Assembly (NCBI GenBank): GCA_001466705.2
Contig: LATX02000174.1
Span: forward strand, 1-64,000
Direction: 5' to 3'
Length of the DNA stretch: 64,000 nt
DNA from: Moniliophthora roreri
Lineage: Eukaryota > Basidiomycota > Agaricomycetes > Agaricales > Marasmiaceae
The position numbers were made by a program, and so were the translations under genes. Below are positions 1 to 64,000 of the stretch, piece by piece; position 1 is the first letter of the stretch, and every line of letters begins with the position of its first letter. Below the pieces are notes generated by a model that was not told the origin of the DNA, searched no databases, and saw only the letters and a list, made by a program, of their open reading frames with translations.

Positions 1-56
1 CCCTTGTAGCCTGCAGAAAGTAGTATTTTTGCTATTTTAGCATCTGTCATTCCAAA

Positions 57-820
57 TCATTGTAGCACTTTCTCAAGATATGGTATTTGATCTATTAAGA
101 CCTTACAACTATTCCAATGAATGTGCATATGTAGGAATTCTTTAACATTATTAAGACTCTGACATTCTGACATCTTCATGAAGTCAACCTTCTTTTGGGT
201 GACAAATTTTGGATCTGGTTCAATAAATAAGGCATCATCTATGTAAATGATTACTATTACGAGATGTTCCTGATTGTCATGATAGACAAATATGCCTGCA
301 TCAGAAATCAAATGTTTAAAGCCTAATTTCTTTATAGATTTCATAAGTGCTCTCCACCAAACTAGAGCAGCTTGCTTTAGTCTATAGATAGCTTGGCACA
401 AGCATAGAACTTTACATTCTTTGCATTTAACTTTAAAGTCTTCAGGTTGTTCCATGTAGATTTCTTCATCAAGTTCACCATACAAAAATGTGCTCTTGAC
501 ATCTAAAGCAGAGATGTGCCAGTTTTTGAGAGCTGCTAATGCAAGCATCATGAGATAGACTCATATTGAACAACTGGTGAGGAGATCTTATTGAAATCTA
601 CTCCTTCAACTTGTGAAGAACCTTTACCTACAAGTTGAGCTTTCTTTTGACCATCAGATTTGATGTTGAATACCCATCTGTTTTCCACAGTCTTGCTATC
701 TGGTGGTAGATCTACAAGTTCAGAGAGACATTGTGCCTGCAAAGAACTTGAGTTCTTCATAGCATGCAGGCTTCCATTCCTTCTGCTGCAATTCCACCTG
801 TAGTGGCAGGTTTTTGACAA
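57..820 (-). pseudogene. Ty1/copia retrotransposon reverse transcriptase fragment
   Basis: Read leftward, this encodes the start of a copia reverse transcriptase: RWVFNIKSDG, then a degenerate VGKGSSQVEGVDFNKI (family form close to ARLVAKGFSQ), ALDVKSTFLYGELDEEIYME, IYRLKQAALVWW and the catalytic-site motif YIDDALF (family YVDD). Motif order and spacing fit Pseudoviridae-like Ty1/copia pol. The reading frame breaks by one nucleotide near 548-551, between QYESIS and MLALAALKNWH, and the 3' part runs off the window. The domain is incomplete, has no RNase H part here, and is interrupted upstream by the fold-back element, so it is a dead relic. CpG is very scarce, as in the surrounding block. Confidence 0.9.
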
Positions 821-2390
821 AAGACTCCAACAAATAGCCTGACAGTTTTTTTAGCTATAAATAGGCTCTAGTAGCATGCTGGCACACTTCTATAAAAATC
901 CATACTGGAAAGTAAATCCCCACAGCCTCTGGAAGGTTTTCTGGTGCACTGGGCCATATTGGGGCATAATAGAGGGGCTAAAAAGTTGTATTTGTGAGCT
1001 AATAGACTTGTGTATACTGTAGAATGATGCTCCTGCAATATGGGGCCACAGGGATGCCAAAAACAAAGGTATATTGAGGTGATACATGCAGGATAAGGCA
1101 TTGGTCCTTGGGCTACGGGACAGATATTGGCATGGGGTAACTTCCTGCATGTAGATATGATTAATTGAATGCCTGAGATACCAAACTGTTATAGGTTTCA
1201 TTAGGTATTGAGGTAGATATGAGAAAAATACCAAAAAAAAACTGAAATTGGGGGATGGGTAGTACTGTATGGGATCTATTGATGTTGGACCTTATCCTTC
1301 ATAGCTGGGACATCCTCTGTATGTTTAAATGCTGAAAACAGCAGCTCAGGAGCCTAGTATTTTCCCCAGAATTACTACAGCCAAATTTACTTTTTTTGGG
1401 TTTGGGTAGTACTTTAGGACAGGGTGTAATTTAGATGGGCTGAAGCATCCTTTAGGAATGTACTGATGAGAAATATATACTTACTCAAGTAGTCCCATCA
1501 CTCCAATCCTTTTTTTACAGGGTATAAATGTTGTACAAATAATTCAGCCAATAATCATAGAATAGCTTCTCAGAGAATGGTTCCTGTACTGAGATAACTT
1601 AAAATTCAAATTCAGTGACATGAAAAAGGGTAAGGGGTAGCTTTTGGGTATTTTATTAGCATCAGGTTGAATAGATGTCCAGAAACCCTTACAAAATCAC
1701 TTATACTTGGATATTTTTACAGAGAGTGACCTGGGCATCATGGGACTATCAGAATCAAATCCAGAGCATCAAATAACACAGAAATTGAGTCCTGGGCCAT
1801 GAGTATCCATGCAGTATAGCTTGGTATATGAGTATGTCAAGTTTACTATACATAGTGGTATTGAGTTCATACAGCATCAGAGCATTTAACAGAGGGTGCA
1901 CTTTTTTCACTCAAAATTTTATAAATCCTGATGATTCTGAGGTGTGTTCATATGTAATCAAACCCTCTGGATTCAATTACCCCAATACTTAATGAAACCT
2001 ATAACAGTTTGGTATTTCAGACATTTAATTAATCATATCTACATGCAGGAAGTTACTCTATGTCAATATCTGTCCTGTAGCCTAAGGACCAATATCTAGT
2101 TCTGCATGTATCACCTCAATATACCCTCTTTTTGGCATCCCTATGCCCCCATATTACAGGAATATCATTCTATAGTATAAGTGAGTCTATTAGCTCACAA
2201 ATACAATTTTTTAGCCCCTCTATTAATACCCCAATATGGCCCAGTACACCAGAAAACATTCCAGAGGCTGTGGGAATTTACTTCCCAGTATGGATTTTTA
2301 TAGAAGTGTGCCAGCATACTCCTAGGGCCTATCTATAGCTAACAAACTGTTGGGCTATTTGTTGGAGTTTTTTGCACAAATTAGTTTTGG
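808..2390. mobile_element. Fold-back element with about 400 bp inverted arms
   Basis: The stretch 808-1215 is the imperfect reverse complement of 1985-2390. For example, the arm containing CCAGCATGCTACTAGAGCC on the minus strand near 860-880 reappears as CCAGCATACTCCTAGGGCC at 2313. The arms carry short matching open frames that are by-products of the repeat. The 770 bp between them (1216-1984) show no recognisable coding. The outer ends contain TGTTGGAG..TTTTTGTCAAAAACCTGC, which has an LTR-like TG start. Two readings fit: a fold-back DNA element, or two solo LTRs in opposite orientation. It sits against the copia reading frame and probably interrupted it. Confidence 0.7.
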
Positions 2391-2592
2391 ACATCTGTTG
2401 GAATTTTTTGTCAAAAACCTGCTATTATGAGTGAACTGGCACTATTAGAATGTTCCAGACATACTTAATGGCTTGCAATGAGATTCATTGTAAAGATTAT
2501 CAAGTGTTACTCTCTTGATGCCAGATACCACCTAATGAGAAGAATAAGCAGACATGAAGTGAGGCAAAGAAGGTAATGGGGTAGTCTTGAGA

Positions 2593-2647
2593 CCAGACTG
2601 ACGATACACACTGACGATCACAAGTGATGTGTGTGTATGTAGTCTGG
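2593..2647. repeat. 55 nt structured hairpin, copy 1
   Basis: CCAGACT pairs with AGTCTGG at the outer end. ATACACAC pairs with GTGTGTAT in the middle. ATCAC-AA-GTGAT closes the tip. The internal loop has CTGACG on the 5' side and a short GT on the 3' side. The same architecture and loop, but with different stem bases, recurs at 5880-5940 and 31051-31105. Function is unknown. Confidence 0.6.
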
Positions 2648-3131
2648 TACTTTCCTTGTGTGGGGTAGCTACTGGCTTTTTGTTCCCATGGATAGAGAAT
2701 GCTCCCATGGCCAGTACCTCTATTCCACACCTTGGATATATGTGTCTCTATACAGTAACATACATCCTGTAGCAATTCATTGTCATTTCCCTCCAATTTC
2801 AATCCTATTTCATTCTATATGTCAAAACATACAAGTAATATGCCAAAATGGCACCAGAATCAGTTGCCATTCCCTCAGAATCATCCTGGAAATAATTCTA
2901 TATCAAGTTCTCATCCAATGTCAAATCTACTTTATGTTATGAGCACATAATAAGAGGTATAAATCCATTTATTTTGAGGGTATACAATATGGAATTAGGT
3001 TATTATGGTTTAGAAATAAGAGATGCAGTGCAGCACCTGCCAAATTTTGGCTGGGGAGCTGTGGGACAATTCTCTATCCATGGGAACAAAAAGCCAGTGG
3101 CTACCCCATATGGAGGAAAGTTACAGACTAG
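2640..3131. repeat. Inverted repeat, about 60 bp arms
   Basis: 2640-2700 (containing GGGTAGCTACTGGCTTTTTG) is repeated inverted at 3069-3131 (CAAAAAGCCAGTGGCTACCC). The left arm begins inside the last bases of the hairpin at 2593-2647. The interval holds no recognised gene. It is probably a relic of a small non-autonomous element. Confidence 0.6.
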
Positions 3132-5150
3132 TAATGGAGGCAGAGCCAAAGGGTGCAAAGAAGAGAAAGATTATAGATGCATACTTAAGTGGAAAGCAGT
3201 TAGGAACACAGGTGAAAGCAGATGCAAAGTTTCCTCTCAAGTACATGACCTCTTTCTAAGTCATTTTCTCATTGTGACAATTAATTTTAGTACTAATTCT
3301 TTGTCATCAACTCTTTCTGAAGACAACATCTCACTAAAGGTCAATCTAATGGACAAGACAGCCCTCTCCTCCTTCAAGAGACCAGCTCTCAATAGGCTTT
3401 GTTCCCTGCAGACCAATGGCAAGGTGAAAGCTAATGGTACAATGACAACATTATCAACAGGCTTCATGAATTTGGCTGTGCACAGTTACCTACTTCTCAG
3501 TCTCCCCAACCTCCTAATGCACCTATACTTGTTCAATTCCAACCAATGGCCATGCCTTACTCTCTTCCAATCCTATTTCTGCAGGAAGACATGCACTAGA
3601 ACCTGACAATACCACTATTTCTGATTTTTCAACTACTTTCTGAGACATACATTCACTCTGAGCCCTCTTACTACTATATATACTGCCCTCAGTAGCTCTA
3701 AATATCTTCAAATGTTGTATATAGTTCAAAGCAATGTTATTTTATTGTATATACCATAGGTATCATCTACCAATGCTGCTCACAACAACAAATACCAATG
3801 TTTGGAAGCTTCTGGAGACTGCTAGTCTGCTAACCTTGCATGGCTACAGGAATTATTTTTGAGTGCCATGAAACAATAGAGCTAAACATTCTTCCTTTTT
3901 CAATATGTGATTTTGCATGTGCTTGAAGCAGAAAGTCCTCAACTGTTCCTGTAGGAGTCCCTTACTCTGCAATTGTGTTTACAGTCAGAAGCTACTGCAA
4001 GTGTAGTCTTTTGGACCATGTTCAACTTGTGCTAGGATTTCTATAAGAGCCTGTGATCTTGAGTTTGCATTAGCTGACTTAAAACCTTCCTAAACTTGAG
4101 CTTTCAACACTTATCTTGAGTGCTATACATGTTCTTTACACTTGATGAGTGTTCAACTTCATTCAATGTGACCTTGAAGTAGATGGATTCTGTCTCCTTC
4201 AAGCTCCAAAAACTACTGACAGGTGTTCTGTGAAGGACTCAGTAGTGCTTATGTGTCTGTAACCATACTTATTCTGAAATATTTGAGCACTTATTCCTAT
4301 GAGAAGGTTGGCAAGCCTCAGCTGGCAGCTAGGTGATCACTTGAGCTGGCTATGTTAGCTGTTACTCCTGGTATGCAATCAGTCATGTCACCTCCAAGGT
4401 CCCTGCCCCCTGCTTCCTTTCCTTTTCAAAAATTTGGGTCTCAGGCATGTCATTTTGGGCACTTCCTCCCACTCTCTTCATCCTGTTCACTTTTGCAGCT
4501 GTCCCATAGGTAGCTCACCACGTACATCTCTTGTGCCAATATATTGCAGCTCACAGTGCATGACATTTAAATTCAGACTTAAATTTAAAGTGTCCTGCTT
4601 TATTGACCACTATGCACACCTATGTGCTTTGTACATAGTAGAAATAGAATAGATAAATGATTATAGCACAACAGTTCATGAAGGGATAGACTAGAAACAC
4701 TGATAAATTTGTCCTTCAGCTCAGACCAGGTTACTAGACAGACTGATCCCTATGCAAAACCCAGCACCCTGTGTTCCTGAGCTATCCAGTAATGTTCAGA
4801 TGCCATTATTAGTAAAGCAGTGCTTGGCTTTACCCTACTAAAGAGCATAGTGACTATATTGATAAGCTTACAATGGTTTCATATGACTATGTCAACAGGC
4901 TGCAAAAGATATGTGTATGTCACCAGAGGACACTATGGCAACTAGACAGTGCTTACTGGCAAAATCAAGCTTTGGGAAGGTGTATTGACAATTCTTTATC
5001 TCTAAATTAACCTTACTAATTTGTTTCTATAGTACCCTCTGCAGTATATTTAAAAATAGTGTTGCATAATAATGCTTCTTTTCTCAAGAGAACCAGAAAG
5101 GACAAGTTGAGAGTGCAGCTAGATGCAAAAGTTGGTAATTGAGCCTAAAC
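3132..5150. other. AT-rich, CpG-poor stretch without a recognised gene
   Basis: Only short open frames occur, none with a family I recognise. A frame covering 3023-3259 has a basic segment (EPKGAKKRKIIDAYLSGK) that could be transposon-derived. CpG dinucleotides are rare throughout, as in the flanking transposon relics, so I take this as decayed repeat DNA. Confidence 0.4.
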
Positions 5151-5804
5151 CAGGGCTTCTAGCAGATCAGATTAGAATCAGATATAGATTCATCTGTTTG
5201 AATGGTAATAGTTAAGAGAGCAATCTGCATCAGCAGATAGTATCCATCAGATGGTCTGATAATCTGACAGATGGATACTGAGCCAGGACTTCACAATGAA
5301 ACCTCCTCTCACAGTGAAAATTTTGCTTCCCCCATCAGTATTTTCTCCTTGTTTACCTTCAAGACATGATGTTTGGAGCCACTCAGAGGGAGGGAGAATA
5401 GACAGAGCTCTCAGGTGTGGGACATTGATCTAGTTGTGCATTCCAAGCATCTGACTATTATACCTATTTGTTGTGTACAGAGTTGAGACAGGTTCATATA
5501 TTATACCCAAAACAGCTAAATTACAAGTCAAAGGTTAGTCAGATAGACAGATAATAGCTGATATATCACCTACTGCTACTATGAAGGTCAAAAAGGTAAC
5601 TATAGAAAGTCCTGGGCATGACTCTGGTCAACCTAATGAAGCCCAATAACAACTGTCTGCACCACATGGTCCATTCAATGTTCATCATCAGATTGGTCAG
5701 ATGCCATCTGTCAGATAGTGCTCATTGAGAAGCCCATCCACCATCTGAATCTGACCTCTCATTGCTTGGATGATGGCAGATCATCTGATCTGCTAGAAGC
5801 CCTA
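5151..5804. mobile_element. Non-autonomous hAT-like element (MITE), 654 bp
   Basis: The left end CAGGGCTTCTAGCAGATCAG is matched inverted by CTGATCTGCTAGAAGCCCTA at the right end, giving terminal inverted repeats of about 22 bp. Flanks are cctaaac on the left and cctataac on the right, which fits an eroded 8 bp target-site duplication. CAGGG termini and 8 bp duplications are typical of hAT elements. The interior has no transposase but many CAGATGG/CCATCTG-like subterminal motifs. Confidence 0.65.
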
Positions 5805-5879
5805 CCTATAACTGTGACTGTCAAAGCCTCCAGTTTAGTTTTTTATTACATTTAGGCCAATATGGTGACTTGCTATATA

Positions 5880-5940
5880 CTCTGAAATTGTCTAATGATA
5901 CTATCTGATGATTACAAGTGATGTAGTATATAATTCTGAG
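5880..5940. repeat. Structured hairpin, copy 2
   Basis: This is the most diverged copy of the hairpin at 2593 and 31051. The inner stem is ATACTA/TAGTAT, the tip is TTAC-AA-GTGA and the loop is CTGATGA/TGTAG. The outer stem CTCTGAAATT/AATTCTGAG pairs imperfectly and shares no sequence with the outer stems of the other copies. Confidence 0.5.
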
Positions 5941-6528
5941 ATGGTAAGGAATTATTCTGCTTCTCAGCCTTGACATCTGTCAAAGCCTTTGTTGCTATAG
6001 AAGCTGTGATACATAGGCTCAACACAACGAATAGATAACTGATGTGTCCACAGCTCTATTAGTATAATGACTACTTGGACACTAGTGGTTGTTGGCATCT
6101 AGTGCTTTCTTTTAGAACAAGAATCCAATAAATACACTTCCCCCACTATGTCTTGTCCAATAGGTTATCAATCAGGGCAATATACAAGGCTGGCATTACA
6201 TTGCAAATCCAAGCCTCTTTAAGCTTTACTGCAGTCAGCATATTTGCTGCCCTTGAACTGGTGTGAGTGTAACTTGGTGTCATGCAGGTTAAGTTAAGAT
6301 TCACTGGGAATAGACCTAGTATTTGGATTGATAAATTTACAATACTATCCCATGTACATATGTTATACATATGCACACATGAACCTGGAACTCGGAAAGC
6401 AACTTAGGTTTCATTAAAGAGAAATGTTGATTGCGTTCAAAGTCTCCGAGAGTCTGGATTACTCGCGTCCTGGCTATCACCGGGATTCGGGTTCTCAAAA
6501 TCGGCGTCAAGGCTGGTGAGAACGTATC

Positions 6529-6660
6529 ATGGCGGTCGTTGAGGACAAGAACCTAGAACAGGGAAAGCTTGACCCGAGTCTTCGGTACGACTTGCCGTTT
6601 TGGGCAACCCAAGAGCTTGGTAAGCTGTTTGCTCACGACCTCGAAGCACCCAGGTCGGAC
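6529..6660 (+). CDS. Short exon-like open frame upstream of the velvet gene, unassigned
   Basis: After the AT-rich block, the DNA becomes CpG-containing near 6390. An ATG at 6529 opens a frame with YDLPFWATQELGKL. The LPFW tryptophan context is loosely like the GINS subunit Psf3 N-terminal region, but the match is too short to assign. It may be a truncated exon of a host gene cut off by the transposon debris to its left, or part of the velvet 5' region. Weak support. Confidence 0.2.
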
Positions 6661-6707
6661 ATTTGTCTACAACGTTCAACCCTTTACCCTATTCATTTTC
6701 TTTTTCG

Positions 6708-9700
6708 ATGAGTGCGAGCGCGAGCAGTAGCGGAGGAAATGGGGTGAACGGAGGAAATGGAGGGGGAGGGAACGGGGGAACCGGGGGAAGCACCCAGTCC
6801 GCTATGCTGCCTCCGCCAATCCCATACCCGCCTCAGCCGTTTGATATGAGGTATCGCGAAAGACTGTGAGTTTCTTATCCATTCTTTTCCTTTTCATTGC
6901 TTGTTCCGGAGAGATGAGGACAGGTTGGATTGTTGGGTGTGAGGATGACAATTTGAATGTGGGATTCTCGAAATCTGGGTGGCGACCCGAGTCCCTGGGT
7001 ATGGGTCTTCCAGCTCACTCACAAGGTCACTCATCTCTTGGCCTTTTTCTCCCTGGTTTTACGCTGGGATTCACTGACGGTTCCCTCTTCTTATCCCCCC
7101 ATTTTCGCCTTGGACGACGATGACGATGCTTCCACCACTGGATGGGCCGCCTTACCCCATACCATCACATAACCACAGGCAATACGAACTTACGGTGCGG
7201 CAGGAACCAAAACAGGCGAGGATGTGCGGGGTTGGTGGAAAGGGTACGTTCAAGGTTCATGAACATGTGTCAATAGAGGCTGATAGGAATTGAACAGCGG
7301 ACAGGCGGCCTATTGATCCACCGCCCATTGTACAGTTACGGGTTATCGATCCTTGTGCCAATAAACATCAGCAACAACAACAGCAGCAAGGACAGGGAAG
7401 AAGACAGAGTGCATCACCGGAAAGAAGTCGGAGTAGGAGTAGGAGTAGAGAAAGGAATGAGGAAGTTGAAGTTGAAAGAGACCGAGAGGGTAGCAGTACC
7501 CCGACACCTGACGGTGCGTTCGCCAAGATGACCGAGTCATGATGATGGTATTGATATCGATGTAGGCCAACAACTGTACGGCTACGCGCACTCTTCATCG
7601 TATCTTCAAAATCCCTACTACTTTATGTTTGCATCGCTCGCAAAACCAGACGATGACGTCGAGTTGCACTGGCTCAAGGTACCTATTCGTCATACTCTGT
7701 CTCTGTCTCTTGATGCAAGCTGACCTATTCTTAGGACGGTCGTACACGATGTACAACCGGGAGTGTTGTTTCGTCGCTTTACCACCTCAAAGACCCTCAA
7801 CACAATAACGAAGACGCTGGATTCTTTGTCTTTCCGGATCTTAGTGTCAGAACGGAAGGAAGTTACAGGCTGAAGCTGAGTTTGTTTGAGGTCGTTGGGT
7901 GAGTGTTTGTCATTTCTATCGTCATTCGTACGCGTCGGAGCACATTTTTTGTTCTGCTCCTTCAAACCTCGATATAGGGAGTTTACTCCTCGTTTTCACC
8001 GGAGTGGTGTTTACAGAATCGATGTAGCACCCGGCCGCCCCACCTCGAGGCCTTCTAGACATCAGGACCGCATGTCGCTTTTATTGTCATCCTGAGCTTG
8101 ATGTTCAGGAACAAGGTCACTTGCTCCTGCCTTTGTGGAGCACTTCATTCTACCTGTCTCTAGGCCTAGGGCGACACTCTTCGGTCTATGGGCTTAATGC
8201 CCACAATTTCGCGATATCTCTTTCATTTCGCGTCCCCGGAGTGTGGCTCATCACCACGAGTCTACACACCTGCCGTATCGTTCTCGTTCCCATCAAGGCT
8301 TTCATCTGCTTTTTGTTATGATATTGATCACTGCTGCACGGTTCTTTGGATGACTGAACATACTGTCACTTACGACGCGTTATCTCCCAACCTGTCTCTT
8401 ACGTGACAACTAACCACTCGTGTTTTTCTAGTAACACCGTCAGACATTGCAAGTCGATCTTCTCAGCGCCATTCTATGTGTACACGGCCAAAAAGTTCCC
8501 TGGAATGGAAGGTTTGTCCACTCTACCGAAGTGTCGAGGTGTCGATGTTCATCTCTATACGTTCACAGAATCTACCCCATTGTCGTGCTCATTAGCCGAC
8601 CAAGGCATCAAAATTCGCATCAGGAAGGATATTCGTGTTAGGAAACGACCCATGGCCCAGATTCCTGACAACTCACCTTCCAGCTCAAACGCCAACAACA
8701 ACTCGAGTTCCTCTTCAAGCGGAGTTACCGTACCTACCTCACCCTTCACCTTCACCTCCCAAACTCCGAGCCAGGCTCAGGCTCAGGCGCAACCTCAGTC
8801 AAATCAGGGTCAAGGTCAAGGTCAGCCACCAGCTTACGCTCCTTATCCACCACCACCCCAAGCGCAACCCCAACATCAACAACCTTATCAGCCAACACCC
8901 GGATACGGTCCCCCGCCCGGGTACCAACAGCCAACTTATTGGCCACCGCATCCCCAGGCTTATGCTCCTCCACCACCCATACCACCTCCACCTCCTTCAC
9001 AAAATTCAATGATTACAATTACGGCGATGGGCCCTCCGCCGGGAGGTGTTCCTGGAGGAGGACCACTACAGCCTTTGCCGGTTGAGATGCAGCCTCCTGG
9101 TTGGGCGAAGGATAAAGATGGTGATGGGAGTGGTAGTGAATCTGAGGGTAGCAGTAAGAAAGGGAAAAAGGCGGATAAAGACCGTATGGATGTGGACGAG
9201 TCGAGCGCATCCGAGGGTGACGGTGACGATGATTCCGATTATGAGGAGTCAAGGAGTCGGAGTAAGAAGAAGGATGCTAAAGACAAGGGTAAGAAGGACA
9301 AGGATAAGAAGGAGAAGAGAGATAAGAAACGTACGAGGTTGGATTCGTATGGTCCTGCGCCGCCGTTACAGCCGCAACCGCAAGCACCACCTACTTCGGC
9401 GTGGCAGCAAACACCAGGTGGTGTGATACCGCCTCCGCCTGGTGCTACGATGGAATCGGCACCTGCATTGGCTAATGGTGGACGTATACCTCCACCGCCG
9501 GGTGCAACGATCGAGGCGCCTGCGTCAGCTTCCGGCAGTGGTAATAACACACCTACCAGGAACGCAAATGGTGGCCCATCCTCGTCGAATGGCCCGCCTG
9601 TAGGGTATCAGTTTGACGCTCAGGCTCAGGCGACGCCACAACCACCGCCGTCACAACAACAGCCTCAGCAGCAACAACCTGCTCAACCACAACCTCAGCA

Positions 9701-10742
9701 ACCACCTCAACAGCAGCAGCAGTATCCTCCGAACCAGAATCCGAATCCGTATGGACCCCCACCGCCTCTTCAACATCCTCATCAACCTCCGCATCCTGGT
9801 ATGCCGCCTCATCCTCACCAGCCGGGATACGGTTATCCACCGCCGCATCCGCCTACGCCTTGGGGACATCCGCCACATCATCCAGGATACGGGCCACCAC
9901 CGACGCCTTACGCGCCTCCTGGACCTCATTGGGGTGTTCCACCTTCTGCACCTGCATTCGCCGATCCAAATGCACCTCATCCGTACCAGCAGGCGCCTAT
10001 GCCGCCTTACGGAGCATATCCGCCACAACAGATGTATGGGCATGGTGGATACGGTATGCCGCCTCCACCAGGACCGTACTATGGAGGCTACTATGATCCG
10101 AATCAACAGCAACAACCACCTCCCCATCCTCAGCCTCAACAGCAAGGACAAGGACAATACCCGCCAAACCCGAATCATGGTCAAAATCCCGGTGGTGCGT
10201 ACACGCCAAATGAGTATCAGCAGCCTCCACCACAGCAACAACAGCAGTATCCTGGCTATCCACCACCTCAACAACAGATGAGGCCAGGTCCCGCACCGGG
10301 TCCTTGGGGATACCCGAATCCCAATACAACTCCCAACCCAGCGTATAATGCACCGGGTAATGGAGAAGTTTGGGGTACACCTACTGGCGCTGCTGGTGCC
10401 GCTGCTGCTGCGCCGCCGCCTGGCTGGGACACTTCATCTTCTGGTGGATATCAACCGTATGCACCTCCACCTCCGACAACTCAGGTACCCATTTCACAAA
10501 CCTTGTCGAGTACGTCGTCGCAGGATAAGATCCAGCTTGCGCCGTTGCGTGCTACCGGACACGGAGGGATACCGAATATATCGAGTCATGCGCAGAGTGT
10601 CGTTTCGTCCCAAGCGGGTGGTTCGAGACCGCAAGTGATTAGGATTGATTCGAGGAAAGATGATGCCGGTGGGAAAGAAGGTGAGAGGGAGAGAGGCAAG
10701 AAAAATGTATTGAGTATTGGAAGTATCATTTCGTCTGAATAA
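6708..10742 (+). CDS. Velvet-domain transcriptional regulator (VelB-like), 7 exons
   Basis: Exons 6708-6865, 7179-7243, 7298-7513, 7566-7678, 7735-7898, 8432-8511 and 8569-10742 join in frame to 989 aa. The velvet domain covers about residues 54-275: [37 protein letters not shown], then an inserted Q-run and RS-rich segment as in Vel[35 protein letters not shown] and [14 protein letters not shown]. Velvet proteins are nuclear DNA-binding regulators of development and secondary metabolism. The last 700 residues are disordered and rich in P, Q, G and Y, with an acidic/basic stretch ([18 protein letters not shown]) that could be a nuclear signal. The ATG at 6708 starts an S/G-rich leader. Intron 5 (7899-8431) is unusually long at 533 bp; skipping it restores [13 protein letters not shown]. 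No disruption seen, so probably functional. VosA-like is the alternative class. Confidence 0.9.
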
Positions 10743-11080
10743 AGGGTGGTGGCGGTGTATCTTGTTGTACTTGTGTCTTTCGTGCTTTCTTGTCTGCATT
10801 TCGTTCATCTCATATGTAAACCTTATGTCAATTCATGCTATGCGCTACTACTCCTACCACATACTCTTGGGTTCAATCCTCCTTTTTTTTGTCTTTTTTG
10901 GATTTTATCAATGCAATGTATGGGCCACACGTCTTTTAGAGTATTTTTATTCACCCTTCGTTCGCAATGTGCATGTACAAGATCTTTTTCTTTAATGCAA
11001 TATTGTTTTGCTGACTAGAATGTGCTTTTAGCATCACAATGACGAACGCTACAATATCAAAAATTGCACATTTTGTTATG
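10743..11080. other. Velvet 3' flank, no gene seen
   Basis: T-rich sequence after the velvet stop, with no open frame of note and no clear repeat. It presumably holds the 3' UTR and the intergenic gap before the F-box relic. Confidence 0.4.
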
Positions 11081-11835
11081 ATTGCTGAGAGTCAAGGGTA
11101 AGAGTAAGCATGCCGCCGCTCGCGTAAACATTAGGCGCATTGAACTCGAACAACCGCTATCGACTTCCTCTACCTGTCCAGTGTCCACAAATCGTTCACA
11201 AGGCGTCTATAGTGAAGATCACGATTGTAAGTACACCATTTTCACTCTCTATTTCAGGACTATTCACCTGTTTGAAGTGCGATATGTGTCATTTATGTGA
11301 CCGCCTCCCAGTAGAGATTCTGACTCGGAATTTTTAACAAGTTTGCACTTCAAAAACCCGTCACATTCTTCCAATCTGATGAACGATGGAAGATATGTCA
11401 TGTTTGCAAGTGCATTTATCGATTCATGATTAGGAACATAATTGGTTTACATCCATTATCTATCAGATGTTGGCGCAACGTCATCCTGAAGACTGCCATG
11501 TTATGGGACATGATTCACTTGGATCTTGAAGAATTCAATTGTCGGCACAGTCTAGATGATCCTCTTCAAAATGTGACCATTATTAATCCACCACTTTGAT
11601 AGCTTCAGCAGGCAGACCACTCCATATCACTCTTTAGTACTTGGCCTGAAATCACAGACGAGGATATCAAGTGGCTACCTCTCTTCACTGTCCTCACAGA
11701 ACATATAGAGAGGTGGTGTTCTCTCAGAATTGATGTGAGATACATCAATCTCAAACATCGTATTGATGGTGTTTCAGTGTTTTCTTTGCACAGAACATGC
11801 CAAGCTTGTCAACTTCAGAACCTTGAACTCCCATT

Positions 11836-13547
11836 GCACAAAATGGCAAGTCGGCATGACCAAGGAATAACACCCAACACTTGTGAACACCCCCATATAC
11901 CTAGGGACCCCCGGTTATGGGGGTTATGGCCAAGGCAGGGGGGTGGTTATGTCACCCATGATTCGTCATGACTCTCCACCAACTGGTTTTGCAGTCGGTG
12001 ATTTGATGTGACTGGTAAATGGGGCTCTTCACAGGTTAGCAGACAATCATAACCAGTTATGGTAGGTTTTGATGAGTAATGGTGGTTATGGGTGGTTTGC
12101 GTGGTTATGCTAAGTTAGCACAGTTATCACTAATTAGTGGTGCTATAACCCCCATTACCCCCCATTACCAGTTATCAGTGGTATGAACAGTCAACAGTGG
12201 ATACACACTGCCAGCATATTAGCTGTTGCTCAAATATCAGGCTTGCAAATTGAATTCAAAAGAAGTATATTGGAATCTATCTCGATACATTCAAATGAGA
12301 AATATGGTCACTATGTAAACCCAGTCCAATCACCCAACAGAGGCAGAACCTTGAGAGGTGGAAAATCAGTTGACAGTACATGAATGACAACATATGATGC
12401 TTACCCCTAACCGCTGGCAAGTCTTTGAGCAGGGCCTTGAAAGACTTCATGATTCCCACTTCATAACCATGGTCTGATCTAGAAGGATGGTATCAATACT
12501 AATATAATAAATGAAAACATAACCTCATACCATTTACAAAGTCTTGTGGGCATACGGGACAGCTGGACTCAATAGAGCAAAGTATCAAAGTATTTCAGCA
12601 TCTGTATGCACATATATGAACACATGATGAGGCTTACCATGTCATTGATTCAGTGCAGGATGTTTGGGAGTCTTCGGAAGTCAACAGTTCAATAAGGTGA
12701 TTAACACTGAGGAAACCAGATGTTGGTGGTTAGTAAGGGCTCATATGACAATCACTGGGAACAACGCACCAATAATGACCAGACCTTGTACTAAGAATGC
12801 AAAAAAGTATTCCTGTCCAAGGATCAAGATTCAGGATTAGTGACAAAGTCAACATGACGACATATTGAGTTTGATACTCACATTAGATCACAACAGGGGT
12901 AGACAACGTAAATGGAATGATGACAGCGATAACAAGGGAACGACAGCAATGAGGGTAGACGGCAACGGTGATGAGGGTAGATGATGATGGCAATGAGAGT
13001 AGATGATGATGACAATGAGAGTAGGCAACAGCAACAGCAGATCTATAGTTGTGAGGGTAGACAATGGCAAGGACAGGAAGGATGGTGGTGGTATGAAGGA
13101 AAGAAAGAATCCACAGAGTTTGAAAACTGTTGAAAAAATAAACAAATGATTGTGGGGGTCTTCACTCACATGAGAATGCCAATTGACAAACATCATTTCT
13201 TAGTCATACTTAATGACAACAGTTTCCTCCCAAAATTCCTACACAGAACCCCATGTAACTTGTGTTGAACCCAGTAAACACATGTGAACCCCTGAAAACA
13301 GCTCCGGCACTAAAAACCCAAAATATCTCCCACAACCACCCTTAACTGGTAATGGCAGGTAAAGAGGTGGTCACGAGGGGGTTATATCCTACACAAAACT
13401 GGTCAGTACGATTCTCATGGTTGTTACAGCCTCTATTACTGATCAAGTCGAGTTTCATTAGGGATATGTCTACCTATTACCAGGCACTGGTGGGTTTCAG
13501 GCGTTTTAGCCACCCATAACCCGTCAGTGCCTTTTGACATTTTGTGC
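11836..13547. mobile_element. Insertion with GCACAAAATG terminal inverted repeats
   Basis: GCACAAAATGGCAAGTCGGC at the left is matched inverted by a right end whose reverse complement begins GCACAAAATGTCAAAAGGCA. The repeats are imperfect over about 30 bp. The element separates two parts of the F-box relic. Inside are GGTTATGGG-rich stretches near both ends and a simple-repeat patch, but no transposase. I could not find a convincing target-site duplication, so the exact borders are provisional. Confidence 0.5.
12900..13090. repeat. Imperfect GATGAGGGTAGA-type minisatellite
   Basis: A run of degenerate units such as gatgagggtagat, gatgatggcaatgagagtag and gatgatgacaatgagagtag. The open frame on the opposite strand (L/S/P-rich) is a by-product of the repeat and is not called as a gene. 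Confidence 0.6.
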
Positions 13548-15292
13548 GATACCATGCTGGAAATGAATCAAACATCACGTTGACACAATGTCTAGCCCCC
13601 CCATCTCATCCAGCTTCATTCATTGGTATTGCAGGAACTGTCAATGCTTTGCAACATAGGCGAAATCCCTCCCTTTCCTTGGCATCAAATAACACATCTC
13701 GAGGTCTACAAACTCACTCGTGCTTATATCGTCGAAGTCCTCTGCCAATGCTCTCGTCTAGAGATTTTTGTTGTTCTATATGATGACGGTTTCACAGATG
13801 GGAAGGCACTAGATCTGAACATCAATATTGAACTCTATTCACCTCAAAATTCTCTGGTGACTTTGCATTCCAGCTTCTAACAGCGAATATTGTGACATGT
13901 GCTATCGTCATCTCAGCATACTACTTTTTCTCCCTGAGCTACAAAATCTGAAGATTCCAATCAGCCTATTGTTACGTTTGGATACAACTTTAATCAAGGA
14001 TCTTATCAAGCGTTCACAGTGCCAACTATATTCCTTTGAGATAACCATTGAAAACTGTATGAATGTCACTGTCGAATGTTTACTCCACCTTGTCACCTCA
14101 CTGTACCAGTTTGGTGCTCTGGGGACAAGTTCACACTATATCTTTTTGAATTGATGGAATTGTGGCAACTCATTTCTGAGCTTGTGCATCTCAGTGTCCT
14201 CTTCTTTAAGCACCATATAAATGAGTTGTACCCACCACTTGGTGCAATTCTTGATGCTGGGAAAGCATTGCCAAATCTATGCTCACTGCATGTCAAGACG
14301 TGCAAGGAGGCTATAGATGGAGATTGGGGATTTGGATTCTTACTTTTTTTGTCTGGGATCTCCTTATGAATTAACGCGACACCAATTGCTGAACTCAAGA
14401 TGCATCTTTCTTACTTTGGTTCATTTTGACCAGCAACCCTTTCTGCTATCAGACACTCCTTGAATGGTGTTTTCTGTGTTGAGTCTCACAAGCCGGATTC
14501 ATTTCTGAAGGTAAACATCTTTTCTTTGTTTTATATTGGGCTTATCCAACTCACTATCATACCAGAACATCATTATTGTCAGCAATACCTTGGAAATTGC
14601 TTGAAAATTTCCCAAATCTGACTTTAGATAAGATTCAGGTTAGTCCTTTTTACTTTATGATTACTTGGGCACCACATCTAATGCTACATGGTCTGCAAGA
14701 ATAACTACCTTGACTGGACTGTCTCTGAGATTGCAGAAACAAGAGGGTATTGATTGCTACCGAGATAATGAATTTCGTTTCAAAGAGAGGGCTGAGCAAT
14801 TGTTGAAGCTTGTTCAGATGCATTATATCGTAAACTGCTAGTAGTCATCCCACTTTAAAAGTTCCTGCAGATTCTCTTAATACACTCAATAGCTTACACA
14901 ATTTGATGATAGTTACAGTATTCATCCATGGGATGTCAAGACTTGATATGCAGAACATGATTACACTGGTCCACAATGAACTTGAGTCTTCCTTGACCCC
15001 TACATATATGAGCAACATCTACCTATTCTTTCCCTGCAGTGCTTCATGATTCCCTCAACATGCGTCTCTCGAAACACATGTTTTGAAGGTCTATGAATAG
15101 ACATGTCATGATTCCCTAAGTATTAGTCGCCCTAATGCCATTGCAATGGCTGGAGTCAATGATTTCATTTAGGTTGATTTATTTATGACAAGTCATTGAA
15201 CAAGGATAATGGGGAAAATAAAGATAATACCCTTCATGAGGTGATCTCAACAGACTTGAAGAAAGGCTACACAGTGTCAATCAGAGGACTGA

Positions 15293-16408
15293 TAATTTGT
15301 CTAAGAATAAGACTAGTGGAAAGCTACCCAAAAGATAACCTCCAAAAAGTCTAACTCAGTTTGTTGTGCAAGTGTGGATCGACATAATCAGAGTTACCAC
15401 ACTTAGAATGCCAACAAAACCCTTAGCTAGGTTGATTCTCTCTCTTATGGAAGCAATCTACTTCAAAGTGTTCACCTCCAGAGGAGTATATATGGGTTTT
15501 GAAAAAGAGTTTATATCCAAACACACAAACACACACACAAGAACACAGTGCACAAAGCACAAAACACAAGAGCTACAGTCCCATACAAAGACTCAATAGC
15601 CAATATAGTCTGACCCTATGGAGTTCAAGACTTCTTCAAGATAACTACAGCACACAGTGTACTGGAAAAGGTCCTAGACCAATTTCTACAAAGAGTTCAG
15701 CACAGGCACACCCCTTGCTAATACTCTAAGTGTGTCACAACCTGATACACATACAGGCCACACTCCAAGTGCCCAAGGCTCCTTGGTGTAAAGTTTCTCT
15801 TAGAAAAGCATGACAACACACTCAAGATGTTACTCTTATCTCTTACGACACAAGTTCGTTATCAGATGTCTATCTCTCTGAAGTCACTCAGAACCAATCT
15901 CCAGGGCCTGAAGTGAGGAAGCAAAACTGGAATGGCACACAAATTTATACACCAAACAAACTCTTCATGTATNTTTCTGTTCCAAGTCGTCTTTCTGTTT
16001 TGACGTCTCCTCTAAGTACCTCTGTACTGTTTGACTGCAGATTGCACTTTGCAGATATCATAGAAAGGTAAAGTAGAAATTAAAATCCTCTTGATAGCAC
16101 TTTGAGAGCTTGGTTAACTAGCCAATGTGTTCATTGGGCCATAGTTAGGTTCTCTACAGGTTTTGGGAGTGATCTGTTTTAGATCTGATACATAGATAAG
16201 TCAGGAAGTACAGCTTCGACACCTCTGTATAGTGTATCATATAGCTCTTCATACTTTCCAAGGTACCATAGCTTCTCTAAGGCAATGACTAGCAGAGTGG
16301 GCTCACTCTAGTCCTTATTACCCATTATCTGGTGTCATATTAAAGTGTTCCAATTCAAAAGTAGTGTAAAATGAATAAAAGTGGGTCTTTTCTAGGTTAG
16401 ACATATTA
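15293..16408 (+). repeat. 1.67 kb repeat family, copy A (internal gap)
   Basis: Starts TAATTTGTCTAAG and ends GGTTAGACATATTA. Compared with copy B (19096-20768, inverted) it lacks about 0.65 kb exactly where the single n stands at 15973, so the missing part is probably an assembly gap. Ends TAATTTGTC and, inverted, TAATATGTC form 9 bp inverted termini. No coding capacity is visible. Confidence 0.75.
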
Positions 16409-16534
16409 CTGACTTGGGGTGTGTACAAGTTCTTCAGTGCAAACTAACAGTAAGACAGAGTCCAGAAGTTGCTAGGTTATCAGTTGAAATATGTAAAAAG
16501 AAAAGAGCACCAACCCCAGTGCAAAGCCTCAATC

Positions 16535-17516
16535 CCAACGAGATGTTACTGGACACTATCAGACAGTATCAGATGTTATCAGACAAATCCATGAAAATCT
16601 GACACACACCTGACATTTTCTGATGTCCATCCAATCAACATAGCTTGATGACTTCTTTCCAGGTCTCCAACTTGAAGTGTAACCACATGGCTTGAGATGG
16701 ACTTAGAAAAACTTGTGCCTTGCAGTCTGTGCACAATTCAGCTCAAATTCCCCTATGCTCTAGATTTCCCCACGCTCACTTCTTTCTTCTTAACCACCAC
16801 CATCCCTACTTCTCAATGGCTCCCACTCACTCCTTCTCCCCATCTGTATGGCTCTTTCAGCGTCTCAAGGTGAAATTCCATGGTTCAAGATATGATGAGT
16901 ACTGATGTGGTCCAGCAGTGGAATATGGTACAGGCGAGGTATGTGTGCTAATTACTTATTGTTTTTGTGAAACTAAGGATAGTTTGACACATCAGGCACC
17001 TTGGAGAAGACTCAGACAATGGCACCAAACCACTTTCAACATATGGCTAATAGTAAATCTCGTGAGTTGACTCCAGAACCCTATTATCCTTATGCTAAAC
17101 ATTCTACATGTTGCAGCTAGCCATATCGTTAGAGTAACACTCCTTGCTTCAGTCAGAGCAGAGGGTTGTTGAAGCTAGGCAGAGGGTTTGGAGTTGGGGC
17201 AGAGGGTATTGGCCACTCTTGAGGGCAAAGTGGGAGTCTAGGACTCAGAGACAAGATCTTTTGGTACATAAGTTGTACTCAGTAGCACCGTTAATGTATT
17301 CTAGTACCTCAGCAATATACCTAATTATCAGACACGATTAGACAAAAACTGATGCCTAATAGAGCCTGTCAGTTGCTACCTGTGACATGTCCGATAATGT
17401 CAGATAATGTCTGAAAAAGTGCATGTTAAGGACACTATCGGACATTATTAGACGTTATCAGACAAGGTTGGGTATCATCAGATAATGTCTGATAGCATCC
17501 AGTAGAACCTCACTGG
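16535..17516. mobile_element. Non-autonomous DNA transposon with target-site duplication, 0.98 kb
   Basis: Left end CCAACGAGATGTTACTGG and the inverted right end CCAGTGAGGTTCTACTGG continue into matching CTATCAGACAKTATCWGATG, giving about 40 bp inverted repeats. The flanks both read GCCTCAATC (16526-16534 and 17517-17525), a 9 bp target-site duplication; alignment slippage allows 7-10. That fits MULE (9) or hAT (8) families. The ends are packed with TCAGAYANTATC-like subterminal motifs. No transposase inside. Confidence 0.8.
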
Positions 17517-17526
17517 GCCTCAATCC

Positions 17527-19095
17527 ACAGGCAATATGCAGATTTCCACATTCCTGCATGGTGAGCCACATGATAATGTGAACTGGAGAAACATTATGTG
17601 TTGGCTTTTTGAAGGACTTTGTGCCTCAGAATGTATGTGTGTGTGGGTGTAAGTTTGTTATTCTAGTACTATATGAGTGAACAGAATGGTGAGAATACTA
17701 CAAAGTCATTAAGGTGACCTCAGGAACAGGCTGGCAGAGGACCCAAAGGCACAAAAAAAGTTCAGATCTAAGTTTAATGCCAGATTATGCTTCAGATGGG
17801 GAAGAAGTAAGACTCTGAATGTGGAGAAAGACAAAAAGGTCACAGTGTGACTGTTGGGGCCCTCACCAAACAAAATGAGCTAAGATGAGCCATGTGTAAA
17901 CTCAGACGGGCTGAAGGAGGCTAAGTGGTGAGATATGAGCAAGTGTGACAGAGGAAAGCAGAAGGCAGAGGGCATGTGAATGACCTGAGGAAACAATCGA
18001 TGGGAGCATGGAGGCAAAGAGGAAGGATCAAGGATCAAGGATCAAAGTAGCATTGAGAAGAGGCAACAATGATGAGAACAGTCAAGGGAGGGGTGACAAG
18101 AAGCCCAGTTGTAGGTCAAAGACTGTGACTCTTGGCTTGGGAATGAGGAAGTGTCAAGATGAGATGTAGTAGCATGTAATGCCCCGTGAAAATGTAGCAA
18201 TACATGAAAAATTGAAGTTACAGGAAGTAAAAAGGAGAGAACATGACACTCACCTGAATCCCTCTTGATATGAGGTGGTTCCATGTGTTGTTTGCATTAA
18301 GGGAGTGCTGAGAGTGTAGGTAGATGATAGAGGTCAATAATGAAATCAATCTGAGTTGAAAAGAAGCTTTTGAGAAGCTGAGCACTTGAGGCATGCTTAC
18401 CATGGTACTGGGCACATTTTTTCTCAGGACCACTTGTAAGTCACCTTAAGTAACATTTGTCTTTTTCTCACTTCACCATACTGTCTTTTTACTCTCTTCA
18501 GACCCTCTAGAAGCACTTCGGGCTTGCCAGAAAGACAAATCTGTGCTGTAAGAAAGACAAACCTGTTCTGGAACCTGTTCTGGAGGAGGAGGCTTTGGTC
18601 TTCAGCATCCCTTGTCTTTTCTTACCCCCCATTTTCCTTTCACTGCACTTTTTTGGTGAGCAATAGCTATTGTATTTGTTGTCAAGCTCATTCAAAGATA
18701 TTTTTCTCTGGACAGGCTCTTCAATTATTAGTCATTGGGCAAGGGAGATGATTTGAAAGATTAGTGTTGGAAAACAGTATGTGCTCTTTGTATCTCTCTG
18801 CACCTGTGTGACTGACTCTAGCCACCTTCTGGTAGTGCCATGTTGATAGAAACAACAGAAACATTACTCTTTCTCTTCTCCCAGCTGTACACACCACTTG
18901 TTGACCTAAAATTGACAACATTGGATAATACTATCACTGCAGCTGGATTTTTCAGGTACATGACTATTGCTATGTCACCATGCTAGTGTGAACTGACTCA
19001 AGACCCTCCAGATGTCTTCACTTTAACTATCCTTATTGTACCATATCCTAGAGTGTAGCTGGAATCTATTGTTTTTCATTTCTTCTATGGCACGC
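17527..19095. other. Interval between repeat copies A and B, no recognised gene
   Basis: Only short, unrecognised open frames on both strands, such as a minus-strand frame over 18042-18433. CpG is rare. Treated as decayed repeat DNA. Confidence 0.4.
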
Positions 19096-20768
19096 TAATA
19101 TGTTGAACCTAGAAAAGACCCACTTTTATTCATTCTACACTACTTTTGAATTGGAACACTTTAATATGACACAAGAATATAGGTAATAAGGACTAGAGTG
19201 AGCCCAGTCTGCTAGTCATTGCCTTAGAGAAGCTATAGTATCTTGGAAAGTACAAAGAGCTATATGATACACTATACAGAGGTGTTGAAGCTGTACTTTC
19301 TGACTTATCTATGTATCAGATCCAAAATGGATCACTCCTGAAACCTGTAGAGAACCTAACTATGGCCCAATGAATGCATTGGCTAGTTAACCAAGCTCTC
19401 AACAGAGATACTTAGAGAAGACATCAAAACAGAAAGACGACTTAGAACAGGAACAATCACAGAACAATCCTCCTTCAAAGTCAATATATGGATCAAAGTC
19501 AAAGCAGGCGATCTCTTAATAAAGAGTGCACTGGTGGCTAAACAAGACAAGATAAACTAACTAGGTACAAAGTCATCTCGGAAAGAAGGAAATCACTTCT
19601 GAAGGACATCTACTACCTACAGACAGAAACAGTGAGACATACAAAGAATATCTAATGCATAAGAAGTTCTAAATAAGACCGAGCATGCATTGTCAAAGGA
19701 GATAGGAACAGTAACAGTGTGTTCTGACCTTGGAAACTTGGCATCTAGGCTTCTGCTAATGTGCAGATACTAGAAAGGGAAATGCTGTAAAGAGACAGAA
19801 CAGATAGACCCATCTGCTCATAGATACCTGAATTAGAAAAGAAAAAATACAAATTATAGAGTCCAGAATGCCTGGAGACATAGATACCCGTGCAGATATG
19901 GTCAGATACTCTAGTGGCCAGACTCTGTGACATCCAAATATTCCCTCTTTTAGTATCTCAGTCACTCATTTATCATTTCCTGAATTATCAGACATTATTT
20001 ATATTTTTCTGTAGATATATTCCTTGGACCATATATAAGGACAGCTAGATATTCATATATATGCAAGTAATTCTGCCCCCTCTGATTGTAAATACATGAA
20101 GAGTTTGTTTGGTGTATAAATTTGTGTGCCATTCCAGTTTTGCTTCCTCACTTCAGGCCCTGGAGATTGGTCCTGAGTGACTCCAGAGAGATAGAATCTG
20201 ATAAACGAACTTGCATCATAAGGGATAAGAGTAACATCTTGAGTGCGTTATAGCACTTTTCTAAGAGACACTTTACACCAAGAAGGAACCTTGGGCACTT
20301 GGAGTGTGGCCTGTGTTGGGTATCAGGTTGTGACACACTTAGAGTATTAGCAAGGGGTGTGCCTGTGCCAAGCTCTTTGTAGAAATTGGTCTAGAACCTT
20401 TTCCAGTACACTGTGTACTGTAGTTGTCTTAAAGAAGTCTTGAACTCTGTAGGGTCAGACTATATCGACTATTGAGTCTTTGTATGGGACTGTAGCTCTT
20501 GTGTTTGTGCTCTGTGCACCATGTTCTTTGTGGTTTGTGTGTGTGTTTGTGATATAAACCCTTTTAAAACCATATATACTCCTCTGGAGGTGAACAACTT
20601 GAAGTAGATTACTTCAATAAGAGAGAATCAACCTAGCTAAGAGTTTTTTTGGCATTCTAAGTGCGGCAACTCTGATCACGCTGATCCACACTTGCACAAC
20701 AACCTGAGTTAGACTTTTGGAGGTTATCTTTTGGGTAGTTTTCCACTAGTCTTATCTTAGACAAATTA
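19096..20768 (-). repeat. 1.67 kb repeat family, copy B (complete)
   Basis: This is the only copy seen end to end. On the plus strand it runs from TAATATGTTGAACCTAG to CTTAGACAAATTA, the inverse of copies A, C and D. Flanking TA could be a 2 bp target duplication. Alternatively TGTT..GACA could be LTR termini with TA-rich flanks. It contains a TATA-like string and long purine/pyrimidine runs but no open frame above about 70 codons. It abuts the tyrosine recombinase relic. Confidence 0.75.
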
Positions 20769-20914
20769 GTGCAAGGCCTAACATTAAGGTTTACTCCCAT
20801 AATAGCTTCTGCTGTGTCAGTTGGTATCATGGCTTACAGAGAAGATGAAAGCAAGCTGGCTTGATTTGAAACACTATTCCCTCTCCTGTATGCTCTCTTT
20901 CATCAACTCTAGCT

Positions 20915-22809
20915 ATGGCTGCTCAGAGTAAACTCACAAGGAATCAGTTCAGCCAAACCTCTAACAAATCCACTGGTGCTGCTCTGAATACATCTGATGT
21001 GCTCAATATGGTGACAGAAGCCTTTGTCAGCCTTCACCAAGTCATTTCTGGATACGGTCAAGAAGGTGAAGGGCTGAATGAGATAGCTGAGGACAATCTG
21101 AATGGTGAACAAGAGGCACACTCTGTACCTCTCACTAATACCGACACTGACACTGAGGCAAAGGGCTGTGCAACTAACAGTGCAGCATTGTCTGAGCTTC
21201 TGGCCACCCAACTCACAATAGCAACTGACTGTGACAGTGATGCTGTCATGGCTGACAGTACAGCTAGCGGTTCAATGCCTGATGCACTGAATCTCAGAGG
21301 CATCAAGGAGGCATCAAAAGGCATCAGTGATAACATGCTAGGGAATTATCAGAGGTAAGTCCATTCAGGTGTTGTGCTTGGTTTGGAATGTTTACATTGT
21401 GCTAGCTTAATCAGACAGTGCAAGATGTGGCTTAAAGACCACAAGTTAATTGGGCCAGATGAAACATTCTTCAGAGCAAACCCCCACAAAGACTCACTAG
21501 ACATGATTTCAGCATGGACTTGTAAGTGCTTCGCTTACTTCTGCCTTTGATCATTTCTGATTTTCACATCTATACAGGTGTGATTCAATCAAACTAGACA
21601 GCACAATCAGACCTGAGACCAAAGTGTGCAAGACATACAGCCATGCACAGAAGATGCGAGCTGCTGCCACATTCACATTTGGACAATTATGTGAGCTTGG
21701 AAACATGCCATGGCATCAAAGTGAAATAACTGGAATGTGAAAGGGCAATCTCTCTGTCTCACAGCAGGTTTCACTTTATATGGTTAGTTTACATCACTAA
21801 AAGCTCATATATACTGGTTCACATTGATATTTACAATACATTGTAGGTTAAAAGTGGTGAACAGGCTACTAGTGCTCATGCAATTACCCCAGTGAGTCAT
21901 TCTAGACCAAAGTTTCATGTATCACCCTCATCTCCAGGACCCTGGACAGGAAATTATCGGCAAAATGTATGATTTCAACACTCAATCAGAGAACTGGAAC
22001 CCTGTCCCACCTGACACCCTTCTCAAGGATGCTGCTCACAAGCAGAGTTGTCCTGGCCTGCAATTTCGCTGCTTGCTCCACCTTGCATATACTGTCACAC
22101 TTGCATGTCTCTTGCGAATAGACAAAGTGCTAAACATCAAGTTCAGTAATATTGAGATCATGCAACATAATAATAGCAAGGTACACATGATAGTGACACT
22201 TCCATATCAAAAGACAAGTCAGTTTGGTGGTATGTGGCTCATTAACTATCCTTGGTCACTATGAAACTTATAGACAATTTTCAGAAATCAAACCTTTCAT
22301 CCTACATCTACTTCCTGAAGAAATGAAGCACCTTTGCCCTGTCCATGCATATGCAGAATGGATTGATGCTCTCAAAGAGGAGAACAGGTATGTGTTTCAG
22401 AAAATAAAGGCTGGAGATCACATTGGCAGTGAAGACCAGCTGATAGTAAGTAAATGCTGCCTTCTTAAGATGACTTGCTTGCTTATCCACCTTTCAGACA
22501 TCTCAGCAATTCCTTGAAGGCTTCCAATGGAATCTTATTGACATTGACATCGACCCCACACCCTATAGTACCCATTCTTTCTGTTGTGGTGGCTGTCAGT
22601 GGCTTGCAACAGATCTTCGATGGCAATTTGTGAGAATTTGCCAGTGGGGAGGGTGGAGTACCAATTTTGACCACTTGACTATTGTCAAGTATATTGTCTC
22701 CTGGAATGATGACCCAGTATGCCCTCAAGAGTCTTTCTTTGACTTGAGCTGGGAAGCTGAGGTGAAATGTTATGCATATGGTCACTCTTGTCTTTGCTTT
22801 GGTTGTTAA
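20915..22809 (+). pseudogene. Tyrosine recombinase (Crypton-related, basidiomycete DNA breaking-rejoining family), decayed
   Basis: Exon 1 runs from the ATG at 20915 to a GTAAGT donor at 21354. Later segments follow the agaric recombinase family in order: IGPDETFFRANPHKD, KVCKTYSHAQKMRAAATF, GEQATSAHAITP, CLLRIDKVLNIKFSNIE (first catalytic Arg), LPYQKTSQFG, EEMKHLCPVHAYAEW, DIDPTPYSTHSFCCGGCQ, ICQWGGWSTNFDHLTIVKY (catalytic Tyr) and SWNDDP, ending in a Cys-rich tail. In the HxxR motif the expected Arg is Cys (HSFC), so activity should be lost, and there are in-frame stops and shifts. Such enzymes move elements by strand exchange through a 3' phosphotyrosine. It lies directly after repeat copy B and before the nuclease gene. 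Confidence 0.85.
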
Positions 22810-23600
22810 TAGCCTAGATAGATACTTTTGTGATTAAGATCTATAAATTATCTATAATTTAGTACTGTTCATGTCTTTTTCTAAGTACATAAGAATCATG
22901 TACTGAGAGACGAGCATCAGGTCTAGAGTGCATGTGGCTGTTCATTGACTCAGACCTTCATCTTCACACTATTACAAGTGGTGAGTGCTCTAATATTAAC
23001 ACTTGTTACTAAGGCCAACAACATCTCTTGGGTGTCTCTTTCACATGCTTTACTTGTTAAGCACCAATATTACTAGAGGGGAAGATATAGAACTAGTAGT
23101 TGGAACATTATCTTTTGGTACATGTGCTCAGTTTGCACTTGAATCAATGTATAATTGGCTATTTTCACAGATTTTTAGAACATTCATGGTTATTTAGAGT
23201 AGAAGCTTCTCTTGTTGCTGTGAGCTGTGGAATCATATTGCTCATTTAGATGCATGTTCAGTATATCTCATCTTTCTAAATGTCTGACTTGTTCTACAGC
23301 TCAGCTGCTCATAGTACCATAAAAACCAAACAGCCACAATCTCTCAAATTCTTGACCATGATTCTTTCATACATTGGTCCTATCCATTCTTCATCTCATT
23401 CCAGATCAGATCGTAAAGTCTCTTAGTGAAATTTGGCTTTCCCAAGATGACCTGTTTACAACACAGATGCAGAATGTACCTATTTTGAACTCCCAATATA
23501 TGAATTTCATCTACACCTTGTGACTACATTTTCTGTGTGACATGAGACATTACTGACTACCATCTTTACTCTTACAACTATGGGCTTAACAGGCCTGTGG
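22810..23600. other. Gap between recombinase and nuclease relics
   Basis: AT-rich, with several stops in all frames and no recognised family. It may hold UTRs of the two neighbouring relics. Confidence 0.35.
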
Positions 23601-25437
23601 CCAGTGAGTATATACTGGCTATATTAGAGCTAACAATGCTAACAAGCTACAGCTTTTCAACCTATACAAGCAAACTAAGTCATTTGCTGAAATTGCAGCA
23701 GAGAAGGGCTTTGTCAGAAACTTCAACACCTCCTGTACTTTGACTGTTGGCATGGATTTAAGGTGTGCCCAGAATATCTTTTATTTTATTGCAATCTGTT
23801 GATGTGGTAGTCTCAATCAACCAGCCCAATACTAGATAGCTTCCAGGCAAAGAAGATTGCCCTTGGTCGCAAAGTACTCCATTCTCCAACAGATCTTACC
23901 CAATCTCAATTCTTTTGGCTCGTTAGTCAACTTAGCGAGACTACTACCTGCAACATTGTCATATTTGATACTGTCAGTCGTCCAAGGCAGAAGAGGGGAA
24001 CCAATGTGATGGTCCAAAAAGAACCTTATCATTATGACTATGCAAAGCCTTTTATCTATCCAGCTGGCTTCCACTTCCACACAGTGAGTAATTACCTGTT
24101 ACTCCTCTTCATATTTTCTTATAAATATATTCATAGGCACCGGGAGAGACTGATGCTGAGCTTGTGGAGATGTACAAGCGAGGACTAATTGACATCGTTC
24201 TGACATCTGACAGCAATGTTTTTGCTCTTAGTGTGCTTTTGGTAGCTTGAGTGAATAGGTAAGTACAGTTCTACTTAGCCAGCAGCTTCTGTTTACTCCA
24301 GGAATAGCAAAGAAAGCAAGTGCTGGGCAGAACTCATTGTTGACCTATATGATGTCCCTCTCATCATGCAATCACTTGCCTTATCTCAAGAACAATTCAT
24401 CCTTTATGCTCTCATGGTAGGAAATGATTTGGACAAAAGCATTCCCAATTGCAGGCCAGTGCTTGCACTTGGTGCAGCACAAGCTGTTTCCATGCTGTTT
24501 CTGCAGCAATACAATCAACTCTTGAAGGCTGGGCACAAGAACAAGGTCACAAAACTGCTTTATCAACTCAAGTCAGAGATCATTCATATCATGAAGGAGA
24601 ATCCTGTCGGTACTCTTCCACACAAAGCCCCAGCAATTGCAGACTTTCTTCATACTCACAATTTCCCTCTCCGTGAGCCTCTTGACTCATTCGCTCACCC
24701 ACTTACATCTTGGACTCACTCACTCAATGGTCCACCTGCTGCACCCACCTGGAAACCAGTAATTTCAGATGTTCATGAATTGGTCCGGTGCTGTCAGTCT
24801 TCCTTAAAGTGGTCAAACAAGCAAGTTCTTGATAAGTTTCTGAATATGGTAAATCCAGGTATAATTACCCAGATGCTTTGCTTGATATATTCACTTCTTT
24901 CTCTAATCAACGAAAATTCTCAAGGTTGTTCTCCAGAAAGATGTATACTATGACTACCAAGATGGAACACTTCACATGGTGCAGGTAATGGCCAATTCAA
25001 CAGTGGAACCACAATGACATGTCACATATGAAGTGGTATTGATGGAGCCACAGCCCATTCCCTTCTCCCCTGACAATCTCTTCATAGGACAAGGATTTGT
25101 ACAGGCTGTCTTTTCCATCACCAACCTCATGCAACAGGTTCTCTTGGCCCTCAATCTTCATCAGGCATTGCACTATGCAACCATACAGATGTGAGTTCTG
25201 AAGGTACTCCTATTTTCAGCAACACATCCAAGTCGTTATGGACATCTGTTACATCAACTGCCTGCACCTCATGCAATTTCCCCAATTGAGATTGACTCAG
25301 ACATAGAATCAGTAAACAGAGCAACACAATCTGACATGGAAATAATCTCCATCCACAGCTCAGATAGTGATGCTGACATCAAGTTTGGAGAGGTTATGAT
25401 TCATTCCAATTACATTGATCTCACTGTTAATACCTGA
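23600..25437 (+). pseudogene. XPG/FEN1-like (Rad2 family) PIN-domain nuclease, one or more lesions
   Basis: Order of recognisable segments: EIAAEKGFVRNFNTSCTLTV (N-region), SETTTCNIVIFDTVSRPRQK with KRGTNVM, AGFHFHT then after an intron APGETDAELVEMYKRGLID and IVLTSDSNVFAL (XPG-I acidic residues E and D), and ALSQEQFILYALMVGNDLD (XPG helix-hairpin region). The tail is acidic and ends SNYIDLTVNT. This is the basidiomycete PIN-like structure-specific nuclease family. An in-frame TGA sits just after VFALSVLLVA, before a clean intron (24259-24300). The rest of the frame is open across it, so decay is recent or the stop is a sequencing error. Same strand as the recombinase. Confidence 0.75.
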
Positions 25438-25683
25438 CTGATATTAAAGGGACAAATATATATTATGATATGTATTTTTTACTGTATCATGGCCTGAAAA
25501 TATAGTACAGGACAAAGATATATATGTACATACATTAATTCTGAAATGTAGCAAAAGTAATCAAGTTCGAGCGAAACCTTCATTGCTCGTCACCACTGCT
25601 TCCTGACCTAAATCTCAGCTCTTCTTGCTTTTCCTCTTCTAGAAATCAGCTCCATTCTGCTCATCATCCTGCATATGTTGCTT

Positions 25684-26640
25684 TCACAAGATCCCCGTAA
25701 TATGAGTCCAACTCATCCAAACATTTGTGCCAGAACCATCAAGTGTTGAGAACTCATCCCAAAAGTTCTCAGGTGTCAATTTAATGTAGTGTTTGGCAAC
25801 CCACTAGAGTAAAGCATTAGTATCCTGAGTTGGTAATCATAGAATTTCAGCTTATCTTCCACTCATTTAGTGCCTTTCTAAGCAACTTTCCAAGCTTGAA
25901 CAGCATGGGCCAATACATAATGGGAATGCCCCAGCCTTGAATCTTGACATCACATGAATCTGTGTTAAAAAACTCATACTGGTCACTCCATGTTTGGCTG
26001 AGCTTTTCAACATTGTCTGAATAAGATAGTGCCTTGCTGTTCAGATCCTGAGATTCTAGCTCTAACTGTGTGAACTGCAACAGGGGTCCTTTGAACAGTT
26101 TGAAAGTTCTAAACTCGCCTCCATAGTTTGTGTTGAGGCTGAATGGTACAAGTACACATGAAGCCAAGGCCAAGTCCAGTTGTGAAATGAGTTGGATGCT
26201 TTGATTGACATTACATCTGGAAAGTGTTATTGTTGGGTTTGTGGAATGACCTGATGTCATTGATCCCATGGAGTGAGCTGACATTGGTGTGGGTTCAGCA
26301 GTGATTGATAGTTGAACAAAATGGGACAAAACAGGCGGTACCTGTGCCAAGTGACTCGGGATAGGTGGCACAGTGTATACTGGTGTTGGCTGCATTGCAT
26401 GAGAAGATAATGGCATATGTGGGCAAGAGAATGCCAATGGCTGGATGATATGGGACATGGTGTGTGTCGGTTCAATGGATGAAAGCTGACCACCATTCGG
26501 AACTGGTTCAGATGAGGGTAGTGTTGCTTGAGCTTGAAGCAATTGTTGAATGCTGGTAAGTTGATCCACAACATATTGACCTCCAAACATCTGAAGAACA
26601 GTTAGACAGAAGAAAGTAGTCTAGAAAATATACTTACAGG
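25684..26640 (-). CDS. Ser/Pro-rich hypothetical protein
   Basis: The main exon (26590 leftward to 25847) encodes 247 aa. An N-terminal third is rich in S, P, H and M (SSEPVPNGGQLSSIEPTH, PVYTVPPIPSHLAQVPP), followed by a more ordered part (GGEFRTFKLFKGPLLQF, GWGIPIMYWPMLFKLGKLL). A second segment (YIKLTPENFWDEF) after an AG acceptor near 25820 may be its last exon, ending at 25684. Family not recognised. It could be cargo of the neighbouring recombinase element or a host orphan. Intron donor and true start are uncertain. Confidence 0.4.
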
Positions 26641-27161
26641 ATGAACCTTCAGCTTTGAGGGATTCTCGAAATGAGTGGGTTTTGGTGAGCAGGGCCTTGT
26701 CAGGTATCACTGACAAAAATCTGCTGCCTATGAAGCTTTTAGACATTTATTGAGTCACCTAAAAAGGTTTTGGCTCTTACCCATGTAATTAGCTTTCCCT
26801 GCCTCCCTACACTGGAACTTTGTTCTCCTTGACTGATGCTCTGAGTAGTACCTTAACTTAACTACTCCTCACAATGCTTATGTGACCCTTTAAGTTCCTT
26901 CTTCTTTCCACCAGGCACATTCTGTGGTCCTTTATGAGTCCATCAAGCGCCAGCTTTGAGCCTAAGTGAATGGTTGAGTTATGGCTCATCACAATTTCTA
27001 TACCATGTAACATACAGTGTCCATTGGTCTCAATTTTCACTGAAAGATTTCAGTCTATCTCAGAGAACCCCTATGTTTCCACTGACTCCAAGCTTATATT
27101 TCTTGCAGAGCTGCTTGAGTTTGTTCTTGCAAAATGTGGATGAAAATCTATAGCTTAAAAG

Positions 27162-27566
27162 TCAGTGAGTTTGAAACTGGATAGAATGCAAGGTTACACA
27201 CATCTTGTGCTTATCAATCTCTCCATCTTCATTGCCAGGAAACTCATATTCAGCCTCTTCACTTATATCTCCAGAGCTTTTCCTCATCAGTGCAAATGCT
27301 TGACCAATTGAGTGCCAAATCAACTGAATGAATATCAGAAGAGTCACAAAGATGATCAGGTAGCTGATGATTATGACTCCCACTCCAGAATTTGGCAATG
27401 TGAGGGTTGCGAGATCAGTGAAGGCATTGACATTGCTGGCAGATGGAAAGGTTTCACCATAGTTTGTAGTTGCTAGAGATCTGAGATCTGAGAGATTAGC
27501 GAGACAGATCAAACAGGTAAGTGTGACAAGGTGAAAATAAAATTTATTGCTCAACGCTAGAGACAA
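27162..27566 (-). CDS. Small predicted membrane protein, unassigned
   Basis: An open frame of 134 codons. It has an N-terminal hydrophobic stretch (HLVTLTCLICLANL) that could be a signal anchor, a Ser/Thr/Asn-rich middle, and one strong transmembrane segment (VIIISYLIIFVTLLIFIQLI). The C-terminal side is acidic (SGDISEEAEYEFPGNEDGE). No family recognised. No introns are needed, but a splice donor-like tail means the end may differ. Confidence 0.35.
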   Translation of the reverse strand: MSLALSNKFYFHLVTLTCLICLANLSDLRSLATTNYGETFPSASNVNAFTDLATLTLPNSGVGVIIISYLIIFVTLLIFIQLIWHSIGQAFALMRKSSGDISEEAEYEFPGNEDGEIDKHKMCVTLHSIQFQTH

Positions 27567-28061
27567 CGGCAGTGAGAGGATCTAAACACGTGTTGTTATT
27601 TGTCCAAGGGAAGGTCCAACAAACACAGCCAATGCCAGACATCACAAAAGACATCAGCTATCACACTGTCACTGCTTAGCAGGCAAACTGCTCCCATCAC
27701 TATGACATCCTTGTCTTTCCTCAGAGAGAAGTGAAACGCAAGTGTACTGTTTTGCAAAAAAAAAATAGCACCAAACTGGTGCTTATTTCAGATCTACTAT
27801 TACATTTACTATTACACCAGACAATGCTATCAATCCATCTAGATCAGACACTGCCTGCAAGTCAGCTGTCCATTCATACCTTGAGATGAAAAGAAGTGCA
27901 CATACTATATGACATTATCACAAAAAGAGATCTCTGGAATGACATTCAGCAAAGAGTGCCTCTCTCCAAGCATCAGACAAATGGATTGCGAATGTGCCTG
28001 TATGAGATTAGAAACATTGGTTCAGATGCGAGACACATTAATTCACAAGGCCAGGTTGTTA

Positions 28062-29166
28062 TTAGCCTGAAGAGTACAGTGTGAGCCTTGAAGCAATTCT
28101 CAATATAAGAAAACTGGCACATACCAAGAATGTGCAAAAGGCATCATCTAGCTTCCTTTGAAGCTGGCCCAACTCATCCTTCATGTCTTTGGCAGAAAAC
28201 ACCTCAGTGAAGTGATTGCTCGTCGACTTTTGCAGCTGTTGCAGCATGACTGCTATATCATCAAGGGCCCTGCAAGGATCAGTCAGTAAGAATTCTCCAG
28301 ATTGAAAGGAGTATGAACATATGACTGTAATGGTTGTATACTTCTTCCAATCACAGCAGATTCTTCAGGTGGTAGGTTCTCAGTACCATTGAGGCTCTCC
28401 TTCAGCTCATTCATCATGCCTTTGACATGTTCGCCAAGTCTAAGTGCCTCATCTTTATTGCCCTTGGCAGTCTACACCAAATAGTGAGTCAAAAAAACAC
28501 AATTCAGAGACAGTGAAGGACAACGAACCTTGGCAAGTTCAATAATTTTGGCTACAACAGTAGCTACCACCTTTAAAGGTCCAAAATCCATCTCTTCTCC
28601 AACAGCAACAAGTACCATGCTAGTATGTTCAGCTGCAGTAAGTGCTATGTTCACTTTCGAGGACGGGGGCCGAGTCAACTAGGAAGCATTTTAGGCCAAC
28701 CTGCAGATGGGGAACAACTCTGAAAGTGAGCACACCTGAAGAATTTTATATGCCTTCTTCACTTTACTTGCATTCGCTGAAGCGAGCCTGGTGAAAGCTC
28801 CAATCAAACCTCGGGACAAGCTAGGGTTCTCTATGTCTTTCAAGAATTCTTCCAAGGCCCTGTGGAATGATAATGTAAGAATGAGATATAGTGTGAGGCA
28901 GCTAAGAGATGCACTTATAGAACGGGTGATATGGAACAGAGTCTATCGTATAAGCAGAATTATCGCTGATAAGCTTGTTGACCCAAGATGTAACCAATTC
29001 TACTAGTTTCTTCTTGCTCGATTTGGCAGCCTGGTGTGCTAGATAAGTGTCCTATAGACCACAAAAGTACAATAGCCCTCACCAAAATATCTAGCTGGCC
29101 ACAGAGCTGCAGAGGGTTATTGCTTTGCATGATGGTTTCTGTGGGTTGAGCATTCAGGAGGGACAT
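28062..29166 (-). CDS. MLKL/HeLo-like four-helix-bundle protein, tandem copy 1
   Basis: Exon 1 starts at 29166 and contains SNNPLQLCGQLDIL. A spliced segment then reads SSKKKLVELVTSWVNKLISD. Later exons include HTSMVLVAVGEEMDFGPLK and LQQLQKSTSNHFTEVFSAKD followed by KDELGQLQRKLDDAFCTFLV. The pattern (helix, then FxxRF/KD, then L..LLDDAxxxFLV) resembles the Cbl-N/MLKL N-terminal helical bundle seen at the front of many fungal cell-death and NLR-type proteins. A close relative lies at 30066-30898. Exon borders are partly guessed and no C-terminal effector or NTPase domain is visible. Confidence 0.5.
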
Positions 29167-29169
29167 AGC

Positions 29170-30065
29170 AACAACATAGGTTGAGGTGGGGGAGAGGTAA
29201 TGATGGGCAAGTAGCAGACAATTCTAGGAATAATACTGTTGAGTGAGGGCTATGCACAACCTTCACTGCTGGAGGCTGTCCCAATGGTTCTCAAGCACTA
29301 ACGGAAAGAGAACTGTCATGCAGCGACCCCAAATACAGCTGTACTTGGGCTCACGTTATGTTTCTTGACATTGCAGGTCTTCAGAAAAGCTGTGAAAAAT
29401 GGTGATTTTGCAGTCCTTTGCTTTTCAAAAGCTGTTGAATACTGCCTATTCCAGATGGCAGTCTTGCAACGTCCTAGTGGCAAAATGATGAGTAAATACC
29501 CCTGTATCAGTGAATAAAGCAACAGCATTGAAGAATTATAGCCACAGTATCTCTTCTAGAAATACCCAAAAAGTGATAGCAAAGTGATAATTGATAATCA
29601 CAGCATACACTCATGCCTGTTATATTCCCACCAACCCCAGATCCCTTCTTCCAAACCCTTACAATTTCCTGGTGTCAATTGTTGGGCCAAAGTTTTGTGG
29701 AGTCCACTGTGCTTGCTGGGTTTTGAGATGAAGGTGACAGAGAAAGTTTGCCATTATTGTTGCTCACATAAGCATTTGACCATCATGACCAGAGGTGCAA
29801 AAGATGTTGTTATAGTAAAGGTTTGTCAATTCTGAATGTATTACGCTAAAAATTAGTATATATCTAAGCCTGTAATATTTCCAAGTTTCAGAATCTTAGA
29901 GAGAATATTGGTTGAAGCTGACTATTGCTGACGAAGAGCCCTTCAAATGGTGGGCAAGTGCACTGTGCAAACACAAACTAACTGGGATATCTTGTAAATG
30001 CTGTAATATAGACAACTATAGTCTATCGATATCTCAGCACTTCTGTCTATTCTGGGTACAGGCAC
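29170..30065. other. Spacer between the tandem helical-bundle genes
   Basis: Short open frames only (for example minus 29316-29528), none recognised. It may contain further exons of copy 2, since that gene runs leftward into this interval. Confidence 0.3.
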
Positions 30066-30898
30066 CTATCTAAAAAAAAAAACCAAACTGTGGAAGCGTG
30101 CATCATTGTGTGAAGAGGAAAGGTGCACATTCAGCTTCTCTATTGGTAACAGCTCTTCAAGAGATGCCCCTCCATCTGGGTTCTTGGAGTCTGAATCAAC
30201 CTGAGTGACATGAGTCCTCAAACTCGACATTTTGAGTTGTATAGCAAGGACACTATTAGTCTGTGTGCAAACGAGTGAGAAACATTGAGAAATGAAGATG
30301 AATCCACATACCAGAAACGTCAACTGTGCATCATCTAATAACACCCTTAGCTGGGCCAGGTCATCTTTCCTGTCCTTCACAAAGAGAAGTTCTGTAACGT
30401 GATGGTACTTTGACTTCTTCTGCATTTGCCAAAGTGTTTCCAGGATTGCTTTGAGAGTGATAGCAGAATGCATCAGAAAAAGTTGTGATTCCGGGTGGGA
30501 TCACAGCTTCTTTGCATTCACTCTGTGTCATTGTGTAAGACCTGCAGTCCAACGTCAAAGCAAGCTTGGCTTCTCCAAGTCCTTTATAACTTTCTTGAGT
30601 GCACTAATATCGCATGTGAGATCATGGTTGTATGATACTCGGGAGCTTGAAACACACTCATAGAAGGGTCAATGATGCTCTATTTCCGTGGTATGTCCAG
30701 GTTCGATCTCTTTTAGTTTGACAACCATCTTTGCAGTGCTCTTCACTACTTTCTTGTTCTTGCTCGATATTCCAGTGTCATACTAGTATATTGTGAATTG
30801 AGCATTCTGATTCCTACAAGAATGATCTGATGCACCAATTTCACAAGATAGTCACATAGCTGAAAAGGATTGTTACTGGATTGTGCACTATTAGCCAT
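30066..30898 (-). CDS. MLKL/HeLo-like four-helix-bundle protein, tandem copy 2
   Basis: It starts MANSAQSSNNPFQLCDYLV at 30898, matching the start of copy 1, then SSKNKKVVKSTAKMVVKLKE after an intron. Further segments are TLDCRSYTMTQSECKEA, LKAILETLWQMQKKSKYHHV, TELLFVKDRKDDLAQL and VLLDDAQLTFLV. Homology to copy 1 is clear over the whole length, so the pair is a tandem duplication. Like copy 1 it shows the four-helix-bundle pattern. Several short frames suggest either many introns or partial decay. Confidence 0.5.
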
Positions 30899-31050
30899 GA
30901 ATGGTGTTTGAGAGCAAGAGGGATGCTTTAAGCATAGATGGGGGTTTAATGGAAGGAATGGTGTGGCAGCAAGGGATCTGAGAAATAAAGCTGTTGAGAG
31001 CCACATGGAATCCTCATTGCTAAAGGGTATCTGTATCTAGTCTCAGGTAC

Positions 31051-31105
31051 CCAGACTGACAATACTACCTGACGCTCACAAGTGATGTGGTAGTATGTAG
31101 TCTGG
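31051..31105. repeat. 55 nt structured hairpin, copy 3
   Basis: CCAGACT/AGTCTGG outer stem, ATACTACC/GGTAGTAT middle stem, TCAC-AA-GTGA tip, internal loop CTGACGC/TGT. The outer stem and loop match copy 1, while the middle stem differs in sequence yet is again perfectly paired. Confidence 0.65.
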
Positions 31106-32280
31106 AACAATTTCACAGTAACAAACTGCAGGTGTTTTTTTGTATTAGGTAATCACCTGTTCCCTGCCTTTATCATATCGACCACAACCACTGTACACCA
31201 TATACCATCCAATACATCAAATTTTTGTTGAAGCACTGTACCTGTACTATACTAAACTAGGAACATTAGGAACACTAGTTAATGTATTACTTGCATCTGT
31301 GATCAACTATGGAACTTACAAAGTACGTTCCTGAACTTCTCCGGAGCTTGCACTACAGTCATAGGAGTGCTCCCTCGTCCAGTAGGAGTATTGTAGCCTC
31401 ATGCACAATACAGTAGAACACATGTAGAATTCATGTATAGTTCCTTCCGCTGTCAGAGGATTGAATTGTGTCTTTCCAAGACACATTATTCTTGGATACT
31501 TCGTCTCACAAGTATTCAGTAGCTTACATCCATAGCTTACTAGGTTTCTCCGTCTATCTACGGAACTTATCCTTTAGAGTAGTATAAAAGCAAGCATGTA
31601 TGTAGCTACATTCCTTAGTTCAATTTACATTGACTACTCTGCACATCGCACCTCTACAACCCTCAAGGTTATAACAAGTTCTCGTACAAATGTGAGTTGA
31701 GCACATTCCACTGCGCTTTACGTCTCCGTTCTGTCTCAACATGGTCCGGGTACCAGGCTGTACTGACTTGGCGACTGTACAGCGAGACGGTGAGTCTGAT
31801 AATGCGGTTCCCAGTTCCCAACCTTACGCATCGCAATGCAAGCCAAGTTTCTGACGGAAACCGACAGCTGGAGATGGTATACGTCGGCCATTGTCGCCTT
31901 TTGACACAGTGGAGATGTGCCTTCCTTCGTCAGAGCACAAGCACAATAATTGCCGATTGAGATCACTTCGAGTTTCAGCCGAGAGTGCGACATTTCAGTA
32001 TTCGGAACGTATGGAATGCCAGTGTGGTCACTGCCAACAACGAGACCATAAACAAGGAGGCAAGCGAAATCAGAAGCAGCCTTGTCTAGGATCTGAGATA
32101 CTGCGGGACGGGGAACGTGTGATTCTATCTGCACACAGAAGCCTCTTCTATATTGCAAAAGAGGCTGGGTGATATCGGAATATGCATCAGGATTTGCCTG
32201 TGGTAAGCGTAAATAAGATCGTTCTGAAGAGTTTGCAAAGAGCGCACCTGCAGGCACTGTAATACATGCTCAAGTTGCCT
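31106..32280. other. Region left of the Plavaka-class element, LTR-like patch and a doubtful open frame
   Basis: 31560-31690 has a TATA-like GTATAAAAGC followed by a TC-rich leader, as seen in LTR R/U5 regions; no partner LTR is found. A minus-strand frame at 31736-32257 (173 codons) has no recognised family and overlaps plus-strand frames, so I do not call it as a gene. CpG content rises across this stretch. Confidence 0.3.
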
Positions 32281-32580
32281 CATCAGTGAAATGGACACCT
32301 AAAAATATTGGAATAAAATGAGTGAAATACGTTATAATGGCCAAAATACGTTATAATCATTACGGCGTATTTTAATGTAATATAATTGTTGTTCCTTTAT
32401 TTTAATGGATTAAAATGAACCAAAATGGTTATAATGTATTCTGGCTATTATAATGTATTTCGGCTATTATAATGTATTCTGGCTATTATAATGTATTTTG
32501 GCCATTATAACGTATTTTGGCCATTATAATGTATTTTGGCCATTATAATGTATTTCGCCGTCAAGGATCCCAGTGACCCT
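32281..32580. repeat. Left end of Plavaka-class element with TTATAATG subterminal array
   Basis: Begins CATCAGTGAAATGGACACCT, then a tandem of about 18-20 bp units of the form TTATAATGTATTTTGGCCA and variants. The same start occurs inverted at the right ends near 44397 and 53560. Dense subterminal arrays are a hallmark of CACTA-superfamily transposons, to which Plavaka belongs, where they bind the transposition proteins. Confidence 0.75.
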
Positions 32581-32926
32581 GTCACCAGACCCGGCCACAT
32601 CACATTCAGACATATATAGAAACCAGTTAACACATTGAATAATCTTGATCATACTACAAACATGATTGTACATCCATCCTATACGTATCCCGCATTATTA
32701 CCAGTCCGGTATCCCTCTACAAGTAGCAATACAGCAAACTCTAAACACGAATATGTAGCATAAGAGTCCAAACACAAGTACGCAGCATAAGGGTCCAAAT
32801 ACAAGTAGTATTATAGCAGAAGTCCAAAAACGAATAAGCCGAATGAAAAAGTCCATGACAATCCTATAAGCCAGGGATTAATCAGCTTGAATATCAAACG
32901 AAGTAAAGTCAGAAAACTCGCTTTAG

Positions 32927-34985
32927 TTATTCTTCATCGTCTGGAGAATTGTAGACTTCCCACTGTGGCGTTGGTAAGTATCCACCCTCGTCGTCGTCTT
33001 CTCCACCCTCCTCATCATTGTCTCCACCCTCCTCGTCGTCTTCTCCACCCTCCTCGTCGTCTTCTCCACCCTCGTCGTCGTCTTCTCCACCCTCGTCGTC
33101 GTCTTCTCCACCCTCGTCGTCGTCTTCTCCACTCTCGTCGTCGTCGCCTCCACCCAACTCATCGTCTCCACCCTCAAAGTTTGGATTATCAGAAAAAGAA
33201 GGCGAGAGCCTACTCGTAGCACGACGCCTCGGGGGAACGTTCGAACCATTGCTGGCTCTTGGTCTCTCCTTGGGATTGTTGGCAGCATCATTTGACGTGG
33301 CCGCTTCTGACTCTTTCTGCTTCCTCTTCTCTGCTGCTCGCTCAAGTCTCTTCTGTTTCATCTTGCTTACACCGCTTTCTTCGCGTGGATCCTCACGAGT
33401 TTTCGCTGCTTGTCCAAGACCAGCCTCCGATCCGTATACCCTTCTAAAATGAAGTGTTAGCGACCAAGTCGTGTAACCACTATGAGAAGACTTGCTTGTT
33501 GAAATTGCCAATGACGACGGTCCGCCAATCCCCTTCATCTTTCAAATCATTGATATCCTCGTCTTCTTCAATCTTGAAGCCGTCGATAACGTTATAATAG
33601 AAACTTCTCAAGTCGAAGTTGCCGTCTACTTGAATCCACCCTACTTCCTTGCACAAGGCGAGGTAAACCTAGACACAAATGAATAAGGGCTCATGTAGTA
33701 GATCGCCACGTACTAGTACTTCGCAATATGCGATAACCTGGGGGTTTGTTTTCAGCTCAAGGATGCGAGCGACGCACCAGCCTCGTGGGGCGGGGGGTTC
33801 GACCATCACTGACTTTTTTCCTGTGAAAAGGCACCTTGCCGTCTAAGACTGGACTTTAGTGTCCACCATGATGAGAATGAGTTTCGACTTAACTCTATAA
33901 ACAAGATGGCCTTCATGAATGCCTGTTTCATAGTCGTCATCGGCAGCCATCGCATCTTTGCGCATCTCCAAGTTGTATAAAAAATTTGGCAGCTCATCGC
34001 TGCGAAGTTCGATGGTACGGTCTCGCATATCAGTCACCACCCTTGGTCAAGTTTCAGCATATGTAACAATCAAATAGAGGTATTACTTGCTTTTCAGAGT
34101 CATTGGCGGTCGACAAAAAAGCCATTGAGAAGTATTCAACAGGCGCAAATAATTTGCAAATGTCTACGCTTGAGAGTCCTCGTACACTCTTGTCACTTGG
34201 CGGAAGTGGATTCGATAACAAGTCCACATAAGGGTTCGGCATTAACCAAGATGGAATCTCGTACGCCAGCCGGTTGATATCGCTAGAACGCACTGCTGAC
34301 ACCTCGGAATCCATCTACTTTATCATCAGATTCGCTTTGCATCCATATAGGGAAATACACAGCTCACCTCTCTAAGGATTACATCGTACTCATGATAAGA
34401 CCTTAGACGCTCGGCAAATTTGAAGAACGTGTCGATGACTGGGCAATACGCAATTAAACTCTTGTAGTTTGCAAGCATTCGATCTTCTTCCGGTTTGCTT
34501 CTGAAGGGCAATTAGACAATCTGAACGAGTCAAAAAAATGAACGTACAATTGCGTTGTTCCAATGTCCAAACCGTCGACGTCCGGCAAATGTTTCCTAAA
34601 CCTTTTGCTTTTGACCATTACCCAGGAGACGAGATAAGTGATTGACATGAACATGTCGATCGCTCGAACGTAATACTTTGACGCTCGCATGAGACCTGGG
34701 GCACCGGTAGACAGACTTTTAAGCTCTTCGCTGAAAATGAATTAGACACTGATCGATAAATAAGATATGAGAAAACGCACTCTTCAATACCCTTTTGAAT
34801 TCCTCTACTGATAACGGCTTCGAGGGCACTGGTAACCAGTGAAATGCGCTTCCCTGTTCCCTTACTCTGGGGCACTTCTTCCTCTTCCTCATCGTCTTCA
34901 TCCTCATCGTCATCGTCTTCTTCATTCTGACACGCTTCAGGTTCACGTGGGGCTTGAACTGGGTGGGAGTTTACTGCCCTTGTCT
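32927..34985 (-). CDS. DUF6698-family protein with acidic repeat tail
   Basis: Exons on the minus strand give an acidic start (NEEDDDDEDEDDEEEEE), KRISLVTSALEAVISRGI, ASKYYVRAIDMFMSITYL, MLANYKSLIAYCPVID, VRSSDINRLAYEIPSWL, DKSVRGLSSVDICKLFAP, DELPNFLYNLEMRKDAM, GIHEGHLVYRVKSKLI and SFYYNVIDGFKIEEDEDIND. These follow DUF6698 order (ARSDD, RGF..LL.P, FLY, FY..I..F). The C-terminus has a basic coil, then the DDDEGGE array. A K/R-rich 5' exon (DDKRRPPKRQR) may precede it near 35000. DUF6698 has no established function and is highly expanded in basidiomycetes. Transcribed toward the left end, away from the transposase. Confidence 0.7.
32985..33150 (-). repeat. In-frame DDDEGGE repeat
   Basis: Tandem 21 bp units (plus strand CTCGTCGTCGTCTTCTCCAC) encode GEDDDEG repeats at the end of the DUF6698 protein. 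It is a coding minisatellite and is likely to vary in length between copies. Confidence 0.8.
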
Positions 34986-35109
34986 ACTCGTTGCCTCTTT
35001 GGAGGTCGCCTCTTGTCATCACGAGATGTTGGACGCGTCCCAGTTCCATTTGTCGTCAAGTGCAAACTGAACAACTAAACTGCGCATCCCCGTCAGCACG
35101 GCTAGGAAC

Positions 35110-36985
35110 TTTGCTGAGAAGATTTGAGTGTCGTAGAATTAGAGTTAGGAGCTTGGGCCCTCCTATATACTGAGTTGGGACCCATTGGGAAGATGATGGT
35201 GGTAAGGAAGAAAGAAAGAAGCGTAACGTGTGACACCGGGATGGCTTCTTGGGGCCCCACAAGTTGCGACAGCTGCAACACGTGCAATCAACAATCGATG
35301 GGCTACCGAATAACACGTCCAAGTCGCGAAACGTGTGATAGCGTGTAAAGAGGTCTGGACCTGCCAAAAAAAAAATATTAAGCGCCTTGAGCGATAAGAG
35401 ATCTGGATAAGGAAATTGGATCCCATCTAAATCCACCAAAAAGGTTCGACTCACCAGAAAGGAAATATTAGATGACTTGAGCGCTAAAGACTTCCGGTCC
35501 CAGAGGCCAGACACCCACAAGGGGTGGTTACCAGGCAATGTGGGTATGTATTGTCCATGGGTATCAAGAAATACAATGTGTGCTATTGCTACATCTCAAG
35601 AAAGTCCCAAGAAATTGATAAAAGTACATTAACGGCGGCGATTGTTACTATTAGAGCGATCTTTATAGTACTGTCCTAATGCATCTCTAATCTCTGTACC
35701 GACATACAGAACACAAGCATCCGTAGGCAAGAACTTGCATTTGACATTAAAGTCTATGGTACGTCCCTTAATGTCGGCCTCAAACCCATGCAGATATCTG
35801 ACCCCGTCATAGTTTGCACTTGACGACCGGTAGACGACCCGGTTTGCGAATTCACCTCTAAAGATGAAAATGGGATCCACTGTGTTTGAGACAGGGTACA
35901 CCGGTGACACCTCAACGTTATCCGGTAGCGGGTGCTGCTTCTTGTAATGCTCGATAACAGCAGTCTTATCCCTGTCGCAGATAACGAGACGAATGTTCTC
36001 GGGCTTGTTGTTGAAGCGTTTGCCCAAAATTTCACCTTTGATTTTGGCTTTGAACCATAAATCATGGGTGTTCTCTGCCTCGTATAGCCAGCGTTGACTC
36101 GGGTGGAGACTTCGAGTCTGCCATGTAGGTGTTGAAGGCATCGGATGATGACGATTAGAATCATCAGCCGATACCGTCCACGCCGGATCCGGAGTTGAAG
36201 AGCGAGATCGAGCAGACGAAGGACGATGTGAGCGAAGTGGGGGTGTCGTACTGCGAACGGATGGAGGAAGTTTGGCCACCTTTACATGGAAGGTCATGGA
36301 GTGGATGTAATTGCGCTTAGGATGGAATGCGGGATTCAACGGTCGTTCAACCAGGTGGAGAGGTAGTTCCCAGCTGTAGTAGCGAGTCAGTATCAGATAA
36401 AGAATGAGAAGGCAGAGACTTACTGCTCGTCAACGAGGTCTTCATAGTCATACATTTGGCGTTGACCCTGCCTGCCTATAACCTCAGACTCGACGGTGAT
36501 CTGCAATCCACTCTTGGTCTTCTGGCGTATGTGGACATCGTACACCCGAGCAACATCCCCCTTGTTATGACGTCCTTTGGCGTATATAAGGACACGTCTA
36601 TCCTTCCAAGGAATAGTGCCTGTTCGAGCCTTTTTGATCTTGGCTGAAGCTTCTACGTGGTCCATGACGAACACCTGCTGTGGGAGTCGCCGTAGGGCAA
36701 GCTTTTCGTTCCATTCAGATCGAAACTGCTGCCAATCTAGGCGAGTTGTGATCTCGCGAGGGCCCCGAACTGCCGCCTCCATCCACGGTGTTTGATGAAA
36801 AGTTTCGGGCTCGCGTCTGAATGCGTAACCTTGGCTTTTTTCATGTCGAGGAGTCAACCTGAAAGAATTTGCGTGACCAGAGAAGTCGTGATTGACGTTG
36901 TTGTCAGGATGCTTAATGAGGACATTGTCGGTTTCGAAACAGTTGGGAACGATGACAAAGCCTTCAACGCCAGAGACGTGGCGTN
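35110..36985 (-). pseudogene. Spt5-like gene, duplicated C-terminal part ending at a gap
   Basis: Nearly identical to 36999-38874. It contains the last exon (NPAFHPKRNYIHSMTFHV to GQYYKDRSNSNNRRR, stop near 35629) and the preceding exon up to DVA, where a single n at 36985 cuts it. The two copies differ at scattered sites, several of them CpG. The join TGCCGATCCTTGAATGCTGAG after the n also occurs at 47603. It is either a tandem duplication or two haplotypes placed side by side by the assembler. Confidence 0.7.
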
Positions 36986-37516
36986 TGCCGATCCTTGAAT
37001 GCTGAGAAGATTTGAGTGTCGTAGAATTAGAGTTAGGAGCTTGGGCCCTCCTATATACTGAGTTGGGACCCATTGGGAAGATGATGGTGGTAAGGAAGAA
37101 AGAAAGAAGCGTAACGTGTGACACCGGGATGGCTTCTTGGGGCCCCACAAGTTGCGACAGCTGCAACACGTGCAATCAACAATCGATGGGCTACCGAATA
37201 ACACGTCCAAGTCGCGAAACGTGTGATAGCGTGTAAAGAGGTCTGGACCTGCCAAAAAAAAAATATTAAGCGCCTTGAGCGATAAGAGATCTGGATAAGG
37301 AAATTGGATCCCATCTAAATCCACCAAAAAGGTTCGACTCACCAGAAAGGAAATATTAGATGACTTGAGCGCTAAAGACTTCCGGTCCCAGAGGCCAGAC
37401 ACCCACAAGGGGTGGTTACCAGGCAATGTGGGTATGTATTGTCCATGGGTATCAAGAAATACAATGTGTGCTATTGCTACATCTCAAGAAAGTCCCAAGA
37501 AATTGATAAAAGTACA

Positions 37517-40500
37517 TTAACGGCGGCGATTGTTACTATTAGAGCGATCTTTATAGTACTGTCCTAATGCATCTCTAATCTCTGTACCGACATACAGAAC
37601 ACAAGCATCCGTAGGCAAGAACTTGCATTTGACATTAAAGTCTATGGTACGTCCCTTAATGTCGGCCTCAAACCCATGCAGATATCTGACCCCGTCATAG
37701 TTTGCACTTGACGACCGGTAGACGACCCGGTTTGCGAATTCACCTCTAAAGATGAAAATGGGATCCACTGTGTTTGAGATAGGGTACACCGGTGACACCT
37801 CAACGTTATCCGGTAGCGGGTGCTGCTTCTTGTAATGCTCGATAACAGCAGTCTTATCCCTGTCGCAGATAACGAGACGAATGTTCTCGGGCTTGTTGTT
37901 GAAGCGTTTTCCCAAAATTTCACCTTTGATTTTGGCTTTGAACCATAAATCATGGGTGTTCTCTGCCTCGTATAGCCAGCGTTGACTCGGGTGGAGACTT
38001 CGAGTCTGCCATGTAGGTGTTGAAGGCATCGGATGATGACGATTAGAATCATCAGCCGATACCGTCCACGCCGGATCCGGAGTTGAAGAGCAAGATCGAG
38101 CAGACGAAGGACGATGTGAGCGAAGTGGGGGTGTCGTACTGCGAACGGATGGAGGAAGTTTGGCCACCTTTACATGGAAGGTCATAGAGTGGATGTAATT
38201 GCGCTTAGGATGGAATGCGGGATTCAACGGTCGTTCAACCAGGTGGAGAGGTAGTTCCCAGCTGTAGTAGCGAGTCAGTATCAGATAAAGAATGAGAAGG
38301 CAGAGACTTACTGCTCGTCAACGAGGTCTTCATAGTCATACATTTGGCGTTGACCCTGCCTGCCTATAACCTCAGACTCGACGGTGATCTGCAATCCACT
38401 CTTGGTCTTCTGGCGTATGTGGACATCGTACACCTGAGCAACATCCCCCTTGTTATGACGTCCTTTGGCGTATATAAGGACACGTCTATCCTTCCAAGGA
38501 ATAGTGCCTGATCGAGCCTTTTTGATCTTGGCTGAAGCTTCTACGTGGTCCATGACGAACACCTGCTGTGGGAGTCGCCGTAGAGCAAGCTTTTCGTTCC
38601 ATTCAGATCGAAACTGCTGCCAATCTAGGCGAGTTGTGATCTCGCGAGGGCCCCGAACTGCCGCCTCCATCCACGGTGTTTGATGAAAAGTTTCGGGCTC
38701 GCGTCTGAATGCGTAACCTTGGCTTTTTTCATGTCGAGGAGTCAACCTGAAAGAATTTGCGTGACCAGAGAAGTCGTGATTGACGTTGTTGTCAGGATGC
38801 TTAATGAGGACATTGTCGGTTTCGAAACAGTTGGGAATGATGACAAAGCCTTCAACGCCAGAGACGTGGCGTACAAAGTCACCCGGTAGCCATGACTTGA
38901 TGAGCTTCCACCCGAAACAATGTTCACCCACTCGAGTGGTAAGTGAGTCTAGAGAAGCCGGATCGCAATTATCGGGTCCAGGTTCATAACACTGGATAAC
39001 AGGACCACCAGGGAAGTGAGAGATCACTACACCTTGTTGGCCTGTGGGTGCCATGACCATTTCGCCGATGTCAAACCTCCAGTCCTCGATAGGAGGAAAG
39101 TTGCCGATGACCGCCGGATGGCTGCACTTGAGAAGTATGCGACCTTCCCGAGAGTTCGGCAATCGTCCGAGTGGTTTGATCATGGACTTTTCCACGATCT
39201 GCACCCTCATCCCATGCTGGAAGCCACCGTCAGGATAGACAGTGAGCCTCCTGCGCTTCTTCCCATACTGGGTGGGATCCCAAGCCTAAAACTGTGGAAG
39301 GCCAGCGGCTCTGACATAGTCGCCCAACTTTCAATCCGAGACACCCTTGAGTCGGAAGCAACCGACGCTTAGCCCGTACAGCGTCCGTGCTTACGCTCCT
39401 TATTTCAGGACAGTGACTGCATGACCATCAACCTTCAGAACAAGGGCAGGGTCATCGTAGTACAACGGCTTTCCGGGCTTTGGTAGCTCGGGTTCATAGC
39501 TCTGGCCTCTAGTGGGCTTGCCAGAAGCTTCAGGCTCGGTTTGCGGGTGGATGTCACCTATATCGCCCATGGGCACGTCCTCCTCGGTTAAACCCTGCCG
39601 TGTAGAAGGGTTATCGAGTCTTGTCTTCTTCCTGGGTGGCCCAGATGCTTCCTCCTCGCTATTCGGCTCTTTCTTCGGCTTTTCGATCGGACCAAGCCTA
39701 ACCCAGACACCTGCCTTTAGAACAGGCTTCTTTGGGTCTGGCTGGCGTTTCTCCACTCCGCCGGTGATGGTTTTAGCGATGCTAGATGCCATCGAAAGCG
39801 CACGAAGGATATCGAGAGGATCAGAGAGAACCGTCATATGGACGCCGTTGATGCCACCAGTTCGGGTACGACGAGTGTACATGCAACCACGAAGTATGCT
39901 AGCTGCACGAGGGCTATCCTGGGTCTGTATGTAGACATAACCAGAACCGCAAGATCCGGGTCGAGTGAGGGAAAAGATGTTGTCTTCGGGGTGTATCTTC
40001 TGGTAGCCTACAATGAAGTTTATGACGTCCTGTTCGCGGTAAGGCTAGATAACATTAGATGGTGAAAGGATACCGAGTAGGAATGGACATACCTTGCACT
40101 TGATCGACCAAACTTCTTGCGAACGATACCTCTTGACGTTGGGATCGTCCTCATCCAGCTCGAGTGCTACCCCTCCAACGGCAGTGTTTCCCTGATCCAA
40201 AACCAGCCCAGATCCTCCAACAGCAACGGAATCATCACCAGCAGATTCATCTTGTGGCTCTGAAAAGAGCGAATCCTGGTCTGAGAATAGCGAGTCATGA
40301 TCGTCGGCGTCCAGAGCTCTATTGAGAGCCTGATAGTTGACGGGCCTCCCTACGTCGTCGTCGTCGTCATTTATGAACCCATCTGCTGTAGAACAAGCAT
40401 ACATTAGCTTGACAATGATAGCTGAATGTTGAAATTTCCATACCGCCTTCATCATCCTCAGAATCGTATCCCCCTCTATCGACGGCAGCCTCCAGATCCA

Positions 40501-40564
40501 AAAATTGACGGACATCGGCCTGGGCAACTGCTTCAGCTTGCTGAGACGACGACGACGACTCCAT
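37517..40564 (-). CDS. Spt5-like transcription elongation factor (NGN and KOW domains)
   Basis: Exons 40564-40444, 40385-40093 and 40044 onward encode an acidic leader (DGFINDDDDDVGRP), then the NGN-like block VKRYRSQEVWSIKCK, PYREQDVINFIVGYQKIH, SGYVYIQTQDSPRAASIL and GINGVHMTVLSDPLDIL, followed by KAGVWVRLGPI (KOW-like). After a stop and a shift near 39280-39400 the text continues KLGDYVRAAGLP, WRFDIGEMVMAPTGQQGVV (second KOW-like) and LPGDFVRHVSGVEGFVI. A last intron joins DE to HWELPLHLVERPLNPAF. Spt5 binds Spt4 and RNA polymerase II, and NGN plus KOW is its signature. This is a diverged transposon-borne paralogue. Whether the break at 39.3 kb is a lesion or separates two genes is open. 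Confidence 0.7.
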
Positions 40565-40833
40565 AGTACCTGCAAAAACCATCTTTCAGCATGCATTTTC
40601 CCTGGTTTTTTCATCCAAGTAAAAATTTCTCAAATTCAATTTTTTTTGGTCTTTTTGACACTCAAATTGTATTATAATTTATTGTATGACTTCTAGATTA
40701 GAAAGAAAAACTTACATGGGACGACAACGAGGGAGGGAGCTCAACGCAGGCGTCGATGATGGTGGTTGTGGAAAAAGCGAAAAAAATGATAAGTCCCACG
40801 CGCGCGGCAGTATTGGTCTGAATAATCTTGAGG

Positions 40834-40857
40834 TGGTCAACTCACGTGAGTTGACCA
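40834..40857. promoter_or_regulatory. 24 bp perfect palindrome in the divergent promoter
   Basis: TGGTCAACTCAC is followed immediately by its exact reverse complement, with CACGTG (E-box core) in the centre. It lies in the roughly 500 bp between the Spt5-like start (leftward) and the Plavaka transposase (rightward). A second inverted pair, GTCCGAC...GTCGGAC, lies just to its right (about 40858-40900). A dimeric factor binding site serving both genes is a reasonable guess. Confidence 0.6.
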
Positions 40858-41062
40858 GTCCGACATTACTCAGGCTATCATACCCTCGCGTCGGACTTTG
40901 AATAATTTTTTCTTCTTGCTCGCTACCTCCACAATCGATAATAACGGTAAGTATTCTTCACGCTAAGTACAGTAGAATTAGTGTATCAAATTAATNGCAA
41001 GGAAGTGTGGATGAGAATATGGAGGGTGGGCATCTAGGAGTGGAAGAATTTGGAAATGTGAA

Positions 41063-42380
41063 TGTGGGACGTATCGGTGAAGTTCGTATGTTCTCATTTT
41101 AGTCCTGAATATATCCTCATGGGTGTTCAGCATGCAGATGACGCGTCAATGGATATCCTAGATCCAAACACGATAGAAGAACCTGATGCGCCTATTAATC
41201 CTCTTCGAAAGACCAACACGTGAACTTCACGATTGCCATCTCGTTATCGTGATTTCAGTCTGGCTACGGGTTATTCATTTTTAGCAGACCCGATTCATCA
41301 TCAGCCAACTCCTTCTCCCGAGCCAATGGAGGACATGCAAGAGGTTGAATCTGGATCTCCGAAAGCATCACAGGAATCCAACCCAATGGAGCAGGATCAT
41401 CCCAACGAGAACGACTATTTCATCAGTCAGCCAAACGAATTCGGTATCTATCGTATCCATCGGTATCACAGACCATCTCGAGAACCCAAATATGGAATCG
41501 ATGATCTTGCCGATTCGCGCAACTTTGACGTTGCACCTTCCTTTTCGACGCAGATTAATACTCATGTGTATCGTATATGTTTAATAATATCGTGTATACT
41601 CGCCTTGATATTCGCGTGTGGTGTGATTGGTCCGAAANTGTGGGACGTATCGGTGAAGTTCGTATGTTCTCATTTTAGTCCTGAATATATCCTCATGGGT
41701 GTTCAGCATGCAGATGACGCGTCAATGGATATCCTAGATCCAAACACGATAGAAGAACCTGATGCGCCTATTAATCCTCTTCGAAAGACCAACACGCGAA
41801 CTTCACGATTGCCATCTCGTTATCGTGATTTCAGTCTGGCTACGGGTTATTCATTTTTAGCAGACCCGATTCATCATCAGCCAACTCCTTCTCCCGAGCC
41901 AATGGAGGACATGCAAGAGGTTGAATCTGGATCTCCGAAAGCATCACAGGAATCCAACCCAATGGAGCAGGATCATCCCAACGAGAACGACTATTTCATC
42001 AGTCAGCCAAACGAATTCGGTATCTATCATATCCATCGGTATCACAGACCATCTCGAGAACCTGAATATGGAATCGATGATCTTGCCGATTCGCGCAACT
42101 TTGATGTTGCACCTTCCTTTTCGAGGTCTCCGGAAGCAATATACGGCAAAGTGACACCCGAAGGTGATCCATCTTCTAGCCCTAGCTCGCATAGGCCAAG
42201 TCATGTCATTGGATCATCACATGAGGGAGACACCAACAGTCTACAGGAGTCTCAGGATCTCGAACATTATCCTTCAGTCGAAGTACCCTCCGACGGTGAA
42301 TCACACATAAGCGAGAATGAGGTTGCTGTTGGTCCCTTCCAGAACAGCACGATATTCCACTTAATGGACTGGGCGATAAT
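41063..42380 (+). pseudogene. Plavaka transposase N-terminal region, two rearranged partial copies
   Basis: Both copies encode LPSRYRDFSLATGYSFLADP, SQPNEFGIYRIHRYHRPSR and PEYGIDDLADSRNF. The second adds RSPEAIYGKVTPEGD and VGPFQNSTIFHLMDWA, the usual Plavaka N-terminal order. Copy 1 (41063-41637) jumps at DVAPSFS straight into the 3' end of the element (CGCAGATTAATACTCATG) and ends at the n at 41638. Copy 2 jumps at DWA into the 3' flank (ATAATTTATAATACACTC). A stop interrupts copy 1 just before LPSRYRD (CACGTGA versus CACGCGA in copy 2). Both are internally deleted, non-autonomous versions. Confidence 0.8.
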
Positions 42381-42532
42381 TTATAATACACTCACTCAAA
42401 TGCTGGCTAGCATTTGTGTGGTCTGAAATGACCCTAAACTATGTTTTTCCCATCGAGATGACTATTCCCGACAATAAGCGCCCATAAACGCTCACCTCTG
42501 TGGTCCCAAATGATTTTTTCGTCGTTATCAGA

Positions 42533-43440
42533 TATTAAACGCCAATGATATGGGTGCTTATTATCCGAAATAACTTTTTAGTCATTCCCGACGTTAAGCG
42601 CCCATAAGCGCCCACAAGCACTCAAGAGCGATCAAGCAAATGAAAGTTATACGCCAGAACATGCGCGATCACAAAATCGATCTACACGACATACCCCGAT
42701 GACACCAAATTCGTGATCTACGCCCCAGAAAACCCCTAGACCGAATTTTCTTTGCTTTGTGAACACATTGAATGTGTCGTTGGGGGCTGCATAGGTTCAT
42801 TTGGTATCATTTGTGGTACCTGAAAATGCGCCGCCCGCCCTTTGCCCGCCCTTTCCTTTACACCGCGACGACTCACCCGCTCTCCGCACTCGATCTCGTT
42901 CGATATCTGACGGATCTTCGAGATGTTCGCTATTTCAACGTCCTGGGTAAGTCCTTTCTCTTTTCTGAGCATTTTTCTTACTGATGGCTTGTAGATGGTA
43001 ACTGCCTCCATCAAACTCGAGGCTACGTTCTTCAAATCGTTCAGTTTGTTCGACAAACGCGGCGACATCTACGCTTTTCATATCGTTGACGACGAAGACC
43101 CCCAATATCTATTCAAAGTTGGACGAACAAGCCGGCCACTGGAGGAGAGGATGATTGAATGGGATCGACAGTGCCCGAGCAAGGTACATATCTGGCACGA
43201 GGGTATACTAGTGGCTCATAGCCATCGCGTTGGTGAGTTTTTTTCGCATTTTCCATCTTCAACGCGCTAACTCGAACCCTAGAGTGTCTAGTTCATCTCG
43301 AACTGATGGCTTGTGGGTACGAAAGGGTCATTGAAATGTGCCCCGACTGTAAGTTTTTCTTCTCCGCCTTCGATTCGCGTACTGATAGGTTTTAGGCGGG
43401 AAAAAACATCAAGAAATCTTTCATCTCCCGACTAATGTAG
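42533..43440 (+). pseudogene. GIY-YIG (T5orf172/DUF1766-type) gene, copy 1, truncated
   Basis: Nearly identical to copy 2 at 52533-53206. It encodes GDIYAFHIVDDEDPQYLFKV, GRTSRPLEERMIEWDRQCPS and, after an intron, ECLVHLELMACGYERVIEM. The two R-to-C or R-adjacent changes and several upstream differences are CpG transitions relative to copy 2. The last exon breaks at about 43436, where unrelated AT-rich sequence begins. Confidence 0.75.
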
Positions 43441-43728
43441 GATGCCAAATTTTTAAATATTTAACGTCGTTGACGTCTCGGGCATTTAAACATTCTGAAA
43501 AACATACGCATACAATAGTGTTTAAATACCATTTAAATATGGAACATTTAGATAAGTACAGTGGGCATATAGCACCATTTAAACAACATTCAAAAACCTC
43601 CCGGGACACCTCAATGGCACCCCTGCTATCAACAATGGAGTTTCTGGCACATCATGTAACTGTGAGGGGAGTGGTGGAGGTGAGGATTGAAAAGCGCATG
43701 GAGCTCCGACGAGCGAAAGAGACCCGCA
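43436..43728. other. Unexplained AT-rich island between element fragments
   Basis: It holds four or more ATTTAAA motifs, a CCCGGGAC palindrome and no coding sequence. It joins the broken GIY-YIG copy on its left to the inverted left-end copy on its right. It may be a small non-autonomous element or filler DNA. No clear terminal repeats. Confidence 0.35.
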
Positions 43729-44397
43729 ATTCTCCAGACGACAAAGAATAACTAAAGCGAGTTTTCTGACTTTACTTCGTTTGATATTCAAGCTGATTAA
43801 TCCCCAGCTTATAGGATTGTCATGGACTTTTTCGTTTGGCTTATTCGTTTTTGGACTTCTGCTATAATACTACTTGTATTTGGACCCTTATGCTGTGTAC
43901 TTGTGTTTGGACTCTTATGCTATGTATTTGTGTTTAGAGTTTGCTGTATTGCTACTTGTAGAGGGATACCGGACTGGTAATAATGCGGGATACGTATAGG
44001 ATGGATGTACAATCATGTTTGTAGTATGATCAAGATTATTCAATGTGTTAACTGGTTTCTATATATGTCTGAATGTGATGTGGCCGGGTCTGGTGACAGG
44101 GTCACTGGGATCCTTGATGGCGAAATACATTATAATGGCCAAAATACATTATAATGGCCAAAATACATTATAATAGCCAGAATACATTATAATAGCCATA
44201 ATACATTATAATAGCTGAAATACATTATAATAGCCAGAATACATTATAACCATTTTGGTTCATTTTAATCCATTAAAATAAAGGAACAACAATTATATTA
44301 CATTAAAATACGCCGTAATGATTATAGTGTATTTTGGCCATTATAACGTATTTCACTCATTTTATTCCAATATATTTAGGTGTCCATTTCGCTGATG
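43729..44397. repeat. Inverted copy of the Plavaka-class left end
   Basis: Reverse complement of about 32281-32946, including the last codons of the DUF6698 gene, the non-coding 3' flank and the TTATAATG array, ending ATTTCGCTGATG. The array has fewer or altered units. It is an extra left end, not the true right end found at 53560, so it comes from a second, mostly deleted element in opposite orientation. Confidence 0.75.
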
Positions 44398-44525
44398 CAC
44401 GTGCAAACGCGCCGGGCACGTGTGACACTCGTCCCCGCAGTCAACCATACTGTACCTCGGTCCTTGCCAGCTTTCTTTCCTTCCCCTTCCTTCCCCGCCC
44501 GGCGTCGTCCCCCACTTTATCCCAT

Positions 44526-45820
44526 GACTTCTACGACACCTCTCCTCAGCCGTTCCCTCTTCCTGCCTTCAGTCAGGTCCTTGGTGGTTTACATGTGGCA
44601 GCAAGAGACGAGCCTCGATGATAGGGATTTGTAGAGGGTGCTCAGGCATAGGACGTAGGNTTCGCGCAGGGTTGAGGTATAGCAAAGGTGAAAAACGAAA
44701 ATACTGGTTACCCCAAATGGGTGTAGCGCAGCCTCCGGGACAAGTCGAACGAGGTGTCAACAGAGTCATCACCAAAATCGCTGGGCGGCACCAAGCAGAA
44801 GAGGTTCACGCACCTCTCTTACAAGACGAAGCAGAGGATGTATACCACAATGCACCGGATTTACGTGATTCAGATGCAAGGTTGGAAGATGTTTGGGCTG
44901 CTCAGCATGCTCAAGGTGATTTTGGATTACCGTTTGGGGATTTGGACAATGACGATGAAGATCTCTTTGAACATTCAAAGAAATACGTGTTTGGGGATTA
45001 TAATTACCCCGTGATTGATGTGAGTACGGAGGATGCGAGGCATGAAATGTGGGCGGAAGAGGAGAGGGTGTTGAGGGATGAACAGAGTGCGTGGTTCCAA
45101 GGCAAGGGGGTGCTAAGGGAGCGACCTGCGTGGGAGGGGTATGGAGCCGTTGGGACTTCAAAGCCTCGACGTGTGTATCAGGAGCAGGAACATAAAGACG
45201 AACGAGTGATTGATCACGATACCGAACGTGCAGAGTCGTCGTCTGCAGGTATGGATGTCAAGTTAAGGTGGCAGCGGCGGTCGGGGTCGGCACACTCACA
45301 CTCTCCGGTACAAAGACACTCCCCACCCTCCGCATCTACATCCAGACCCAGATCCCGCGTCAATTCTCAAGCCAAGTCACCCTCAACCGCAGCCAAATCC
45401 AAATCACCAACGCCACTCCCACCAGATGCAGTTGACCTTGTTGTCGAAGCTGACTCATCCAGCTCTCCACACTCACATTCTCGGCCACCGCTGAAGAAAA
45501 TTTATCGACGTGGGTTCGTTGGACCTGATGGTGAGCGAGGGGAGGTTGAGGTTTCTGGGGCCGGCTCTGGTTCTGGTTCGCCGGACAAACAACAAGTTGA
45601 AACCGGTGAAGAGGTTCTTAGTGCTATCGAATCTCAGTCCGAGGGCGAGCAAGTTGAGGAAGTCATCCAAGACCTTGACCAAGAATCAGGAGTAAAAGAT
45701 GTAGAGATAACCACTGGTGTAGATGAGCATGGGCGGCGGCAGGTGGCGACAACCACGACACCGCCTGCGTATGTTCTTGGGGAGGGGGAGGAGGAGGAAG
45801 GAAATCCGTGGGCGTCATGA
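44526..45820 (+). CDS. Host-like hypothetical protein with possible mitochondrial presequence
   Basis: The likely start at 44526 encodes MTSTTPLLSRSLFLPSVR, basic and hydrophobic like a mitochondrial presequence. An intron containing the n at 44660 follows, then the main exon resumes LRYSKGEKRKYWLPQMG. The body has an acidic part (DLDNDDEDLFEHSKKYVFGD, PVIDVSTEDARHEMWAEEE) and a long Ser-rich tail with SKSPTPLPPDA, a GSGSGS run and an acidic finish (GEGEEEEGNPWAS). CpG content is high and there are no stops, unlike the transposon blocks. Function not recognised. The neighbouring transposon end is only about 130 bp upstream of the start. Confidence 0.55.
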
Positions 45821-46255
45821 TACATACACGATCAAGACTTGTTTATCAATTATCTTTTGGTATAATGTATACAGTGTGGATAGGTGCTCCGTGTTAGTGT
45901 AATGACCCACTGCTTACTTGTACATGTCTTTTTTGCGTCGCGCTCTTGTTCGTGGTCCAGCCACTGCAAGAGTTGATGCGTTGTCTCGCAGACAAGGGTG
46001 ACATATAGTTAGTATGAGCTGACAATGCTATACGTTGGCTTCATCACCAAAACTCGACTCTGTACAACAGCGAGATCGAATCACGTCACCCCTCGGGCCA
46101 ACTCAAATCGCACACTCACGGGCTGAGGTTCTCGAATAACGAAGCAAAATTATCAGCGTGATACTACAATACAACAGTATAACCCTGTAGAGAGTATTTC
46201 GAAAGTAATGTAATATATTGAAGAACTTGGGGACGAGATAAGGAGGTTAGCTGTT

Positions 46256-47268
46256 TCATATTAGTAACCTCAAAAGACTCCCCGCATCCCAAGTGCTAGA
46301 AACATCGTTTGCGTTGAACCTCCCAAAGGCCAGCCGTACCATTCGACGCGACAGATGAGAGTATGGACATCTCTGCGTCCGGAAATCCATGTCCATGTCT
46401 AGCAACAGGATCATCGCCCTCCACGAACGGGTTATAACTTGGGTCCAATAATAAATCGTTGGGATGATGTTCGCAAGGGAGGTGTGACTTGACACTGGTA
46501 GATGGTCTAAAGAGGGCGACTCTTTTATCAGGACCGCCTTCTTTTTGCCCAACGCCTTCGCCTTACGCCACGTCCTCACATTGACCACCGTCATGGGAGA
46601 AGTAGGGTTCGAACCCCGTGAAAGTTGTTCAGTCGACTTTAAGTTGGTACTCGGTCGAACACTGTACGTGATTGGATCATCTCCGCCATCCTCAAGTCGC
46701 CGTTCGATAGCAAGCAGGCACCGAGAACGTCCAGCAGTTTTAGCCGTATATCCACGTGAATCCGGATTAGTGACGGGATTGTAACGACTTTTTCCACTAC
46801 GAGTGAACCGTGCGTTGAACCAGGATACTGCATCAGGTTTGACTCTGTGCAACGATTTTACCGATAGGTCATCAAAAGAAATGGGCAATTCTTCTGCGTC
46901 TTGTGTGCTATAGTCGAATATCTCGTCATTGGGAGGCAGGGGGTTGTCGGTGTTATCGGAATTGGAAGGGGTGGAGCCTGCGATAGTAGATGAAGTGGAG
47001 TTTTGCGAGCGAATGGGCCATATCTCTTCGTCGCTACCAACCTCGGAGTATTCGCCGTCTTCATCACCAATCTCTATAGCATCTATCGCGTCGTCATTTT
47101 CCGAAGGCTTCTGTTGCGAGCAATGAGTGCTCGCCTTCTCCAAGTCACCATCTTCATGCTCGTCGGCCTCGGATAATGTCATATTAGTCCTTGCCAAATG
47201 TGAAGGTTTCCTTTTTTTACTTTCTCTAGGACTTGCATACGAATTGCGTGCCCATGCTCTGTCCATAG
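46256..47268 (-). CDS. Host-like hypothetical protein, acidic N-terminal half
   Basis: Open over more than 330 codons from MDRAWARNSY. Acidic, Ser/Asn-rich first half (AIEIGDEDGEYSEVGSDEE), then LHRVKPDAVSWFNARFTRSG and GYTAKTAGRSRCLLAIERRL, with a basic KAKALGKKKAVLIK stretch. No family recognised. The 5' side has an n at 47272 next to the start, so upstream exons may be missing. CpG content is normal, as in the neighbouring gene, which is convergent with it. Confidence 0.45.
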
Positions 47269-47534
47269 TACNTATATGCCCCATTCAAACTTGGAAGGCG
47301 CCATGTTTTCGAGACTGTCGGAAATAAAATGCGCGTATCACAAATAAACATGATTCATTACTTTCAAGTGGCCCTGATATACTTGACTACTTTCATTCTC
47401 CATTTCTGTGTGTGTGAGTGTGTGGAGAGGGTTTGATGCATTTTAATCATTTCTTCTTTTTCGAAAAAGAAGAGTCAGAAAGTGAGAGGTCACCGGTCAC
47501 ACCCCCCGTTGCAGTATTTAGCATTCCNATGTTG

Positions 47535-48342
47535 GACGCGTCCCAGTTCCATTTGTCGCGTTCACGTTTGACTTGTTGATTTGACGCGTAGGGGCAGTCG
47601 TGCCGATCCTTGAATGCTGAGAAGATTTGAGTGTCGTAGAATTAGAGTTAGGAGCTTGGGCCCTCCTATATACTGAGTTGGGACCCATTGGGAAGATGAT
47701 GGTGGTAAGGAAGAAAGAAAGAAGCGTAACGTGTGACACCGGGATGGCTTCTTGGGGCCCCACAAGTTGCGACAGCTGCAACACGTGCAATCAACAATCG
47801 ATGGGCTACCGAATAACACGTCCAAGTCGCGAAACGTGTGATAGCGTGTAAAGAGGTCTGGACCTGCCAAAAAAAAAATATTAAGCGCCTTGAGCGATAA
47901 GAGATCTGGATAAGGAAATTGGATCCCATCTAAATCCACCAAAAAGGTTCGACTCACCAGAAAGGAAATATTAGATGACTTGAGCGCTAAAGACTTCCGG
48001 TCCCAGAGGCCAGACACCCACAAGGGGTGGTTACCAGGCAATGTGGGTATGTATTGTCCATGGGTATCAAGAAATACAATGTGTGCTATTGCTACATCTC
48101 AAGAAAGTCCCAAGAAATTGATAAAAGTACATTAACGGCGGCGATTGTTACTATTAGAGCGATCTTTATAGTACTGTCCTAATGCATCTCTAATCTCTGT
48201 ACCGACATACAGAACACAAGCATCCGTAGGCAAGAACTTGCATTTGACATTAAAGTCTATGGTACGTCCCTTAATGTCGGCCTCAAACCCATGCAGATAT
48301 CTGACCCCGTCATAGTACTGTGTTTGAGACAGGGTACACCGG
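47535..48342 (-). pseudogene. Spt5-like/DUF6698 flank, third partial copy ending in a chimeric junction
   Basis: After the n at 47528 comes the DUF6698 5' flank (ATGTTGGACGCGTCCCAGTT), then the Spt5-like 3' part identical to 35110-35815. At 48317 it skips about 60 bases of the gene, continues for about 25 bases (CTGTGTTTGAGACAGGG) and at 48342 switches to the plus-strand Plavaka sequence (ACGGTGAATCACACATAAGC). Two cargo genes that should be kilobases apart are thus fused. Confidence 0.7.
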
Positions 48343-49178
48343 ACGGTGAATCACACATAAGCGAGAATGAGGTTGCTGTTGGTCCCTTCCAGAACAGCAC
48401 GATATTCCGCTTAATGGACTGGGCGTTGAACCTCTGTAGAGTCGCAAAAGGAGCAGGTGCCAAGATCATTGATCGTTTGGTTCACGAAGTCATTCTTGCA
48501 CCCGAATTCAATTGAGAACACCTCTTGGGATTCCGTTTCCGACAACAAGAGCAAATAATGGATGCATATCGATCTGGAATTCCCGATATCGAGCTACCTC
48601 CTCCTGAGGAGGATGCATCTGAGGACGAAGTATCTCAGCATCCATCTCAGGCGTCCACAGAATCTGCGACGCCATTATTACCATTTGTTGCCAGCGATGA
48701 ATGGCACACCGGTCACGTCGATATTCCCGTGCCATGCGCTAGGTACAAGTGCAAAGAAGACGATGTGAAGATATTCAGGGTGAATGACATCTACTATCGA
48801 AATCCACTCGACGTGATTCAATCTGAATTTGCCGATACTACGTTCTACTCCCTGCATCTCAAGCCGTTCAAGGAGTTCTTCCGACCTTCACCCAATGCAG
48901 ATGTTGAGTGCGTGTATGGAGAACTTCATGTACTATTAGCTAAGTTTATCTTCAGTGTGCGATGCCATGTTTTGAAGATCTTTTCCCCAAATCTCTTGAC
49001 TCTATCGTCCTGGACCTGCTGTTTGATTTTGCTACATGGTGGAGCTACGCCCATCTATGAGTTCATACAGACTCGACTCTTGCCAGCTTTGAAAAGGTTA
49101 CTGGCTACCTTGGTAAATCCTTGAGAACCTTTGCAAAGGCAACCAGGGATTTAAAAACAACCGAGTTGCCTTCCGAAG
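48343..49178 (+). pseudogene. Plavaka transposase, middle region with the catalytic core deleted
   Basis: Encodes VGPFQNSTIFRLMDWALNL, LGFRFRQQEQIMDAYRSGIP, NPLDVIQSEFADTTFYSLHL and KPFKEFFRPSPNADVECVYG, the usual Plavaka pre-core. Near 48933 it jumps to QCAMPCFEDLFPKSLDSIVL and TDSTLASFEKVTGYLG, so the DDE-type catalytic core is missing. A TGA stop sits where the family normally has Arg (HL*VHTDST), consistent with CGA to TGA. It ends at ELPSE by the n at 49179, and the natural continuation is the sequence after the n at 50414. Confidence 0.8.
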
Positions 49179-49179
49179 N

Positions 49180-50345
49180 TCTTTCCTGCGTTTGAACCAC
49201 TGGTTGTACTCTTATGGTCAAGACCCTGCAATAGAGGTGGGAAGTTTCGAAACGTTAATGCCAAGTATTTTGACTGACTGTAATTTAGAGCTTTGAAACA
49301 AAGTTGCAAAGACATCTTCTTGAACGTCTTCTCACTCTAGCACAGTTCGAGTCATTGACGGACAGGGATCTCTCTCGTCTGATCATCGTGAATGACAGAA
49401 TTTTCACTCACAAACGTATGCGATTCAACCACACCTCATACGACATGCGTAAAATACAGGACTTGGTAAATATTCGGCGACACCCAGACGTTATGATTTT
49501 GGCTAGTGAGGAAAGCGCTTGAGAGCAAGGTCATCCTTATCTCTATGGACGGGTGATAGGTATATTTCACCTGCGTGTCCGTAACCTCACATCTTTTTCT
49601 ACCGATCATAAGCCGACGAAGATGCACGTTCTTTGGGTCCGTTGGTACCTCATGGTTGTTCTAATGCTTACCCCGACCCTTTTCTTTGGTCTGCCTCAGC
49701 TGCGTTTCGTGCCATCCTCTGACCCTAACGCTTTTGGTTTTGTGGATCCGGAATCGGTTATACGGGGAGCACACTTGATTCCAGCTTTCAGCGTGGGCGT
49801 TACCGATGAATTACTACCTGAGGATTCCATTGCACGCGTATACGAAAGTTTTCAGGATACGGACTATGTAATCGAGGAAAGGGACTGGAATTACTACAAT
49901 GTGAACATGTAGGTTTTTTATGACTGTTAGCGTTTCCATACTCAATTTTAATTCCTAGATTTGTCGACCGTGACATGTTCATGAGGTACCGAGGTGGAGG
50001 GATTGGTCATTCTACCAGAGATGCCACGCATTTCATGGAGGAAGATGCTCGTCACAGTGATAAGCCTTTGCCCAAGTATAATTCAGATACTGGAGAGTTG
50101 CTTTCGGATGATGAGGAAATGGGTGATGATGGAAGCGAAGGTGATGGTAGTGAAGATGATGCTGATGAAATCGTGTCCCAGTCCTCGGTTGAATCACATC
50201 GAAGTGTTCACGCTGAACCTGAGGATTATGATGACACTGATCCAGAATCGGACGACGCAGATTAATACTCATGTGTATCGTATATGTTTAATAATATCGT
50301 GTATACTCGCCTTGATATTCGCGTGTGGTGTGATTGGTCCGAAAC
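49180..50345 (+). pseudogene. Plavaka transposase C-terminus, copy 1 with anomalous 40 bp block
   Basis: Encodes SFLRLNHWLYSYGQDPAIE, then LQRHLLERLLTLAQFESLTD, RDLSRLIIVNDRIFTHKRM and KMHVLWVRW. Bases 49649-49688 are the non-reversed complement of the sister copy. The text then resumes LPQLRFVPSSDPNAFGFVD, PESVIRGAHLIPAFSVG and FVDRDMFMRYRGGGIGHSTR, with an acidic tail and a stop at 50265. The block FGFVDP..VIRG..LIPAF..FVDRDMFMRY is diagnostic of Plavaka. A TGA also replaces CAA or CGA after LASEESA. Confidence 0.85.
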
Positions 50346-50414
50346 GACCTTAAACTATTAGGGATTTGAATCTTGAACGGTGAGTTACAACTTCATAATT
50401 TATAATACACTCAN

Positions 50415-52040
50415 AACGTCGTCGTGCGCAAATGGAGAAGAGTGGGAACAGCAACGGGAAGGACGATGGTGGATTGCGACCAAAAGGGTTCAACTTGTCT
50501 ACGTTTAAGATGCACGCACTTGGGCACCATGTAAGCAATACCCGCTACTACGGCGTGCCAAGCGGACATGATTCAAAACCGGTAAGTGACTGAATCCATT
50601 ACATGTAGCCTACTCGACTGATTATGATGTTAGTTTGAGCGCGAACATGTTCGTTACAAAAGCTTCTACCCCAACACGAACAAGAATCGATTCGTAGCCC
50701 AAATCGCAAGGCAAGGGCGCAATCAGCGAATGCTTCAACGCTTTAACCTCCGTCAGAAGTATTCGACGGCGAAAAAGGGCAAGAAAAGAACCTATACTGT
50801 CCCCGATTTCGAGCCATTGCCTAGAGATGACCCAGAGAAACGTTATCAAATGGGCCACTCAGAACGCTCTTTCCTGCGTTTGAACCACTGGTTGTACTCT
50901 TATGGTCAAGACCCTGCAATAGAGGTGGGAAGTTTCGAAACGTTAATGCCAAGTATTTTGACTGACTGTAATTTAGGGCTTTGAAACAAAGTTGCAAAGA
51001 CATCTTCTTGAACATCTTCTCACTCCAGTGCAGTTCAAGTCATTGACGGACAGGGATCTCTCTCGTCTGATTATCGTGAATGACAGAATTTTCACTCACA
51101 AACGTATGCGATTCAATCACACCTCATATGACATGTGTAAAATACAGGACTCAGTAAATATTCAGCGACACCCAGACGTTATGATTTTGGCTAGTGAGGA
51201 AAGCACTCAAGAGCAAGGTCATCCTTATCTCTATGGACAGGTGATAGGTATATTTCACCTATGTGTCCGTAACCTCACATCTTTTTCTACCGATTATAAG
51301 CCGATGAAGATGCATGTTCTTTGGGTCCGTTAGTATGAGTACCAACAAGATTATGAATGGGGCTGGGAAAAGAAACGTCTGCCTCAGCTGCGTTTCGTGC
51401 CATCCTCTGACCCTAACGCTTTTGGTTTTGTGGATCCAGAATCGGTTATACGGGGAGCACACTTGATTCCAGCTTTCAGCGTGGGCGTTACCGATGAATT
51501 ACTACCTGAGGATTCCATTGCACGCGTATACGAAAGTTTTCAGGATACGGACTATGTAATCGAGGAAAGGGACTGGAATTACTACAATGTGAACATGTAG
51601 GTTTTTTATGACTGTTAGCGTTTCCATACTCAATTTTAATTCCTAGATTTGTCGACCGTGACATGTTCATGAGGTACCGAGGTGGAGGGATCGGTCATTC
51701 TACCAGGGATGCCACGCGTTTCATGGAGGAAGATGCTCGTCACGGTGATAAGCCTTTGCCCAAGTATAATTCAGATACCGGAGAGTTGCTTTCGGATGAT
51801 GAGGAAATGGGTGACGATGGAAGCGAAGGTGATGGTAGTGAAGATGATGCTGATGAAATCGTGTCCCAGTCCTCGGTTGAATCACATCGAAGTGTTCACG
51901 CTGAACCTGAGGATTATGATGACACTGATCCAGAATCGGACGACGCAGATTAATACTCATGTGTATCGTATATGTTTAATAATATCGTGTATACTCGCCT
52001 TGATATTCGCGTGTGGTGTGATTGGTCCGAAACGACCTTA
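50415..52040 (+). pseudogene. Plavaka transposase C-terminal half, copy 2
   Basis: Begins after an n with RRRAQMEKSGNSNG, FNLSTFKMHALGHHVSNTR and, past an intron, FEREHVRYKSFYPNTNKNRF, then SERSFLRLNHWLYSYGQ. It continues collinearly with copy 1 through VRxYEYQQDYEWGWEKKRL (TAG where Trp is expected) to FVDRDMFMRYRGGGIGHSTR and the acidic tail, with a stop at 51953. Apart from that stop and CpG transitions it is the better preserved copy. The GIY-YIG gene follows on the same strand. Confidence 0.85.
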
Positions 52041-52532
52041 AACTATTAGGGATTTGAATCTTGAACAGTGAGTTACAACTTCATAATTTATAATACACTC
52101 ACTCAAACACTGGCTAGCATTTGTGTGGTCCGAAATGACCCTAAACTATGTTTTTCCCATTGAGATGACTATTCCCGACAATAAGCGCCCATAAACACTC
52201 ACCTCTGTGGTCCCAAATGATTTTTTCGTTGTTATCGGATAATAAACGCCAATAATATGGGTGCTTATTATCCGAAATAACTTTTTAGTCATTCCGGACG
52301 TTAAGCACCCATAAGCGCCCACAAGCGCTCAAGAGCGATCAAGCAAATGAAAGTTATACGCCAGAACATACGCGATCACAAAATCGATCTACACGACATA
52401 CCCCGATGACACCAAATTCGTGATCTACGCCCCAGAAAACCCCTAGACCGAATTTTCTTTGCTTTGTGAACGCGTTGAATGCGTCGTTGGGGGCTGCGTA
52501 GGTTCGTTTGGTATCATTTGTGGTACCTGAAA

Positions 52533-53206
52533 ATGCGCCGCCCGCCCTTTGCCCGCCCTTTCCTTTACACCGCGACGACTCACCCGCTCTCCGCACTCGA
52601 TCTCGTTCGATATCTGACGGATCTTCGAGATGTTCGCTATTTCAACGTCCTGGGTAAGTCCTTTCTCTTTTCTGAGCATTTTTCTTACTGATGGCTTGTA
52701 GATGGTAACTGCCTCCATCAAACTCGAGGCTACGTTCTTCAAATCGTTCAGTTTGTTCGACAAACGCGGCGACATCTACGCTTTTCGTATCGTTGACGAC
52801 GAAGACCCCCAATATCTATTCAAAGTTGGACGAACAAGCCGGCCACTGGAGGAGAGGATGATTGAATGGGATCGACAGTGCCCGAGCAAGGTACATATCT
52901 GGCACGAGGGTATACTAGTGGCTCATAGCCATCGCGTTGGTGAGTTTTTTTCGCATTTTCCATCTTCAACGCGCTAACTCGAACCCTAGAGCGTCTAGTT
53001 CATCTCGAACTGATGGCTCGTGGGTACGAAAGGGTCATTGAAATGTGCCCCGACTGTAAGTTTTTCTTCTCCGCCTTCGATTCGCGTACTGATAGGTTTT
53101 AGGCGGGAAAAAACATCAAGAAATCTTTCGTCTCCCGAGCCCGGATGCTTGGGAGACGGTAATCAAGCCTTTGATTCACGAGGTGAACGGGAGGGTGGAG
53201 AGATAG
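52533..53206 (+). CDS. GIY-YIG nuclease-like protein (T5orf172/DUF1766 type), copy 2
   Basis: The conserved exon (52702-52939) encodes GDIYAFRIVDDEDPQYLFKV and GRTSRPLEERMIEWDRQCPS. Exon 52990-53055 gives ERLVHLELMARGYERVIEMC and exon 53103-53206 gives CGKKHQEIFRLPSPDAWETV, ending GRVER. This matches the fungal GIY-YIG subfamily: FKVGRT, the Arg of the central helix, ERLVHLEL and CPDCGKKHQEIF (Cys pair). GIY-YIG enzymes nick DNA; here the role in the element is unknown. The upstream exon may start at 52533 (MRRPPFARPF), but its frame does not join cleanly, so the start is uncertain. Confidence 0.75.
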
Positions 53207-53329
53207 ATGTAGTTTATCGTACATTCTTGTTGCTATCTTGTCACTTTGTATGCTTTTTCGTTATCGAATTGCTTGACCTGCTAATTGACTTTCTTAAATT
53301 GTATTCGATTATCATATCCTGGCCTCATT

Positions 53330-53560
53330 AGATTGCAGTATAATGTATTATAATAGCGCCGTCCCATTTTATTACATTTTAATGGATTATAATAGTGTTG
53401 CTTTATTTTAACGTATTATAATGGATTATAATAATGTCGCTTTATTTTAATGTATTATAATGGATTATAATAGCGTCGTTTTATTTTATTGTATTATAAT
53501 GGATTAAAATCACTAAAATACATTATAATCCATTATATTTAGGTGTCCATTTCGCTGATG
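53330..53560. repeat. Right end of the Plavaka-class element
   Basis: Tandem ATTATAATGGATTATAATAG-type units with TATTTTAATGTATTATAATG variants, ending TTTAGGTGTCCATTTCGCTG ATG, the inverted form of the left end at 32281. It follows the GIY-YIG gene directly. The array differs in unit sequence from the left array but shares the TTATAATG core. Confidence 0.75.
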
Positions 53561-53682
53561 GATGTGCAAGGTACCTCAGCTGGTTGTAGAGCTTTTCGTC
53601 AGTGTACTGCAATCCAAGGGACAGTCAGCAGAGATGTAGGACGATCTGGATTCAAAAACACGCCTCAAATGCAACTGTCGCT

Positions 53683-54707
53683 TTACAGCAAACATGAACA
53701 TCTTCGGCTGTACACACCCATCATACGCGTATGGAGCCCACAAGTCTGATCACCGCAAATCGTCCAGCCTTTGTAGAGCTGTGAGATATGTTTTCTGATT
53801 TGAGACTCAAGTTGCATCTGTAGACTTCCTATACTGAGAGGCTTCTTGCACAAAGGACACAAGCGACCACTAAGATGGAGACAGCAAGTCTGCATGACTT
53901 GGTCAGCATGATATCCGTTCAAATGTACAAGAGGATACACTTCACAGTCAATGATAGGAGCAAAGGACCACTGTCCATTGCAAGAACAACATTGAACCAG
54001 GAATGAGTCGGCATCCTTGTATTGTTGAGCATCAGAGTTGAGAATCCATACTGAAGAATGCTTTCTCCTCTGCCGATGTAGACATTGTGCTTCGGTAACG
54101 GTTAGGGTCAAGGCATAGGAAAATCGTCAGTTGTATGCATACGGCAAGTCATGCAAAACATACCAAGGCGCTCTACTAAACACAGACAGTCTGTACCCTC
54201 AATAGGTTCACACAAACACTCTATCGGAGGAAAAATCTGCTGCGACAGATAGTACTCATAGTCTGAATACCACGTCATAAGTCCACAGCAACGAGACACC
54301 AAGATTGTTACATACCTATCTTGTGATCAGAGTCTGCTTTGCGAAGCTCATCCCGATGTCTTGCCCTATCAGCTTGGGCTGTTTTTGCAGTTTCCTCTCT
54401 CTCGGGTAGACAGAAAACATATAGAATGATGTCCCCAGCATGAGCATTGCCACCTCTGGCTTTCAGTTTAAGGTCAACTTGGACATGAGATTGACTATCA
54501 CTTTTGGGGTAATCCTTAGGGTTTTTACCGAGACGCTATCCCAACATCTTGAGCGTTGAGTAGCGTACAAAGGATGTCAATACTGACCTTGAAAATGATG
54601 GAATCGTCCAACTTGATCTGACCAGCTGAACATTCTGCCTGACAGAAAAATTCTACTGCATATTCACAGGAAATTGTTCTCATAAAACCTCTAACTTGTC
54701 TGTCCAT
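53683..54707 (-). pseudogene. DNA polymerase alpha catalytic subunit, C-terminal fragment
   Basis: Read leftward: QIKLDDSIIFK, intron, RLGKNPKDYPKSDSQSHVQV, DLKLKARGGNAHAGDIILYV, REETAKTAQADRARHRDEL, then DYEYYLSQQIFPPIECLCEP, IEGTDCLCLVERLG, SDAQQYKDADSFLVQCCSC and the second Cys cluster GRLCPLCKKPLSIGS, ending QIRKHISQLYKGWTICGD, CGLHTRMMGVYSRRC. This is the end of the polymerase fold and the zinc-binding C-terminal domain that contacts the B subunit. The catalytic palm is absent upstream and introns are retained, so it is a DNA-level fragment copy. A second piece lies at 60636-60985. Confidence 0.85.
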
Positions 54708-54989
54708 ACAATCACGGTACCCTCTCCTACCAACTTGTCTTCGAAGTGGGCTACGTTCATAGCAATGACAGCCACGGCAAACGGTGGTAGGGAGAACCTT
54801 CTTGCTTTAAGCGCTACTATGCCTAGTATCCCTCGATCAGGTTTATTGTGCAACTTTTTAACTAAATTTTGGGGAGCTGCAAAGGCACAGGCTATTGGAC
54901 ACAATGAGGCAGTCAGCATGGAACACGGTGGAGAAGCTCAGGTACGTCGAGTGCCTGTGAAGGCATCTGAATCTTGTTTGTCCCTGTAG

Positions 54990-57900
54990 ATAGTTGGATT
55001 GGTTGAATAGGGAGCCGATAGAGTTGAATGCATGTACGAATAAAGCAAGCTAGTACTGCCGTCGTGGTGGTGGGAGAGTCAGAGGTCACAAACTCTGACT
55101 CGTGCGTCCTCCAGCGTTCAAGGCTCTCCTATTTCCTCTTCTGACCTTTCCATCTCACAATGTTTGTAAGCACAGCTTTTCTCATTTAATATTTCAAGAT
55201 CTGACTATATCTTCATTTCATTAGCAGTATGACCCCCGACCCCCAAAACTGGTTTTACAAGGTTGGCCCAAGTCCAAGCCCATCTGCCGCACGCAACGGA
55301 GAGAAGGAAGAAAGTGCACAACTGAAATCTGCTCTTTCCCCAAGCTATCATGGGTACCACAATTGCCCTTCTCCCACTCATCCACATCAGTAGAAAAACT
55401 CTAGCCATCCTCGCAGAACGTCACGGTTTCCTCATCAGTGACTGAGCTTCAACAGTCATTTGAGTGAAGAATCGGACTGCACCATGTTACAAAACATTTG
55501 ACATTTTCACTTCACAGACACTACTTTTCCTTATTTGTCCTATAAGCGCTGACTTTATGCTTACATTTATGCTATCCATTTACATCTGGACATATACACC
55601 TTCCTAGCTCCCTTCTTCCTTTATGTTCCCCTTTCGTATTTAAGAAGTCATCATTATGACTTCATTATTCTGTTTGTCTCTGTTCTTTCCTAACTTATGA
55701 CATCATTGCAATGACTTCACTTGAGGATCATCCTGACATCTTCTCTGACATCAACAACGATGTCATGTTCCTTATTTATGATTTCATCGACATTCCTTCA
55801 TGTTCTCTTGCTTTCTACTTGTTTATTAAACAACAATGTTGATCTAGCAGCTTGTATGCAAACTAATAGCTACAATCGTTGTATAAGTAGATAGTTTCCA
55901 GGTCTAAGCTACTTCAGCTTGACCTGGTTTAATCCACATTGGATATCTTGCTCTTCATCAACTGAATCATCTGAACCTTAGCAAAAACTCGAACTTGATC
56001 TTCGCGCTTAACTCTGCTATGTCATAGTGGTTGTTGAGTTGTTGTCGTTGCTGCGCAAGTAATGTAACACACCATACTGAGGTATTTCGATTGATTCGGA
56101 TGGTCACGCATCACAGAGCTCAAAATTTCCGAATATTTTTGGATGGTCACAGGTCACGGAGAGTCCATCCGAATAGGCTCAGACTGTGACCACCAAAAAA
56201 ACTTCCAAATTTGGCAGTTTTAGGTTGATTTTGGGTGCTAAAATCTGAAAAATCTTCGGTGGTCATGGACCGCCAGGCCTCCATCTGAATGGTTGAGTCC
56301 GGATGGACAAGTCACAGGTCACAGGCCATCTGAATCAATCAAAATACCCCAGTATACCCCTCCCACAGAAGATGCTTCTTGCAAGAGGCTCAATTCTCCG
56401 GAACATCATCTTCATCTCTGAAAGATCGACAACTCTCAATGCAGAAACTACCTCACGATTCTTACCTCCATTTTCCTGTCCAAAATCGACCTCAACTGCG
56501 ATAGATGCTTAGCATAGCCAAGGCTCAAGTCTGCGAAGTATCCTCCAGTTTTCATGGGGTCGCTTGTCTCACTCTACACCCTCCACAAAAAGGGGCGCAG
56601 CAGCAGGCAGCGAAAGCTCAGGTTCTCGCTTCACCTCACCACCGACACATTCACCCAGCAAGCTGCCTTGCTTGGCTCTGATGCTTCATTTTGGAATGAG
56701 TTGCTTGTTGTTTTCCTGCAATCCTGCTTGCAGCATGAAGAGTAGGAACATGCTTTGTGCTGCCCCTTCTTTCACCAGTCACTATGTACAACAAGGCCAG
56801 AGAGTGTTTCCCATAGCTACAACCAATGGTGTCAGAGTGTTCCAATGGATGCTCAACTGTCTGATTTGCCTATTGAATCAGGCTCTTGGTGCCAAACAAG
56901 GTTTTTGAGCTCGTAAGGAGAAGATGGAGGCCTTTGGCTGCAGTGATTGCTGCTGTAAAAGCTTTGTGGAGGAACCGGCACGCCACCAACCCTCTGACTT
57001 GGTGATACCATGACGAGTGGTGGCAGGGAATAATCTTTTTGTGAGCGCTACTAGAATGTGGGTAACTGCAGAGGTGCAGGTCATTGGGCATATTAAGGGT
57101 GGGTAGTGTGGAACACAGTGGACACTGGAGGTTCAAGGACATTGATGGATGTTTTGATTCAAGTCATGCCCTTTCTCTTTCCTCTTCCTCTTGTTCATTT
57201 ATACTCGTTTCTCTCATTCTTTCATTCATCATGGACAACATCATCTGGACTTGGACAATCTTCCGCACATGTATGTATCTCTGACAGGCACATTACCATT
57301 ATTGTACCCCATAGCATCATAGTTTACTTGTTTATATTCATTGTTTTGTACACGATGTATGATATGGAGAAATGTTGGATACTATTCTGTAGGTGCGACT
57401 ACTAGTACAAAAGCGTAAGGTACATTGACTGCAAAAGCATTCGCATTTATGACAGTAGAGTACTGGTTTATTTGTAGAAGCAGCGTGAATGACTCATGGT
57501 TCACAATATCAAGAAAAGTTGGACTCAGACTGGACGAGTTTGCATAGAGGTGTGAGGGAACGTGAATGTGTGAATGCTTGAGGTACCATCCAAAATTGTG
57601 CTTTTGAGGTGGAAGCATGGGTCCTATTGACGCCAGTTCAGTTGGGATTACAACACAACAAGAAACAAAGGCCAAAGACTCACTGGTCGGTGTTGAACAC
57701 AACTAAATCAAGCTGACCCTCAATATCATATCCTAAATCTGGGGATGAGATAAGAAAAAGCACGTCCTGAAACCTTTCTGGAGCATCGAATGGCATAGCA
57801 ATGTTTGTTGACCTCTAACTTCATCTCCTGAATTAAGAAAGCCAAGCATAGACCTTCAACGTATCACTAGTCAGCATCCTGATGCTGGTCTCAGTCTTAG

Positions 57901-58150
57901 CACATGTGAAATGCAAAAGATAATAAGTCACTTTGGGAGATAAATACACGAGCGACTGCGACAACGGTAAAGAAAAGGCCATTCTACAGCACCGCTTGGC
58001 AAGAGGTCTCGAGCCTGAATAGAATCAAAGCAAGATAGAAAAGATGGCGAACCATTGATGACAGTGCATATGGACAGAAGCACTATGGTTCAAGCAGGGA
58101 GGTCAGCATGATATGGGAATGTATAATTGGTAAGAGCTCACTGGCAATTG
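54990..58150. other. Intergenic stretch with one MITE and no recognised gene
   Basis: Scattered short open frames occur on both strands (for example 56564-56908 plus and 57382-57702 minus), without recognisable domains. 55420-55800 repeats TGACTTCA/GACATCA-like words. The only clear element is the small inverted-repeat insertion at 56077-56352. Confidence 0.4.
56077..56352. mobile_element. Tc1/mariner-like MITE, 276 bp
   Basis: Left CTGAGGTATTTCGATTGATT and inverted right CTGGGGTATTTTGATTGATT, flanked on both sides by TA. TA duplications and small size fit Stowaway-type elements. The interior carries repeats of GGATGGTCAC/GTGACC. Confidence 0.7.
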
Positions 58151-58414
58151 GACTAGAAAGTTACCTCTCTCAGACATGATCTACCTTCTTCAAGGATCTT
58201 CCGTAGTCCAAACCATTCAAGTTGCCCATCTGTGCAGTGCTCATCAAAAAAAGTTCCATCTTCATCCATTCTGCACTGTCCTTCAAGTTCTGCGATTATT
58301 GCCCTTAATCCTTCTGCTTGCTCAGCGAGAACCTCTCTCACTGGATCCCTTCGAAGACCTTCATGTTCAAGATCTCCAAGCCTTGATTGATCGGTGCAGA
58401 AAGCCAACTTGAGC

Positions 58415-58833
58415 CTATTGATTTCTGGTTTTTCTTCAATAGGCAGGGCCTTGATGCCAAAAACACTCAGCACCGAAAAACACCTGTTTCAGGTGCTTCT
58501 GAAACTTCCTCCAGCACGAAATGCATTGAAAGCTGCAGAGAATGGATATAAGTTTTACAGAAACTTACAAGCACACGATGGACATTGGCCAGGTGAGTAT
58601 GGAGGACCCATGTTTCTTATCGCTGGTTTTGTAATTGGCTCCTACATCTTGGGCATGGTGTCCAAAGATGAAGAGAGACAGGAGATAATTCGGTATTCGA
58701 TGGAGGCTGGGGAATGTAAGTAACTCCATTTCCATGTCTACAGCAACATACATAAACAACTTTTTGTGTGAAATTCAGGCAGAGCAACAAATTGATTTCT
58801 GTTTTTCCTTCAATAGGCCCTGATGCCAAAAAC
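58415..58833. repeat. Direct repeats flanking the lanosterol synthase exon
   Basis: About 45 bp around TTCAATAGG..CTTGATGCCAAAAAC at 58415-58464 recur in the same orientation at 58791-58833 with a small deletion. They bracket the captured exon and may be duplicated host intron borders or recombination scars. Confidence 0.55.
58480..58720 (+). pseudogene. Lanosterol synthase (oxidosqualene cyclase) exon fragment
   Basis: Encodes [40 protein letters not shown] and [11 protein letters not shown] then EERQEIIRY, the N-terminal signature of fungal ERG7-type cyclases ([12 protein letters not shown]). The enzyme cyclises oxidosqualene in sterol synthesis at the ER. Only this exon is present, with a GTAAGT donor at its end and no catalytic DCTAE region nearby, so it is a stranded gene piece. 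Confidence 0.8.
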
Positions 58834-59197
58834 TGAAAAAGAACATGTTATGATCACATTACAGTCCAGGTGGGCACTTGATTAAGAGGTTGATGGCCAA
58901 GATTTTCTGTTGTCAGTGTGCCATCTAATTTGGTTGGGAGAGAGCTCGTTGCGGCAAAGTTGAGACTGCTGTACATATATGCCTTGTGAGTAGTGTACTA
59001 GATCTTACAATGCAGGTTCTCTATCATCATGTGCTGACGTTCTTATCACTCTTGTATCACCCACAAACAAATCCAATTTGTCGAACCTTATGTTGACTGA
59101 CATCCAAAATGTAAAATGCTGTAGCACTTGTGTTCCCCACAACACTCCTTACCTTCTTATCACCACTACCATCTCGCCCACCCACAAACCACTGCAA

Positions 59198-60506
59198 ATG
59201 AGTATTACCAATTCGTCGCACACCACCATCATGAAAAGCACTTTCAACCATGTTCAAGGGAATCAAGTCAACATCAATCTCAACACTGGTTGGGCTGTAG
59301 TAAAGCGCACCAAGTATGACCAGGTGAATGGGATGGTTATTTTGAACATTCTTCATTGGACTGACATTTGGTTTCATAGTTTTGACAAGTTATATGTGGA
59401 GACGTGAAAATGCTGAAGGAGATACACTCTAAGGAGATCGTGGGTAGGGAATGGAGCTGGAAGTATAGGGAGGCGCCCAACAAGCACAAAGCTCAGAGAA
59501 CGATACGTACTATCAAGGTATATCCTGACTGCCAATCCAAGTTCACAGCCGTGATGTACAAAGGCAAGGATGCAAAGTGGTTTTGGAAGAAAGAGTTTGA
59601 GAGCTTTTCACATACCAGGTATGCTTTGCTACATTGCCCTCCACTCATAAGTTATCACTGACGGTGATTTGAAGAAATCCACTTGTCACTCAACTATTTG
59701 GCATCAACCAGTTGGATATCCCAATGTTGATCTTTCATGACGGTATGACTCACCTTATGTTATCCCTCGACGGCACATCCTGACAGTACCCATAGAACTG
59801 ATCCCTTATGCAAATTTTTTCAACAAAGAATCATTCTGGGTGAATATCTACATTAAACATCTGATGGTCAGTCCCAATCTCCACTCCCGTCTCAACTTGT
59901 TGAACTAATGCCGTTTGGCTCTTCCAGATGAACATTAGATGCAACCTGGAAAATTTATGGATAAACACAGTCAGCGGTGTATTTTTCATCGGGCCTAATG
60001 TTCCTTCTACTCCGTATCCTCATTCAGGTATAATCAGGTTTATCACTGTCCCTACCACCATTGACATGTTGAAGGGCGACACTTGCTTGAGGTTCTTCAC
60101 CAGTTTCGGGTCGACTTTTGATAATATCATTGTGGCATGCACATATATAAGTGTCAGGTCCATCTATCTCAACAATTTGGTTTCAGTAATGGTAGAAGAT
60201 TGCCAATACAAGGATTCTGACCATCCCAACTGGAGATTAGTAATAGATTATTATCTCCGCAACCCCGTGTGGCGCGACTTTTGGTTGCGCATCCATTGGC
60301 ATTGGTGGTGTAACCCTTGGTGGATACAACCCAATTACCTCCCGATGAAGGTCATAGGCGAGCTTCGGTTCGACACTGTCTACTCACCATCAATGGAGGC
60401 TGTTGCAAGGTGGCCACAAGGAGTTGGTTTGTTCTGGGAGTGGCAGGAGCATAATAGAATGAGACTAGTGGAGGAAACAGTACTGGATGACAGGCTGACA
60501 CAGTGA
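59198..60506 (+). pseudogene. Agaricomycete kinase-like family protein, one stop in an otherwise open gene
   Basis: Exon 1 has MKSTFNHVQGNQVNINLNTG then WAVVKRTKYDQ. After an intron comes GDVKMLKEIHSKE, WSWKYREAPNKHKAQRTIRT and SKFTAVMYKGKDAKWFWKKE, then after further introns RNPLVTQLFGINQLDIPML, ELIPYANFFNKESFWVNIYI and MNIRCNLENLWINT, with a tail to 60506. This family resembles a protein-kinase N-lobe (K in TAVMYKG, QLFG hinge-like) followed by an agaric-specific region. Right after the first intron the frame reads F*QVICGD, where relatives (from memory) have Arg at the stop and at Cys; both fit C-to-T at CpG. Confidence 0.55.
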
Positions 60507-60635
60507 GTGATCTTGTAATTCCTGTGTTTGATCTGGGCTCAGGGATCCCCAGCTTCCAGTTGGATCTGACTTGGAGGCAAAATGTTCAAATTGTAGCATA
60601 TTACAATTGATGGAAGTTCTGGAAAGGGTGGTTAT

Positions 60636-60985
60636 TACAATCCGTCCCGATGTCTTGCCTTATCAGCTTGAGCTGTTTTTGCAGTTTCCTCTCCCTCAGG
60701 TAGACAGAAAATATATGGAATGACATCCCTGGCACGAGCATTGCCACCTCTGGCTTTCAGTTTAAAGTCAACTTGGATGTGAAGTTGACTATCACTTTTA
60801 GGGTAATCTTCAGAGTTTTTACCGAGACGCTATCCCAACTTTTTGAGTGTCAAGTAGCATACAAAGGATGTCAATACTGACCTTGAGAATGATGAAATTG
60901 TCCAACTTGATCCGACCAGCCAAACATTCTGCCCGACGGAAGAATTCTACTGCATATTCACAGGGAATTGTTTTCATAAAACCTC
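60636..60985 (-). pseudogene. DNA polymerase alpha fragment, second copy
   Basis: About 90 percent identical to 54345-54680: the same two exons and the intron between them, ending in an abrupt n at 60986. The copies have diverged independently (ATCCC versus ATGTCC, CGAC versus TGAC), so this is an older duplication, not a haplotype artefact. Confidence 0.75.
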
Positions 60986-60986
60986 N

Positions 60987-61228
60987 CTACAGGTTTTGGA
61001 AGTGATCTGCTTTGGATCTGATACATAGATAAGTCAGAAAGTGCAGCTTAGACACCTCTGTATAGCATATCATATAGCTCTTCATACTTTCCAAGGCACC
61101 ATAGCTTCTCTAAGGCAATAACTAGCAGACTGGGCTCACTACCCATTATCTTGTGTCATATTAAAGTGTTCCAATTCAAAAGCAATGTAAAATGAATAAA
61201 AGTAGGTCTTTTCTAGGTTTGACATATT
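60987..61228 (+). repeat. 1.67 kb repeat family, copy D (3' end only)
   Basis: Matches the last 240 bp of copy A and the start of copy B inverted, ending GGTTTGACATATTA. The 5' part is lost at the n. It ends inside the Harbinger transposase reading frame, showing that the repeat inserts into other elements. Confidence 0.75.
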
Positions 61229-61680
61229 ATCAGGTGAGCCTCCAAATGATTCCTGTGCACAAGCAACCTGCTTCAAACCAGGATTACAATGCATACTTTG
61301 ATCATCATGTCTCTTTATTGCATGTTTGCTCTGAACATTGTATGGGAGCATTGAAGCAGTGGTCTCAGTGTCTTTGAGGACTTTGAGTCAGTATCAACTC
61401 TAAAGCTAAGCATTTGGAAGCATGTTATTGGATTCATATCTGCATCATCCTTCATAATCTATGTATAGATGTTGATGGTGGGCAGAGCCATTTTGCAATA
61501 GCACAGAGCTATATGGAATCTGGTCTTGGAGATGGTGTGGATGGAACTGGTGATGAAGAAGATGAATCCTATATTGCAGACCAGGCTGGTGAAGTCAAAA
61601 GGCAACAACTAGTTAAAGAGCTGGCCACTATAAAGAGCAAAAACTTTGTATTTCCTTCAAACTATCTACCAGATTTATAA
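61229..61680 (+). pseudogene. PIF/Harbinger transposase (DDE_Tnp_4), C-terminal part
   Basis: Encodes MIPVHKQPASNQDYNAYFDH, HVSLLHVCSEHCMGALK, then past a stop HLEACYWIHICIILHNLCID, and an acidic end (DGTGDEEDESYIADQ). The SEH..G.LK and HN..ID motifs are those of the DDE superfamily used by Harbinger elements. The N-terminal catalytic half is replaced by repeat copy D. Stops occur in the Q-CL*GL* segment (relatives have RFQCLRGLR), again CGA to TGA type. Confidence 0.8.
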
Positions 61681-61747
61681 CTAGATATGTAACTAAAAAG
61701 CATTGTAAAGTAATGGTAATCAAGTTTTTCAATGTCAAATGAGGTAT

Positions 61748-63013
61748 CTAATTATCCTCCTCAATGTCCCAAGGAGGTGAGGCAGCATGAGTAGACCTTA
61801 CTGGAGAAGATGGTGGTGTTGGGGTCTTCTCACACACCTTCAATTTCTTGTCAAGACAATGAATCTTCTCTCTAGCTTTCTCCACTGTATACACATCTGC
61901 CTGAAGCAGTTTGATAACAGTGGCCTTTTCACTGCAGTAGTGGTTGCAACTCTTCTCCTTCTTGTCAGTCTCAGCAACCTTTTCAGCAGTGGCCTGCTGC
62001 TGAGAGGTAGAGACATGCTGTCTGTATAGAAGTCAGATGTAGTTGAAATCAAGGTACTTAACACATACTGGTATATGTCACCAAGAAGCTCATCTAACCC
62101 TTGTTTCTTTGGCAGCCTGGAGATAGATGCAAGTGCAGCCATCTGACTAGCTGAGAGCATTGACTGAGGAAGGGGTGTTGCCATCTCTGAGGCTGAAGAC
62201 AGTGAACCAGCAGAAGGTGTCCACTCAACAGGAGTAGCCAGTGGTGCTGATGGTGAAGTTTGACCTTCAGGTGCTGGGGAGGGCTGATTATGAAGCACTG
62301 GGTCAATAAGCTCATCTGGTATAGTGTTATCTGGCTGTTGGAGTAGGATTGTCTGATGCCCATGAGGTGTTATGCCTGTTGTGACTGCAGGTGTGATGTT
62401 TGGTCAAGTAGAGAGAATACAATAGAGGTAGGGGAAGAACTTGAGGTCCTTGACAATCTCCTCTATATAAAGCATATCAATATAGCATAATATGAAAAAG
62501 AAATAAACATACTCCAAATGTTTTCTGCTTCAGAAGGAATGTAGAAATCAAGTGATGTAGTGTTGGACTTCTGATTATCATTATCATCTTGACAGACACC
62601 TTTGCCAGTCTGTCTCAGACATGTGGCATGTTTCTGATAGGTACCACATAACCTAGGAAATGTTTAGAAAACAGTATAATAGTATTAAAATATGTCACAG
62701 ACTCATCCCATTTAGACTTGCAGTGCTTGCCGGTCTTAGTTGGGTCTGTTTCTGAATATTCAGGCCATACTTCTGCACCAATAGACCAGAAAACCTTTGC
62801 CTTTGAATTCCCACTTGAATTCTGATAATTATATCAGTAGAAGAATGAAATGCCATAAACTATAACACTCACCTCACCCTTCTTCTTCCCAACAATCACT
62901 TTCATCTATGCTGGGAGCTCAACAGCATGAATCAGCTTCCAAATCTTCTCATGATTGTTGGCAGCCCATTGGAAAGTTGGTAAGAATGTGGCTCTATTTG
63001 GGGCATGGGGCAT
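61748..63013 (-). CDS. Myb/SANT-like DNA-binding protein of the Harbinger element
   Basis: Convergent with the transposase, the usual two-gene Harbinger layout. Segments: ATFLPTFQWAANNHEKIWKL, KVIVGKKKGE, NSSGNSKAKVFWSIGAEVWP, EYSETDPTKTGKHCKSKWD (trihelix-like), LCGTYQKHATCLRQTGKGV, then a P/S-rich middle (SAPLATPVEWTPSAGSLSS) and a C-terminal coiled coil (TAEKVAETDKKEK, VYTVEKAREKIHCLDKKL), ending WDIEEDN. Such proteins bind element ends and help import the transposase. At least one stop (VELPA*MK) and the splice pattern suggest recent decay. Confidence 0.65.
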
Positions 63014-63184
63014 TTTCTGAGATGTTAACATGATAATAAATATCTGAAATAAGTGTCAGGTGGCTCAAATGAGCTTTAAAGAAAGTCAAAGTTGGGTTGT
63101 CACATGAGAATGGACACAGCTAGAGTCACAATATGTCATATTGATTTGGCCTGGTATCTTGCTGGCTTACATAATAAACTATGG

Positions 63185-64000
63185 TAATTTGTCCAAGATA
63201 AGACTAGTGGAAAACTACCCAAAAGATAACCTTCAAAAAGTCTAACTCAGGTTGTTGTGCAAGTGTGGATTGTCATGATCAGAGTTGCCACACTTAGAAT
63301 GCCAACAAAACTCTTAGCTTGGTTGATTCTCTCTTATTGAAGTAATCTACTTCAAAGTGTTCACCTCCAGAGGAGTATATATGGTTTTAAAAGGGTTTAT
63401 ATCACAAACACACACATAAAACACAAAGAACACAGTGCACAAAGCACAAACACAAGAGCTACAGTCCCATACAAAGACTCAATAGCTGATATAGCCTGAC
63501 CCTACAGAGTTCAAGACTTCCTTAAGACAACTACAGCACACAATGTACTGGAAAATGTCCTAGACCAATTTCTACAAAGAGCTCAGCACAGGCACACCCC
63601 TTGCTAAGACTCTAAGTGTGTCACAACCTGATACCCAACACAGGCCACACTCCAAGTGCCCAAGGCTCCTTCTTGGTGTAAAGTGTCTCTTAGAAAAGTG
63701 CTACAACACACTTAAGATGTTATTCTTAGTCTCTTATGACACAAGTTCATTATCAGATTCTATCTCTCTGGAGTCACTCAGGACCAATCTCCAGGGCCTG
63801 AAGTGAGGAAGCAAAACTGGAATGGCACACAAATTTATACACCAAACAAACTCTTCATGTATTCACAATCAGAGGGGGCAGAGTTACTTGTTTTTCTATG
63901 AATATCTAGCTGTCCTTATATACAGTCCAAGGAATATATCTACAGAAAAATATAAATAATGTCCAATAATTCAGGAAATGATAAATGAGTGACTGAGATA
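63185..64000 (+). repeat. 1.67 kb repeat family, copy C (runs off the window)
   Basis: Starts TAATTTGTCCAAGATAAG and follows copy B (inverted) to the window end, including the ATTCACAATCAGAGGGGGCA stretch that copy A lacks. This confirms that copy A has a gap at 15973. Confidence 0.8.

Follow-up and report, generated by a model that had tools for sequence, protein, structure and literature searches.

Rearrangements of double-stranded DNA yield copies of a sequence in direct or reverse-complement orientation, and we know of none that yields a complement kept in unreversed order. Tchurikov is said to have proposed early on that parallel-complementary sequences occur naturally, and to our knowledge no cellular polymerase copies in parallel orientation. 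In vitro, parallel duplexes of natural sequence have been claimed, as has a Taq reaction with a parallel primer (PMC4304224). On the side of data processing, a published gap filler, GapFiller, is described in the passages of its paper cited here as extending from both edges of a gap with majority voting (PMC3446322). Here we describe short blocks, embedded in repeats of a single genome assembly, whose letters are the complement of those in sister copies without being reversed. We conclude that these blocks very probably represent a recurrent error of strand handling made during assembly, and not a property of the living DNA.

Complement blocks in the window

The window is the whole stretch of 64,000 nucleotides analysed, C76:1-64000 of a 59.4-Mb genome in 154 contigs. 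The first-pass annotation had reported one complement block in it, which proved to be real; the window holds three, those at 35057-35111 and 39287-39406 having been missed. The blocks and the sequences to which they are compared are as follows.

49649..49688, + strand: block 1, 40 bases, complement of the sister copies without reversal
51337..51376, + strand: normal counterpart of block 1 in copy 2, the coding version with one CpG-type change
49180..50413, + strand: assembly piece carrying copy 1 and block 1, bounded by single-N joins (N at 49179 and 50414)
35057..35111, + strand: block 2, 55 bases within a repeat copy, unreversed complement of 47560-47614 at 55/55
47560..47614, + strand: normal counterpart of block 2, normally oriented in another window copy (55 bases)
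39287..39406, + strand: block 3, 120 bases, non-reversed complement, 120/120 against copies L017 (C77) and L041 (C66)

The coordinates and letters first described for block 1 and copy 2 hold, as does their relationship: base by base, 49649-49688 matches the complement of 51337-51376 at 39 of 40 positions, as against 0/40 for the direct reading of copy 2, 7/40 for its reverse and 8/40 for its reverse complement. The sole mismatch had been ascribed to a CpG change in copy 2, and a copy on C93 (L002) bears this out, reading TACGAA at that site and giving 40/40 against block 1. Also as described, the five bases preceding the block are in normal orientation and agree save for two transitions. Block 1 replaces a conserved coding stretch without introducing a stop; copy 2 had been said to hold the coding version, and relatives in the protein collection carry that stretch, e.g. 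WYQYDEDFHWGWERKRL in P0001, where copy 1 reads WYLMVVLMLTPTLFFG. Across the 59.4 Mb searched, the block-1 40-mer with up to 3 mismatches allowed matches only itself, while as a control the same 40-mer read backwards has 5 matches, 2 forward and 3 reverse, which are to be expected since the backward string reverse-complements the normal copies. With 40 ordered bases here and matches of 55/55 and 120/120 in the same window, chance origin is excluded.

Several further observations concern these two copies. The repeat match of the copy 1 piece stops exactly at the single-N joins 49179 and 50414. The copy 1 frame has 110 relatives in the protein collection (best identity 60 percent), and for the Plavaka label given to copies 1 and 2 a Pfam search, which covered C-terminal pieces from copy 1 and L002, gave no family hit. 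Neither C-terminal frame is intact, because each copy carries a stop codon that is absent from the C93 copy (TGA at 49520-49522 in copy 1, TAG at 51331-51333 in copy 2). A truncated copy-1 element on C121 (L006 1465-1500) is broken within the stretch of block 1, four bases in from the left end.

Block 2 was detected when the window was set against its unreversed complement. In addition to its window counterpart, it complements 11 places on other contigs at 55/55 and one further place at 53/55; among these copies that at 35057 stands apart, 47560-47614 and the copies on other contigs sharing the opposite sense. Its flanks are normal, usually for 103 bases to the left and for up to 1.88 kb to the right. 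Block 3 was found once repeat copies from other contigs were added to the comparison; it matches a distant C97 copy (L038) at 85 percent, and it interrupts a reading frame on the minus strand, which in the C66 copy L041 stays open for 507 aa. In all three blocks the flanks on both sides continue in normal orientation.

When equal-length replaced stretches in the sequences sampled were compared, the plain complement was the best of 48 transforms for each of the three window blocks, and among the outside equal-length replaced stretches listed, none was best explained by it. For inversion, template switching or gene conversion of the ordinary kind, it can be said that repeats lie close together in both orientations in the window, but such events give direct or reverse-complement copies. 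The original remark that an inversion gives a reverse complement, and not what is seen here, is upheld by the 8/40 fit noted above, and together with the ranking of the transforms this refutes such events from the letters alone and leaves them virtually no chance of being the explanation.

The remaining differences among repeat copies are of an ordinary kind. Copy differences in the repeat alignments of the loci sampled are mainly C-T and A-G (44,515, against 9,926 transversions, counted over redundant pairs), a predominance like that left when silenced repeats decay at CpG sites. There is no surplus of complement-type swaps (AT 2749 and CG 1776 vs AC 2864 and GT 2537, redundant pairs), and inside these alignments no run of at least 4 complement mismatches was found save for a 5-base offset at one edge of a C18 block. 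Scattered low-quality letters were rejected as a cause on both of these counts. Byte-level corruption, such as a bitwise NOT of 2-bit packed bases, was likewise rejected: block 1 is 8-base aligned at both ends, and blocks 2 and 3 are not.

Apart from the blocks, the window has ten single-N joins (15973, 36985, 40996, 41638, 44660, 47272, 47528, 49179, 50414 and 60986), several of them exactly at repeat ends. The segments 41063-41548 and 41639-42124 are 486-base copies, 99 percent identical, with the N at 41638 between them; they may be contig ends left unmerged. The segment 60984-64000, which starts beside the N at 60986, recurs at C76:64678-67694 (L042 678-3694) as a 3017-base direct duplication at 99.97 percent identity, either real or an assembly duplicate. 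The open frame at 8358-10739, of 794 aa, matches the velvet factor family PF11754 at E 8.2e-08 and above the family's cut-off; no relative of this frame was found at E 1e-30 among 7980 candidates scored.

Recurrence on other contigs

The first-pass annotation had proposed comparing repeat copies across the genome for further blocks. That search, carried out in part, yielded eight more complement-only blocks.

C23:292234-292283: 50 bases
C23:320622-320658: 37 bases
C18:34458-34508: 51 bases
C18:33582-33626: 45 bases
C129:20491-20531: 41 bases
C22:1406-1436: 31 bases
C93:56531-56584: 54 bases (55 in the copies compared)
C120:69848-69883: 36 bases

The total is thus at least 11 blocks of 31-120 bases on seven contigs, each set in a repeat that runs on normally to either side. 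Without exception the 11 are complement-only and lie on the same strand as the host repeat (the eight outside blocks having been checked against their flanks). Because there are 11 blocks on seven contigs, a recurrent process is at work rather than a single odd locus.

The outside blocks emerged from queries made of complemented repeat sequence. A 2738-base complement query covering three families, with the three window blocks as controls, returned only those three genome-wide. A complement query that included an older and numerous family, f1, returned 11 rows, 5 of them block-1 controls and 6 of them new (two on C23, two on C18, one each on C129 and C22), and a full 1757-base copy, complemented and used as the query, gave 6 rows, 4 known and 2 new (C93 and C120). 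Since this last query missed the blocks on C129 and C22, the block searches give lower bounds. The complement of 35112-36984 had no match in the genome, a query run without a positive control. Detection requires a second copy and is confined to repeats; for blocks in unique DNA a 5-mer Markov score was uninformative, the known blocks scoring -4.6, -3.6 and +1.3. The family f1 is a numerous unclassified repeat with window copies at 15290-15972, 19954-20768 and 63182-64000 and a full copy of about 1757 bases at L042 2876-4632; it has 854 candidate places, 40 of them scored.

These outside blocks bear directly on the idea that the window alone was altered after assembly, by local corruption or deliberate change. 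This idea was favoured at first, when no block was known other than the three in the window: a first sample gave 3 blocks in 24,774 testable window bases and 0 in 110,630 testable repeat bases outside, where about 13 would be expected at the window rate (share-based probability 0.006). The genome-wide query of the block families had returned the window blocks alone, and each of these blocks has a length divisible by 5 (40, 55 or 120). It was dropped once the eight outside blocks were found, which are of the same class, lie on six other contigs and have lengths of 31, 36, 37, 41, 45, 50, 51 and 54; as a full account it is refuted, and we now consider it exceedingly improbable.

Order of events and origin of the blocks

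How the blocks arose can be approached through their differences from other copies. With the complementing undone, 13 sites in the 11 blocks depart from the majority of other copies, and at every one (13/13) the departing allele occurs in other, normal copies; 8 of the 13 differences are of CpG type in the normal frame, compared with 1 in the complement frame. Private bases number 0/560 in the un-complemented blocks vs 30/1981 in the flanks (within 100 bases), a contrast with p values of 0.0012 overall, 0.0055 for f1 alone and 0.14 without the C18 pair, to be read with the bias of block detection towards mismatch-free blocks. This test points to no change after complementing and is suggestive rather than a proof. 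Adjoining block 2, base 35056 shows a C-to-T change relative to all copies compared, which is of CpG type only with the neighbouring base still the normal G. Because private differences are lacking, the alleles are shared and the CpG type appears in the normal frame, the sequence most likely aged in normal orientation and was complemented last. The content of the blocks looks pooled from the repeat family.

The C18 pair is instructive in its own right. Two neighbouring copies were struck at one family position, with no N between them, and the ends of the two blocks differ by 1 and 5 bases; inheritance of these blocks through duplication of the repeat was rejected on account of the differing ends. 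Among the 11 blocks, none was found with identical ends in two copies.

Synthesis of parallel-strand DNA in vivo would have a 3-prime end pair in parallel with a strand of another repeat copy and extend along it, leaving in-order complements of 31-120 bases too young to have mutated. Such synthesis would yield exactly the non-reversed complement class, and the blocks do have, elsewhere in the genome, a template whose complement they carry in the same direction; copying from another family member would also account for the absence of private differences. Against it, neither inheritance nor later mutation of a block was seen, the count of 0/560 being what would be expected if no block is old and the ends of the C18 pair being different, although the sample is small. 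On balance, we judge parallel synthesis very improbable.

The first-pass annotation had left the choice between a data or assembly error and an unknown process. The former is favoured by 11 complement-only blocks on seven contigs with no difference that need have arisen after complementing. Under the preferred reading, an assembly error, stretches of 31-120 bases inside repeats would have been supplied from the opposite strand, their letters being reversed without complementing (or the converse), such that length and order were kept and A was swapped with T, and C with G. Most likely these stretches were gap fills, put together from repeat reads that had been pooled, or else lower-case parts of contigs whose orientation was later changed; a case-sensitive reverse-complement routine would be one concrete candidate cause. 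Software is presumably the agent, and the step responsible is likewise put forward as our reading of these patterns. A software error would explain why there is a single class of change that leaves length intact and recurs, why the blocks lack later mutations and look pooled in content, and how the C18 pair could arise. The assembly is scaffolded with gaps, each of the 71 N runs counted in the loci sampled being a single N. Weighing against this reading, block density is uneven, with 3 blocks in the testable window bases and none in the first outside sample. In the sequence examined the blocks are not beside remaining gaps, the nearest N lying 277 bases off and the others at least 430, and the sequence analysed is all upper case, the letter case needed by the lower-case idea being absent from it.

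Implications and comparison with known systems

If the blocks are artefacts, the assembly contains short wrong-strand stretches in which length is kept and no gap or frameshift is needed, and ordinary checks can miss them for these reasons. Their rate is about one block per 190 kb or more often, based on eight blocks in f1 (40 scored of 854 candidate places, none longer than about 1.76 kb). By extrapolation, if the rest of the 59.4 Mb is alike, there would be some 300 blocks, genes included, appearing as odd local changes in proteins. Other assemblies could be checked cheaply by comparing their repeat copies with the complement of those copies. As an artefact the blocks make a useful quality test of low biological interest; were they real, they would be strong evidence of parallel-strand copying in a living genome.

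Each of the known systems shares some features with the blocks. DNA inversion likewise makes a local, equal-length change with intact flanks, but it reverses the order of bases, which the blocks keep. Parallel complementary DNA and its synthesis (PMC4304224, which cites Tchurikov 1992 and Veitia and Ottolenghi 2000) share with the blocks a complement in the same 5-prime to 3-prime direction, and also a similar length, 40-base parallel duplexes being cited in that paper. Unlike the blocks, which are embedded in repeat copies that are identical elsewhere and which bear no mark of age, those systems are in vitro or proposed. As for errors of gap filling and contig orientation, complemented but unreversed fills were not found described in the literature searched, mostly titles and the openings of abstracts, and the cited passages of the GapFiller paper make no mention of wrong-strand fills (PMC3446322). 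In common with such errors, the blocks are short replaced stretches inside the repeats of a gapped scaffold, and their content appears pooled from the repeat family, as filling by majority vote would give (PMC3446322).
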